Source: Nanobdellota archaeon (GTDB lineage: Archaea > Nanobdellota > Nanobdellia > SCGC-AAA011-G17 > GW2011-AR17). Taken from it: a stretch of 34,727 nucleotides of DNA. The stretch covers positions 1 to 34,727 of the forward strand of contig JAHJRD010000007.1 of the NCBI GenBank assembly GCA_018830945.1. The letters are read 5' to 3'. The notes below the pieces were generated by a model, which was given only the letters and a program-made list of their open reading frames with translations, had not been told where the DNA came from and did no database searches. Both the position numbers and the translations under genes were made by a program. Positions 1-34,727 of the stretch are shown piece after piece. Every line of letters starts with the position of its first letter. Position 1 is the stretch's first letter.

Positions 1-1166
1 ATTGTGCCTTCCAGGTTTTCCCTTGGCTGGTTGTTGTCAATAATCACCATCGTGGCGAACTGGAAAAGGAATCCGTTCTCGTCAGACATTGTGGCAAGCA
101 CTGGATATTGTATGTCATATATGAAATTATAATCAGTAAGGCAGAATAATGATGTGAGGAAGGCCATTGCGCTGTTTCCAATGTCCATGAAAGGTTTTGC
201 AGTTAAAAGCTCTCCTTCAGAAGGGTATACATCCATCTTCAACGGCCAGTTTGGAGAAAACCTGAAGCTTGAGCTTATATCTTTGTGCCTTGTTCCAAGC
301 GCGTCCCACACAAAATAATCCCTGTCCATGTCAAAATTTGTGCCCTCTACTTTAATGAATTGCAGGTTTGAGGCAAGCGCGTTTTTAAGCGCAGCAGCAA
401 CCCTTGTTTTTGTCCATACCTTTGGCTCGCATGTAAGCTCTGTCCTTGAAAATGGAATATCCTTGTACATTGCAAGTATGTCTATTGTTTTTTCCTCAAG
501 GAAAAAGTCTGCATTGCTTTTTGCCAAAATCTCCCTTGACATGTCATACATCTCGCCAAGCTTTGCATCAACCTTAATATAGAATTTCGGCAGCTTGTAA
601 TTAAAATCCTCTACAATTATGCGTATGGGATAATCCACTGTAAACAATACTTGCTTGTCTTTAATTGAAACCTCTGTTGATATTTCCCCTGCTGTTGCAT
701 TGTATGTTTCAAACAGCGCAAAGTTTAATGCGCAGTACCCTATCCTGCTGTTGATGTACTCTGCAAGCCCTGCTTCCATGTCAGCTTTTGACGGCACTGT
801 TATTTTCTGCAGCCCGTTCGGGGTTACATAGAACCAGTAAGCTGTTTTTAAATCACTGCCTGGAAATATTTCAAGCGTATTGCCAAAAGGGCGCGCAGGT
901 GTTGGGGGGGTAACTGTTGCAGGCAGCTCAATGTATCCGCCCTGCATTCCAATAAGCGAAACCCCATCTTCTGCAATTCCTGTGATGCATTCCTGCATAA
1001 AAGTATGAAGCTCTGCTGCTTTTTCAGGCACTTCCATTGCAAGCTGCCTTTCCTTTTCCCAGGCATCAAACAATGCAGTTTCCCTGAAAAAAAAGATTAA
1101 AACAGCAAGCGCAACAATAACCAGCCCAAAGGCTACATAAACAGCAATTTGCCCTCTTTTGTTCAT
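1..1166 (-). CDS. Membrane-anchored RGQ-type (pilin-like) protein, C-terminus beyond window
   Basis: The reading frame runs open from an ATG at 1166 to the left edge, at least 388 residues with no stop, so the C-terminus is missing. The N-terminus is MNKRGQ followed by about 20 hydrophobic residues, then a long polar, presumably extracellular region. A Lys-Arg-Gly-Gln stretch before a hydrophobic helix resembles archaeal class III (prepilin-like) signal peptides, although no acidic residue is seen at the usual +5 position. It is a paralogue of the protein at 33209-33994: both carry a 'C-x-IA/EA ... IG(M/L)QGGY' motif some 30-40 residues after the anchor and a GFLFQFA/YVFQFA motif near the end. 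A TATA box TTTATAAA at 1189-1196 lies 26 bp from the ATG, so it is probably leaderless. Function is unknown; a surface filament or secretion role is inference. Confidence 0.85.
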   Translation of the reverse strand, partial: MNKRGQIAVYVAFGLVIVALAVLIFFFRETALFDAWEKERQLAMEVPEKAAELHTFMQECITGIAEDGVSLIGMQGGYIELPATVTPPTPARPFGNTLEIFPGSDLKTAYWFYVTPNGLQKITVPSKADMEAGLAEYINSRIGYCALNFALFETYNATAGEISTEVSIKDKQVLFTVDYPIRIIVEDFNYKLPKFYIKVDAKLGEMYDMSREILAKSNADFFLEEKTIDILAMYKDIPFSRTELTCEPKVWTKTRVAAALKNALASNLQFIKVEGTNFDMDRDYFVWDALGTRHKDISSSFRFSPNWPLKMDVYPSEGELLTAKPFMDIGNSAMAFLTSLFCLTDYNFIYDIQYPVLATMSDENGFLFQFATMVIIDNNQPRENLEGT

Positions 1167-1259
1167 GTAAAAATAGAAGTATTATGGTTTTATAAAGCTT
1201 CCGAGGATTTTTCCGAGGAAATTTTGAGCAGGAGCGAAAAAGTATTCGCATTAACGGAA

Positions 1260-2267
1260 TTAATTCCAATCCAAGTCAGGATTTGTGTAATCTATATCTC
1301 TTCCTTTAAGATATGGCAGGATTTCAAATATGCCAAAGTCTGCTATTTCTTCAATCTTTGGCCGCTTGCATTTTATCATAAATGTGCCAAAGTAATTTGC
1401 TTCCTTGTCTGTAAGCAATGAAGTAAGAAGCACAGGGCTGACACCTTCAAAATAGCTGTTGTTTGCAAAGTAATCGCAAAGCCCATATACTACCTGCTCC
1501 TGCAGCGATGTGTCAATATTCGCGTAAACATCAGCATACATGAATTTCCTGAGCTTTTCAAACTCTTCAAATATCTCACCTTCGCTGAACGACACAGCGC
1601 CTTTACTCCTGCTTTCCTCAACAAGCGCACTGACAATGTTTTGAACTCTGATCCTCTGGTTTCTTCCTAATTTTGCAGTCTTTTCAAGCACAGCATCCCT
1701 GCTTATGAAGCCGTACCTTACTGCATCATCCGGGTCTGAAACATTATATGCAATTTTGTCTGCGAACATCACTGCATTGTATTCCTGCGGTACGTTTACA
1801 TCTGTGCACAGGCTTCCGGAGCCTCTTGAATGGTAGAGGATTCCTTCAAGTGTTTCAGCTGTCAGGTTAAGCCCCTTGCCTTTTCTTTCAATATGCTGCG
1901 CTATCACAACGCTGTTTACTTCGTGCCTGAATGGTTTGCCTCCAATCTTTGAAAGCAGTTTTTCCCCAATATGCCCGAAAGGAGTATGTCCAATGTCATG
2001 CCCTGCTGCTATTGCAAGGCACAGGTTTGTATTCAGCCCGAGCTGTGTTGCAATTGCCAATGCGATTGAAATAACTTCCTGCGTATGCACTAATCTTGTC
2101 CTTACATGCGGGTTGTCAGGCAATGAAACAACCTGTGTTTTAAAAGCAAGCCGCCTGTATGCTTTGCCTTGTATTATCTTTGTAAAATCATTAAGAAAAG
2201 GATCATGAATAAGCGTGTCCTCTTTTTCTTCATGCCTCCTTCCCCTGGATATAAGGTATGGCTCCAT
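1260..2267 (-). CDS. dGTPase-type HD-domain triphosphohydrolase
   Basis: This is a deoxyguanosinetriphosphate triphosphohydrolase-family protein of 335 residues, in the size range of the shorter members (E. coli Dgt is longer). The family hydrolyses dNTPs to deoxynucleosides and tripolyphosphate. The metal-binding HD set is visible: H61 in TRLVHTQEV, H90-D91 in AGHDIGHTPFGH and D170 in MFADKIAYN. The family's YRRLxxKTQV motif lies at about residues 37-46. An in-frame start at 2318 is possible but lies upstream of a good TATA box (TTTATATA, 2291-2298 region, minus strand). The ATG at 2267 sits about 27 bp from that box, which fits a leaderless start, so I chose it. It is a monocistronic gene followed by the promoter of the preceding minus-strand gene. 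Nucleotide-pool control is the likely role; substrate preference cannot be read from sequence. Confidence 0.93.
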   Translation of the reverse strand: MEPYLISRGRRHEEKEDTLIHDPFLNDFTKIIQGKAYRRLAFKTQVVSLPDNPHVRTRLVHTQEVISIALAIATQLGLNTNLCLAIAAGHDIGHTPFGHIGEKLLSKIGGKPFRHEVNSVVIAQHIERKGKGLNLTAETLEGILYHSRGSGSLCTDVNVPQEYNAVMFADKIAYNVSDPDDAVRYGFISRDAVLEKTAKLGRNQRIRVQNIVSALVEESRSKGAVSFSEGEIFEEFEKLRKFMYADVYANIDTSLQEQVVYGLCDYFANNSYFEGVSPVLLTSLLTDKEANYFGTFMIKCKRPKIEEIADFGIFEILPYLKGRDIDYTNPDLDWN

Positions 2268-2288
2268 ATTGGGCAGGAAACGTCTTAG

Positions 2289-2299
2289 TTTATATAAAG
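2289..2299 (-). promoter_or_regulatory. TATA box that fixes the dGTPase start
   Basis: On the minus strand the sequence reads CTTTATATAA, a good archaeal TATA element. Its centre is 27 bp from the ATG at 2267, which implies transcription starting at or next to that ATG and excludes the longer start at 2318. Confidence 0.65.
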
Positions 2300-2321
2300 C
2301 TTTCTTTGGAAAAATCAAGAA

Positions 2322-2333
2322 ATGGGCCCAGCC
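2322..2333. repeat. Copy of tRNA-Val 3' end (acceptor and T-stem fragment)
   Basis: ATGGGCCCAGCC occurs here and again at 2436-2447, where it is the 3' end of tRNA-Val(CAC). After two further bases the sequence here continues TGCGAAC, resembling a decayed T-arm. No other tRNA arms are recognisable, so this is a fragment, not a gene. It could be a remnant of tRNA duplication or of an integration event. Confidence 0.45.
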
Positions 2334-2436
2334 AGCTGCGAACTTCAGAAAGTTTGATCATCAGTGCGGGCGTGCGCTTTGCCCACAGGGATTCATTTGT
2401 TATTATTTGTATAGAATTATGGAATATATTGCATTA

Positions 2437-2509
2437 TGGGCCCAGCCGGATTCGAACCGGCGATCCTCTCCCTGTGAAGGAGATGTCATAGCCGCTAGAC
2501 CATGGGCCC
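2437..2509 (-). tRNA. tRNA-Val(CAC)
   Basis: The cloverleaf folds fully in 73 nt. Acceptor GGGCCCA pairs with TGGGCCC; D stem GTCT/TGAC; anticodon stem TCTCC/GGAGA with loop TTCACAG, giving anticodon CAC; T stem GCCGG/CCGGC with loop TTCGAAT; discriminator A. CCA is not encoded. It is the last of three tightly spaced tRNA genes on this strand and reads GTG codons, complementing the Val(GAC) gene next to it. Confidence 0.93.
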
Positions 2510-2521
2510 ATAAAAAGCAGA

Positions 2522-2595
2522 TGGGCCCGGAGTGATTCGAACACTCGATCTTTTCCCTGTCAAGGAAACGTCATAACCAACTAGACCACGGGCCC
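2522..2595 (-). tRNA. tRNA-Val(GAC)
   Basis: The fold is 74 nt: acceptor GGGCCCG/CGGGCCC, D stem GTCT/TGAC, anticodon stem TTTCC/GGAAA with loop TTGACAG (anticodon GAC), T stem GAGTG/CACTC, discriminator A, no encoded CCA. The anticodon arm pattern resembles archaeal tRNA-Val. It lies 12 nt upstream of Val(CAC) and 5 nt downstream of tRNA-Thr, so the three are probably one transcript. Confidence 0.93.
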
Positions 2596-2600
2596 ATAAA

Positions 2601-2696
2601 AGCCCCAGAGGGGAGTTGAACCCCCGACCTGCTGATTACATTCGGAAATTCTGTTTCCGATACAAGTCAGCCGCGCTACCACTGCGCTACTGGGGC
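2601..2696 (-). tRNA. tRNA-Thr(TGT) with intron
   Basis: Acceptor GCCCCAG/CTGGGGC, D stem GCGC/GCGC, anticodon stem GCTGA/TCAGC, T stem GGGGG/CCCCT (one G-T pair), discriminator T as is common for archaeal tRNA-Thr, no CCA. The anticodon loop is restored to CTTGTAA (anticodon TGT) only if 24 nt are removed after position 37. It is the first gene of the three-tRNA cluster. Confidence 0.9.
2637..2660 (-). other. tRNA-Thr intron, canonical 37/38 position
   Basis: This 24-nt insert sits between A37 and A38. It contains the self-complementary pair CGGAAA/TTTCCG, which would form the central helix region of a bulge-helix-bulge substrate for the archaeal splicing endonuclease. TGTA occurs at both exon-intron ends, so exact cut sites could slide by a few bases. 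Confidence 0.75.
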
Positions 2697-2698
2697 AG

Positions 2699-2715
2699 TA
2701 AGGGTTTTGCCCTTA
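2699..2715. other. Hairpin in the tRNA cluster leader
   Basis: TAAGGG-TTTTG-CCCTTA forms a perfect 6-bp stem two bases upstream of the mature 5' end of tRNA-Thr. A possible TATA element (CTTTTTAAGG, minus strand, near 2745-2755) lies further upstream. The hairpin would be in the 5' leader that RNase P removes. Confidence 0.4.
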
Positions 2716-2770
2716 ATGCACTGCCTTGTATGAATTAGCGTTCCTTAAAAAGCTTTTCGCTTAAAGAATA

Positions 2771-2787
2771 AGAAAAAAAGAAAAAAA
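2771..2787 (-). terminator. Poly-T terminator
   Basis: Immediately after the stop of the coiled-coil gene the minus strand reads TTTTTTTCTTTTTTTCT. Archaeal RNA polymerase terminates at such T-tracts without needing a hairpin. Confidence 0.65.
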
Positions 2788-4137
2788 TCAGGCTGTTTCC
2801 TCAGCCTCTTCAAGCTCATCTTCAAGCTCAACATCCTCTGCTGCTGTTGCTTCTGCAAGCTCCTGCAATGCGCCAGCCTCTTTCAGCTTCAGGAAGATGT
2901 CTCTCAAAAGCTTGTTTGCATTCTGCAAAGCATCCTTTGCTTCTTTCAAAAGCGCCTGCGCATCCTGCACTTTAACTGCATTCTCTTCTGTTTCCTCTGT
3001 TCTTACTTCAAGCATCAAAGAGTGCGCTGCCTTAAACTTTTCTTTTGAAACATCAAGCTCTGCCTTGAATTCAGCAACCAATGGCTCAACAGCTGATGTG
3101 TCTTTTCCATTCTCAGCCATTCTCTCCAAAACCCTTTCAAGCTTTGCAGACAAGTGCTCTGCCTTCACAACAACCCCTGCCATGCGCGCATTAGCAATAA
3201 AGTTGATGTATGCGTTTACCTTGTGCTTTACTTCTTTCCATGCGTCAGAAAGCTTTTTTGCAGCTGCTATTATCTCTTCCTTTGTTGTTGCAGCTTCAAT
3301 CTCTGCTTTTATTGCCTCAAACTTTGTTTTCTGCTCTTCAAGGAATTCAACTACTTTTGCAGCTTCATCTTCAGTAAGATACTCGCTTGCCTCTGCCTTT
3401 TCCTTTGCTTTCTCAAGGTTGTTTATTATAATCTCTGCCTGCTTTGCAAGCTTTTCCTTTGAAGCGCCTCTTAGCTCTTTTCTTTCATTTTCACATTCCC
3501 CGCTTTCAGGGTCATCTTTGCAGATTCTTGCTGCCTTTGCATTCTCAAGCCTTTCTCTTGCTTTTTCAAGCCCTGCCTTTGCTTCATTGAACTTGTTTTT
3601 TGCAAACTCATAGTTCTCCTGCGCTCTCTTTATCTTTCCCTGCTCAACAGCTCTTGCCCTGAAGTCTCTTGCCCTTGCAATCTTGCCGAGGATTGTGTCT
3701 TCCTTTAGTTCTTTCATTTCTTTTGCGCGCTCAGCCCTTCTCTCTTCAAACTCCTGAAGCTTTTCCCGGAATTTTGGGGCTAAAGCTGCAATGTTTGCAA
3801 TTCTCTTCTCAAACATGGCTTTGCATTCCTCTTCTGTCTTGCCTGTTTCCTTGCATTTGTCAACAAGCACTTGCACCCTGTCCTGGTGCTTTTCAAGCAA
3901 AGCATCTTTTGCAGCAGCAAGGCGCTCCCTGTTTGCAGCAACATTCTCTCTTGCATCTGCTGCTTTTGCTTTTACTTCCCTTACCTTCTCTCTTGCTCTT
4001 TCAGGCAAGGGCGTGTCTTCTGCGTCTTCTGCTGTGCCTTCTCCAGACACATCATCAGAAGTGTCCTCTGCAAATGCAGCAGGAACCATGCTGGCCAAAA
4101 ACAAAGCCAGCACCAATAATACTGTTAATTTCCTCAT
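2788..4137 (-). CDS. Secreted coiled-coil protein of unknown function
   Basis: This 449-residue protein begins with a classical signal peptide (MRKLTVLLVLALFLASMVPAAFA, cleaved near residue 23). An acidic spacer follows, then almost continuous Ala/Glu/Lys-rich helix with heptad character to the end. It has only four cysteines in the mature part, in two pairs (VDKCKETGKTEEECK and ICKDDPESGECEN), which could clip helical hairpins. The in-frame codon at 4155 is not a credible start: the ATG at 4137 has a strong GGAGG ribosome site at 4146-4150, eight bases upstream. The T-tract directly after the stop marks it as a single-gene transcript. It is probably a rod-like protein outside the membrane or under the S-layer; no family recognised. 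Confidence 0.88.
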   Translation of the reverse strand: MRKLTVLLVLALFLASMVPAAFAEDTSDDVSGEGTAEDAEDTPLPERAREKVREVKAKAADARENVAANRERLAAAKDALLEKHQDRVQVLVDKCKETGKTEEECKAMFEKRIANIAALAPKFREKLQEFEERRAERAKEMKELKEDTILGKIARARDFRARAVEQGKIKRAQENYEFAKNKFNEAKAGLEKARERLENAKAARICKDDPESGECENERKELRGASKEKLAKQAEIIINNLEKAKEKAEASEYLTEDEAAKVVEFLEEQKTKFEAIKAEIEAATTKEEIIAAAKKLSDAWKEVKHKVNAYINFIANARMAGVVVKAEHLSAKLERVLERMAENGKDTSAVEPLVAEFKAELDVSKEKFKAAHSLMLEVRTEETEENAVKVQDAQALLKEAKDALQNANKLLRDIFLKLKEAGALQELAEATAAEDVELEDELEEAEETA

Positions 4138-4372
4138 TGTGTTTTCCTCCAACATTTTATTCTTTAAATATTCATGCAGCTTTTCAACTGCACAACATCT
4201 AATAGCCCTGGCTTGTTTATAACCATACTTTCAAAAGCTAAAAATTAAACCTTGATTTCTCCTTCTAACACTTTACAAAAGTTCATACACCCTATTTTCA
4301 GGAAAAAAAGGAGGTTTTGGGCTTTTTTAAGAAATAAGAATCTATTTAAAGTTATAATGCGTTTTCAGAACA

Positions 4373-5065
4373 ATGCGCAAGTCACTGCTTATTATTGTTT
4401 TGCTCCTGCTGTGCATTAACATTGCATATGCTGCAGAGCTTCACGGCACTATATATAATTCCCAGCTTGAGCTTCAAAAGGATGTTATTGTTGAAATCAA
4501 TACAGAGCCAAAGCAGTCAATTGTGTCAAAGGACGGCGCTTATTCATTCAATGTTCCTGAAGGCGAATATGCATTAAAGGCAGCGCATTATTACGGCAGT
4601 GAAATAGATTTGAAAGCTGAGGAAAGCGTATCTGTTTCAGCAGACGGCTCTTACACGCTTGATATTATATTGTTTGATGCGCTTGATGAGGAAGAAATGC
4701 TTGAAGATTTTGATTTTGCCTCTGGGCTTGAGGAAAATGGTTCTGTATGGTACTTGGGCGTTGCATTCCTTGCTGTTCTTTTTATTGCAATTATTCTTGC
4801 ATTGCACTTTGCAGGAAAAAAAGTGAAAAAAGTGCAGCAGCATATTGAGGATGCCATGAGATTGGGAAAAAATCCTGACAAGGATTTAGAAAAAATAATC
4901 CAGATAATAAAATCAGAAGGCGGCAGGACAACGCAGTTGGAGATAAGAAAGCACATTCCTCTTTCAGAGGCAAAAATCAGCTTGATGATAGCAGAGCTGG
5001 AGCACAAGGGGATTGTAAAAAAGATAAAAAAAGGCAGGGGGAATATTATAATTCTAAGCAAATAA
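4373..5065 (+). CDS. Membrane-bound winged-helix regulator with secreted beta domain
   Basis: The 230 residues show a signal peptide (1-20), an extracellular beta-rich domain (21-100, resembling carboxypeptidase-regulatory/transthyretin-like folds: GTIYNS...GAYSFNVPEGEYAL), an acidic linker, a transmembrane helix (about 126-147), and a cytoplasmic winged helix-turn-helix (about 165-230). Archaeal membrane-anchored HTH proteins of this architecture are known (COG2512-like), usually without characterised ligands. A TATA box near 4344-4350 lies about 26 bp from the ATG, so it is leaderless. The last 39 codons plus stop are duplicated downstream at 6429-6548. It would sense something outside and act on DNA directly at the membrane (inference). 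Confidence 0.85.
   Translation: MRKSLLIIVLLLLCINIAYAAELHGTIYNSQLELQKDVIVEINTEPKQSIVSKDGAYSFNVPEGEYALKAAHYYGSEIDLKAEESVSVSADGSYTLDIILFDALDEEEMLEDFDFASGLEENGSVWYLGVAFLAVLFIAIILALHFAGKKVKKVQQHIEDAMRLGKNPDKDLEKIIQIIKSEGGRTTQLEIRKHIPLSEAKISLMIAELEHKGIVKKIKKGRGNIIILSK
4946..5065 (+). repeat. Left copy of 120-bp direct repeat (3' end of regulator gene)
   Basis: It begins exactly at codon AGA (Arg192) of the regulator and ends with its TAA stop. The right copy at 6429-6548 aligns without gaps. Only three positions differ (AGG/AGA, ATA/ATT, TAA/TAG), all at third codon positions and all synonymous. Confidence 0.95.
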
Positions 5066-5121
5066 GTTCTTTATCCGGTTCGGGCTTCTTATTATAGCCT
5101 GCTGGGAATACACCAGTTTCA

Positions 5122-5175
5122 ATACTAATTGGTAATGCAAACATTTATATATCTATACTAATTGCTAATTAGTAT
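5122..5175 (+). promoter_or_regulatory. Promoter and putative operators of the ATPase gene
   Basis: The TATA box TTTATATAT (5144-5152) is centred 26 bp before the ATG at 5174. It is bracketed by two 15-bp direct repeats, 5122-5136 and 5155-5169, matching at 14 positions (ATACTAATTG-G/C-TAAT). The second is also the left part of a perfect inverted repeat, ATACTAATT-GCT-AATTAGTAT (5155-5175), which overlaps the start codon. A repressor bound there would block initiation; the repressor is unknown. Confidence 0.6.
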
Positions 5176-6427
5176 GATTTCGAAAGAAGACTTAAGAATG
5201 GTAGTAGCCAGGCAGAAGAAAGAGCTGTTTTCAAAGGAATCTTTTGTCAGGAGAGAACTGCTGGATGAGGTCTTAAAATGGTTTAAGGACAGGCGGGTTA
5301 TTATTCTTACAGGAATAAGGAGATGCGGGAAGTCCACCCTGCTTAAGGAGATTATGCAGAGCGTGCCCGGATGGTGCTATGCAAACTTTGAGGATGAAAA
5401 ATTCCTTGATTTTCAGGCGCAGGATTTTGAGCTGCTGAATGAAGTGCTTGTCGAAGCGTACGGCAATGTGGGCGCATATTTCTTTGATGAGATACAAAAC
5501 ATAGACAAATTTGAAACATTTGTCAGGCGGCTGCAGGATGAAGGAAAAAAAGTGGTGATTACAGGCTCTAATGCATCCCTGCTGAGCAAAGAGTTTGGCA
5601 CAAGGCTGACAGGCAGATACAAGCCGTTTGAAATTTACCCCTTTTCCTTCAGGGAATTTTTGGATTTTTACGGGGCAAAGGCGGAAAAAAATGACTTTTA
5701 CAGGGTTGAAAAAAAAGTTGGGCTGATTAAGATGTTCAATGAATATCTTGCATTGGGCGGAATGCCGGAATACCTTAAAAACAAGGATAAGGAATATATG
5801 CGGACACTTTATGAAAATATCCTCTATAAGGATGTTATAGTAAGATACTCTGTAAGAAAACAGAAAATAATAAAAGAGCTGGTAAGCTTGCTGGCATCGA
5901 ATATTTCCTGCCAGTTTACGTATAATTCCTTAAAAAACAGCCTGGGGCTTTCAAATGCCATAACGGTTAAGGAATATATCTCTTATTTAAGCAATTCCTA
6001 TTTGTTTTTTGAGCTGCGGAAATTTTCCTATTCAGTAAAACAGCAGCTGAATTCCCCAAGAAAAATTTATCTTATAGATTCCGCATTCAGCCAGGCCTGC
6101 GGGTTGAATTTTTCCGAGAATAGGGGCAGGATGCTGGAAAATGCTGTTTTTATAGAGCTGAAAAGAAAAAATAGAGAGGTTTACTATTATGCAGATAAAG
6201 GCGAATGCGATTTTATAATCAGGGAAGGGGCTAAAGCTGCAGAGGCAATTCAGGTTTGCCATGAATTGAACAAGGGCAACAGGGAGCGGGAAATAGCCGG
6301 TATTCTGGAGGCAATGGACAAATTTAAGCTGAAATGCGGCTTGATATTAACCAGTGAGCAGTCAGAAGAAATAATGGAAAATGGCAAAAAGATAATAGTG
6401 ATGCCTGTCTTCAAATGGCTTCTTTAA
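5174..6427 (+). CDS. DUF4143-family AAA ATPase (AAA_14 plus DUF4143)
   Basis: This is a 417-residue ATPase of the AAA_14/DUF4143 type common and patchily distributed in archaea and bacteria. Walker A is GIRRCGKST (47-55), Walker B YFFDE (102-106), and the sensor strand VITGSNASLL (128-137) is followed by the family's TRLTGRY. The C-terminal DUF4143 part (about 190-370) contains RGRMLENAVFIEL and, near 344-352, KGECDFII, the pattern likened in this family to a PD-(D/E)XK nuclease-like fold. I prefer ATG 5174 over a TTG at 5162 because of the TATA distance. The gene stands alone between two copies of the 3' end of the regulator gene, which marks it as an insertion. Cellular function of the family is not settled; selfish or mobile behaviour is inference from context. 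Confidence 0.9.
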   Translation: MISKEDLRMVVARQKKELFSKESFVRRELLDEVLKWFKDRRVIILTGIRRCGKSTLLKEIMQSVPGWCYANFEDEKFLDFQAQDFELLNEVLVEAYGNVGAYFFDEIQNIDKFETFVRRLQDEGKKVVITGSNASLLSKEFGTRLTGRYKPFEIYPFSFREFLDFYGAKAEKNDFYRVEKKVGLIKMFNEYLALGGMPEYLKNKDKEYMRTLYENILYKDVIVRYSVRKQKIIKELVSLLASNISCQFTYNSLKNSLGLSNAITVKEYISYLSNSYLFFELRKFSYSVKQQLNSPRKIYLIDSAFSQACGLNFSENRGRMLENAVFIELKRKNREVYYYADKGECDFIIREGAKAAEAIQVCHELNKGNREREIAGILEAMDKFKLKCGLILTSEQSEEIMENGKKIIVMPVFKWLL

Positions 6428-6428
6428 T

Positions 6429-6548
6429 AGAAAGCACATTCCTCTTTCAGAGGCAAAAATCAGCTTGATGATAGCAGAGCTGGAGCACAAGGGGATTGTA
6501 AAAAAGATAAAAAAAGGCAGAGGGAATATTATTATTCTAAGCAAATAG
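6429..6548 (+). pseudogene. Right copy of 120-bp repeat: 3' fragment of the regulator gene
   Basis: It encodes the last 39 residues of the winged-helix domain of 4373-5065, from Arg192 to the stop, with an identical amino-acid sequence. No start codon or upstream part is present, so as it stands it is a gene fragment beginning two bases after the ATPase stop codon. The identity at protein level despite three nucleotide differences suggests that both copies have been under coding selection. Confidence 0.93.
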
Positions 6549-6575
6549 CCCTTTTACCCATTCTTTGGTTCATAT

Positions 6576-8996
6576 TTACCTGCTGCCCAATAACTGCCTG
6601 ACTGGTTTGTTTGTGATGGCTTCCCTTTCTATGTTGAGCATTCCCAATATATTATCTTTTAAGATACCGGCATATAGCATTGTAGCATCCCACCATCCTT
6701 CTTTTGCACCAAGCTCTATTCCAAAGCTCGTCTGCCCTGCCGGCATTGTGCAGCGCTTTAATTCAGCATCACACGCATAATTCTCAGGGCACTCCTCATT
6801 ATTTTCGCAGGATACCCCTCTTACATCCCTGCACCTTCCTGCATCGCAGTAAAGCCCTGCAACGCACGGCTCTTCCTCAGAGCATGGCATCCTTCCAAGC
6901 CTTTTGCACTCAGGCTCATCCATGCTTAAGTCGCAGTACCTTCCTTCTGGGCAGTCCTCAATTGAATCGCATCCGGCTGCTGTCTTTGTGCCGAATACCT
7001 CTTCAAACTCTTCCCCTGAAACCTGCCTTGGGGTTGTTGAGATAATTGCGTGGCATTCATTCCACACATTCTCGCCAGAAAAGATATTTGTTGCTTTTCC
7101 TTCCTTGAAATAGCATGAGCCCAAGCTCTCGCACTCTTCCCTGTCGCATATATTGCCTGCGCCTTCGCCGCATCTCTCACACTTAAGTTCCATCTCCTGC
7201 GCTTCTTCTTCTATTGTCTTTGCGCCAAGCGCTTCCTCAGGAGTCACACAAACTCCCCTGTCGCAGATTTCTCCTCTCACGCAGTCTCTTGTATCTAAGC
7301 ATTCTGTTTCCTCTTCAACGCATATGCGCCTTAAGCATCTCTGCGCTGCATCGCAGTCCCTGTCTGAGCTGCAGCTTAAAGCAGAAACTGCCTTTGTCCC
7401 TTCCTCAAACCTTCTTTCTCTTGCAATGCCTATACCTTCTCTCAGCTTAGCTTCATTAAGCCCGGAAGATGAAATTACTATGGTGTTGCCAAGTTGACAT
7501 ATGCCGTCAGTGGTGCATGAAAGCATTTCAGCATCTCCCATTGCAGGGTTCAGGTTAACATTGAAATTAAACCCTAATTGCTGTATTGTCTTTCCCGGCG
7601 TCCATGTAAGCTCATTGTCTGCATACAATATCCACATATTATTGTTAGGGTTAGTAACTTTCACAGAGCCTTCCATTAGGCCATTTTCAAGTAGCGGAGT
7701 GATTGTCACAGTATTGTAGCCTGCCAAAAGTGTTACATCAAGCATGGAATCTACTGAATATATTTCCATCTCTTTGCTGCCGGGTTTTAGCAGAATGGAG
7801 TTGCTTGAAGTTGCATAATCAAAATTAATTAAGCCATAAGATTCTTCTGCGGATTCCGGAAACACGTAAACTTCGCTATTAGTTTCAGCAAGCTTGCTGC
7901 CGGCCGTAAAGACAGACACTTTTGCATTATTAGCGTCCGGATTTGGCGCCAGGGCTATCAGGAAAGGCTTGCCTTGTTTCAGCCGCTCCGGGCTTGCAAT
8001 AATTTTTACATCATCTTTGCCTGTTATCTCCACGCGCCCGTCAACTCCGCCGCTATAAAACACTTGGGGCTTGTAATTCTCTATAAAATCATTTATAACG
8101 ATTTCTTTGCCTGATTTAACCCTAAAAGAGTCGATTGAGCTTGCCTCTGCCCGGGCCTTTGCCTGCAGGTTAAGAGTGTCTGTGTTCCTCGGATTGGGAA
8201 GTATAACTTTTATCTCATTCAAATCAGCGAGCGGAATCGCGGCAAAATTATCTTCAGGCTGCAGCCCTGCTTTATCTCTCAGCTCTTCAATGTTATTGGG
8301 ATGCTCTGTTGCGTATGCTTCTGCCATATCATATGTTTCATCAACAGCTGATTCGCTGACAAAGCCCGAGCCTGCGATTGTAACATAGCCTTCTGCATCA
8401 TTTTCCTTATACAGCTGCCCTGACATTGCGCAGCTTAGCTGCCTCCCGCTTTCGTCCGTTTTAAGGCACCCGAAGAATATGTTTCCCATTTCATAAGCGC
8501 CATCGCTGGAAACCCTGAACATCGGCTTTGTCTTTTGCTGCGCGTCTTTTACAAACTGCAGTGTTATTGAATCCCCCATGATTGAAAGCGGGCTCAAAAC
8601 ACGCAGGTCTGTTGGGAATTCAAGAGGCATAAGCGAGCCGCCGGCAATGTCTATTTTATTAGTTGCAGTATTTGCCGTGGCAGTGCCGTATATTCTTGCG
8701 AATTCAATAAAGCTGCCTTCTGCAAAAGCAGGCCTGTAATCAAGCCTTACTGTCCCATCATCCATGCATTTGGCAAGCTCTGTATCTTCGGTTACAAGCG
8801 TTGAATCACTAAGAGAATACATTATTACATTCAGCTTTTCAGGATTGTATTTTGTTGTGTATTGCCCGCTGCACACAATATTGCCCTGCGCATCAGGGAT
8901 TGGATTTATTGAAGAGCCTGGTTCTACCTGATAAGCAGAAACAGCCATGGGCAGCATTAAAAGCACGAATGTAAAGCAGGGGATTATTTTTTTCAT
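6576..8996 (-). CDS. Large secreted Cys-rich protein
   Basis: The 806-residue protein starts at ATG 8996 with GGTGG (9001-9005) as ribosome site. A longer in-frame start at 9059 would lie at or upstream of the TATA region (AATATATATATAG, about 9032-9044, minus strand). A signal peptide (about 1-22, ending in VSA) is followed by about 500 beta-rich residues nearly free of cysteine. The C-terminal 270 residues are disulfide-rich: modules of the type C-x5-DC-x4-RC-x4-C near 540-590, a CxxC-containing segment near 600-650, and three further modules near 675-752 (EDCPEGRYCD, EEPCVAGLYCD, EECPENYACD). Such modules resemble small EGF/Dickkopf-like extracellular knots. No transmembrane helix is seen after the signal. 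Probably a surface or adhesion protein; the N-terminal domain is unrecognised. Confidence 0.88.
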   Translation of the reverse strand: MKKIIPCFTFVLLMLPMAVSAYQVEPGSSINPIPDAQGNIVCSGQYTTKYNPEKLNVIMYSLSDSTLVTEDTELAKCMDDGTVRLDYRPAFAEGSFIEFARIYGTATANTATNKIDIAGGSLMPLEFPTDLRVLSPLSIMGDSITLQFVKDAQQKTKPMFRVSSDGAYEMGNIFFGCLKTDESGRQLSCAMSGQLYKENDAEGYVTIAGSGFVSESAVDETYDMAEAYATEHPNNIEELRDKAGLQPEDNFAAIPLADLNEIKVILPNPRNTDTLNLQAKARAEASSIDSFRVKSGKEIVINDFIENYKPQVFYSGGVDGRVEITGKDDVKIIASPERLKQGKPFLIALAPNPDANNAKVSVFTAGSKLAETNSEVYVFPESAEESYGLINFDYATSSNSILLKPGSKEMEIYSVDSMLDVTLLAGYNTVTITPLLENGLMEGSVKVTNPNNNMWILYADNELTWTPGKTIQQLGFNFNVNLNPAMGDAEMLSCTTDGICQLGNTIVISSSGLNEAKLREGIGIARERRFEEGTKAVSALSCSSDRDCDAAQRCLRRICVEEETECLDTRDCVRGEICDRGVCVTPEEALGAKTIEEEAQEMELKCERCGEGAGNICDREECESLGSCYFKEGKATNIFSGENVWNECHAIISTTPRQVSGEEFEEVFGTKTAAGCDSIEDCPEGRYCDLSMDEPECKRLGRMPCSEEEPCVAGLYCDAGRCRDVRGVSCENNEECPENYACDAELKRCTMPAGQTSFGIELGAKEGWWDATMLYAGILKDNILGMLNIEREAITNKPVRQLLGSR

Positions 8997-9095
8997 TATT
9001 CCACCTGTGATATATGTAGTACCTTCCCTATATATATATTGCTGATGAAGTGCCTGCATTGCATACAGTGCTGCCTCTTTCCATGCAACAAGAGA

Positions 9096-9581
9096 CTACT
9101 TCTTTTTCACCAGCAAATCCCCTATTGTAAAACCCTCGCTGCTTGGCGCGGCAAAAACAGCTTTTTCTTCCTCAGCCCTTTCTACCAGCTTTATGTCAAG
9201 AAACCTTTCAAGCTTTCTTGCAGTGCTTATGGAAGGCACCATATTGCCTGACTCAATCCTGTGTATGACTGACTCTTTCTCAGCTATTGCCTTTGCAAGC
9301 TGCTCCTGCGTAAGCTTTTTGCTTTCACGCGCATTCTTTACTTTCGCAGCTGAATCAGCAATGACTATTTCCTCGCTTTCAGCTGTTTGCATTTTTTCAG
9401 CTCTTTTCGGCGTAAAGCTTCTTGCAAATTCCTGCACAGCGCCGTATTTTGCGCAGCTATTGCAGACTGACATTTCGCAGCCCTCTATAATGCACGACAC
9501 AAGTTCTGTTGCTTTGCCGCACATCTCGCAATGAAGCTGGTTTGTTTTCCCTTTCTTGTCTTTATGTTGCTTAGAATGCAT
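9096..9581 (-). CDS. Archaeal multiprotein bridging factor 1 (MBF1)
   Basis: The 161-residue protein has the archaeal MBF1 layout. An N-terminal zinc ribbon has cysteine pairs C18/C21 and C40/C43 with C30 and C35 between, and a Cro/C1-type helix-turn-helix follows at about residues 80-135 (ARESKKLTQEQLAKAIAEKESVIHRIESG). A short C-terminal tail ends in GDLLVKKK. Family members bridge or modulate basal transcription and bind ribosomes in some archaea. It is divergent from the TFB gene with 237 bp between, so two basal transcription factors share a control region. A TATA-like CTATTTAAG (9627-9635, minus strand) and a G-rich ribosome site support the start at 9581. Confidence 0.93.
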   Translation of the reverse strand: MHSKQHKDKKGKTNQLHCEMCGKATELVSCIIEGCEMSVCNSCAKYGAVQEFARSFTPKRAEKMQTAESEEIVIADSAAKVKNARESKKLTQEQLAKAIAEKESVIHRIESGNMVPSISTARKLERFLDIKLVERAEEEKAVFAAPSSEGFTIGDLLVKKK

Positions 9582-9706
9582 TTTTCAACCCCCTTTTAAC
9601 CTGTACAACCTAAAATGTATCATTAGCTTAAATAGATTGTTGAATTCAAGTAGATATTTCATCCCTCTTGCCCAAGAGCAGTTTTCTCTCGGGAACAACC
9701 GAAAAG

Positions 9707-9761
9707 TTTATATATTACTACAGCAATTATCTTATAAATATTATTGTAGTAGAATATATAT
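9707..9761 (+). promoter_or_regulatory. TFB promoter region with two TATA boxes in an inverted repeat
   Basis: TTTATATATT (9707-9716) and AATATATAT (9753-9761) are both plausible TATA elements for the TFB gene. TACTACA (9716-9722) and TGTAGTA (9745-9751) next to them are inverted. With small gaps the whole arms match (TATATATT-ACTACA-gc-AAT against the reverse complement TATATATTCTACTACAAT). This could be an autoregulatory operator or alternative promoters giving leaders of about 80 or 35 nt. Confidence 0.5.
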
Positions 9762-9818
9762 GTTGGGCTATCATATTGGCTGTGGATCGGCAACTATAGG
9801 CCGCCAAGGAGGACAAAA

Positions 9819-12293
9819 ATGAGCACATCCATAAAACAATGTCCTGAGTGTAATTCTGTTAATCTTACTATACAACAGGACAAAGGCGAGATTATCTGCA
9901 GGAACTGCGGATTAGTCATAGAAGACAGGATGATTGATTTTGGCCAGGAATGGCGCGAGTTTGACCATGACCAGGCTTCCAAGAGAAGAAGGACAGGCGC
10001 TCCTATGACATACAGCGTGGATTATGCTGAGCCGATTATTGTGCAGGAAAACAAGAAGATAAAAGTTGTAAAAATAGGGGAATTCGTTGATAATATCCTT
10101 GAAAAAAGCAAAAATGCAAAGACAGACGGGCATGTGGAATATGCTAATATCAGCCGCGGCAAAAACGCAGTATGCTTTGACAAAAATTATAATATAAAAT
10201 TCAAGGGAATACAGGAGGTATCGCGGCACCCTGTTAAGGAGATGTATGATATAAGGCTTGAGCTTGGAAAAAGAGTTAAGGTTACAGGGGCGCACAGTGT
10301 TTTTTCTGTGGAAAATGGCGGGATTATCCCTACAAAAGTCAGCGGCCTGCAGGAAGGGCAGTTCATAGTGGCTCCTTTATACCTCCCTTCTGTTCTTCAT
10401 CCTGAAATGGAGCTTAAAATCCTTGAAGGGTTCTTTAACTTATCAGGAAAACATAAGAATATTTATTTAAGGGGAATAAAGGATAACTGGCTGTTTTTGA
10501 AGGCAAAGCAGGTTCTTCCGAGAATGGATGTTGATGCAAGGCAGATAAAGGACTGGAAAAGGCACAGCACAATGCCTCTCTGGGCGCTGCAGAATGTTTT
10601 GGATGTGTATGATGCAATGGAGTTTGATTTCAGCGGCTCAAGAATAGGGATTTACAGCGGGCCGAATGAGCTTCCGCTTTCCGTGTCTGTCACAGAAGGT
10701 TTTTGCAGGCTGCTTGGATATTACGCAAGCGAAGGCCACTGCACAGAGCATTCTGTTGTATTTTCTTTCGGCGCCCATGAAACAGCTTATATCGATGAAG
10801 TCAAGGGGCTTGCCAATGAAATCTTCAGCATGAAAGCAAAAGAATATCCCAAAGGCAGTGCGGTCCAGGTTGAGGTAAGAAGCAAATTGCTGAGCATGCT
10901 GTTCAGGGATGTGCTGAAGGCAGGAAGCTGCGCAAAGCAAAAAAGGGTGCCTGAATTGGTTTATTCGCTGCCTGAAAATATGAAAAGGGCTTTTCTTAAA
11001 GCCTATATTAATGGGGACGGGAGCTTATTTTATAAGGGGAATGCAGGCAACAGGCCGACTGTGCATGTTTCAACCTGCTCTGTAAGCCGGCAGCTGAGCA
11101 ATGATATTATAACTCTCTATCAGCAGATTGGCATTCAGGCAGGATATACAGAGGCGATTATTCCTGGGCATACTTTGGAAAGCACAGGCCAGGAAATAAG
11201 GGAAAGCCTTATGACACAAACACAAATTGCTGATCCTGAATCTGCCTTAAATCTCGGGCTTATAGACTCTCTGCCAATAAGCAAAGGCAAGGGAAGCATA
11301 GGCTCGCTTGTGCCTGCGCCTGAAAAATATTTCAGGGAACTGGGGTACAGGAAAAATGCAAGGATAAGCAGAGAAAGGGCAATTGAGCTATCAAGGAAGC
11401 ATAATGATGCTGATTTGTTTAGGCTTGCAGAGGCCCCTTTTATATATCTTAAGATAACAAGCATAACAAAAGTAAAGCCCACAAATAAATATGCTTATGA
11501 CATTTCTGTGCCTGGGGAAGAGAACTTTGTCGGCGGCAGAGGCGGAATATTCTTGCATAATACTAAATATGACAGGGGATTAGGCACAGACGTTGGCCAG
11601 AAAGGCGATATTTACAGATTAGGCATGAAAGGCAAGAACAAGTTCTTCAGGCTGAGAAAATGGCAGTACAGGATAAGCACTGCAATCGAGAGAAATTTAA
11701 AGCTTGCTCTTGCTGAATTAAAAAGAGTTGCATCTTTCTTAAAATTGCCAAAGTCAGTTGAAGAGGAATCAGCGAGGATTTACACAATGGCTGTCCAGAG
11801 AGGGTTAGTAAGGGGAAGGAGCATGGAGTCTGTTGTTGCAGGCGCATTGTATGCAGCATGCAGAAGGCATGAGGTGCCAAGAACTCTTGATGAACTAGAG
11901 GAAGCTTCCGGCATTGACAAGAAAGAGATTGGAAGGACATACAGGTTTGTTACAAGAGAATTAGGAATAAGGATTTTGCCGAGCAATCCTGTTGATTACA
12001 TACCAAGGTTTGCTTCTGCATTGAAGTTATCTGCTGAAACTCAGAGCAAGGCTGTTGAATTATTGGAAATGGCGCAGCAGTCTGAATTAACTTCAGGAAG
12101 AGGCCCTACTGGAATAGCAGCTGCCTCATTGTACGTTGCCGCGCTCTTGAATAATGAAAAAAGGACTCAGCGTGAGGTTGCGGACATTGCAGGCGTCACA
12201 GAAGTCACGATAAGGAATAGGTATAAGGAATTGCTTAAGAAGCTGAAATTCAAGGATAGTGTAAGAAAGAAATTAAACGAGATGGCAAGGTAG
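9819..12293 (+). CDS. tfb: Transcription initiation factor TFB precursor, intein-containing
   Basis: The 824-residue precursor splices in silico to a normal 308-residue TFB. The N-extein (1-65) has the zinc ribbon (C8, C11, C27, C30) and the B-reader/linker motif KRRRTGAPMTY. The C-extein (582-824) resumes with TKYDRGLGT and holds two cyclin-like core repeats ending in the DNA-binding HTH (REVADIAGVTEVTIRNRY). TFB binds TBP-TATA and BRE DNA and recruits RNA polymerase. The start is fixed by a strong ribosome site AAGGAGG at 9806-9812, six bases before ATG. The gene has an unusually long leader for this genome and lies divergent to MBF1. A short G/C-rich stretch and T6 follow the stop. Since the host depends on TFB, splicing must be efficient. 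Confidence 0.97.
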   Translation: MSTSIKQCPECNSVNLTIQQDKGEIICRNCGLVIEDRMIDFGQEWREFDHDQASKRRRTGAPMTYSVDYAEPIIVQENKKIKVVKIGEFVDNILEKSKNAKTDGHVEYANISRGKNAVCFDKNYNIKFKGIQEVSRHPVKEMYDIRLELGKRVKVTGAHSVFSVENGGIIPTKVSGLQEGQFIVAPLYLPSVLHPEMELKILEGFFNLSGKHKNIYLRGIKDNWLFLKAKQVLPRMDVDARQIKDWKRHSTMPLWALQNVLDVYDAMEFDFSGSRIGIYSGPNELPLSVSVTEGFCRLLGYYASEGHCTEHSVVFSFGAHETAYIDEVKGLANEIFSMKAKEYPKGSAVQVEVRSKLLSMLFRDVLKAGSCAKQKRVPELVYSLPENMKRAFLKAYINGDGSLFYKGNAGNRPTVHVSTCSVSRQLSNDIITLYQQIGIQAGYTEAIIPGHTLESTGQEIRESLMTQTQIADPESALNLGLIDSLPISKGKGSIGSLVPAPEKYFRELGYRKNARISRERAIELSRKHNDADLFRLAEAPFIYLKITSITKVKPTNKYAYDISVPGEENFVGGRGGIFLHNTKYDRGLGTDVGQKGDIYRLGMKGKNKFFRLRKWQYRISTAIERNLKLALAELKRVASFLKLPKSVEEESARIYTMAVQRGLVRGRSMESVVAGALYAACRRHEVPRTLDELEEASGIDKKEIGRTYRFVTRELGIRILPSNPVDYIPRFASALKLSAETQSKAVELLEMAQQSELTSGRGPTGIAAASLYVAALLNNEKRTQREVADIAGVTEVTIRNRYKELLKKLKFKDSVRKKLNEMAR
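10014..11561 (+). other. Intein with LAGLIDADG homing endonuclease in TFB
   Basis: The intein is precursor residues 66-581 (516 residues). It begins with Ser (SVDYAEPI) and ends FLHN, with Thr as the first C-extein residue, all acceptable splicing chemistry. Block B TxxH is T156-G-A-H159. The C-terminal block is ENFVGGRGGIFLHN. Two LAGLIDADG-type motifs, LLGYYASEG (298-306) and FLKAYINGDG (392-401), supply acidic residues E305 and D400, so the endonuclease may be active. It splits the conserved MTY/TKYDRG segment. An intein in TFB is known from Methanocaldococcus jannaschii (InBase 'Mja TFIIB'); whether the insertion site is identical needs alignment. Confidence 0.95.
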
Positions 12294-12295
12294 GC

Positions 12296-12315
12296 GGTAG
12301 CCTGCGGCTTTTTTG
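12296..12315 (+). terminator. Terminator after TFB
   Basis: Two bases after the TFB stop a GC-rich stretch (GCGGTAGCCTGCGGC) is followed by T6 at about 12309-12314. A second T-rich run follows near 12349-12354. Confidence 0.55.
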
Positions 12316-12354
12316 TTGTATAGTATAACGGATTTCCCTCTTTTAGCATTTTTT

Positions 12355-12420
12355 GTTATATGGTGCATCTTTGTTATGCAATATAACTGAAAGGTTTAAA
12401 AATGAGCTATATGTTATATT
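12355..12420 (+). promoter_or_regulatory. HEPN/NTase promoter with GTTATAT repeats
   Basis: GTTATATggTGCAT (12355-12368) faces ATGCAaTATAAC (12376-12387), an imperfect inverted repeat. The TATA box TTTAAAAA (12395-12402) follows, and a third GTTATAT occurs at 12413-12419, just before the ATG at 12427. The layout suits autorepression by a toxin-antitoxin complex. Confidence 0.5.
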
Positions 12421-12426
12421 ATATTG

Positions 12427-12777
12427 ATGATAACTGAATTGAAGGAAATACTGGAGGATAATGCAAGGGAATATTACCGCAATGCCTTGCAGGCGGAAAA
12501 AAGAGGAGAATACAACAGCGCAGTGACTTTATTCTTTAAGGCAATATCCGCGCTCTGCGATCTTTATATTCTCTCAAAAGAAGGCAAAGTCCCTTCAAGC
12601 CATGCAGACAGGTTAAGGATACTGGAGTCAAACCATCCTTCTGTTTATAAGGTTATAGACAAGGATTTTCCTTTTTATCAGGACAGCTATAAGGCAAGGC
12701 TTAATAAGGAAACTTCGGAGATGCTGAAAGATGATGCAAAAAGATTATTTGAGCTTCTTAAAATCAGGATGCAGTAA
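12427..12777 (+). CDS. HEPN-domain protein, putative toxin of HEPN/MNT pair
   Basis: The 116-residue, all-helical protein has the two-long-helix start typical of HEPN proteins (REYYRNALQAEKRGEYNSAVTLFFKAI) and an R-x5-H motif (R64...H70, RILESNH) fitting the R-x4-6-H RNase motif of the superfamily, with a Tyr four residues on. ATG 12427 is chosen over a TTG three bases earlier; the TATA box centre is about 29 bp upstream. The nucleotidyltransferase gene overlaps its 3' end by 47 bp, the usual tight coupling of HEPN/MNT modules, where MNT modifies and neutralises HEPN. The assignment as RNase toxin rests on motif and neighbour, not on close similarity I can verify. Confidence 0.68.
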   Translation: MITELKEILEDNAREYYRNALQAEKRGEYNSAVTLFFKAISALCDLYILSKEGKVPSSHADRLRILESNHPSVYKVIDKDFPFYQDSYKARLNKETSEMLKDDAKRLFELLKIRMQ

Positions 12778-13309
12778 GCTTGCAAAAAGCAAGGATATTT
12801 TTGATATTGTGCTATATGGCTCTGCTGTAAAGGGAAAGGAAGAGCCAGAAGATGTTGATATTCTTGTAATCTTCAAGGATAACCCGCTTAACAAAAGGGC
12901 TGAAACAGCGCAAAGCCTGAAGGAAAACTTCGCAAAAAAACTAGAAGGAATTGACATAAAGACAATTAACCTGCAGGAACTTTTTGAAAGCGATTTTCTT
13001 GCAAGGCAGGCAGCGCTTATTGAAGGGTACAGCCTTCTGCATAACATGCCTTTTTGCGAAAGAATGGGGTTCAAGGGGTACGCGCTTTTCACATACACAC
13101 TTAAGGGGCTTACGCAAACTGATAAGACAAGGTTTGTGTATGCGCTTAGCGGGAGAATGAAAGAGGGCATAATTTCTGAATTGAAAGCAGAGCCTCTTGG
13201 AAGGGGGGCTGTTATTGTGCCAATATCAAGCAGCTTTAGATTTGAGGCGTTTATGCAGAAATGGCATTTACATTATAAGAAAAAAAGCATTATGGTGTCT
13301 TTATTATGA
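12731..13309 (+). CDS. Nucleotidyltransferase (MNT-like) with C-terminal extension
   Basis: The pol-beta-type nucleotidyltransferase signature is complete: G30-S31, nine residues, then D41-x-D43 (YGSAVKGKEEPEDVDILVIF). At 192 residues it is longer than minimal MNT antitoxins. The C-terminal part (about 105-192: MGFKGYALFTYTLKGL ... GRGAVIVPISSSFRFEAFM) is a separate unrecognised domain. GGAG at 12717-12720 supports the ATG at 12731, giving a 47-bp overlap with the HEPN gene. In known pairs the MNT protein AMPylates the HEPN partner; here that is inference. Its stop overlaps the start of the histone gene (ATGA at 13306-13309). Confidence 0.8.
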   Translation: MMQKDYLSFLKSGCSKLAKSKDIFDIVLYGSAVKGKEEPEDVDILVIFKDNPLNKRAETAQSLKENFAKKLEGIDIKTINLQELFESDFLARQAALIEGYSLLHNMPFCERMGFKGYALFTYTLKGLTQTDKTRFVYALSGRMKEGIISELKAEPLGRGAVIVPISSSFRFEAFMQKWHLHYKKKSIMVSLL

Positions 13310-13494
13310 AACTCGTGTCTATTGCTGGCATAAAGAAGATTGCAGAGTCAGAGAAAAGGAAAATAGGCAGGAAGGCTGCTGAAAAGATTGCAAAACAGCT
13401 TGATGAGCAGGCAGTGCTGCTGCTGAAAAAAGCGTCTGCAAATGCAGGGCTTTCAGGCAGGGTTACAATAAGGGAAGAAGATATTCCTGGATAG
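13306..13494 (+). CDS. Small archaeal histone-fold protein, shortened C-terminus
   Basis: The 62 residues align with archaeal histones. A long central helix (RKAAEKIAKQLDEQAVLLLKKASANAG) is followed by the loop-2 motif GRVTIREEDI, equivalent to GRKTIKAEDI of HMf. The protein stops right there (PG), so helix alpha-3 (about ten residues in HMf) is absent. The ATG overlaps the nucleotidyltransferase stop. A TATA box TTATAAG (13274-13279) inside that gene lies about 29 bp upstream, so it may also be transcribed alone. Paralogue of 34251-34451, which has the same shortening. DNA compaction is the expected role; dimer stability without alpha-3 is an open question. Confidence 0.85.
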   Translation: MKLVSIAGIKKIAESEKRKIGRKAAEKIAKQLDEQAVLLLKKASANAGLSGRVTIREEDIPG

Positions 13495-13546
13495 TTTTTC
13501 TATTGTCAAGAAAAAGCTTATATAGTGCAGAATATTCCTTTATTGC

Positions 13547-14041
13547 ATGCATAAAAGAGGGCAGGTTACAATATTTATCATTCTTGGGATTGTGATTGTT
13601 ATAGCAGTTGTGTTTGGCATTGCATTGAGGAAGGATATTGCAAAGGGCGTTTCAAGCCTGGAGTCAAGATTGACATCATCATTCCAGGACGAGGTTGATG
13701 CAGTGCAGCTGCATGTGGACGACTGCCTTGAGAAAGCCCTGAAGGATGCAATATACAATTCCCCTATTGGCAGGGCAAGGGACCTTACAGAGGAAAGGTA
13801 TGAGCAGCAGCTTGCGGCATTTGTAAAGGGCAAGGCAAACGAATGCATTAATTTCACGCAGTTTGAAGGATTGACAATTGCCCGCAGCGCTCCGCTTGAG
13901 GTTGAAGTTGATTACAGGATAACATTTGCAACAGCAGATGCTAGCATGAGGATAAGCATAACAAAAGGCGAGGACTCAGCATCTTTATCTGAATTTTCAG
14001 TAAAAGCGCAGCTGGACGTGCCTGCATATGAGGCAAGATGA
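13547..14041 (+). CDS. RGQ-type pilin-like membrane protein
   Basis: The 164-residue protein starts MHKRGQVTIFIILGIVIVIA, a charged KRGQ followed by a hydrophobic helix, then a polar ectodomain with two cysteines (VDDCLEKAL; ANECINF). The layout and the D-C-L-x-x-A motif relate it to the proteins at 1-1166 and 33209-33994. A TATA box TTATATAG (13518-13525) is 26 bp from the ATG, so it is leaderless and heads the operon. The next gene overlaps by 4 bp. Class III signal-peptide processing is likely but no prepilin peptidase is in the window. Confidence 0.88.
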   Translation: MHKRGQVTIFIILGIVIVIAVVFGIALRKDIAKGVSSLESRLTSSFQDEVDAVQLHVDDCLEKALKDAIYNSPIGRARDLTEERYEQQLAAFVKGKANECINFTQFEGLTIARSAPLEVEVDYRITFATADASMRISITKGEDSASLSEFSVKAQLDVPAYEAR

Positions 14042-15516
14042 AAATGAATAAAAAAATAATAGCAATTGCGCTTTTTTCAGCAGTGTGCATATCTCTGTTC
14101 TTGGCTGCAGTCCACAGTGATGATGTTTCAACCGCGCCGTACAATATACGCCCCATTGTCTCATGCCTGCTTGAGCCTGATTTGATTCCTGTTGAGCAGT
14201 GTGATAAGTGGGATATGGTTGTAGGCACTGCATATGAATCATACTATATTACATTGCAGCCTGATGAGGAAGCAAGGCCTGTTTGGCTTACCTTTCCTTA
14301 TTCTGACGCAAAGCAAGCGCTGAACAGGAGAGAGATTGCATGCACAGACCCAAAGCAGATAGCGCTTGCAAAATTTGTTGACGGCGAATGGCAGATTCTC
14401 AGCAGCTCTTATGAAGAGGATTTGCTTGACAGCAGCGGGAACCTGCTTGGGTATATTGTTGGCGCTGAAATCTCAGAGCAAGGCATTTATGCGATTGTCA
14501 AGAGGACAGATGACATTGTAAGCGAATCAGATGTTTCTTCTGAAAATTACTGCATTGAGATTTCAAGCTGCGGAACGCTTGGCGCTTTTGCAATGAACCC
14601 TTCCAAGCCGAATCTTGGGGATACAATCACATTTTCATTCTGCGGCATTGTGAAAGGCTGCGACTTAAGCCCTGGCGAATGGAGCTTTTTCTGCCCGTTC
14701 AAGGAAGATGAGAGCCAGACTTGCACATCAGCGCGCGGGGACTGCTGTTACATAGCAGAAGACGGAATTTGCGATGCAGACTGCTGGCCCAAGCCTTTCC
14801 CGGAAGGCCCCGGCACAATGGATTATGTTGATCCTGACTGCATTGACTTAAAGGCAAATCCCGGATGCAGGTGGACAAGAAAAGACAGGGATGAGGAGCA
14901 TTCAGAGGCATGCGACAGGCAATGCACAGATATATCTGATTTTTGGTGTGGGTATGAAGAAGAAGGAGAGGGAGAGGGGCTGGCATGCACATTTGATGAA
15001 GGCGACTGCTGCCTGCCTGAAAGGGACGGCGAATGCGACCCTGACTGCGGGAACCGCACGCATTTGGCAGATGGCAATATAGTAACCTCTTTTGTTGACC
15101 CTGACTGCTGCGCAGTGTATGATATTCCTGCAGACGGCACTGCCGGCAACTGCTGCGTTCCTTTATGCGACGGCATATGCGACAGGGACTGCATGTTTGG
15201 TATTGATCCTGACTGCTCAGCAACAAGATGCCCCAGGCTAAATAATAATAGGGAACTGGATTCTCAGGCAGCGTGCTGCATAAGAAGAGGCGATGGAATC
15301 TGCGATTTGCGCGCTAAGTTTTCCTATGCAGACCAATATGTTGAGTTCAAAAGAAAATATGAGCGCCTGATTGCGAACCAGACACGGCGGATAGAAGATG
15401 AAGGGCTTGAAGGCGAGGATGCGGAAATCTATAACAGGTATATTGCAGAATACCTCAAATATAAAGAGATGTATACTTTTGAAGACAGGTCAAACAGCCC
15501 GGAGGATTGCGGATGA
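14038..15516 (+). CDS. Secreted Cys-rich protein with DxDC repeats
   Basis: The 492-residue protein has a signal peptide (about 1-27), an N-terminal beta domain (30-160) with few cysteines, and a Cys-rich half (165-470). The latter carries repeated DGxCDxDC units, each followed some residues later by DPDC: GICDADC...VDPDC, GECDPDC...VDPDCC, GICDRDC...IDPDC, GDGICD. The Asp/Cys pattern suggests short Ca-binding, disulfide-clipped loops. The tail (residues 425-492) is charged and helical, with SPEDC at the end. No C-terminal membrane anchor is seen. It overlaps the gene upstream and downstream by 4 bp, so it is co-translated with the RGQ protein and the 969-residue protein. Confidence 0.88.
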   Translation: MKMNKKIIAIALFSAVCISLFLAAVHSDDVSTAPYNIRPIVSCLLEPDLIPVEQCDKWDMVVGTAYESYYITLQPDEEARPVWLTFPYSDAKQALNRREIACTDPKQIALAKFVDGEWQILSSSYEEDLLDSSGNLLGYIVGAEISEQGIYAIVKRTDDIVSESDVSSENYCIEISSCGTLGAFAMNPSKPNLGDTITFSFCGIVKGCDLSPGEWSFFCPFKEDESQTCTSARGDCCYIAEDGICDADCWPKPFPEGPGTMDYVDPDCIDLKANPGCRWTRKDRDEEHSEACDRQCTDISDFWCGYEEEGEGEGLACTFDEGDCCLPERDGECDPDCGNRTHLADGNIVTSFVDPDCCAVYDIPADGTAGNCCVPLCDGICDRDCMFGIDPDCSATRCPRLNNNRELDSQAACCIRRGDGICDLRAKFSYADQYVEFKRKYERLIANQTRRIEDEGLEGEDAEIYNRYIAEYLKYKEMYTFEDRSNSPEDCG

Positions 15517-18422
15517 AGCAGGCAAGAAATAAAGAATTTATTTTGCGCTTGTCAGTTCTCATAGGGCTGTTGCTGCTTTGCTTTTATATAAGCGGATGCG
15601 CAGAGCAGATTCTGTGTGAGGAAGACAATATTCTTGGAGGCGGCGCGATTGAAGCAGGGCGCTGCGCAGCAGAATGCCTTGACAATTACCCTTACATTGA
15701 CATGCGCTGCAATCATATTTTTCCAGGCGACAGGGGCGATTGCCGTGTCGGAGAGGTTTGCACTACTTCCTGCGGCTGCCAGATGGTTGATAAGGATTTT
15801 GACGGGTACGCAGGGCATAATGAGGATACGGATTGGTTGTTCGTTTTATCCTTAGAATTTGGACAAATACCTGTATTTGATTGTGATGACACAAACTCCA
15901 TGATAAATCCCGGCGCGGCAGAGGTATGCAATGGCATTGACGATGACTGCACCGATGATGCGGGAAATTATGACTCTGATCCTGAAACAGGAATTGACGA
16001 CGGCGATGCCTGCAATAAAAAGGTTTATCTCTGCATGGAAGAGTCAAACGCGAGAGAAATAACATACCCCTTTTCCTGCAAAAATGGAAAAGAGTGGTGC
16101 CATGGCGATGTATATAAGAGCTCTGCTGAAACGTTTGTTGAAGTAAAGGCTGACTGCGACTTTGAGGCAAAAGCAGAGAACATGCCTGCTGATTATGCAG
16201 AAGGCGCAGACCTTTTCATATATGCATATTATTGCGATGAAAAGGAAATGAAGTGTTATCCATTTAACCAGAAATCTTTCAAAATCTGCGCAGTAAGCGA
16301 GAAGTGCTCAGGCATACTTAATCCTGAGATGAATATAGACACTGACTGCGATAAGCTTGAGCCTTTCTGGGTAAATGAAGATGGCACAGTAGACATAACA
16401 AGGCCAAAAGATCCTGACTGCGTGGAAGCTGTGGAAGCAGGCGCCCTGCATGGCGTGTGCAAGCCGGAAACAAAAGAATGGTATGACTCTGCTGCAAATG
16501 AAGGAGAAGGCGGATTTGTATCAGGCGGATACTGCCAGGTTTGCGGAGACAGGGACTCTTCCTGCACAAAGCTCTGCGAAGAGGATGAAAAGTCATGCGG
16601 CGGCGGATGCAGGGAGGATGCCTGCGACATAAGCGCAAACAAGTCGTGCAGGGATGGTGCTTGGACTGATTATGGCTATGCTTCCAAATGCGGATTATTT
16701 GACTCTGACTTTTTCACAGAAGCAGGAAGGGACTGCAGGGGAAATGCTTGTGACCTTGTTACAGACAAGACCTGCTACCGCTCTTCATGGGTGACTTCAA
16801 GGGCAGGAGTCCCATACTGCGAAAGCCCTGCATGCAAGTTAGTTGACTTTAACTGCGAAGCGTCATGCACTCCAGGAGCGTGCGATGTTGACAAGAATGC
16901 CTACTGCAAATCAGATAATACATGGAGCGCGGAAGACGCAGACAACTATTGCTCTGAATGCGGCGCGCTGGATGCTGACTGCGGAACAGTGGCCTGCACA
17001 GAAACATTGGAAGGAGACATAAGGAATTGCGATAAATTGGCAAAGAAATACTGCCAGGCAGGGGAATGGATTGAAGAGCAGTACTGCGAAAAATGCGGCT
17101 CATTGGACGACTCCTGTGACCTTGCATGTCCTGATGTATGGGAATTGACAGAAACAGACTGCTCAGATGGGATTGACAATAATTGTGATGGCGACTTAGA
17201 TTGCATGGATGATGATTGCTCCTCTTTAGATGAATGCGAAGGCGCATGCATTCCTGGAAGAACAGAGTCATGCGGCTTGGATGAAGCATTATGCGTGTCA
17301 GGAACAAAAACATGCGGCATGGACGGAAGATGGGGCTCTTGCGAAGGCGCCACGCTCCCCCAGCCTGAGGTTTGCAATGGCTTTGATGATGACTGCACAG
17401 GCGCTGCTGACGAGGGATGCGACTGCACAAACGGCGAAATAAGGGCATGCGGCAGGGACAGGGGCTCATGCTCTTCAGGAACCCAGCGCTGCGCTGACGG
17501 CAGCTGGGGCGTCTGCCACAGAGGCTCAAGAGCAGTGCCCACAGAGGAAATCTGCGACACATTTGACAATGACTGCGACGGAGAAATAGACGAAGGCTGC
17601 CCGTGCATTAACGGCGCAACACAGGAATGCGGGATCACAGAAGGCATTTGCGTAAAAGGCACGCAAACATGCTCTGCTGGAGACTGGGGTTCATGCGCAG
17701 GAGAAAAAGGCAAATTAACTGAAGACTCAAACACAGCAGGCATATGCACTGATAATCTTGACAATGACTGCGATGGAAAGAAAGATGCTGACGATGACGG
17801 ATGCACAGTAACAAGGACAGAGGATATTGCTCCATCATGCACTGACCACAAAAAGAACCAGGATGAGGAAGACATTGACTGCGGAGGAAGCTGCCCGCCT
17901 TGCGTAATGCCTGCAAACTGCCATAACAGGATAATGGACCCTGGAGAGGATGGCATGGACTGCGGCGGAGAATGCTCTGTGCAGTGCACTGAAAGAACAA
18001 GGGTAAGGTCAGGGCCATCAGACGACTTTGATGAAGATACTGAAATTACTGCTGAGTGCGGGGACTATATCTGCGATGAAGGCGAGGAAGACACATGCCC
18101 TGATGACTGTGCGGCAGATGAAGAGCCAATATCCTTAACAAGTTACTTATTGCCAATAATCATAGCGCTTGGAGTTCTTGGTTTGGGATATTTTGCTTAC
18201 AAAAAAGGATTAATAAAACTTAAAGGGCAAAAGCCTGCAAAAGCATCCTCTTCTTTTCCAACGCCGAAAGGCGCTGTAAAGCAAAAAGGCGAAGAAGCAA
18301 AGCCATTCAAGCAGCCGCAATACACTCCTCCAAGAACAGCTTCCAAAAAGCAATTCAAGACAAAGGAAGAGCTTGAATTAGAAAAATCATTGAAAGAACA
18401 AAAAGAGATGTTAAAGAAGTAA
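15513..18422 (+). CDS. Giant Cys-rich MopE-motif surface protein with C-terminal TM anchor
   Basis: The 969-residue protein has a hydrophobic N-terminus ending FYISGC, a possible lipobox. At least five MopE-type putative metal-binding motifs (compare PF11617) follow: DCDDTNSMINPGAAEVCNGI (around 125-146), NNCDGD (about 550), PEVCNGFDDDC (about 620), EEICDTFDNDCDG (about 680) and DNDCDGKKDADDDGC (about 750). Between them are repeated LD(A/D)xC cysteine modules. A transmembrane helix lies at about 877-897 with a Lys/Pro-rich cytoplasmic tail. GGAGG at 15501-15505 fixes ATG 15513, which overlaps the preceding stop; an in-frame TTG at 15507 is unlikely. If the lipobox were used the protein would be anchored at both ends, so one of the two is probably not functional. 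Metal binding is family inference. Confidence 0.88.
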   Translation: MKQARNKEFILRLSVLIGLLLLCFYISGCAEQILCEEDNILGGGAIEAGRCAAECLDNYPYIDMRCNHIFPGDRGDCRVGEVCTTSCGCQMVDKDFDGYAGHNEDTDWLFVLSLEFGQIPVFDCDDTNSMINPGAAEVCNGIDDDCTDDAGNYDSDPETGIDDGDACNKKVYLCMEESNAREITYPFSCKNGKEWCHGDVYKSSAETFVEVKADCDFEAKAENMPADYAEGADLFIYAYYCDEKEMKCYPFNQKSFKICAVSEKCSGILNPEMNIDTDCDKLEPFWVNEDGTVDITRPKDPDCVEAVEAGALHGVCKPETKEWYDSAANEGEGGFVSGGYCQVCGDRDSSCTKLCEEDEKSCGGGCREDACDISANKSCRDGAWTDYGYASKCGLFDSDFFTEAGRDCRGNACDLVTDKTCYRSSWVTSRAGVPYCESPACKLVDFNCEASCTPGACDVDKNAYCKSDNTWSAEDADNYCSECGALDADCGTVACTETLEGDIRNCDKLAKKYCQAGEWIEEQYCEKCGSLDDSCDLACPDVWELTETDCSDGIDNNCDGDLDCMDDDCSSLDECEGACIPGRTESCGLDEALCVSGTKTCGMDGRWGSCEGATLPQPEVCNGFDDDCTGAADEGCDCTNGEIRACGRDRGSCSSGTQRCADGSWGVCHRGSRAVPTEEICDTFDNDCDGEIDEGCPCINGATQECGITEGICVKGTQTCSAGDWGSCAGEKGKLTEDSNTAGICTDNLDNDCDGKKDADDDGCTVTRTEDIAPSCTDHKKNQDEEDIDCGGSCPPCVMPANCHNRIMDPGEDGMDCGGECSVQCTERTRVRSGPSDDFDEDTEITAECGDYICDEGEEDTCPDDCAADEEPISLTSYLLPIIIALGVLGLGYFAYKKGLIKLKGQKPAKASSSFPTPKGAVKQKGEEAKPFKQPQYTPPRTASKKQFKTKEELELEKSLKEQKEMLKK

Positions 18423-18535
18423 TTCCAACCTCCTTTTTATTAATAACAAAACCGCGTTCACTCCGTTCTCTGGTTCCTGCTCACAAAAACACCCGCAGAA
18501 ACCTTTATAAAATACATAACTTTAAGTGAAATGAT

Positions 18536-19114
18536 ATGCAAATGAAAAAAAGGCCTCCTAAACAGGCAGCCAAGTCAAGGAAAAAAATGTATCTTGGGCT
18601 GTTAGGGTTATTGATTATTGTAATAATGATAGGCAGCGCGCTCCAGTGGGACAGGGAAGATGATGAAGGGTCATATGAATACAACGGCTTGAAGTTTGCG
18701 CAAACAGATGCAGGATGGGTTGCAAAAAGGCCTGACAATTCGCAGCTTTTATTGCTGACAAACCCTGCTGAGCTTGCAAATATAACCATTCCTCAACTCA
18801 ATGTGCTGAGATTAAACACTTACGGCAAAATATATGTCACATACAATCCAAAAGAAAGGGTAAGGGCAGCATTGAACCAGTTCTTTAACAATGTTCCAAT
18901 CACACCGTTAGTTGTGCCTGCATGCACTGTTGACAATGACTTATGCGCTGACTCGCCTTTAAAAAACTGCACAGACGCAGGGCAAGGCATTGGAATTATC
19001 CAGTTTGAGGAGAGCAATGAGACAGAGGTAAGCTTTATAAATGACTGCCTTTTAATAAAAGGCAAGGAGCTTACAAAGCTTGTTGATAAAATAATACTGG
19101 AGGAATTGGCATGA
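18536..19114 (+). CDS. Membrane-anchored protein, paralogue of the next gene
   Basis: The 192 residues have a basic N-terminus (KKRPPKQAAKSRKK), one transmembrane helix (about 18-37) and an outside domain with three cysteines. The C-terminal part (TEVSFINDCLLIKGKELTKLVDKIILEEL) matches the corresponding end of the next protein (AETSIKTEGNCVILQGASEAELMRAADRLLYLVL), so the two are diverged paralogues. The TATA box TTTATAAA (18504-18511) is about 29 bp from ATG 18536. The next ATG overlaps the stop. The C-terminal strand-helix pattern is reminiscent of S-layer/envelope proteins, but I recognise no family. Confidence 0.82.
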   Translation: MQMKKRPPKQAAKSRKKMYLGLLGLLIIVIMIGSALQWDREDDEGSYEYNGLKFAQTDAGWVAKRPDNSQLLLLTNPAELANITIPQLNVLRLNTYGKIYVTYNPKERVRAALNQFFNNVPITPLVVPACTVDNDLCADSPLKNCTDAGQGIGIIQFEESNETEVSFINDCLLIKGKELTKLVDKIILEELA

Positions 19115-19770
19115 CACAAAAGCATGATGAAGACGAACATTCAGGGGACAGAGGCATAAAAATACTTTTAGCCTGCCTTTTAGGCGCGATTATCCTTTTT
19201 GGCGCTGTTGTTTACATAAACCAATACACAGGCTTTATTACAGCTAACAACCTTGCATATTACCAGTATTCAAACGGTGAAGACCAGTTTAATGTAAGAA
19301 AAGTCATTAGGGGGGAATACATTGGCTGGCAGACAGAGATGTACACCAACGATTACAGGTACATACTTGAGCTTTACAATGATCCCGGAAGCCTTGAGGA
19401 TGTTTCAGTTGACAGGGCTGCAAGGAATGCGCTGCTTAATGATGTGGCTATTGTTGTGACATGGCCCCCAGAGCCCATACACGGTTCAATGACAGCTGTA
19501 TTATATTCAGAAATGCAAAAAGTGTTTTCAGAGGAGATTCTTTTTAACAGGCCAATGAGCTTTGCGCAGACAGCAGCTTACAAGGATTTTCCAGTGGCTA
19601 CCTGCGATGATGCAACAAGGACAACTACTGTGATCCTGCTTGACATTGCAGACGCAGAAACCAGTATTAAGACAGAAGGCAATTGTGTAATACTGCAGGG
19701 TGCATCAGAGGCAGAGCTGATGAGAGCAGCTGACAGGCTTTTGTACCTGGTGCTGGGCATAATGAAATGA
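19111..19770 (+). CDS. Membrane-anchored protein, paralogue of the preceding gene
   Basis: The 219-residue protein has an acidic cytoplasmic N-terminus, a transmembrane helix (about 16-36) and an ectodomain with the two-cysteine C-terminal module shared with the upstream gene (ATCDDATRTTTVILL ... GNCVILQGASEAELMRAADRLL). It overlaps both neighbours by 4 bp, hence stoichiometric expression with its paralogue and, unexpectedly, the methyltransferase. A heteromeric surface complex with the paralogue is plausible but untested. Confidence 0.82.
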   Translation: MTQKHDEDEHSGDRGIKILLACLLGAIILFGAVVYINQYTGFITANNLAYYQYSNGEDQFNVRKVIRGEYIGWQTEMYTNDYRYILELYNDPGSLEDVSVDRAARNALLNDVAIVVTWPPEPIHGSMTAVLYSEMQKVFSEEILFNRPMSFAQTAAYKDFPVATCDDATRTTTVILLDIADAETSIKTEGNCVILQGASEAELMRAADRLLYLVLGIMK

Positions 19771-20357
19771 AGCAAGAGCATTATTTCTCTAAAAAGCCTG
19801 TTTCATGGCTTAAGGTGAAAGAAATATCTGAAACAATAAGAGGCTTTCCTGTAACTTTAAAGCTTGGCTCAGGCACATTTTCAGCAAAAAAAATAGACCC
19901 CGGCTCAAGGCTTCTTGCAGCGGCAATGCAGATTAAAAAGAATGATTCAATATTAGACCTCGGGTGCGGCACAGGCATTGTGGGAATAATTGCAGCAAAG
20001 CTGACAAAATCAGATGTCTTGCTTACTGATATTAATAAACGTGCCTGCATGCTTGCAAAAGAAAACAGCAAGGGAATAAGCAATATAAGTGTTGTTTGCG
20101 GAAACATGTATGAAAAAGCGCAAGGGAAGTTTGATGTCATACTTCTTAATCCGCCGCAGACAGCTGGCAAGGATGTTTGCTTTCAGATGATTGAAGAGGC
20201 AAAAGAGCATCTTAATCCAAACGGCTCCCTGCAATTGGTTGCAAGGCACACTAAAGGCGGTAAGACATTAAGCAGGCATATGAAAGAGGTTTTCGGGAAT
20301 CTTGATGTTCTTGCAAAAAAAGGAGGCTACAGGGTTTATATTTCTGTGAATAATTAA
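19767..20357 (+). CDS. RsmC-like SAM-dependent methyltransferase
   Basis: The 196 residues contain the class I methyltransferase motifs: FSAKKIDPGSRLL (motif X-like), LDLGCGTGIVGI (SAM-binding motif I, about 68-79), DINKRACMLAKEN (motif II/III) and the catalytic NPPQTAG (motif IV, about 128-134), then KKGGYRVYIS near the end. The NPP-x-x-AG signature and the end motif are those of RsmC/YbxB-type (COG2813, MTS domain) enzymes that N2-methylate guanine in rRNA. Related NPPY enzymes modify glutamine in release factors, so the substrate is uncertain. Its start overlaps the preceding stop (ATGA), and a Trm112-like gene follows 31 bp downstream. Confidence 0.87.
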   Translation: MKQEHYFSKKPVSWLKVKEISETIRGFPVTLKLGSGTFSAKKIDPGSRLLAAAMQIKKNDSILDLGCGTGIVGIIAAKLTKSDVLLTDINKRACMLAKENSKGISNISVVCGNMYEKAQGKFDVILLNPPQTAGKDVCFQMIEEAKEHLNPNGSLQLVARHTKGGKTLSRHMKEVFGNLDVLAKKGGYRVYISVNN

Positions 20358-20388
20358 GCTTATAAAGCATCATGCGCTTCTCATTTGC

Positions 20389-20541
20389 ATGAAGACCTTA
20401 AGCAAGGAGCTTTTGGAAGCGCTTGCCTGCCCCAAATGCAAGGGCGGTTTGGAGTATAACAAGCAAAAGAATGAGCTTTTGTGCAAAAAGTGTAGAAAAG
20501 CGTATAAAGTGCAGGATGGTACGCCTGTCTTGCTTGCTTAA
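20389..20541 (+). CDS. Trm112-like zinc-finger protein (50 residues)
   Basis: This small gene encodes MKTLSKELLEALACPKC..., a Trm112p/YcaR-type domain. It has CPKC near residues 14-17, a second CKKC near 32-35, and the closing motif YKVQDGTPVLL typical of the family. In archaea and eukaryotes Trm112 is an activating partner of several SAM methyltransferases acting on tRNA, rRNA and release factors. Its position right after an NPP-type methyltransferase supports such a role. A TATA-like TTATAAAG at 20360-20367 lies about 26 bp before the ATG, so it can be expressed on its own as well as from the operon. Confidence 0.85.
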   Translation: MKTLSKELLEALACPKCKGGLEYNKQKNELLCKKCRKAYKVQDGTPVLLA

Positions 20542-20548
20542 ATTGTTT

Positions 20549-20572
20549 GCGCCATCACATTATGGATGGCGC
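20549..20572. other. Hairpin between Trm112-like gene and tRNA-Ser
   Basis: GCGCCATC-acattatg-GATGGCGC is a perfect 8-bp stem with an 8-nt loop, 8 bp after the Trm112 stop and 21 bp before the tRNA. No T-run follows, so it may be an mRNA 3' structure or processing boundary, not a terminator. Confidence 0.5.
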
Positions 20573-20593
20573 TTGGTGGGGCAGAGTCCTTAT

Positions 20594-20677
20594 GCCGTGG
20601 TGGCGCAATCTGGTACCGCGCTAGCCTTGAGAGCTGGTTCCCGCAAGGGTTTCCCGGTTCAAATCCGGGCCACGGCG
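20594..20677 (+). tRNA. tRNA-Ser(TGA)
   Basis: This is a type II tRNA of 84 nt. Acceptor GCCGTGG/CCACGGC, short D stem GCG/CGC, anticodon stem CTAGC/GCTGG with loop CTTGAGA (anticodon TGA), long variable arm CCC-GCAA-GGG, T stem CCCGG/CCGGG with loop TTCAAAT, discriminator G as expected for Ser. CCA is not encoded. Confidence 0.92.
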
Positions 20678-20748
20678 TAGCGAGCGAAACGAGCGGAGCT
20701 GGGGCGCGGCACAAAAATCTTTGATTTTTGGCAGCCGGGCCACGGCGT
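20665..20748 (+). repeat. 14-bp direct repeat of the tRNA-Ser 3' end flanking 56 bp
   Basis: CCGGGCCACGGCGT occurs as the 3' end of tRNA-Ser (20665-20678) and again exactly at 20735-20748, a period of 70 bp. The 56 bp between are GC-rich then contain a strong hairpin. A duplicated tRNA 3' end is the classical trace of site-specific integration, or of a small repetitive element that targets tRNA ends. Confidence 0.75.
20712..20730 (+). terminator. Hairpin with T5 downstream of tRNA-Ser
   Basis: CAAAAATC-TTT-GATTTTTG is a perfect 8-bp inverted repeat carrying T5 in its 3' arm, 35 bp after the tRNA. It could terminate the tRNA transcript in either direction, or be a structural part of the repeated 70-bp unit. 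Confidence 0.5.
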
Positions 20749-20792
20749 CCATTTTATTGCTTTTGAATCAATAAGAAATCAATTTTAAGGCT

Positions 20793-21395
20793 TTACTCTT
20801 CTTCTGCCTTTTTGCCTTTTTTATCCTTTTTCTCAGGCTCCTCGCCTGATTTCATTGCCCTGCTGTAAAGCAAAACACCAAGAACAACAATTGCAATCCC
20901 GATTGCCCAATATGTCTTTGTATAATCCTTCTTCTCTTGCACAACGCCCTGCTCTGCAGGCGCACCTGTCACTTCAGGCATTTCCTGCTCAGCGACGGAT
21001 GCTTCATAATCAGCAACACTCATCACAAGCAGAGTTACTCTGCCATTCTCTATTTTCTCTATATCAAGGGAAACATCATCATTGCCGTCCTGGTCAAGGT
21101 CAACTTTAACAAGATTGTCAATTCCAAAAAAAGGTATGCCTTCTGCCTCGCTTGCCTCATTGCTGAACCTGAATATCCTCATTTTTACTGTCTGCTCATT
21201 GGTGCTCACATCCTTAAGCCACAATGTATGCACGCCATCTAACATTGCAAAATTAACCCTATCATCTTTTTCAAGGATTATTCCCTGCAATGGCTGCTCT
21301 TTTGAAAATGCATCTAAATCATACGCATTTGCAGCCAATACTGCCTGCACTAATACAAGTGAGACAAGCATTGCAATAGTTATTCTCTTAACCAT
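20793..21395 (-). CDS. Type I membrane protein with secreted domain
   Basis: The 200-residue protein has a signal peptide (1-21), an ectodomain (22-135) with a DLDQDGNDDVSL stretch resembling dockerin/EF-hand-like Ca-binding loops, a disordered linker, a C-terminal transmembrane helix (about 160-176) and a Lys/Glu-rich cytoplasmic tail. It is divergent from Trm1, and both start about 25 bp from the same TATA box. Function is unknown; the layout resembles that of the 969-residue Cys-rich protein (ectodomain, TM, charged tail). Confidence 0.85.
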   Translation of the reverse strand: MVKRITIAMLVSLVLVQAVLAANAYDLDAFSKEQPLQGIILEKDDRVNFAMLDGVHTLWLKDVSTNEQTVKMRIFRFSNEASEAEGIPFFGIDNLVKVDLDQDGNDDVSLDIEKIENGRVTLLVMSVADYEASVAEQEMPEVTGAPAEQGVVQEKKDYTKTYWAIGIAIVVLGVLLYSRAMKSGEEPEKKDKKGKKAEEE

Positions 21396-21418
21396 AGGAA
21401 AGAGAGAATAGGAACATA

Positions 21419-21426
21419 TTTATAAA
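21419..21426. promoter_or_regulatory. Shared bidirectional palindromic TATA box
   Basis: TTTATAAA is its own reverse complement. Its centre lies 24.5 bp from the Trm1 ATG (21447, plus) and 27.5 bp from the ATG of the membrane protein (21395, minus). No other TATA-like element fits either gene, so one TBP site probably serves both leaderless transcripts. Confidence 0.65.
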
Positions 21427-21446
21427 GGTTTTGAATTACAACGTAT

Positions 21447-22586
21447 ATGGCCGAACAATATAGGGAGGGTAAGGCAAGGTTTTATGCCTCTGAATGCACG
21501 AATTTGTCTGCAAAACTGCCTGTATTCTATAACCCTGTAATGAAACTAAACAGGGATGTTGCTGTTTGGGTTGTTAAAACACTAATAACGAAAGACGTAA
21601 ATAATGTACCCCACGAAGATGTTACTTCTTTCGGATATACCTGCAGTGATTCGTCAAAACCTAATGCCTGCAGGTATAAGCCAAAATCAATATGCCTTGG
21701 GATGGAGGCAAGCGGAGTTCGGGCTGTGAGGATGGCGCTTGAGGCTGATGCTGAAAACATTATTGCGAATGATGCTTCTAAGGATGCTTTTGAGGCAATG
21801 CAAAAGAATATTGAATTAAATAATATCACCAATGCTGTAAAAGCTTCTAATAAGGATGTGAAGCAATTGCTTGCAGAAGGGAATTTATATGATTATATTG
21901 ACATAGACCCTTTTGGCACGCCTGTTTACTATGCAGAATCCGCAATAAATGCCTTATCAAAGAATGGAGTTTTGGCAGTAACTGCAACAGACACATCCTG
22001 CCTTTGCGGAAGGTTTGTCAATGCCTGCATTAAAAAATATTCTTCACGTCCTTTGAATAATGGGTTTAACAAGGAGACAGGAGTAAGGATTCTTGTATGG
22101 AAAATGCAGGAGATTGCATTAAAGCAAGGCAAGGTATTATTGCCAATATTTGCCCACAGCAGCAATCATTACATGAGGGCTTACCTTAAGCAGGTGCCTT
22201 TGAAAGAGGAGGATATAAAGACAAAGCAGGGCTATATCCTATACTGTCATAAATGCCTTAACAGATATGTTTCACAGGTAATGGAAGGTGAATGCTGCAA
22301 TACAAAAATGGCTTATGCAGGGCCTTTATGGCTTGGTAGTTTGTGGGATAAAGAGCTGCTTGACGAATTCTCATTAATACCTCATATCCGCGAGGAAAGC
22401 TTGATTGATGTGCCTTGGCATTATGATGTGCATAAGGTGGCAAAAGCTTATAAAAAAGAGGCTGTGAAAATGGATTATTTGATTAATGCTCTTCAAAAGA
22501 ATGGCTTTAAAGCTTCAAGAACGCATTTTAAGCCAGAGGGTGTAAGGACAGACGCTGATATTAACTCTATTGCTTCTTTATTATAA
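21447..22586 (+). CDS. trm1: tRNA (guanine26-N2)-dimethyltransferase Trm1
   Basis: The 379-residue protein is a full-length archaeal Trm1. It has the N-terminal EGKARFYAS and FYNPVMKLNRD motifs, a SAM-binding region (ICLGMEASGVRAVRMALEA), the IDIDPFGTP active-site motif near 150-158, TATDTSCLCG, and a Cys cluster YCHKCLNRY...GECC near 256-279. It dimethylates G26 of tRNA in the cytoplasm. It is monocistronic and convergent with the S-layer gene. TATA-to-ATG distance indicates a leaderless mRNA. Confidence 0.97.
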   Translation: MAEQYREGKARFYASECTNLSAKLPVFYNPVMKLNRDVAVWVVKTLITKDVNNVPHEDVTSFGYTCSDSSKPNACRYKPKSICLGMEASGVRAVRMALEADAENIIANDASKDAFEAMQKNIELNNITNAVKASNKDVKQLLAEGNLYDYIDIDPFGTPVYYAESAINALSKNGVLAVTATDTSCLCGRFVNACIKKYSSRPLNNGFNKETGVRILVWKMQEIALKQGKVLLPIFAHSSNHYMRAYLKQVPLKEEDIKTKQGYILYCHKCLNRYVSQVMEGECCNTKMAYAGPLWLGSLWDKELLDEFSLIPHIREESLIDVPWHYDVHKVAKAYKKEAVKMDYLINALQKNGFKASRTHFKPEGVRTDADINSIASLL

Positions 22587-22630
22587 CTATTATTCATTGT
22601 TTATCCTTAAGTTATTGCCTTAAATAAAAA

Positions 22631-22702
22631 CAAGAAAGCTTCACTAATTTGCTCAGCTTTCTTGAGTTCATAAAGTGTTCCACTTTATAAAAATCAAGAA
22701 AG
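22631..22702. repeat. Mutually exclusive inverted repeats between Trm1 and the S-layer gene
   Basis: CAAGAAAGC (22631-22639) can pair with GCTTTCTTG (22656-22664). Alternatively CTTTCTTGA (22657-22665) can pair with TCAAGAAAG (22694-22702), enclosing the perfect hairpin ATAAAGTG-TTC-CACTTTAT (22670-22688). The two outer stems share the same bases and cannot coexist. The region lies in the 3' ends of two convergent transcripts. Confidence 0.7.
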
Positions 22703-22707
22703 AGAAT

Positions 22708-22729
22708 TAAAAAAAAAGAAAAAAAGAAA
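22708..22729 (-). terminator. Poly-T terminator of the S-layer gene
   Basis: On the minus strand, a few bases beyond the S-layer stop, runs of 5-9 T separated by single C form a strong archaeal T-tract terminator. Confidence 0.65.
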
Positions 22730-22740
22730 GGCTTACGCCT

Positions 22741-25107
22741 TTACTCTGCCGCGACTTCTGCGTCTGCTACTGCTTCAACAACAGGAGCTGCCACGCTTGG
22801 CTTTTCAACGGTGATGTCTGTCATGGTTGTACCCTTGACAAGAGCTTCTGAACCGCTGAATGCATACAGATCGTATGCAGCCACTGCTTTACCAGCCCTT
22901 CTGGTGTCTGTTGCGCTTGTACCTGCAACCAGCAGTGCTACTTTGTCGCCGTTGGCAGCGAGCTTAACAAGGGCTTCACCCTCATCGTATGCCCAGCCGT
23001 CACAGCTTACATCGAACACTGACGCTGCAAGCGGGTTTGCGCACGGACCACCGACAACAACCAAGTTGTAGTTGGTTGGTGTGGTTACCTGGCTTGCCAC
23101 CATAGATACTGGTGATATCTTTGTTGGCACGTAGCTTGTGCTGCCTGAGGTTACTTTGGCATTTGTTCCCTTTACAACAATGTTTGCGTAAACAAGGTCG
23201 CTTGGCACTAAAAGCTTTACTCTCTGGCTGCCACCGTTGCTCTTTGGGTCCAGGATAAGTGTACCATAGGCCATCCTGTGGTCCTCATCCTTTGTGGAGA
23301 TGTCTGTTAGAGCCCATCTTCCGCCAGGATTCCAATAGAGTTCGCCTGCTTCATTCGCTGTCGAAGAACCCAAGCTGGTTCCGCTAAGGTTGCTAGCTAG
23401 TGACCAGTTCATATACAGCTCTTCAGAACCGCCGTGCAAGTCGCCAACTGTGTCTGCAGCAAACGTCAGTTTCAGAGGCAGAACCGTCCCAGAAGCTGCT
23501 TCTCTGAGCCGCAGCCAGCCGTTGGTTTCTTTGGTGCTTCCGTGGTTTAACCTGGCTATTATAGACGTTGTGTCGGTTGTATTAATAGCGCCATAAAACT
23601 TGAACTGCTGCGGGCTGTCTGTTGTCTTATAGAACACGTTCAATAAGCCGGTTCCCGAAGGGACCACCGAGCCGAGGCTGTTGTTGCACTGAAACGCGTC
23701 AGGTATAAGCTGTATCTCTTTTGTCTTGACAGTGCTGGTTACGTTTTTCATGCCGGTTGCCACATAGTCTGAGTCCCTAAGCTCAAGCCCTTCTGAAACA
23801 TCAAACTTCATCCAGATGCCTGGCTCTCTTCCAGCTGTGCCTGCGTCAAAAGTGGTTCCGCACCCTGCATAGCTTACGTCAAGGTTTTCGCTGTACTCCA
23901 TGGTAAGCTCCTTGAAGTCTGCGTCTGGAACTGACAAGCTGTCAATGCACACTGACAGATACTTGTTCGGCAGGTCAAGGCATTGCCCAACGCCGGTTGG
24001 CTTGTCTGAGTCGTCTAAAAAGACAAAGTTGTTCTCAACCCTTAAGACAAGCTTCTCATTTGCAGCACTTACGCTGTCGCAGTCCTGCGAAGCAGTTGTG
24101 CCCTGCTCTTGCAATTTACGGATATCCCATACCCAGTTAGGGCTGTCTACATTTTCGCCGACATATGCGTCTCCGTCTGCATAGGTTTCAGTTGCCTGCT
24201 TTCCAAGCACAAGTATTGCAGATGATTCTGCCAAAGCTGTCCTTGATGTTACAGAGTCAACTGTGCATTCAACGCCGTTGACTGTTGCAGTGTTTCCAGA
24301 GGTTATGCTCTTTGTAACGCCGTCAACATTTACAACTGCGTTTGACGTACCCACATTGTCAAGCTTGACTGTCTTCTTTACGCCGTCCACATCAACGCTT
24401 ACTGAGTCTCCTGCATTCAGGGTGTATTCATCTCCAACCCTTGCAGTGAACCCAGTGCCTGCTGCTGCAACATTTGTTATTTTCAGAGGCTTGCCCAAGA
24501 AGTCAATTTCCAAAGGCGTTGTTGTTGACACTGTTGCGCTTATGTTTATTGTCTTGTCAAATTTGTAGGCGTATCTTACTGTGTCCCTGCCCATCTCAAG
24601 GAACACATCCCTTTTGTAGTCATCATCTGACATCAATGAGGTTGCCACATATGGCTCGCCGTATTTTCGGCCGCCATCATCGCACATCTGCAGTTCTTCT
24701 GACGTGTCATACTCTGTGCCGCCAAAGTTTACCTTGCCGTCAAACAAAGTGCTTACATCATCATCCTGCAGTACCCTGTCAAAGTATGTTGAGTTTGTCA
24801 GGCCTTGTCCGAGCGGAACCTTTTGTGATTTTCCGCCTACAACAGTTACTGTGCCGCCGCTTGAAACTACTGGCGTTTTTGCAAGAAACTGCATACCGGC
24901 TACTATATCTAAGCTAGCCAGCGTGTCTGCTGACAACGCATCGTCTCCCACGACAAATACGTTGGCATCGTCATAGACTCCGTCTACAACGAATGGGTTT
25001 GGGTAGTCTTTTAAGTCCAGGGCTAAAGCTCCGGTTAGAGTAGCTCCCAGCATTGCGACTCCCGTTCCTATCGCCGCAACTTTCTTTAAGGTTTTTAGTA
25101 CTTGCAT
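22741..25107 (-). CDS. S-layer protein, methanogen-type S_layer_N/S_layer_C
   Basis: The 788-residue protein has a signal peptide (VLKTLKKVAAIG...GALA, about 30 residues). An N-terminal domain reads NPFVVDGVYDDANVFVVGDD...LASLDIVAGMQ and a C-terminal domain NYNLVVVGGPCANPLA...YDEGEALVKLAANGDKVALLVAG...DTRRAGKAVA. Both are hallmarks of the Methanococcales-type S-layer family (PF05123/PF05124), also found in DPANN genomes. The middle is Ser/Thr/Asn-rich beta domain with several N-x-S/T sequons and some eight cysteines. GGAGGTG at 25114-25120 fixes ATG 25107. Codon choice (more GAC, AAC, GTG, CTG) looks different from neighbours, as expected for a very highly expressed gene. It forms the outer crystalline coat. 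Confidence 0.93.
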   Translation of the reverse strand: MQVLKTLKKVAAIGTGVAMLGATLTGALALDLKDYPNPFVVDGVYDDANVFVVGDDALSADTLASLDIVAGMQFLAKTPVVSSGGTVTVVGGKSQKVPLGQGLTNSTYFDRVLQDDDVSTLFDGKVNFGGTEYDTSEELQMCDDGGRKYGEPYVATSLMSDDDYKRDVFLEMGRDTVRYAYKFDKTINISATVSTTTPLEIDFLGKPLKITNVAAAGTGFTARVGDEYTLNAGDSVSVDVDGVKKTVKLDNVGTSNAVVNVDGVTKSITSGNTATVNGVECTVDSVTSRTALAESSAILVLGKQATETYADGDAYVGENVDSPNWVWDIRKLQEQGTTASQDCDSVSAANEKLVLRVENNFVFLDDSDKPTGVGQCLDLPNKYLSVCIDSLSVPDADFKELTMEYSENLDVSYAGCGTTFDAGTAGREPGIWMKFDVSEGLELRDSDYVATGMKNVTSTVKTKEIQLIPDAFQCNNSLGSVVPSGTGLLNVFYKTTDSPQQFKFYGAINTTDTTSIIARLNHGSTKETNGWLRLREAASGTVLPLKLTFAADTVGDLHGGSEELYMNWSLASNLSGTSLGSSTANEAGELYWNPGGRWALTDISTKDEDHRMAYGTLILDPKSNGGSQRVKLLVPSDLVYANIVVKGTNAKVTSGSTSYVPTKISPVSMVASQVTTPTNYNLVVVGGPCANPLAASVFDVSCDGWAYDEGEALVKLAANGDKVALLVAGTSATDTRRAGKAVAAYDLYAFSGSEALVKGTTMTDITVEKPSVAAPVVEAVADAEVAAE

Positions 25108-25289
25108 TACAAGCACCTCCCTATCTTTTTATTGTGTCCGTAAGCGCCTGCTTCCGAACAATTTGAAAACACATAGGTTTTCGTCTTTTGTTCCCGAATA
25201 TATTTGTTCCATCCTGCCCTGCCCTCGTCATCATTCATAGCAAAGTCTCTGCAAAGCTTAATGGATATTCTAAAAAAAGCAGGTTTCCC

Positions 25290-25306
25290 TTTATAAATAT
25301 TTATAT
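25290..25306 (-). promoter_or_regulatory. S-layer promoter, long 5' leader
   Basis: On the minus strand ATATAAATATTTATAAA contains overlapping TATA boxes. Initiation about 25 bp downstream would give a leader of roughly 155-165 nt before the S-layer ATG, in contrast to the many leaderless genes here. Long leaders stabilise S-layer mRNAs in other archaea (inference). Confidence 0.55.
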
Positions 25307-25452
25307 GATAGAGTATACATATAGACCTATCTTTCATTAAAAACAAGGTTTATAGCCTGAATAGAGGCAAAATAGGATTTTGGGTTGCCAAGACACACGA
25401 AATATAAGAGCTTTTAATCACTAATCATTGGTAAAATTAATCCAAAATCCAT
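25307..25452. other. Intergenic region with distal inverted repeat
   Basis: The 336 bp between the S-layer start and the stop of the next minus-strand gene hold no ORF that I believe. Besides the S-layer promoter I see GGATTTTGGGTT (25375-25386) facing AATCCAAAATCC (25439-25450), 11 of 12 positions complementary. The right arm is two bases from the pilin-operon stop codon and could form part of its 3' end. Confidence 0.4.
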
Positions 25453-26043
25453 TCAAGCGCAGCTCTTCACCTGAATATTAGCCACTGTTGGCAGCCCTAT
25501 ATCTCTGTTTGCAGGGATTATTGCAGAGCCAGGGCAGGCTAATTTTGGTGCTCCGTCTGTTATGCTGTCTATACGGCTATTTGTGAAGTTTATCTTGAAT
25601 TCAAAGCCTTTAACAGCGTACCTAGCCCCAAAATACGCTTTAAGCATGCTTTTTGCCTCTTTTTCAAGCTTTTCACAGCTGTCTTCGCCGCATTTCTTCT
25701 CATTATTAGCGCATGCCTTAATCCCTGCTTCCATGCTTACTCCTGAGCAGATATTGGCATTAAGCATGCTTGTAAGCATGTTATTCCCTATTATATTGGC
25801 TGTTGCAGCTGTTGTTGTGGGCTTTTCCATGCTTGAAAAGTTGATATAGACCATTAAAAGCACTATCAGCAAGAGAACTATGACTACCAAGCCTATCATT
25901 TCGCCTCCCTGAGCTTTGGCGAAGGGAGGCCCGAAACGCCAGTTTCGTATGCCACCCTGCCCTCTGGTGCAGGGAGGCCAGAGACGTAAGTCTCTACTGT
26001 CGCCTTGCGCCTTACTGCCTACTATCTTTTTGCCTTTTACCAT
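25453..26043 (-). CDS. Pilin-like membrane protein with inserted 16-residue tandem repeat
   Basis: The 196-residue protein has a basic N-terminus (MVKGKKIVGSKAQG) and then two tandem 16-residue units (RDLRLWPPCTRGQGGI and RNWRFGPPFAKAQGGE). A hydrophobic helix (IGLVVIVLLLIVLLMVYI) and an ectodomain with six cysteines follow. Removing the two units leaves a pilin-like KAQGGEMIGLVV start, so they look inserted ahead of the membrane helix. The start at 26043 follows the stop of the upstream gene by one base, supporting coupled translation through the repeat. An alternative ATG at 25899, with GGAGG four bases upstream supplied by the repeat, would give a 148-residue protein. It is last in a minus-strand set of four pilin-like genes. 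Confidence 0.78.
   Translation of the reverse strand: MVKGKKIVGSKAQGDSRDLRLWPPCTRGQGGIRNWRFGPPFAKAQGGEMIGLVVIVLLLIVLLMVYINFSSMEKPTTTAATANIIGNNMLTSMLNANICSGVSMEAGIKACANNEKKCGEDSCEKLEKEAKSMLKAYFGARYAVKGFEFKINFTNSRIDSITDGAPKLACPGSAIIPANRDIGLPTVANIQVKSCA
25903..25995. repeat. Two tandem 48-nt double-hairpin units
   Basis: Each unit is 8-bp stem, 12-nt loop, 8-bp stem, C, 6-bp stem, 4-nt loop, 6-bp stem. Unit 1 (25903-25947): GCCTCCCT...AGGGAGGC then CGAAAC-gcca-GTTTCG. Unit 2 (25951-25995): GCCACCCT...AGGGAGGC (one A-A mismatch, inner GC pairs added) then AGAGAC-gtaa-GTCTCT. A 3-nt spacer makes the period 48 nt, i.e. 16 codons. The small stems differ in sequence but both keep perfect pairing, which indicates selection for structure. 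The element is read in frame within 25453-26043. Confidence 0.9.
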
Positions 26044-26044
26044 C

Positions 26045-26584
26045 TTATGTCACCGTATACACAGTAATTACAAGCTTTCCAATGCCGTATGAGTCCTTGC
26101 TTGGATAATAAAGCGAGACAGGTGTTGCTATCTTTCTTGAAGCCCTATTCTTGAGCTTTGCCATGTCTTTAGGCTCAAACACGCTCCAAACGCCGCAGTT
26201 CTCAGGAAAGTCAGGCCCTGTCATCAAATTTCTTGCGCATTCAGTTGAATTCTTCCCTCTTTCTGGCTCTGGATAAACCTGCTCAACAGTGATTGTTTTA
26301 GGGCAGACCCCTGATTCAAGCGCTTTTCTTCTTGTTGCCCCTCCTGTATCCATTGCTGCTTTGAATGCAAGAAGCTTTGCAGTGTCAATGCACGCTGATG
26401 TTTCTGAGCCAGGGCAGCTTATGTCAGGCATTCTTGCGATTGACGACAATAAATCAGTGCCGTGCTCAAGGCAAACTTCCTTATGTGTTTCTGTTGCAGA
26501 GCCCCACCAGAACTTGAAAAAGAAAAACATGCTGACTCCAATTAATATAAACACGACAAACAATATCATGAAGGTTTCCATCAT
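26045..26584 (-). CDS. Pilin-like membrane protein
   Basis: The 179 residues begin MMETFMILFVVFILIGVSMFFFFKFWW, an N-terminal hydrophobic helix, followed by an ectodomain with six or seven cysteines (VCLEHG, ISCPG, SACID, GVCPK, ECARN, ENCGV). A longer frame reaches a TTG at 26698 but overlaps the upstream gene. ATG 26584 has GGAG eight bases before it (26593-26596), so I chose the shorter form. The codons just upstream read HNKKGVIE, which would resemble a prepilin leader, so an upstream non-ATG start remains possible. Neighbour of three similar proteins in the same orientation. Confidence 0.78.
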   Translation of the reverse strand: MMETFMILFVVFILIGVSMFFFFKFWWGSATETHKEVCLEHGTDLLSSIARMPDISCPGSETSACIDTAKLLAFKAAMDTGGATRRKALESGVCPKTITVEQVYPEPERGKNSTECARNLMTGPDFPENCGVWSVFEPKDMAKLKNRASRKIATPVSLYYPSKDSYGIGKLVITVYTVT

Positions 26585-26609
26585 TTCAATAACTCCTTTC
26601 TTATTGTGT

Positions 26610-26662
26610 ATAAAGTTTAGCTTTATGCACTCAAGAAAGCGGGCTTTTAGCGAAGCTTTCTT
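26610..26662 (-). other. Two hairpins in the intercistronic gap of the pilin-like set
   Basis: ATAAAG-tttag-CTTTAT (26610-26626) and AAGAAAGC-N14-GCTTTCTT (26633-26662) lie in the 85-bp gap between the stop at 26670 and the ATG at 26584. The AAGAAAGC/GCTTTCTT arms and the ATAAAG stem reuse the arm sequences of the element at 22631-22702. Confidence 0.55.
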
Positions 26663-26669
26663 ATTTAAT

Positions 26670-27695
26670 TTAGAAGATGACAGGGCAACCACCTCCAAAG
26701 CTCTGCTTGTTCGCCTCTTTTATGCCTTCTGCCCTGGTTACGAGCAGCCTTACATCATTTATGTCAAGGGTCCTGTCTTCTGCAGCGCTCTTGAAATTCA
26801 CAAGATTGCTTTTCATCAGGTTATAATCATTGCCGCAGTTTGCCCCAATGCTTGCTTCAAGATAATCTGCCTTTCCAGTATATATTTCAGTGACATCAAC
26901 AAGCCTCTGCATTGCCCTTTTCAGGTTAAACTCATAATTGGAAAAGTCTTCAGTGAACATTGCTCCTATAATCATCTCATTGCCAATGTAAGGCGCTTCA
27001 TCATCCCCGAACTTCACAGTCCCATATTCCCATCCTTCTGCGTCAGGATCTTTTGACACTGAAATAATGTCAGCGTTTTTAGGCAGCTTTGGCTTTATTG
27101 CATTTACAATTGCGTTTGCTCCTGTTGATACAACAACAAACCTTATTTTAGCGGCTGTTGAATACCTGCTTGTTACTGCTGTTAAATATTGATTAAAAGC
27201 CTCTCCGCGTGTTCCTCCTGCCTCGTATTTCCTTGGAGAATCCATCCTGTAAGAGTCATTAATCTCGTCATTCAGCTCATGCACAAACTCAGCAGAGCCC
27301 GGCTCATATATTATGATATGCTTTACCCTGTCATTTGTCATGTAAAAGAAGTTGTCAACAGGATAAGGGAAAGCCCATCTCTTTGTCCATATTGAAATGC
27401 TTTTCCCAGTAAGCTTTGCAGGCGCATAAACTATCCTGCTTGTGTCCCTTGAAATAGTGCCGCTCCTTATTTTTCCAACGTCAAATTCAATCGTTGTTTG
27501 CGCTGAAAAGTCATAAGGGCCTGTCGCGTCCCTTGAGCCCGTCCTCAGCAGAAGGTAATCATCAAACCCTGCGACAAGCTCGTTTGCCTCCATTGTTTCT
27601 GCAGTGCCCATGTATTTCATTGCAAAGCTGACAAAAAATATTATGAACATTGCTCCGACAATCAGGGCAAAAATATATTTGAACACAGACTCCAT
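26670..27695 (-). CDS. Membrane-anchored pilin-like protein with large ectodomain
   Basis: The 341-residue protein starts MESVFKYIFALIVGAMFIIFFVSFAMKYMG, a membrane helix that closely resembles that of the gene at 27778-28308 (QPFVYIFALILGALILVWGI). An alpha/beta ectodomain follows with RFVVVSTGANAIVNAI near 185-200, and two cysteines near the end (GANCGND; GGGCPVIF). A TATA box TTTATAAAA (27719-27727) is 28 bp from the ATG, giving a leaderless transcript that probably includes the two following genes. Function is unknown; the helix-plus-ectodomain layout fits a minor pilin or secretion component. Confidence 0.85.
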   Translation of the reverse strand: MESVFKYIFALIVGAMFIIFFVSFAMKYMGTAETMEANELVAGFDDYLLLRTGSRDATGPYDFSAQTTIEFDVGKIRSGTISRDTSRIVYAPAKLTGKSISIWTKRWAFPYPVDNFFYMTNDRVKHIIIYEPGSAEFVHELNDEINDSYRMDSPRKYEAGGTRGEAFNQYLTAVTSRYSTAAKIRFVVVSTGANAIVNAIKPKLPKNADIISVSKDPDAEGWEYGTVKFGDDEAPYIGNEMIIGAMFTEDFSNYEFNLKRAMQRLVDVTEIYTGKADYLEASIGANCGNDYNLMKSNLVNFKSAAEDRTLDINDVRLLVTRAEGIKEANKQSFGGGCPVIF

Positions 27696-27777
27696 TGGTT
27701 TATTTTAATGCTTGGAACTTTATAAAAGTGTTGATGATGGTTTTTGTATGTAAAAAAGGCCGCTGCACTTCTTGCTT

Positions 27778-28308
27778 TTAGCTTGCCTCAACATAAGCTG
27801 CTTTTGTGGTTATGACAAACTGCACGCCGTTTGCAAAGCAGAGCGGGTTTCCTTGTGACGGCTTTAGGTTTTCTATTGAGAATCTTCCATTATTTAATCC
27901 TGCGTTTTCCATTGGCGCTGTGAAAACATTGTCCTTGCTTCCTGTTCTTGTCACAAGCACCTCGAGCGTTCCGTCAATCTGCTCAATATCACAATTGCTT
28001 ATGCCTTGTTTTGTCTTTTTCCTGCAGTTCAGCCTTGCGCCCGGGTCTGCAACGCACAGGTAATTAATGCCTTTCGGCAGGCTTAATGTTCTCGGCTTTT
28101 CAGCGCCTTCATCATAATGGTAGAACTCGCTTACATCGCTGTCAATGCTTTTCATTGTCTTTCCAAGCTCTGCCTTGTTTGCAGTGCCGACAAAATCAAC
28201 AATCATCTTAATGCCCCAGACAAGGATTAATGCGCCGAGGATTAATGCAAAGATGTAAACAAAAGGCTGCGCCATGAGCTGGGCTTTTTTATGGGTTTTG
28301 CGCTTCAT
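27778..28308 (-). CDS. Pilin-like membrane protein with class III-like leader
   Basis: The 176 residues begin MKRKTHKKAQLMAQPFVYIFALILGALILV: a short basic leader, then KKAQ and a hydrophobic helix, the pattern of archaeal prepilin-like proteins. The ectodomain holds four cysteines (YLCVAD, LNCRKK, SNCDIE, PLCFAN). Its ATG overlaps the stop of the 41-residue gene upstream (ATGA, 28305-28308), so it is translationally coupled to it. The membrane helix is similar to that of 26670-27695. Confidence 0.85.
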   Translation of the reverse strand: MKRKTHKKAQLMAQPFVYIFALILGALILVWGIKMIVDFVGTANKAELGKTMKSIDSDVSEFYHYDEGAEKPRTLSLPKGINYLCVADPGARLNCRKKTKQGISNCDIEQIDGTLEVLVTRTGSKDNVFTAPMENAGLNNGRFSIENLKPSQGNPLCFANGVQFVITTKAAYVEAS

Positions 28309-28430
28309 TTGCCTTCCTTCAACGTATCCTTGATTTCATCCCAATCCAAGAAATGGCCTGTGCGCCGTATTGTCCATACCTTATTTACAATGAACTGTTC
28401 AACCGCTGTAAGCTTTATTGCTTTTCTCAT
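28305..28430 (-). CDS. 41-residue basic protein heading the pilin-like genes
   Basis: The frame encodes MRKAIKLTAVEQFIVNKVWTI..., ending LDWDEIKDTLKEGK. It is compact and charged with Trp residues, and could form a small helical domain. Support comes from the 4-bp overlap with the next gene and a TATA-like AGCTTAAATAA (minus strand, about 28451-28461) 27 bp upstream of the ATG, giving a leaderless start. No family recognised; it may be a small regulator or simply a leader peptide for coupling. Confidence 0.65.
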   Translation of the reverse strand: MRKAIKLTAVEQFIVNKVWTIRRTGHFLDWDEIKDTLKEGK

Positions 28431-28494
28431 GAATAAATTAAAGGATGGCAGTTATTTAAGCTTTTTGCCGCGTTTTATAGGGAAATGCAGGGGC

Positions 28495-28857
28495 TTATCT
28501 CCTTTTTTCGGTTGCTGATACAAGATCTACCCTTATGCTGCTTCTGCTTTCAGGGTAAACAAGCACATCCTCTCCTTTTTTAAGGCGAAGGAATTCTACA
28601 ATCTTTTTGCTCAGCCTTATATCCAAAGCAGAGCCAACAGCGCCGATTTTTGTTTTTGATTCAAGACCCCAAAGCCCCATTTCTTTTGTTTTTTGTGATA
28701 TCTTCCTTGAAACCTCTTCGTCGAAGAACGCTTCGCCGCAATTTGTGCACACCTCTGCCTCAAACTTTCCTACTTCCGTGCCAAATATAGTGTAAGCTAC
28801 CTTCTTCTTTGCCAAATTTCCTTTCTCGCAAACATAGCATTTTGTTCCTTTTTCCAT
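28495..28857 (-). CDS. YgiT/MqsA-type zinc-finger antitoxin-like protein
   Basis: The 120-residue protein has an N-terminal zinc finger of the YgiT type (C7-x2-C10 ... C37-x2-C40, with the typical VCxNCGEAFFDEE). A linker follows and then a C-terminal AbrB-like stretch (AVGSALDIRLSKKIVEFLRLKKGEDVLVYPE) that would bind DNA. It is preceded by GGAGG at 28866-28870 and lies 19 bp after the DUF4258 gene. In known modules of this type the zinc-finger protein binds and neutralises the small RNase-like partner and represses the operon. Confidence 0.85.
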   Translation of the reverse strand: MEKGTKCYVCEKGNLAKKKVAYTIFGTEVGKFEAEVCTNCGEAFFDEEVSRKISQKTKEMGLWGLESKTKIGAVGSALDIRLSKKIVEFLRLKKGEDVLVYPESRSSIRVDLVSATEKRR

Positions 28858-28876
28858 TTTTTCGGCCTCCGCTTGT

Positions 28877-29080
28877 TTAACCCTTTACTATCTTGACTGT
28901 CTTTATTATATATAAGCCGCCCCTTACCTTGTAGGCAACTTCTATGTAAGTGTACCTTGCCAGCAGCCCGTCAGTCTGCTTTGAGACAGCTCCCTGTTTT
29001 ATGGCGCGGCATAAAGCTTCCTCTTCAATACCGCGCTCCACCATCATATTCATGGCGTGAATACTTATTTTCAGCCTCAA
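28877..29080 (-). CDS. DUF4258-type putative toxin
   Basis: The 67 residues match the DUF4258 pattern: SIHAMNMMVERGIEEEALCRAIKQG, then GLLARYTYIEVAYKV and a final hydrophobic strand. These proteins resemble RelE/BrnT-like small toxins and are typically encoded directly before a YgiT-type zinc-finger protein, as here. The start is a TTG at 29080 preceded by AGGTGAT (about 29085-29091); a later ATG would lose the conserved His. Toxin activity is inferred from family context. Confidence 0.8.
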   Translation of the reverse strand: MRLKISIHAMNMMVERGIEEEALCRAIKQGAVSKQTDGLLARYTYIEVAYKVRGGLYIIKTVKIVKG

Positions 29081-29100
29081 GGTATCACCTTTGTTATTAC

Positions 29101-29134
29101 CAGTTATAACTAATAATAATCAGTTATATTTAAG
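29101..29134 (-). promoter_or_regulatory. Promoter and operator of the DUF4258/YgiT pair
   Basis: CAGTTATA occurs twice, 20 bp apart (29101-29108 and 29121-29128). The first is part of the perfect palindrome AGTTATAACT (29102-29111), near the expected transcription start, while the second overlaps the minus-strand TATA (TTAAATATAA, 29125-29134). Binding there by the antitoxin would block initiation. Confidence 0.5.
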
Positions 29135-29146
29135 CTTTTCGCACCC

Positions 29147-32100
29147 CTAAGAAAAGAAATCAGCATAGCTTGAGCCGGTTTCCCTGTATATTGTATACTC
29201 GCCTTTGTTGTCAAATATATCCTTGCATTTCACGTAAAACACGCTGCCTGAAATCTGGGCCTCATGGACTGTGGTGTTTGTTGCTATAGGCGTGCCCTCG
29301 CCCATGCTGAATGCGGGCCTGTCTGTTGTGTATTCGCAGGTTGCAGCCTCGTCAAACTCAAGGTGCAATGTGCCAAAGATGCTGTCAACATAAACGCTTA
29401 GCAACGCAGGAGGATCTGAGTCAACAGTCACCTTAAAGCTTGTTGATTCTTTTGCCTCGTTCCCTGCTATGTCCATGCATGATATGTAAAATGTGTAATC
29501 TCCTTTGCCCATGTCAGTGAACACCTGCTCGTGCCTGCTTTCGCCTGTTGTTGCAAACGCAATCATTGAGCCGAACGGCACGTCTGTATTTGAATAGCCG
29601 CAGTTTGCTTTGCCGTTTTCAGCGCCTTTTACAGTTGTCACTTTCATTGTGACATCCTTTGTGTAAAGGTCTCCTTCTGGAGAAACTGATGTTATGTTCA
29701 GCGCATCGCTTCCCTTGAGCGTGAACTTGAAGCTTTCGCTCATCACATTCCTGTCTTTTTCTTCAAATCCTAATTTGTCCTTGCATTTTATGAAGAATGC
29801 ATTTGCTGTCTTTGTGAGGTTCTTGAGTGTTGTTGTGCATTCATAAGTGCCAAAGTAGATTGAGCTCTGGCCAAATGCGCTTGTCTTGCATACAAAGCTC
29901 TGCTCCATCTGCTCAAAGTCAGTGTCCCTCCTGCTGTACTTGCACTCTCCAGGCTCGTCAACATAAATGCTGAAGTCAATGCTCTCAGTGCCTGAAGACA
30001 CATATCCCTCATTCTGCAGTGAAGTGAACTTGATTGTTGGAGGAGTTAAGTCAGGGCTGTCATCAATGACAAACTTGACAAAATAATCCCTTTCATTCTT
30101 GTTATCGTTTGCATCCTTGCAGCGTATGAACATTGCATACTCTCCTTTATTTGCCGCTGTTACATTTTTCTGCGCAAGCTCTGCAGGCAGCGTGAATGTT
30201 GATGACTGGTTGTATAATAATAATGTAGAGCCGAACTGGCCAGGCATGTTGTCAAACTTTGTATTTGGCACAACATCATACTTGCATGTTGCAGGTTCGT
30301 CAGTTGTAATGCCGACAGTGATTGGTTTGAACGGAGGTATATTTTCTTTAATCCTGTATCCAGGGTTGCCCTGCTCAGTGACTTCCTCAAGCTCATACGG
30401 TGGGGTAAGGATTGTTGTCCACGGCCTTATGATTGGCGAGTTTACATCATTAACATCCATTGCAACGCACTTCTCGTCAGAAGTGCCTGCATTAACAAGA
30501 GTGCATGCAGCTCCCAATGACTTGCATTTGTATTCAGAGCATGGCTTCATCTCCTCATTGCAGCTCTCGCAGTCCTCGCCTCCTGCAGGCTGCTCCCACG
30601 GCATGCATGATATTGTGTATGTCTTGTCCACAGTGTCTGTTGCAAATATATCTACAAACTGTAAAATAGTGCGCATCCACATGTAGGTTTGGAATACAGT
30701 CATAAATGTCCCGAATCCGCTTGTCTGCTGCTGCACAACTCCATCTTCAACAAGGCCTTGTTGTGCTGCTCTTTCTGCTATATTCTCTGCCCTTGCTTCT
30801 GCCCCTCTTTGTATCAATTCGTCTCTTGATGCATCTACTGCTGCTTCTTGTCCGATAAGATTTGCCGCATATTCCCGAGAACCATCAATAGTTGGTTGCG
30901 TAATCATTTCTTGAACAACACTTTCTTCAAATCCGCTCTCAGTAAGCTGGGCGCTTATTTCTTTCAAACTATTACCAGCGGTGTCTCTTAAAAATTCTTC
31001 TGCAGCTGCGTCTGCAACAGCACTGCTTCCTTCCCCCAATAATTGTTCTGCCACTTGTTCAGAAGCGCCGTCAACAATGGCATCTGTTAATGCTTCTTCT
31101 GACAATTCTTTGCCTACTTCAACTGCAAATCCTTCTGGCACTCCGCTTATGCCTGCGGCAGCAAGCTCTTCAGCCCCTAATGATTGCGCAAAGAATAACC
31201 CGGCATCTTTTGTAAACAGGCTTCCAATGCCTGAGAAAGGCAGCAAGCCAAGGCCAAATCCTTCTCCTGTCCAGCCAGCCATGCCTGAGGATAATAACCC
31301 TGAGCCAATCATTGTAATGCCTGTGAACAGAATTACATCCCCTGCCTGCTCCATGCTCCAAAAGCTTGTTTCCTCATTTGACATTCTTATTGTAAGCTTG
31401 TCCCAATCCTCAATATCATTATTGCTTAATTTCATCCTTCTGCCGTCAATGCTAAAGTCCCTTTCATCAACAAGCGAATTCATGTATCCGTCTTTTGTCA
31501 GTGTTCCGCGGATATTATAATAGGCACCGCAGTCTCCGACTGCCTTGCAGATATTGTTTCCTGCAACAACCCAATCTTTTTTAGTGCACTGCGGGTTAAC
31601 AACAGCTGTCCATCCTCTTTCTGCGCCTCCGCTGCTTGGATCAATTAAAAATATCCATCTGATTGCATGGCCAAATCCTCCAAGCCTTGCCAATCCAGGC
31701 AATGACCACTTTACATTGCATTCGCTGCTTGCCTGGACGCACTTTTGCTCAGCAGGCGTTGTTGGCGTTGAAGAATCTTCGCTGTCATCTGACTTTGGCT
31801 TGTCGCCCCAGAACTTTAATCCCGGAGGAACCTGGGGAACGCATGTGCCGTCAACTCCTCTTTCACCGCCTTGAATCACAGATGGAAGCCAGTAGCAGTC
31901 CTTTGTAACTTCATTCTCACAGCATTTCTTTCTTTTTTCAATAATAGTCGGAGTCAATCCTGTTTTTTCTTCCTCATCGCTCAAATACTGGTTGCACGCA
32001 AAGCAGTTCTCATCCCTGTTGTCCCTGCATGCTGCTTCTATATAATCTTCATCACCAAAAAGCCCCTGCAGCGCTTCAACGTTTCTTAAAACTTCCTCGC

Positions 32101-33178
32101 CCATGACGCCCTGCACGCAGATTTCCTCCCTGAAATCCTTGCATCCCTCAACCATTTCCTCGCCGTTCATGCAAAGATGCCTGTAGTGCCTTGAGCCAAC
32201 CAAATCACGCGCAAGCCCTGGCATTGAATCATAAACACACCATGATTCGCCGTTCATCTTTGACTTGCCGTCTGCGTTTGGGGAAACCTCATCATCATAA
32301 GTTGTCTTGCAGCCAAGCCCAATGCAGATTGAATTTCCAACCTCCATCTTTTTCTCCTTGTCCTCGCCGCAGACATTGCCTGAGGTATAATCGCAGTTGC
32401 CGCAGTTAACATCATCAGCAGAGCCTGTGCAGCTTTCTGACTCTTTCATCACATATCCGTTATTGTAAGAAACTCTCCTGTCAGAACTGTAAATATTCTC
32501 GCGGTTTCCGCATGTATCAAACCAGTAAATATCCTCGCCAACGCATCCTGTTGTCTGCTGCTTTCCGCAGCCGCAGTTAAGCTGGTCATTGCTGCACAGC
32601 ATGTCCTTGTAGAATCCTGAAGCAGCCCTTCTTGCAGATGTTGCATTGCCTGATATTGTATCTTCAGCAACCTCGCAGTTTGCCCTTGTTGTGAAACCGC
32701 ACCCGTCTGCCTGGACACAGCATCCCTGCTCCTGGCTTTTTGCAGATGCAACGCATTCCCTTTCTGTATTAACATCCTTGTTGAAAACCATGGCAACTTC
32801 CGGGTATAATGAGGCTGTCTGCTTGCACTTGACTTCTGTTACGAAAAAAGCCTGGTCTCCAAGCATGCAGCAGCCTTTTGCGCACTGGTCAATTGAGCAC
32901 ATTGCATCAGCATTCCATGTTGCGCCTTCTGCAGTGCACGCAGCCCTTGGGGTATTTCTGAAGCACCTTCCCTCGTCAGAGCTGTAGCAGCACCCTATTT
33001 TGCAATAGCTTGTCTGCTCGCATGCAGTTGGCGTGAATTTCTTGCCTTCCTCAACATTCTCTTCAGAAGTATAAACACACCATTCGCCTGTTCTTGTTTT
33101 TTCAGCGCAGCCATTCATGGCATAAGCATAGCTAGCGCAAATAAGAATTGCTATTAATAGTGTTATTGCTTTTCTCAT
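29147..33178 (-). CDS. 1343-residue Cys-rich multi-domain surface protein
   Basis: A signal peptide (MRKAITLLIAILICASYAYA) is followed by about 480 residues dense in cysteine (IGCCYSSDEGRCF, KGCCMLG, QGCCVQADGC and similar pairs). A Cys-poor centre (about 560-850) has two hydrophobic segments (about 610-636 and 823-846) around an Ala/Glu-rich helical stretch. A short Cys-rich patch (850-910) precedes four beta-sandwich repeats (920-1343), each with an acidic residue then C-x-Y and an aromatic (EPATCKYD, EPGECKYS, KANCGYS, EAATCEYT) and a VKCKD/IKCKD strand. No C-terminal anchor. It follows the RGQ-type gene by 30 bp and is probably in its operon. If both hydrophobic segments span the membrane, the two Cys-rich parts lie outside and the helical part inside. 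Function unknown. Confidence 0.9.
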   Translation of the reverse strand: MRKAITLLIAILICASYAYAMNGCAEKTRTGEWCVYTSEENVEEGKKFTPTACEQTSYCKIGCCYSSDEGRCFRNTPRAACTAEGATWNADAMCSIDQCAKGCCMLGDQAFFVTEVKCKQTASLYPEVAMVFNKDVNTERECVASAKSQEQGCCVQADGCGFTTRANCEVAEDTISGNATSARRAASGFYKDMLCSNDQLNCGCGKQQTTGCVGEDIYWFDTCGNRENIYSSDRRVSYNNGYVMKESESCTGSADDVNCGNCDYTSGNVCGEDKEKKMEVGNSICIGLGCKTTYDDEVSPNADGKSKMNGESWCVYDSMPGLARDLVGSRHYRHLCMNGEEMVEGCKDFREEICVQGVMGEEVLRNVEALQGLFGDEDYIEAACRDNRDENCFACNQYLSDEEEKTGLTPTIIEKRKKCCENEVTKDCYWLPSVIQGGERGVDGTCVPQVPPGLKFWGDKPKSDDSEDSSTPTTPAEQKCVQASSECNVKWSLPGLARLGGFGHAIRWIFLIDPSSGGAERGWTAVVNPQCTKKDWVVAGNNICKAVGDCGAYYNIRGTLTKDGYMNSLVDERDFSIDGRRMKLSNNDIEDWDKLTIRMSNEETSFWSMEQAGDVILFTGITMIGSGLLSSGMAGWTGEGFGLGLLPFSGIGSLFTKDAGLFFAQSLGAEELAAAGISGVPEGFAVEVGKELSEEALTDAIVDGASEQVAEQLLGEGSSAVADAAAEEFLRDTAGNSLKEISAQLTESGFEESVVQEMITQPTIDGSREYAANLIGQEAAVDASRDELIQRGAEARAENIAERAAQQGLVEDGVVQQQTSGFGTFMTVFQTYMWMRTILQFVDIFATDTVDKTYTISCMPWEQPAGGEDCESCNEEMKPCSEYKCKSLGAACTLVNAGTSDEKCVAMDVNDVNSPIIRPWTTILTPPYELEEVTEQGNPGYRIKENIPPFKPITVGITTDEPATCKYDVVPNTKFDNMPGQFGSTLLLYNQSSTFTLPAELAQKNVTAANKGEYAMFIRCKDANDNKNERDYFVKFVIDDSPDLTPPTIKFTSLQNEGYVSSGTESIDFSIYVDEPGECKYSRRDTDFEQMEQSFVCKTSAFGQSSIYFGTYECTTTLKNLTKTANAFFIKCKDKLGFEEKDRNVMSESFKFTLKGSDALNITSVSPEGDLYTKDVTMKVTTVKGAENGKANCGYSNTDVPFGSMIAFATTGESRHEQVFTDMGKGDYTFYISCMDIAGNEAKESTSFKVTVDSDPPALLSVYVDSIFGTLHLEFDEAATCEYTTDRPAFSMGEGTPIATNTTVHEAQISGSVFYVKCKDIFDNKGEYTIYRETGSSYADFFS

Positions 33179-33208
33179 GTTGTCTTTCCTTTAGCCTGCA
33201 TATCATGG

Positions 33209-33994
33209 CTAGCTCGGCTCGCCTTCAACAGCGAACTGGAAAACATAATCCTTTTCCCTTAACTTAAGCACGTATATCTTGTCAGGGTATGGCTTATTCA
33301 AATATATTGTATACCTGCTCATCTTTGAGAGCATGTATGTCAGCTGGTCAAACCTTCCCATGGTTGTTTCAGCGTCAAGTATGTCAAGCGCAACCTCGTA
33401 TAATTCCCCGAGCGGGCTTCTGACTGTTGTTTCAAACACACCTTGTTTTTTTGTGACATCGCCTTTCTTTGATTTTAACTGCACGTCGTGCTTTAATTCA
33501 ATATTAACCTGCTCAGGCAGGATTTCAACATTAACATCCATTGTATCGCCTCTCTGCAAGGTAAATGTTTTTATCAATCCCATCTCAGCAGCTCCTTCAA
33601 TGTCAAGGCATGTTCCAAGCGCTTCCTTGATTGCCTCTGAAAGCTGCTCCTGCATTTTTTCTTTTGTCAAAAACCTGTTTGTGCATGTTTCTTTTTCAGC
33701 CTGGTTATAGCAGAGATAGCTTATCGGATAATCATCCCATCTCCTGTAGCTGTTTTCAGGCGTTACAAGATACCCGCCCTGCAATCCGATTCTTTTAATC
33801 GGCTCGTCAGATGCTTCTGCAAGGCAGTCCCTCACATGCTTGTTAATATTCTGCATTGTTGCGTCAAGGTTCTCCACGCTTGCTGTTTTTGGTATTACCT
33901 GGTCCTTGAAAGCAAACAATAGAACGATAAGAGCGACAACTATGATGCCCAGTATGACAAACATAGTAACCTGCCCTCTTTTATTATTGCTCAT
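33209..33994 (-). CDS. RGQ-type pilin-like membrane protein
   Basis: The 261 residues begin MSNNKRGQVTMFVILGIIVVALIVLL, the same leader as 13547-14041 and close to 1-1166. The ectodomain carries HVRDCLAEASDEPIKRIGLQGGYL, then two cysteine pairs, and ends KDYVFQFAVEGEPS. It clearly shares ancestry with the edge gene (CITGIAEDGVSLIGMQGGYI). TATA-like elements TATATATAAT and TTTATATA lie at about 34006-34030 on the minus strand. It precedes the 1343-residue protein by 30 bp, as another RGQ protein precedes the Cys-rich genes at 14038-18422. Confidence 0.88.
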   Translation of the reverse strand: MSNNKRGQVTMFVILGIIVVALIVLLFAFKDQVIPKTASVENLDATMQNINKHVRDCLAEASDEPIKRIGLQGGYLVTPENSYRRWDDYPISYLCYNQAEKETCTNRFLTKEKMQEQLSEAIKEALGTCLDIEGAAEMGLIKTFTLQRGDTMDVNVEILPEQVNIELKHDVQLKSKKGDVTKKQGVFETTVRSPLGELYEVALDILDAETTMGRFDQLTYMLSKMSRYTIYLNKPYPDKIYVLKLREKDYVFQFAVEGEPS

Positions 33995-34194
33995 AACATC
34001 AATATGTATTATATATAGGTATATAAAGATTTCTCATGTTTTTTGGTTGGCAGTTTGTAGTTATTGGTCATTGATTTGCAGTTAACGATTATCCGACGGC
34101 ATTTTTAGGAATAGATTGTGCAGTAATAATATTTGGCTCTTTCTGCACAACACGTTGCAAAGCAGTTCTGAAATCCCTGCATATCTTGCTGTCG

Positions 34195-34250
34195 TGTTAA
34201 TGCATTAACAAAGGATAACTATTTAATATTCTTCTGTTAATAGATTAACA
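34195..34250 (+). promoter_or_regulatory. Twin palindromic operators bracketing the histone TATA box
   Basis: TGTTAATGCATTAACA (34195-34210) and TGTTAATAGATTAACA (34235-34250) are two copies of TGTTAAT-N2-ATTAACA spaced exactly 40 bp. The TATA element ATTTAATATT (34221-34230) sits between them, and the second copy touches the ATG at 34251. This is a strong candidate for a dimeric repressor binding cooperatively on one DNA face. Confidence 0.8.
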
Positions 34251-34451
34251 ATGGCAAAAACAATCAAAGTGGCTTCATTAAAAGCGCTTAAGCAGATGGC
34301 AAAGGCAGAAGGGAAAAGGATTGGCGGAGAAGCTCTTGAAAAAGCTTCCTCTTTGCTTGAGGAGCAGGCAAGGCTGCTTATGAAAAAAGCCGCGAGCAAC
34401 GCAATGTGCATGGGCCGGGTTACAATCAAGGAAGAGGATTTTGAGGAGTAG
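34251..34451 (+). CDS. Small archaeal histone-fold protein, shortened C-terminus
   Basis: The 66-residue protein has a short alpha-1 (ASLKALKQMAKAEGK), a long alpha-2 (GGEALEKASSLLEEQARLLMKKAASNAM) and loop 2 with GRVTIKEEDF, then ends EE. As in the paralogue at 13306-13494, the alpha-3 helix of HMf-type histones is missing. TATA distance (about 26 bp) indicates a leaderless mRNA. Two operator palindromes surround the TATA box, so expression is likely regulated, unlike a constitutive chromatin protein. Confidence 0.85.
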   Translation: MAKTIKVASLKALKQMAKAEGKRIGGEALEKASSLLEEQARLLMKKAASNAMCMGRVTIKEEDFEE

Positions 34452-34486
34452 GTATTAGCCTGTAGCTATTAGCCACTGCCCGCTCG

Positions 34487-34636
34487 CTAACCAAAGAATC
34501 TCCTTAATGATGTTAGCTGTTTCCTAATGCGGCTTATGGGCGGCTGCCTCAGCTCATATTTTGGCATGTACACTTCACACCCTTCGCGGTACCTTCTGTA
34601 ATGAGGTATTTTAGAAGCAAATAGCTTTCGTATCAA
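34487..34636 (-). CDS. Possible 49-residue basic protein (weak)
   Basis: From a TTG at 34636 the frame reads LFASKIPHYRRYREGCEVYM... to SLRRFFG and a TAG stop. It is rich in Arg and Tyr and could be real, but it has no ATG, no clear ribosome site and only a poor TATA-like element. Otherwise I see nothing in 34452-34727. Confidence 0.22.
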   Translation of the reverse strand: MIRKLFASKIPHYRRYREGCEVYMPKYELRQPPISRIRKQLTSLRRFFG

Positions 34637-34727
34637 ATATTGCTACATCTCTAATTCTTTCTAAGCAGAATGTTCTTTTTTGTTTTCTGAGATAGCAATA
34701 TGCTTCTATTTTTGTTGTATTATCGTA

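Follow-up and report, generated by a model that had tools for sequence, protein, structure and literature searches.

The window, a stretch of 34,727 nucleotides that is one whole contig of the Nanobdellota genome G000, contains an intact gene for a membrane-anchored regulator, a single ATPase gene behind it, and then a second copy of the regulator's 3′ end (Table 1). The first-pass annotation had reported that the last 39 codons and stop of the regulator recur after the ATPase gene, and this holds on alignment (117/119 identical by blastn; 120 bp, 97.5% identity, 206 bits). The left copy begins precisely at a codon boundary within the C-terminal winged-helix domain (codon 192), as had been described, and the right copy begins 2 bp past the ATPase stop. 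The three base differences between the copies (AGG/AGA, ATA/ATT and TAA/TAG) are all synonymous, again in line with the initial description, and identity drops at the stop codon. Since none of 5,852 cross-locus flank comparisons reached 35 bits, a repeat of 206 bits is not a chance match. The left regulator is the only full one in the window genome. The linker that separates the regulator stop from the conserved leader may derive from the element or from a diverged 3′ UTR of the target; homology of this 55-bp segment to the right-hand UTR was not used as evidence, as about 4–5% of controls score as well. Elsewhere in the window a TFIIB-type transcription factor gene (9819-12293, + strand) contains an intein with a LAGLIDADG-like domain that is absent from the G001 and G003 orthologues.

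Table 1. Features of the regulator–ATPase locus (window coordinates).
Feature	Position	Strand	Remarks
Target gene, membrane-anchored regulator, 230 aa, intact	4373-5065	+	C-terminal DUF7343 winged helix; insertion-free orthologues in G001-G003
Left, in-frame repeat copy (the regulator's final 39 codons and stop)	4946-5065	+	Two silent sites derived relative to orthologues
Linker, regulator stop to conserved leader	5066-5121	.	Not common to the G003 orthologous element; resemblance to 6549-6608 weak
Conserved leader, left end of the shared unit	5122-5173	+	Also in G003, L081, L082 and L084
AAA_14-DUF4143 ATPase, 417 aa, only gene of the unit	5174-6427	+	PADLOC PDC-S01; model pLDDT 91
ATPase C-terminal PD-(D/E)XK-like domain	6122-6424	+	Best matches McrC, archaeal Hjc/Hje
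Right repeat copy, displaced regulator 3′ end, joined to no gene	6429-6548	+	Ancestral codons AGA, ATT

The window protein matches Pfam AAA_14 (PF13173, 1.5e-34) and DUF4143 (PF13635, 9e-22) and aligns over the full length of the PADLOC PDC-S01 profile (3.9e-113), making it a member of the group defined by these domains. In the high-confidence structural model the N-terminal part resembles AAA+ ATPases (structure matches to an archaeal Walker ATPase, RuvB, Cdc6/Orc1 and TnsC/MuB), while the best PDB matches of the C-terminal domain (McrC, Can2, DdmD, Hje/Hjc and EcoT38I) have the PD-(D/E)XK fold; none of the solved structures comes from a close sequence relative. The nuclease-like C-terminus proposed on first reading is thus borne out in its fold, but the canonical catalytic lysine is missing. 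Conservation is complete at Q360 and nearly so at D346, with E344 likewise invariant or almost invariant, and the set departs from the canonical D..(D/E)xK in that Q360 stands in place of D/E and C, T, A or S in place of K (QVC in place of ExK). The model thus depicts an AAA+ ATPase whose C-terminal PD-(D/E)XK fold is McrC/Hjc-like and whose motif is non-canonical.

The regulator locus is uninterrupted in three genomes of the same genus (G001, G002 and G003), where the regulator is 60–70% identical, the next genes follow directly and no ATPase is present at the locus. The presence of the regulator without the ATPase in all three identifies the ATPase as an insertion, and the empty sites agree with the earlier proposal that a cassette integrated at the regulator. 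Four other sites likewise have empty counterparts. A single genome has the insertion at each of them, while 6 relatives lack it at the GlyRS (glycyl-tRNA synthetase) site, 4 at the MoeB site, 22 at the enolase site and 25 at the FAD-enzyme site. One further locus (L115) was set aside as an empty-site case, its upstream region not being alignable.

The same footprint is found at other, unrelated positions. The window ATPase has its closest orthologue (73%) in G003, behind the GlyRS gene, whose 3′ end is repeated after the ATPase (59-bp repeat). In G002 a MoeB/ThiF-like gene has two ATPases behind its 3′ end, with a further copy of that end at each step; this is serial insertion at one site. The target in a chlamydial genome is enolase, and further targets include an ABC transporter gene (named by its sequence), a dockerin protein gene, a tRNA end, the 5′ end of a glycosyltransferase gene and intergenic DNA. 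Repeats range from about 30 to 300 bp, no more than 28 bp separate the ATPase stop from the right target copy in 14/16 cases, and the orientation of the ATPase relative to the target gene varies. The first-pass proposal that the 3′ end of a protein gene is the target accordingly does not hold for every insertion, as 5′ ends, a tRNA end and intergenic DNA are hit as well; with target types and orientations this varied, there is no dedicated 3′-end attachment site.

Comparison of close ATPase pairs at different sites defines the extent of the mobile unit. Methanoregula ATPases that are 79–90% identical and lie at different loci share DNA only from about −45 to −70 to the stop codon, and the DNA shared between the window and G003 is likewise confined to the leader and the ORF, so that the unit comprises about 1.3 kb. 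In the window it runs from 5122 to 6427 and contains, as had been anticipated, the DUF4143 ATPase as its only candidate mobility gene and sole cargo. The leader carries an operator-like sequence (TACTAATTGGTAATG), a TATA-like sequence (TTTATATA) and a palindrome adjoining the start codon (ACTAATTGCTAATTAGT). Motifs of the ATTACTAA/TTAGTAAT type are found in 20/78 leaders versus 1.1 expected, with the TTAGTAAT-type motif repeated within the leader. No terminal inverted repeats flank the window unit, and no right-end motif is shared among units. With the ATPase as the only cargo, and related ATPases at unrelated sites with the same type of repeat, the locus is best interpreted as a minimal mobile unit.

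Flanking repeats are enriched at these genes. A scan of public genomes yielded 80 relatives of the ATPase, and a direct repeat of at least 35 bits spans the ATPase in 19/77 relatives, versus 0/5,852 mismatched flank pairs. The search for DUF4143 genes flanked by direct repeats, which the first-pass annotation had suggested, is thus positive, with unrelated target genes in both archaea and bacteria. Against control ORFs from the same loci (at least 2–2.5 kb from the ATPase, with equal flanks), repeats were found at 10/60 ATPases and 2/83 controls in a first survey, at 6/42 and 3/44 in a second that alone is not significant (p = 0.22), and at 6/19 and 3/121 in a third. Pooled, direct repeats flank 22/121 DUF4143 ATPases versus 8/248 control genes (p = 2e-6); the 8 control hits include a gene that is itself, judged by sequence, a DUF4143-type ATPase, and another hit comes from a duplicated tRNA end next to a different gene. 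About 80% of the DUF4143 genes have no detectable flanking repeat. Strong repeats occur at 12/30 Methanoregula ATPases, but several of these repeats belong to dispersed intergenic families (L299 and L306, and L300 by orthologous site). For this reason all of Methanoregula was left out of the pooled figure, and of its repeats only that of L321 was used as evidence. These families, about 230–330 bp in length and often beside DUF4143 genes, could possibly be non-autonomous relatives or preferred targets.

Several related arrangements were seen in passing. In contig C98 of the window's own genome (L008:2997-10690) and in contig C158 of G002 (L079:1446-8928) a small gene for a secreted or surface-like protein (protein terminus ..RYCWCGRA or ..CFCGSA) has its 3′ end recurring several times between unrelated cargo that includes DUF4143 ATPases, AbiEi/AbiEii-like and HEPN-like genes, an ATPase_2 gene, and radical SAM with GNAT genes; these arrays resemble serial insertions at one gene end. 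The radical SAM and GNAT cassette of C98 lies between repeated gene ends with no DUF4143 gene, so the process may not need the ATPase. Some genomes are rich in DUF4143 genes (L225-L263; G109, G111 and G100), with 27 in one Bacteroidetes MAG, 23 in a rumen Bacteroidales MAG and 16 in a chlamydial MAG. One locus of G109 (C124; L228:427-1680, + strand) has a DUF4143-type ATPase of the other subfamily, with an EVK motif, between direct repeats of 63 bp (97%). In one locus of G111 (C24; L249:975-1862, − strand) a BRO/DinD-like gene has a tRNA-Thr-like end on one side and a decayed copy of that end on the other, an arrangement expected of a small integrated element. Many Acinetobacter plasmids carry a nearly fixed DUF4143-type ATPase gene upstream of BREX; flanking repeats are absent at the two plasmid loci examined (L289 and L290), and we treat the plasmids as uninformative (173 records with the ATPase, most listed places being beside BREX).

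The origin of the second gene-end copy is read differently from one locus to another. At L321 (Methanoregula) the two copies are 95.6% alike versus 82–83% to the nearest empty allele; they share lineage-specific bases, which shows that the copy was made from the target and that the spare, which took replacement changes, then drifted. The GlyRS and enolase fragments are likewise the copies with the replacement changes, the enolase fragment having lost the invariant histidine of SHRSGE. Across 11 coding repeat pairs, however, 48 of the codon differences are silent and 30 are replacements, a silent share of 62% versus 36% predicted for a neutral fragment and 59% expected if both copies evolve at omega 0.2; none of 300 simulations, which assume equal time and one mutation model, reached 62%. 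The L076 and L104 fragments are coding-like when polarised, with the changes on the L076 fragment branch mostly silent, and stop codons are retained even where altered (TAA/TAG, TAG/TGA), identity ending at the stop. When the two copies in the window are polarised by orthologues the fragment is ancestral and the in-frame copy has changed at two silent sites, a pattern that fits both a copy made from the target and an end supplied by a donor. The restoring copy that the cassette was supposed to carry thus finds some backing in the mostly silent differences of the 11 pairs, but at L321 the copy was made from the target; similarly, the coding selection proposed for it accords with the aggregate silent share and not with the replacement changes in the L321, GlyRS and enolase fragments. 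In our reading the target was probably duplicated when the element inserted, and many of the spare copies were later exchanged with element-free alleles; a gene end brought from a donor is the less likely alternative.

Taken together, we consider 5122-6427 to be probably (at roughly 0.6) a minimal one-gene mobile element that inserted in the regulator 3′ end and that makes long target duplications. The sequences show the insertion itself, the mobility of leader plus ORF as a unit and the excess of long flanking repeats over other genes; the mechanism and an active part of the ATPase are inferred. Insertion would duplicate some 30–300 bp of target, either because the target is opened at two distant points and then filled in, or because the element is copied in by recombination or repair. 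An overlapped gene would keep one complete copy after such a duplication, allowing insertions to survive at gene ends (3′ or 5′), at tRNA ends and in intergenic DNA. The AAA+ ATPase with its McrC/Hjc-like domain would bind the leader, which looks self-regulated, and drive or guide the movement, perhaps assisted by host recombination enzymes. The spare copy would later drift or swap with element-free alleles by homologous recombination, and such exchange could account for the many spare copies that are still coding-like. The aggregate silent share counts against this reading in its simplest form, being too high for neutral drift after duplication. Also against it are the large majority of DUF4143 genes with no detectable repeat, the lack of terminal inverted repeats and of a common right-end motif, the non-significant second survey, the non-canonical nuclease motif, the C98 cassette that has no DUF4143 gene, and the metagenome origin of most loci. 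Extending it to DUF4143/PDC-S01 genes in general, as autonomous single-gene transposable elements that use a new AAA+/PD-(D/E)XK mechanism with no known recombinase, make long target duplications and are harmless at gene ends, is a tentative step to which we give somewhat less than even odds.

Two other explanations of the repeats deserve weight, although we regard both as rather unlikely. In the model favoured by the first-pass annotation, a gene end from the donor lineage is spliced onto the target and the native end is displaced, as with e14 in icd and the fungal homing ORFs. The excess of silent differences over the neutral prediction, the preservation of stops, the L076 fragment branch and the fact that the derived copy in the window is the in-frame one are all expected from such a hybrid gene. 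Related ATPases (60–73%) have unrelated targets, however, so that in most cases the element would have to acquire the copy as it inserts; the replacement changes sit in the fragments at L321, GlyRS and enolase, and the intergenic and 5′-end repeats fit this model poorly. Alternatively, the ATPase could be a defence or accessory gene whose protein is idle in the process and which is moved when gene ends recombine by general homologous or illegitimate means, through natural transformation or virus- or plasmid-borne circles, with the repeats as marks of single-crossover insertion. The listing of the ATPase by PADLOC as a defence candidate, the other cargo between repeated gene ends in the C98 and C158 arrays, and the Acinetobacter plasmids that keep the ATPase beside BREX without repeats would agree with this passive route, to which we assign a low probability; against it are the enrichment over other ORFs of the same neighbourhoods, the trimming of the unit to leader and ORF at different sites, and the conservation of the leader motif.

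Two simpler accounts have very little left to recommend them. A tandem regulator paralogue that lost its 5′ part, with the ATPase lying between by accident, would explain a coding and nearly identical fragment and nothing more; each of G001-G003 has a single full regulator, which makes a lost paralogue unlikely, the three nearest genomes have uninterrupted single-copy loci with no same-genus relative having two regulators, and the pattern recurs with unrelated genes. On these grounds we reject a full paralogue as the source of the right copy, the case that had been named as fatal to the original proposal. An assembly artefact or a chance link with dispersed repeats might be suspected from the MAG contigs and from the dispersed families that flank several Methanoregula ATPases, but is scarcely credible given the many independent assemblies, including contigs of 2.9–3.2 Mb (L308 and L309), and the involvement of the single-copy genes GlyRS, enolase and MoeB.

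In anatomy the locus is closest to the mobile endonuclease ORFs (mORFs) of fungal mitochondria and to prophage e14 in icd. The fungal mORFs, found in Glomus atp6, atp9, cox2 and nad3 and in Allomyces atp6, have the same order of gene core, kept end, one mobile ORF and displaced end, with largely silent differences and an insertion that is missing in close relatives (PMC3630166). They differ in being mitochondrial, in encoding LAGLIDADG or GIY-YIG enzymes and in bringing a clearly foreign gene end, whereas the window ORF encodes an AAA+ ATPase whose C-terminal domain is PD-(D/E)XK-like and in which a profile search found no homing-endonuclease domain (LAGLIDADG or GIY-YIG), and units of its kind occur in archaea and bacteria and also at 5′ ends, tRNA ends and intergenic sites. 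Integration at gene 3′ ends is shared with e14, which left a 165-bp duplicated end with 12 mostly silent changes in E. coli icd (PMC11148124), and with archaeal integrated elements, 14/68 of the thaumarchaeal ones sitting in protein-gene 3′ ends with serial insertion at one site (PMC6563490). All of these are large elements with a tyrosine recombinase gene or, in the casposons, with Cas1 and terminal inverted repeats; the window unit has neither casposon hallmark and no tyrosine or serine recombinase, its single ORF being the ATPase, although direct repeats at both ends and an empty site in relatives are features that it has in common with recombinase-driven integrative elements. IS/DDE transposons have terminal inverted repeats and short duplications of fixed length, unlike the repeats of ~30–300 bp seen here. 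A minimal integrating element, as suggested earlier, is the most likely reading of the leader and ORF found at unrelated sites; the restoration of gene ends by integrating DNA is already known from e14 (PMC11148124) and the fungal mORFs (PMC3630166).

PDC-S01, a fusion of an ATPase and a PD-(D/E)XK-type domain that was found by guilt-by-embedding, is reported as the fourth most common ‘defence’ system in prokaryotes, with some 10,000 loci in archaea and 29,000 in bacteria and a defence role not yet validated (PMC12988326). In a rumen survey no other single locus was as frequent (PMC13356809). In the literature on DUF4143, PF13635 and AAA_14 we found no source that treats the gene as mobile or notes flanking target duplications. 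On its sequence features, the unit described here resembles a tiny mobile element, and we found no description of such a kind. If this is correct, it would be a compact element (about 1.3 kb) that leaves its target genes unbroken, and the way in which a nuclease-like tail on an AAA+ ATPase could help to move DNA would become testable. PDC-S01 is counted as a defence system by where its genes sit; if these genes are self-mobile, their location in accessory islands may reflect movement and not defence, and the defence counts would need revision.
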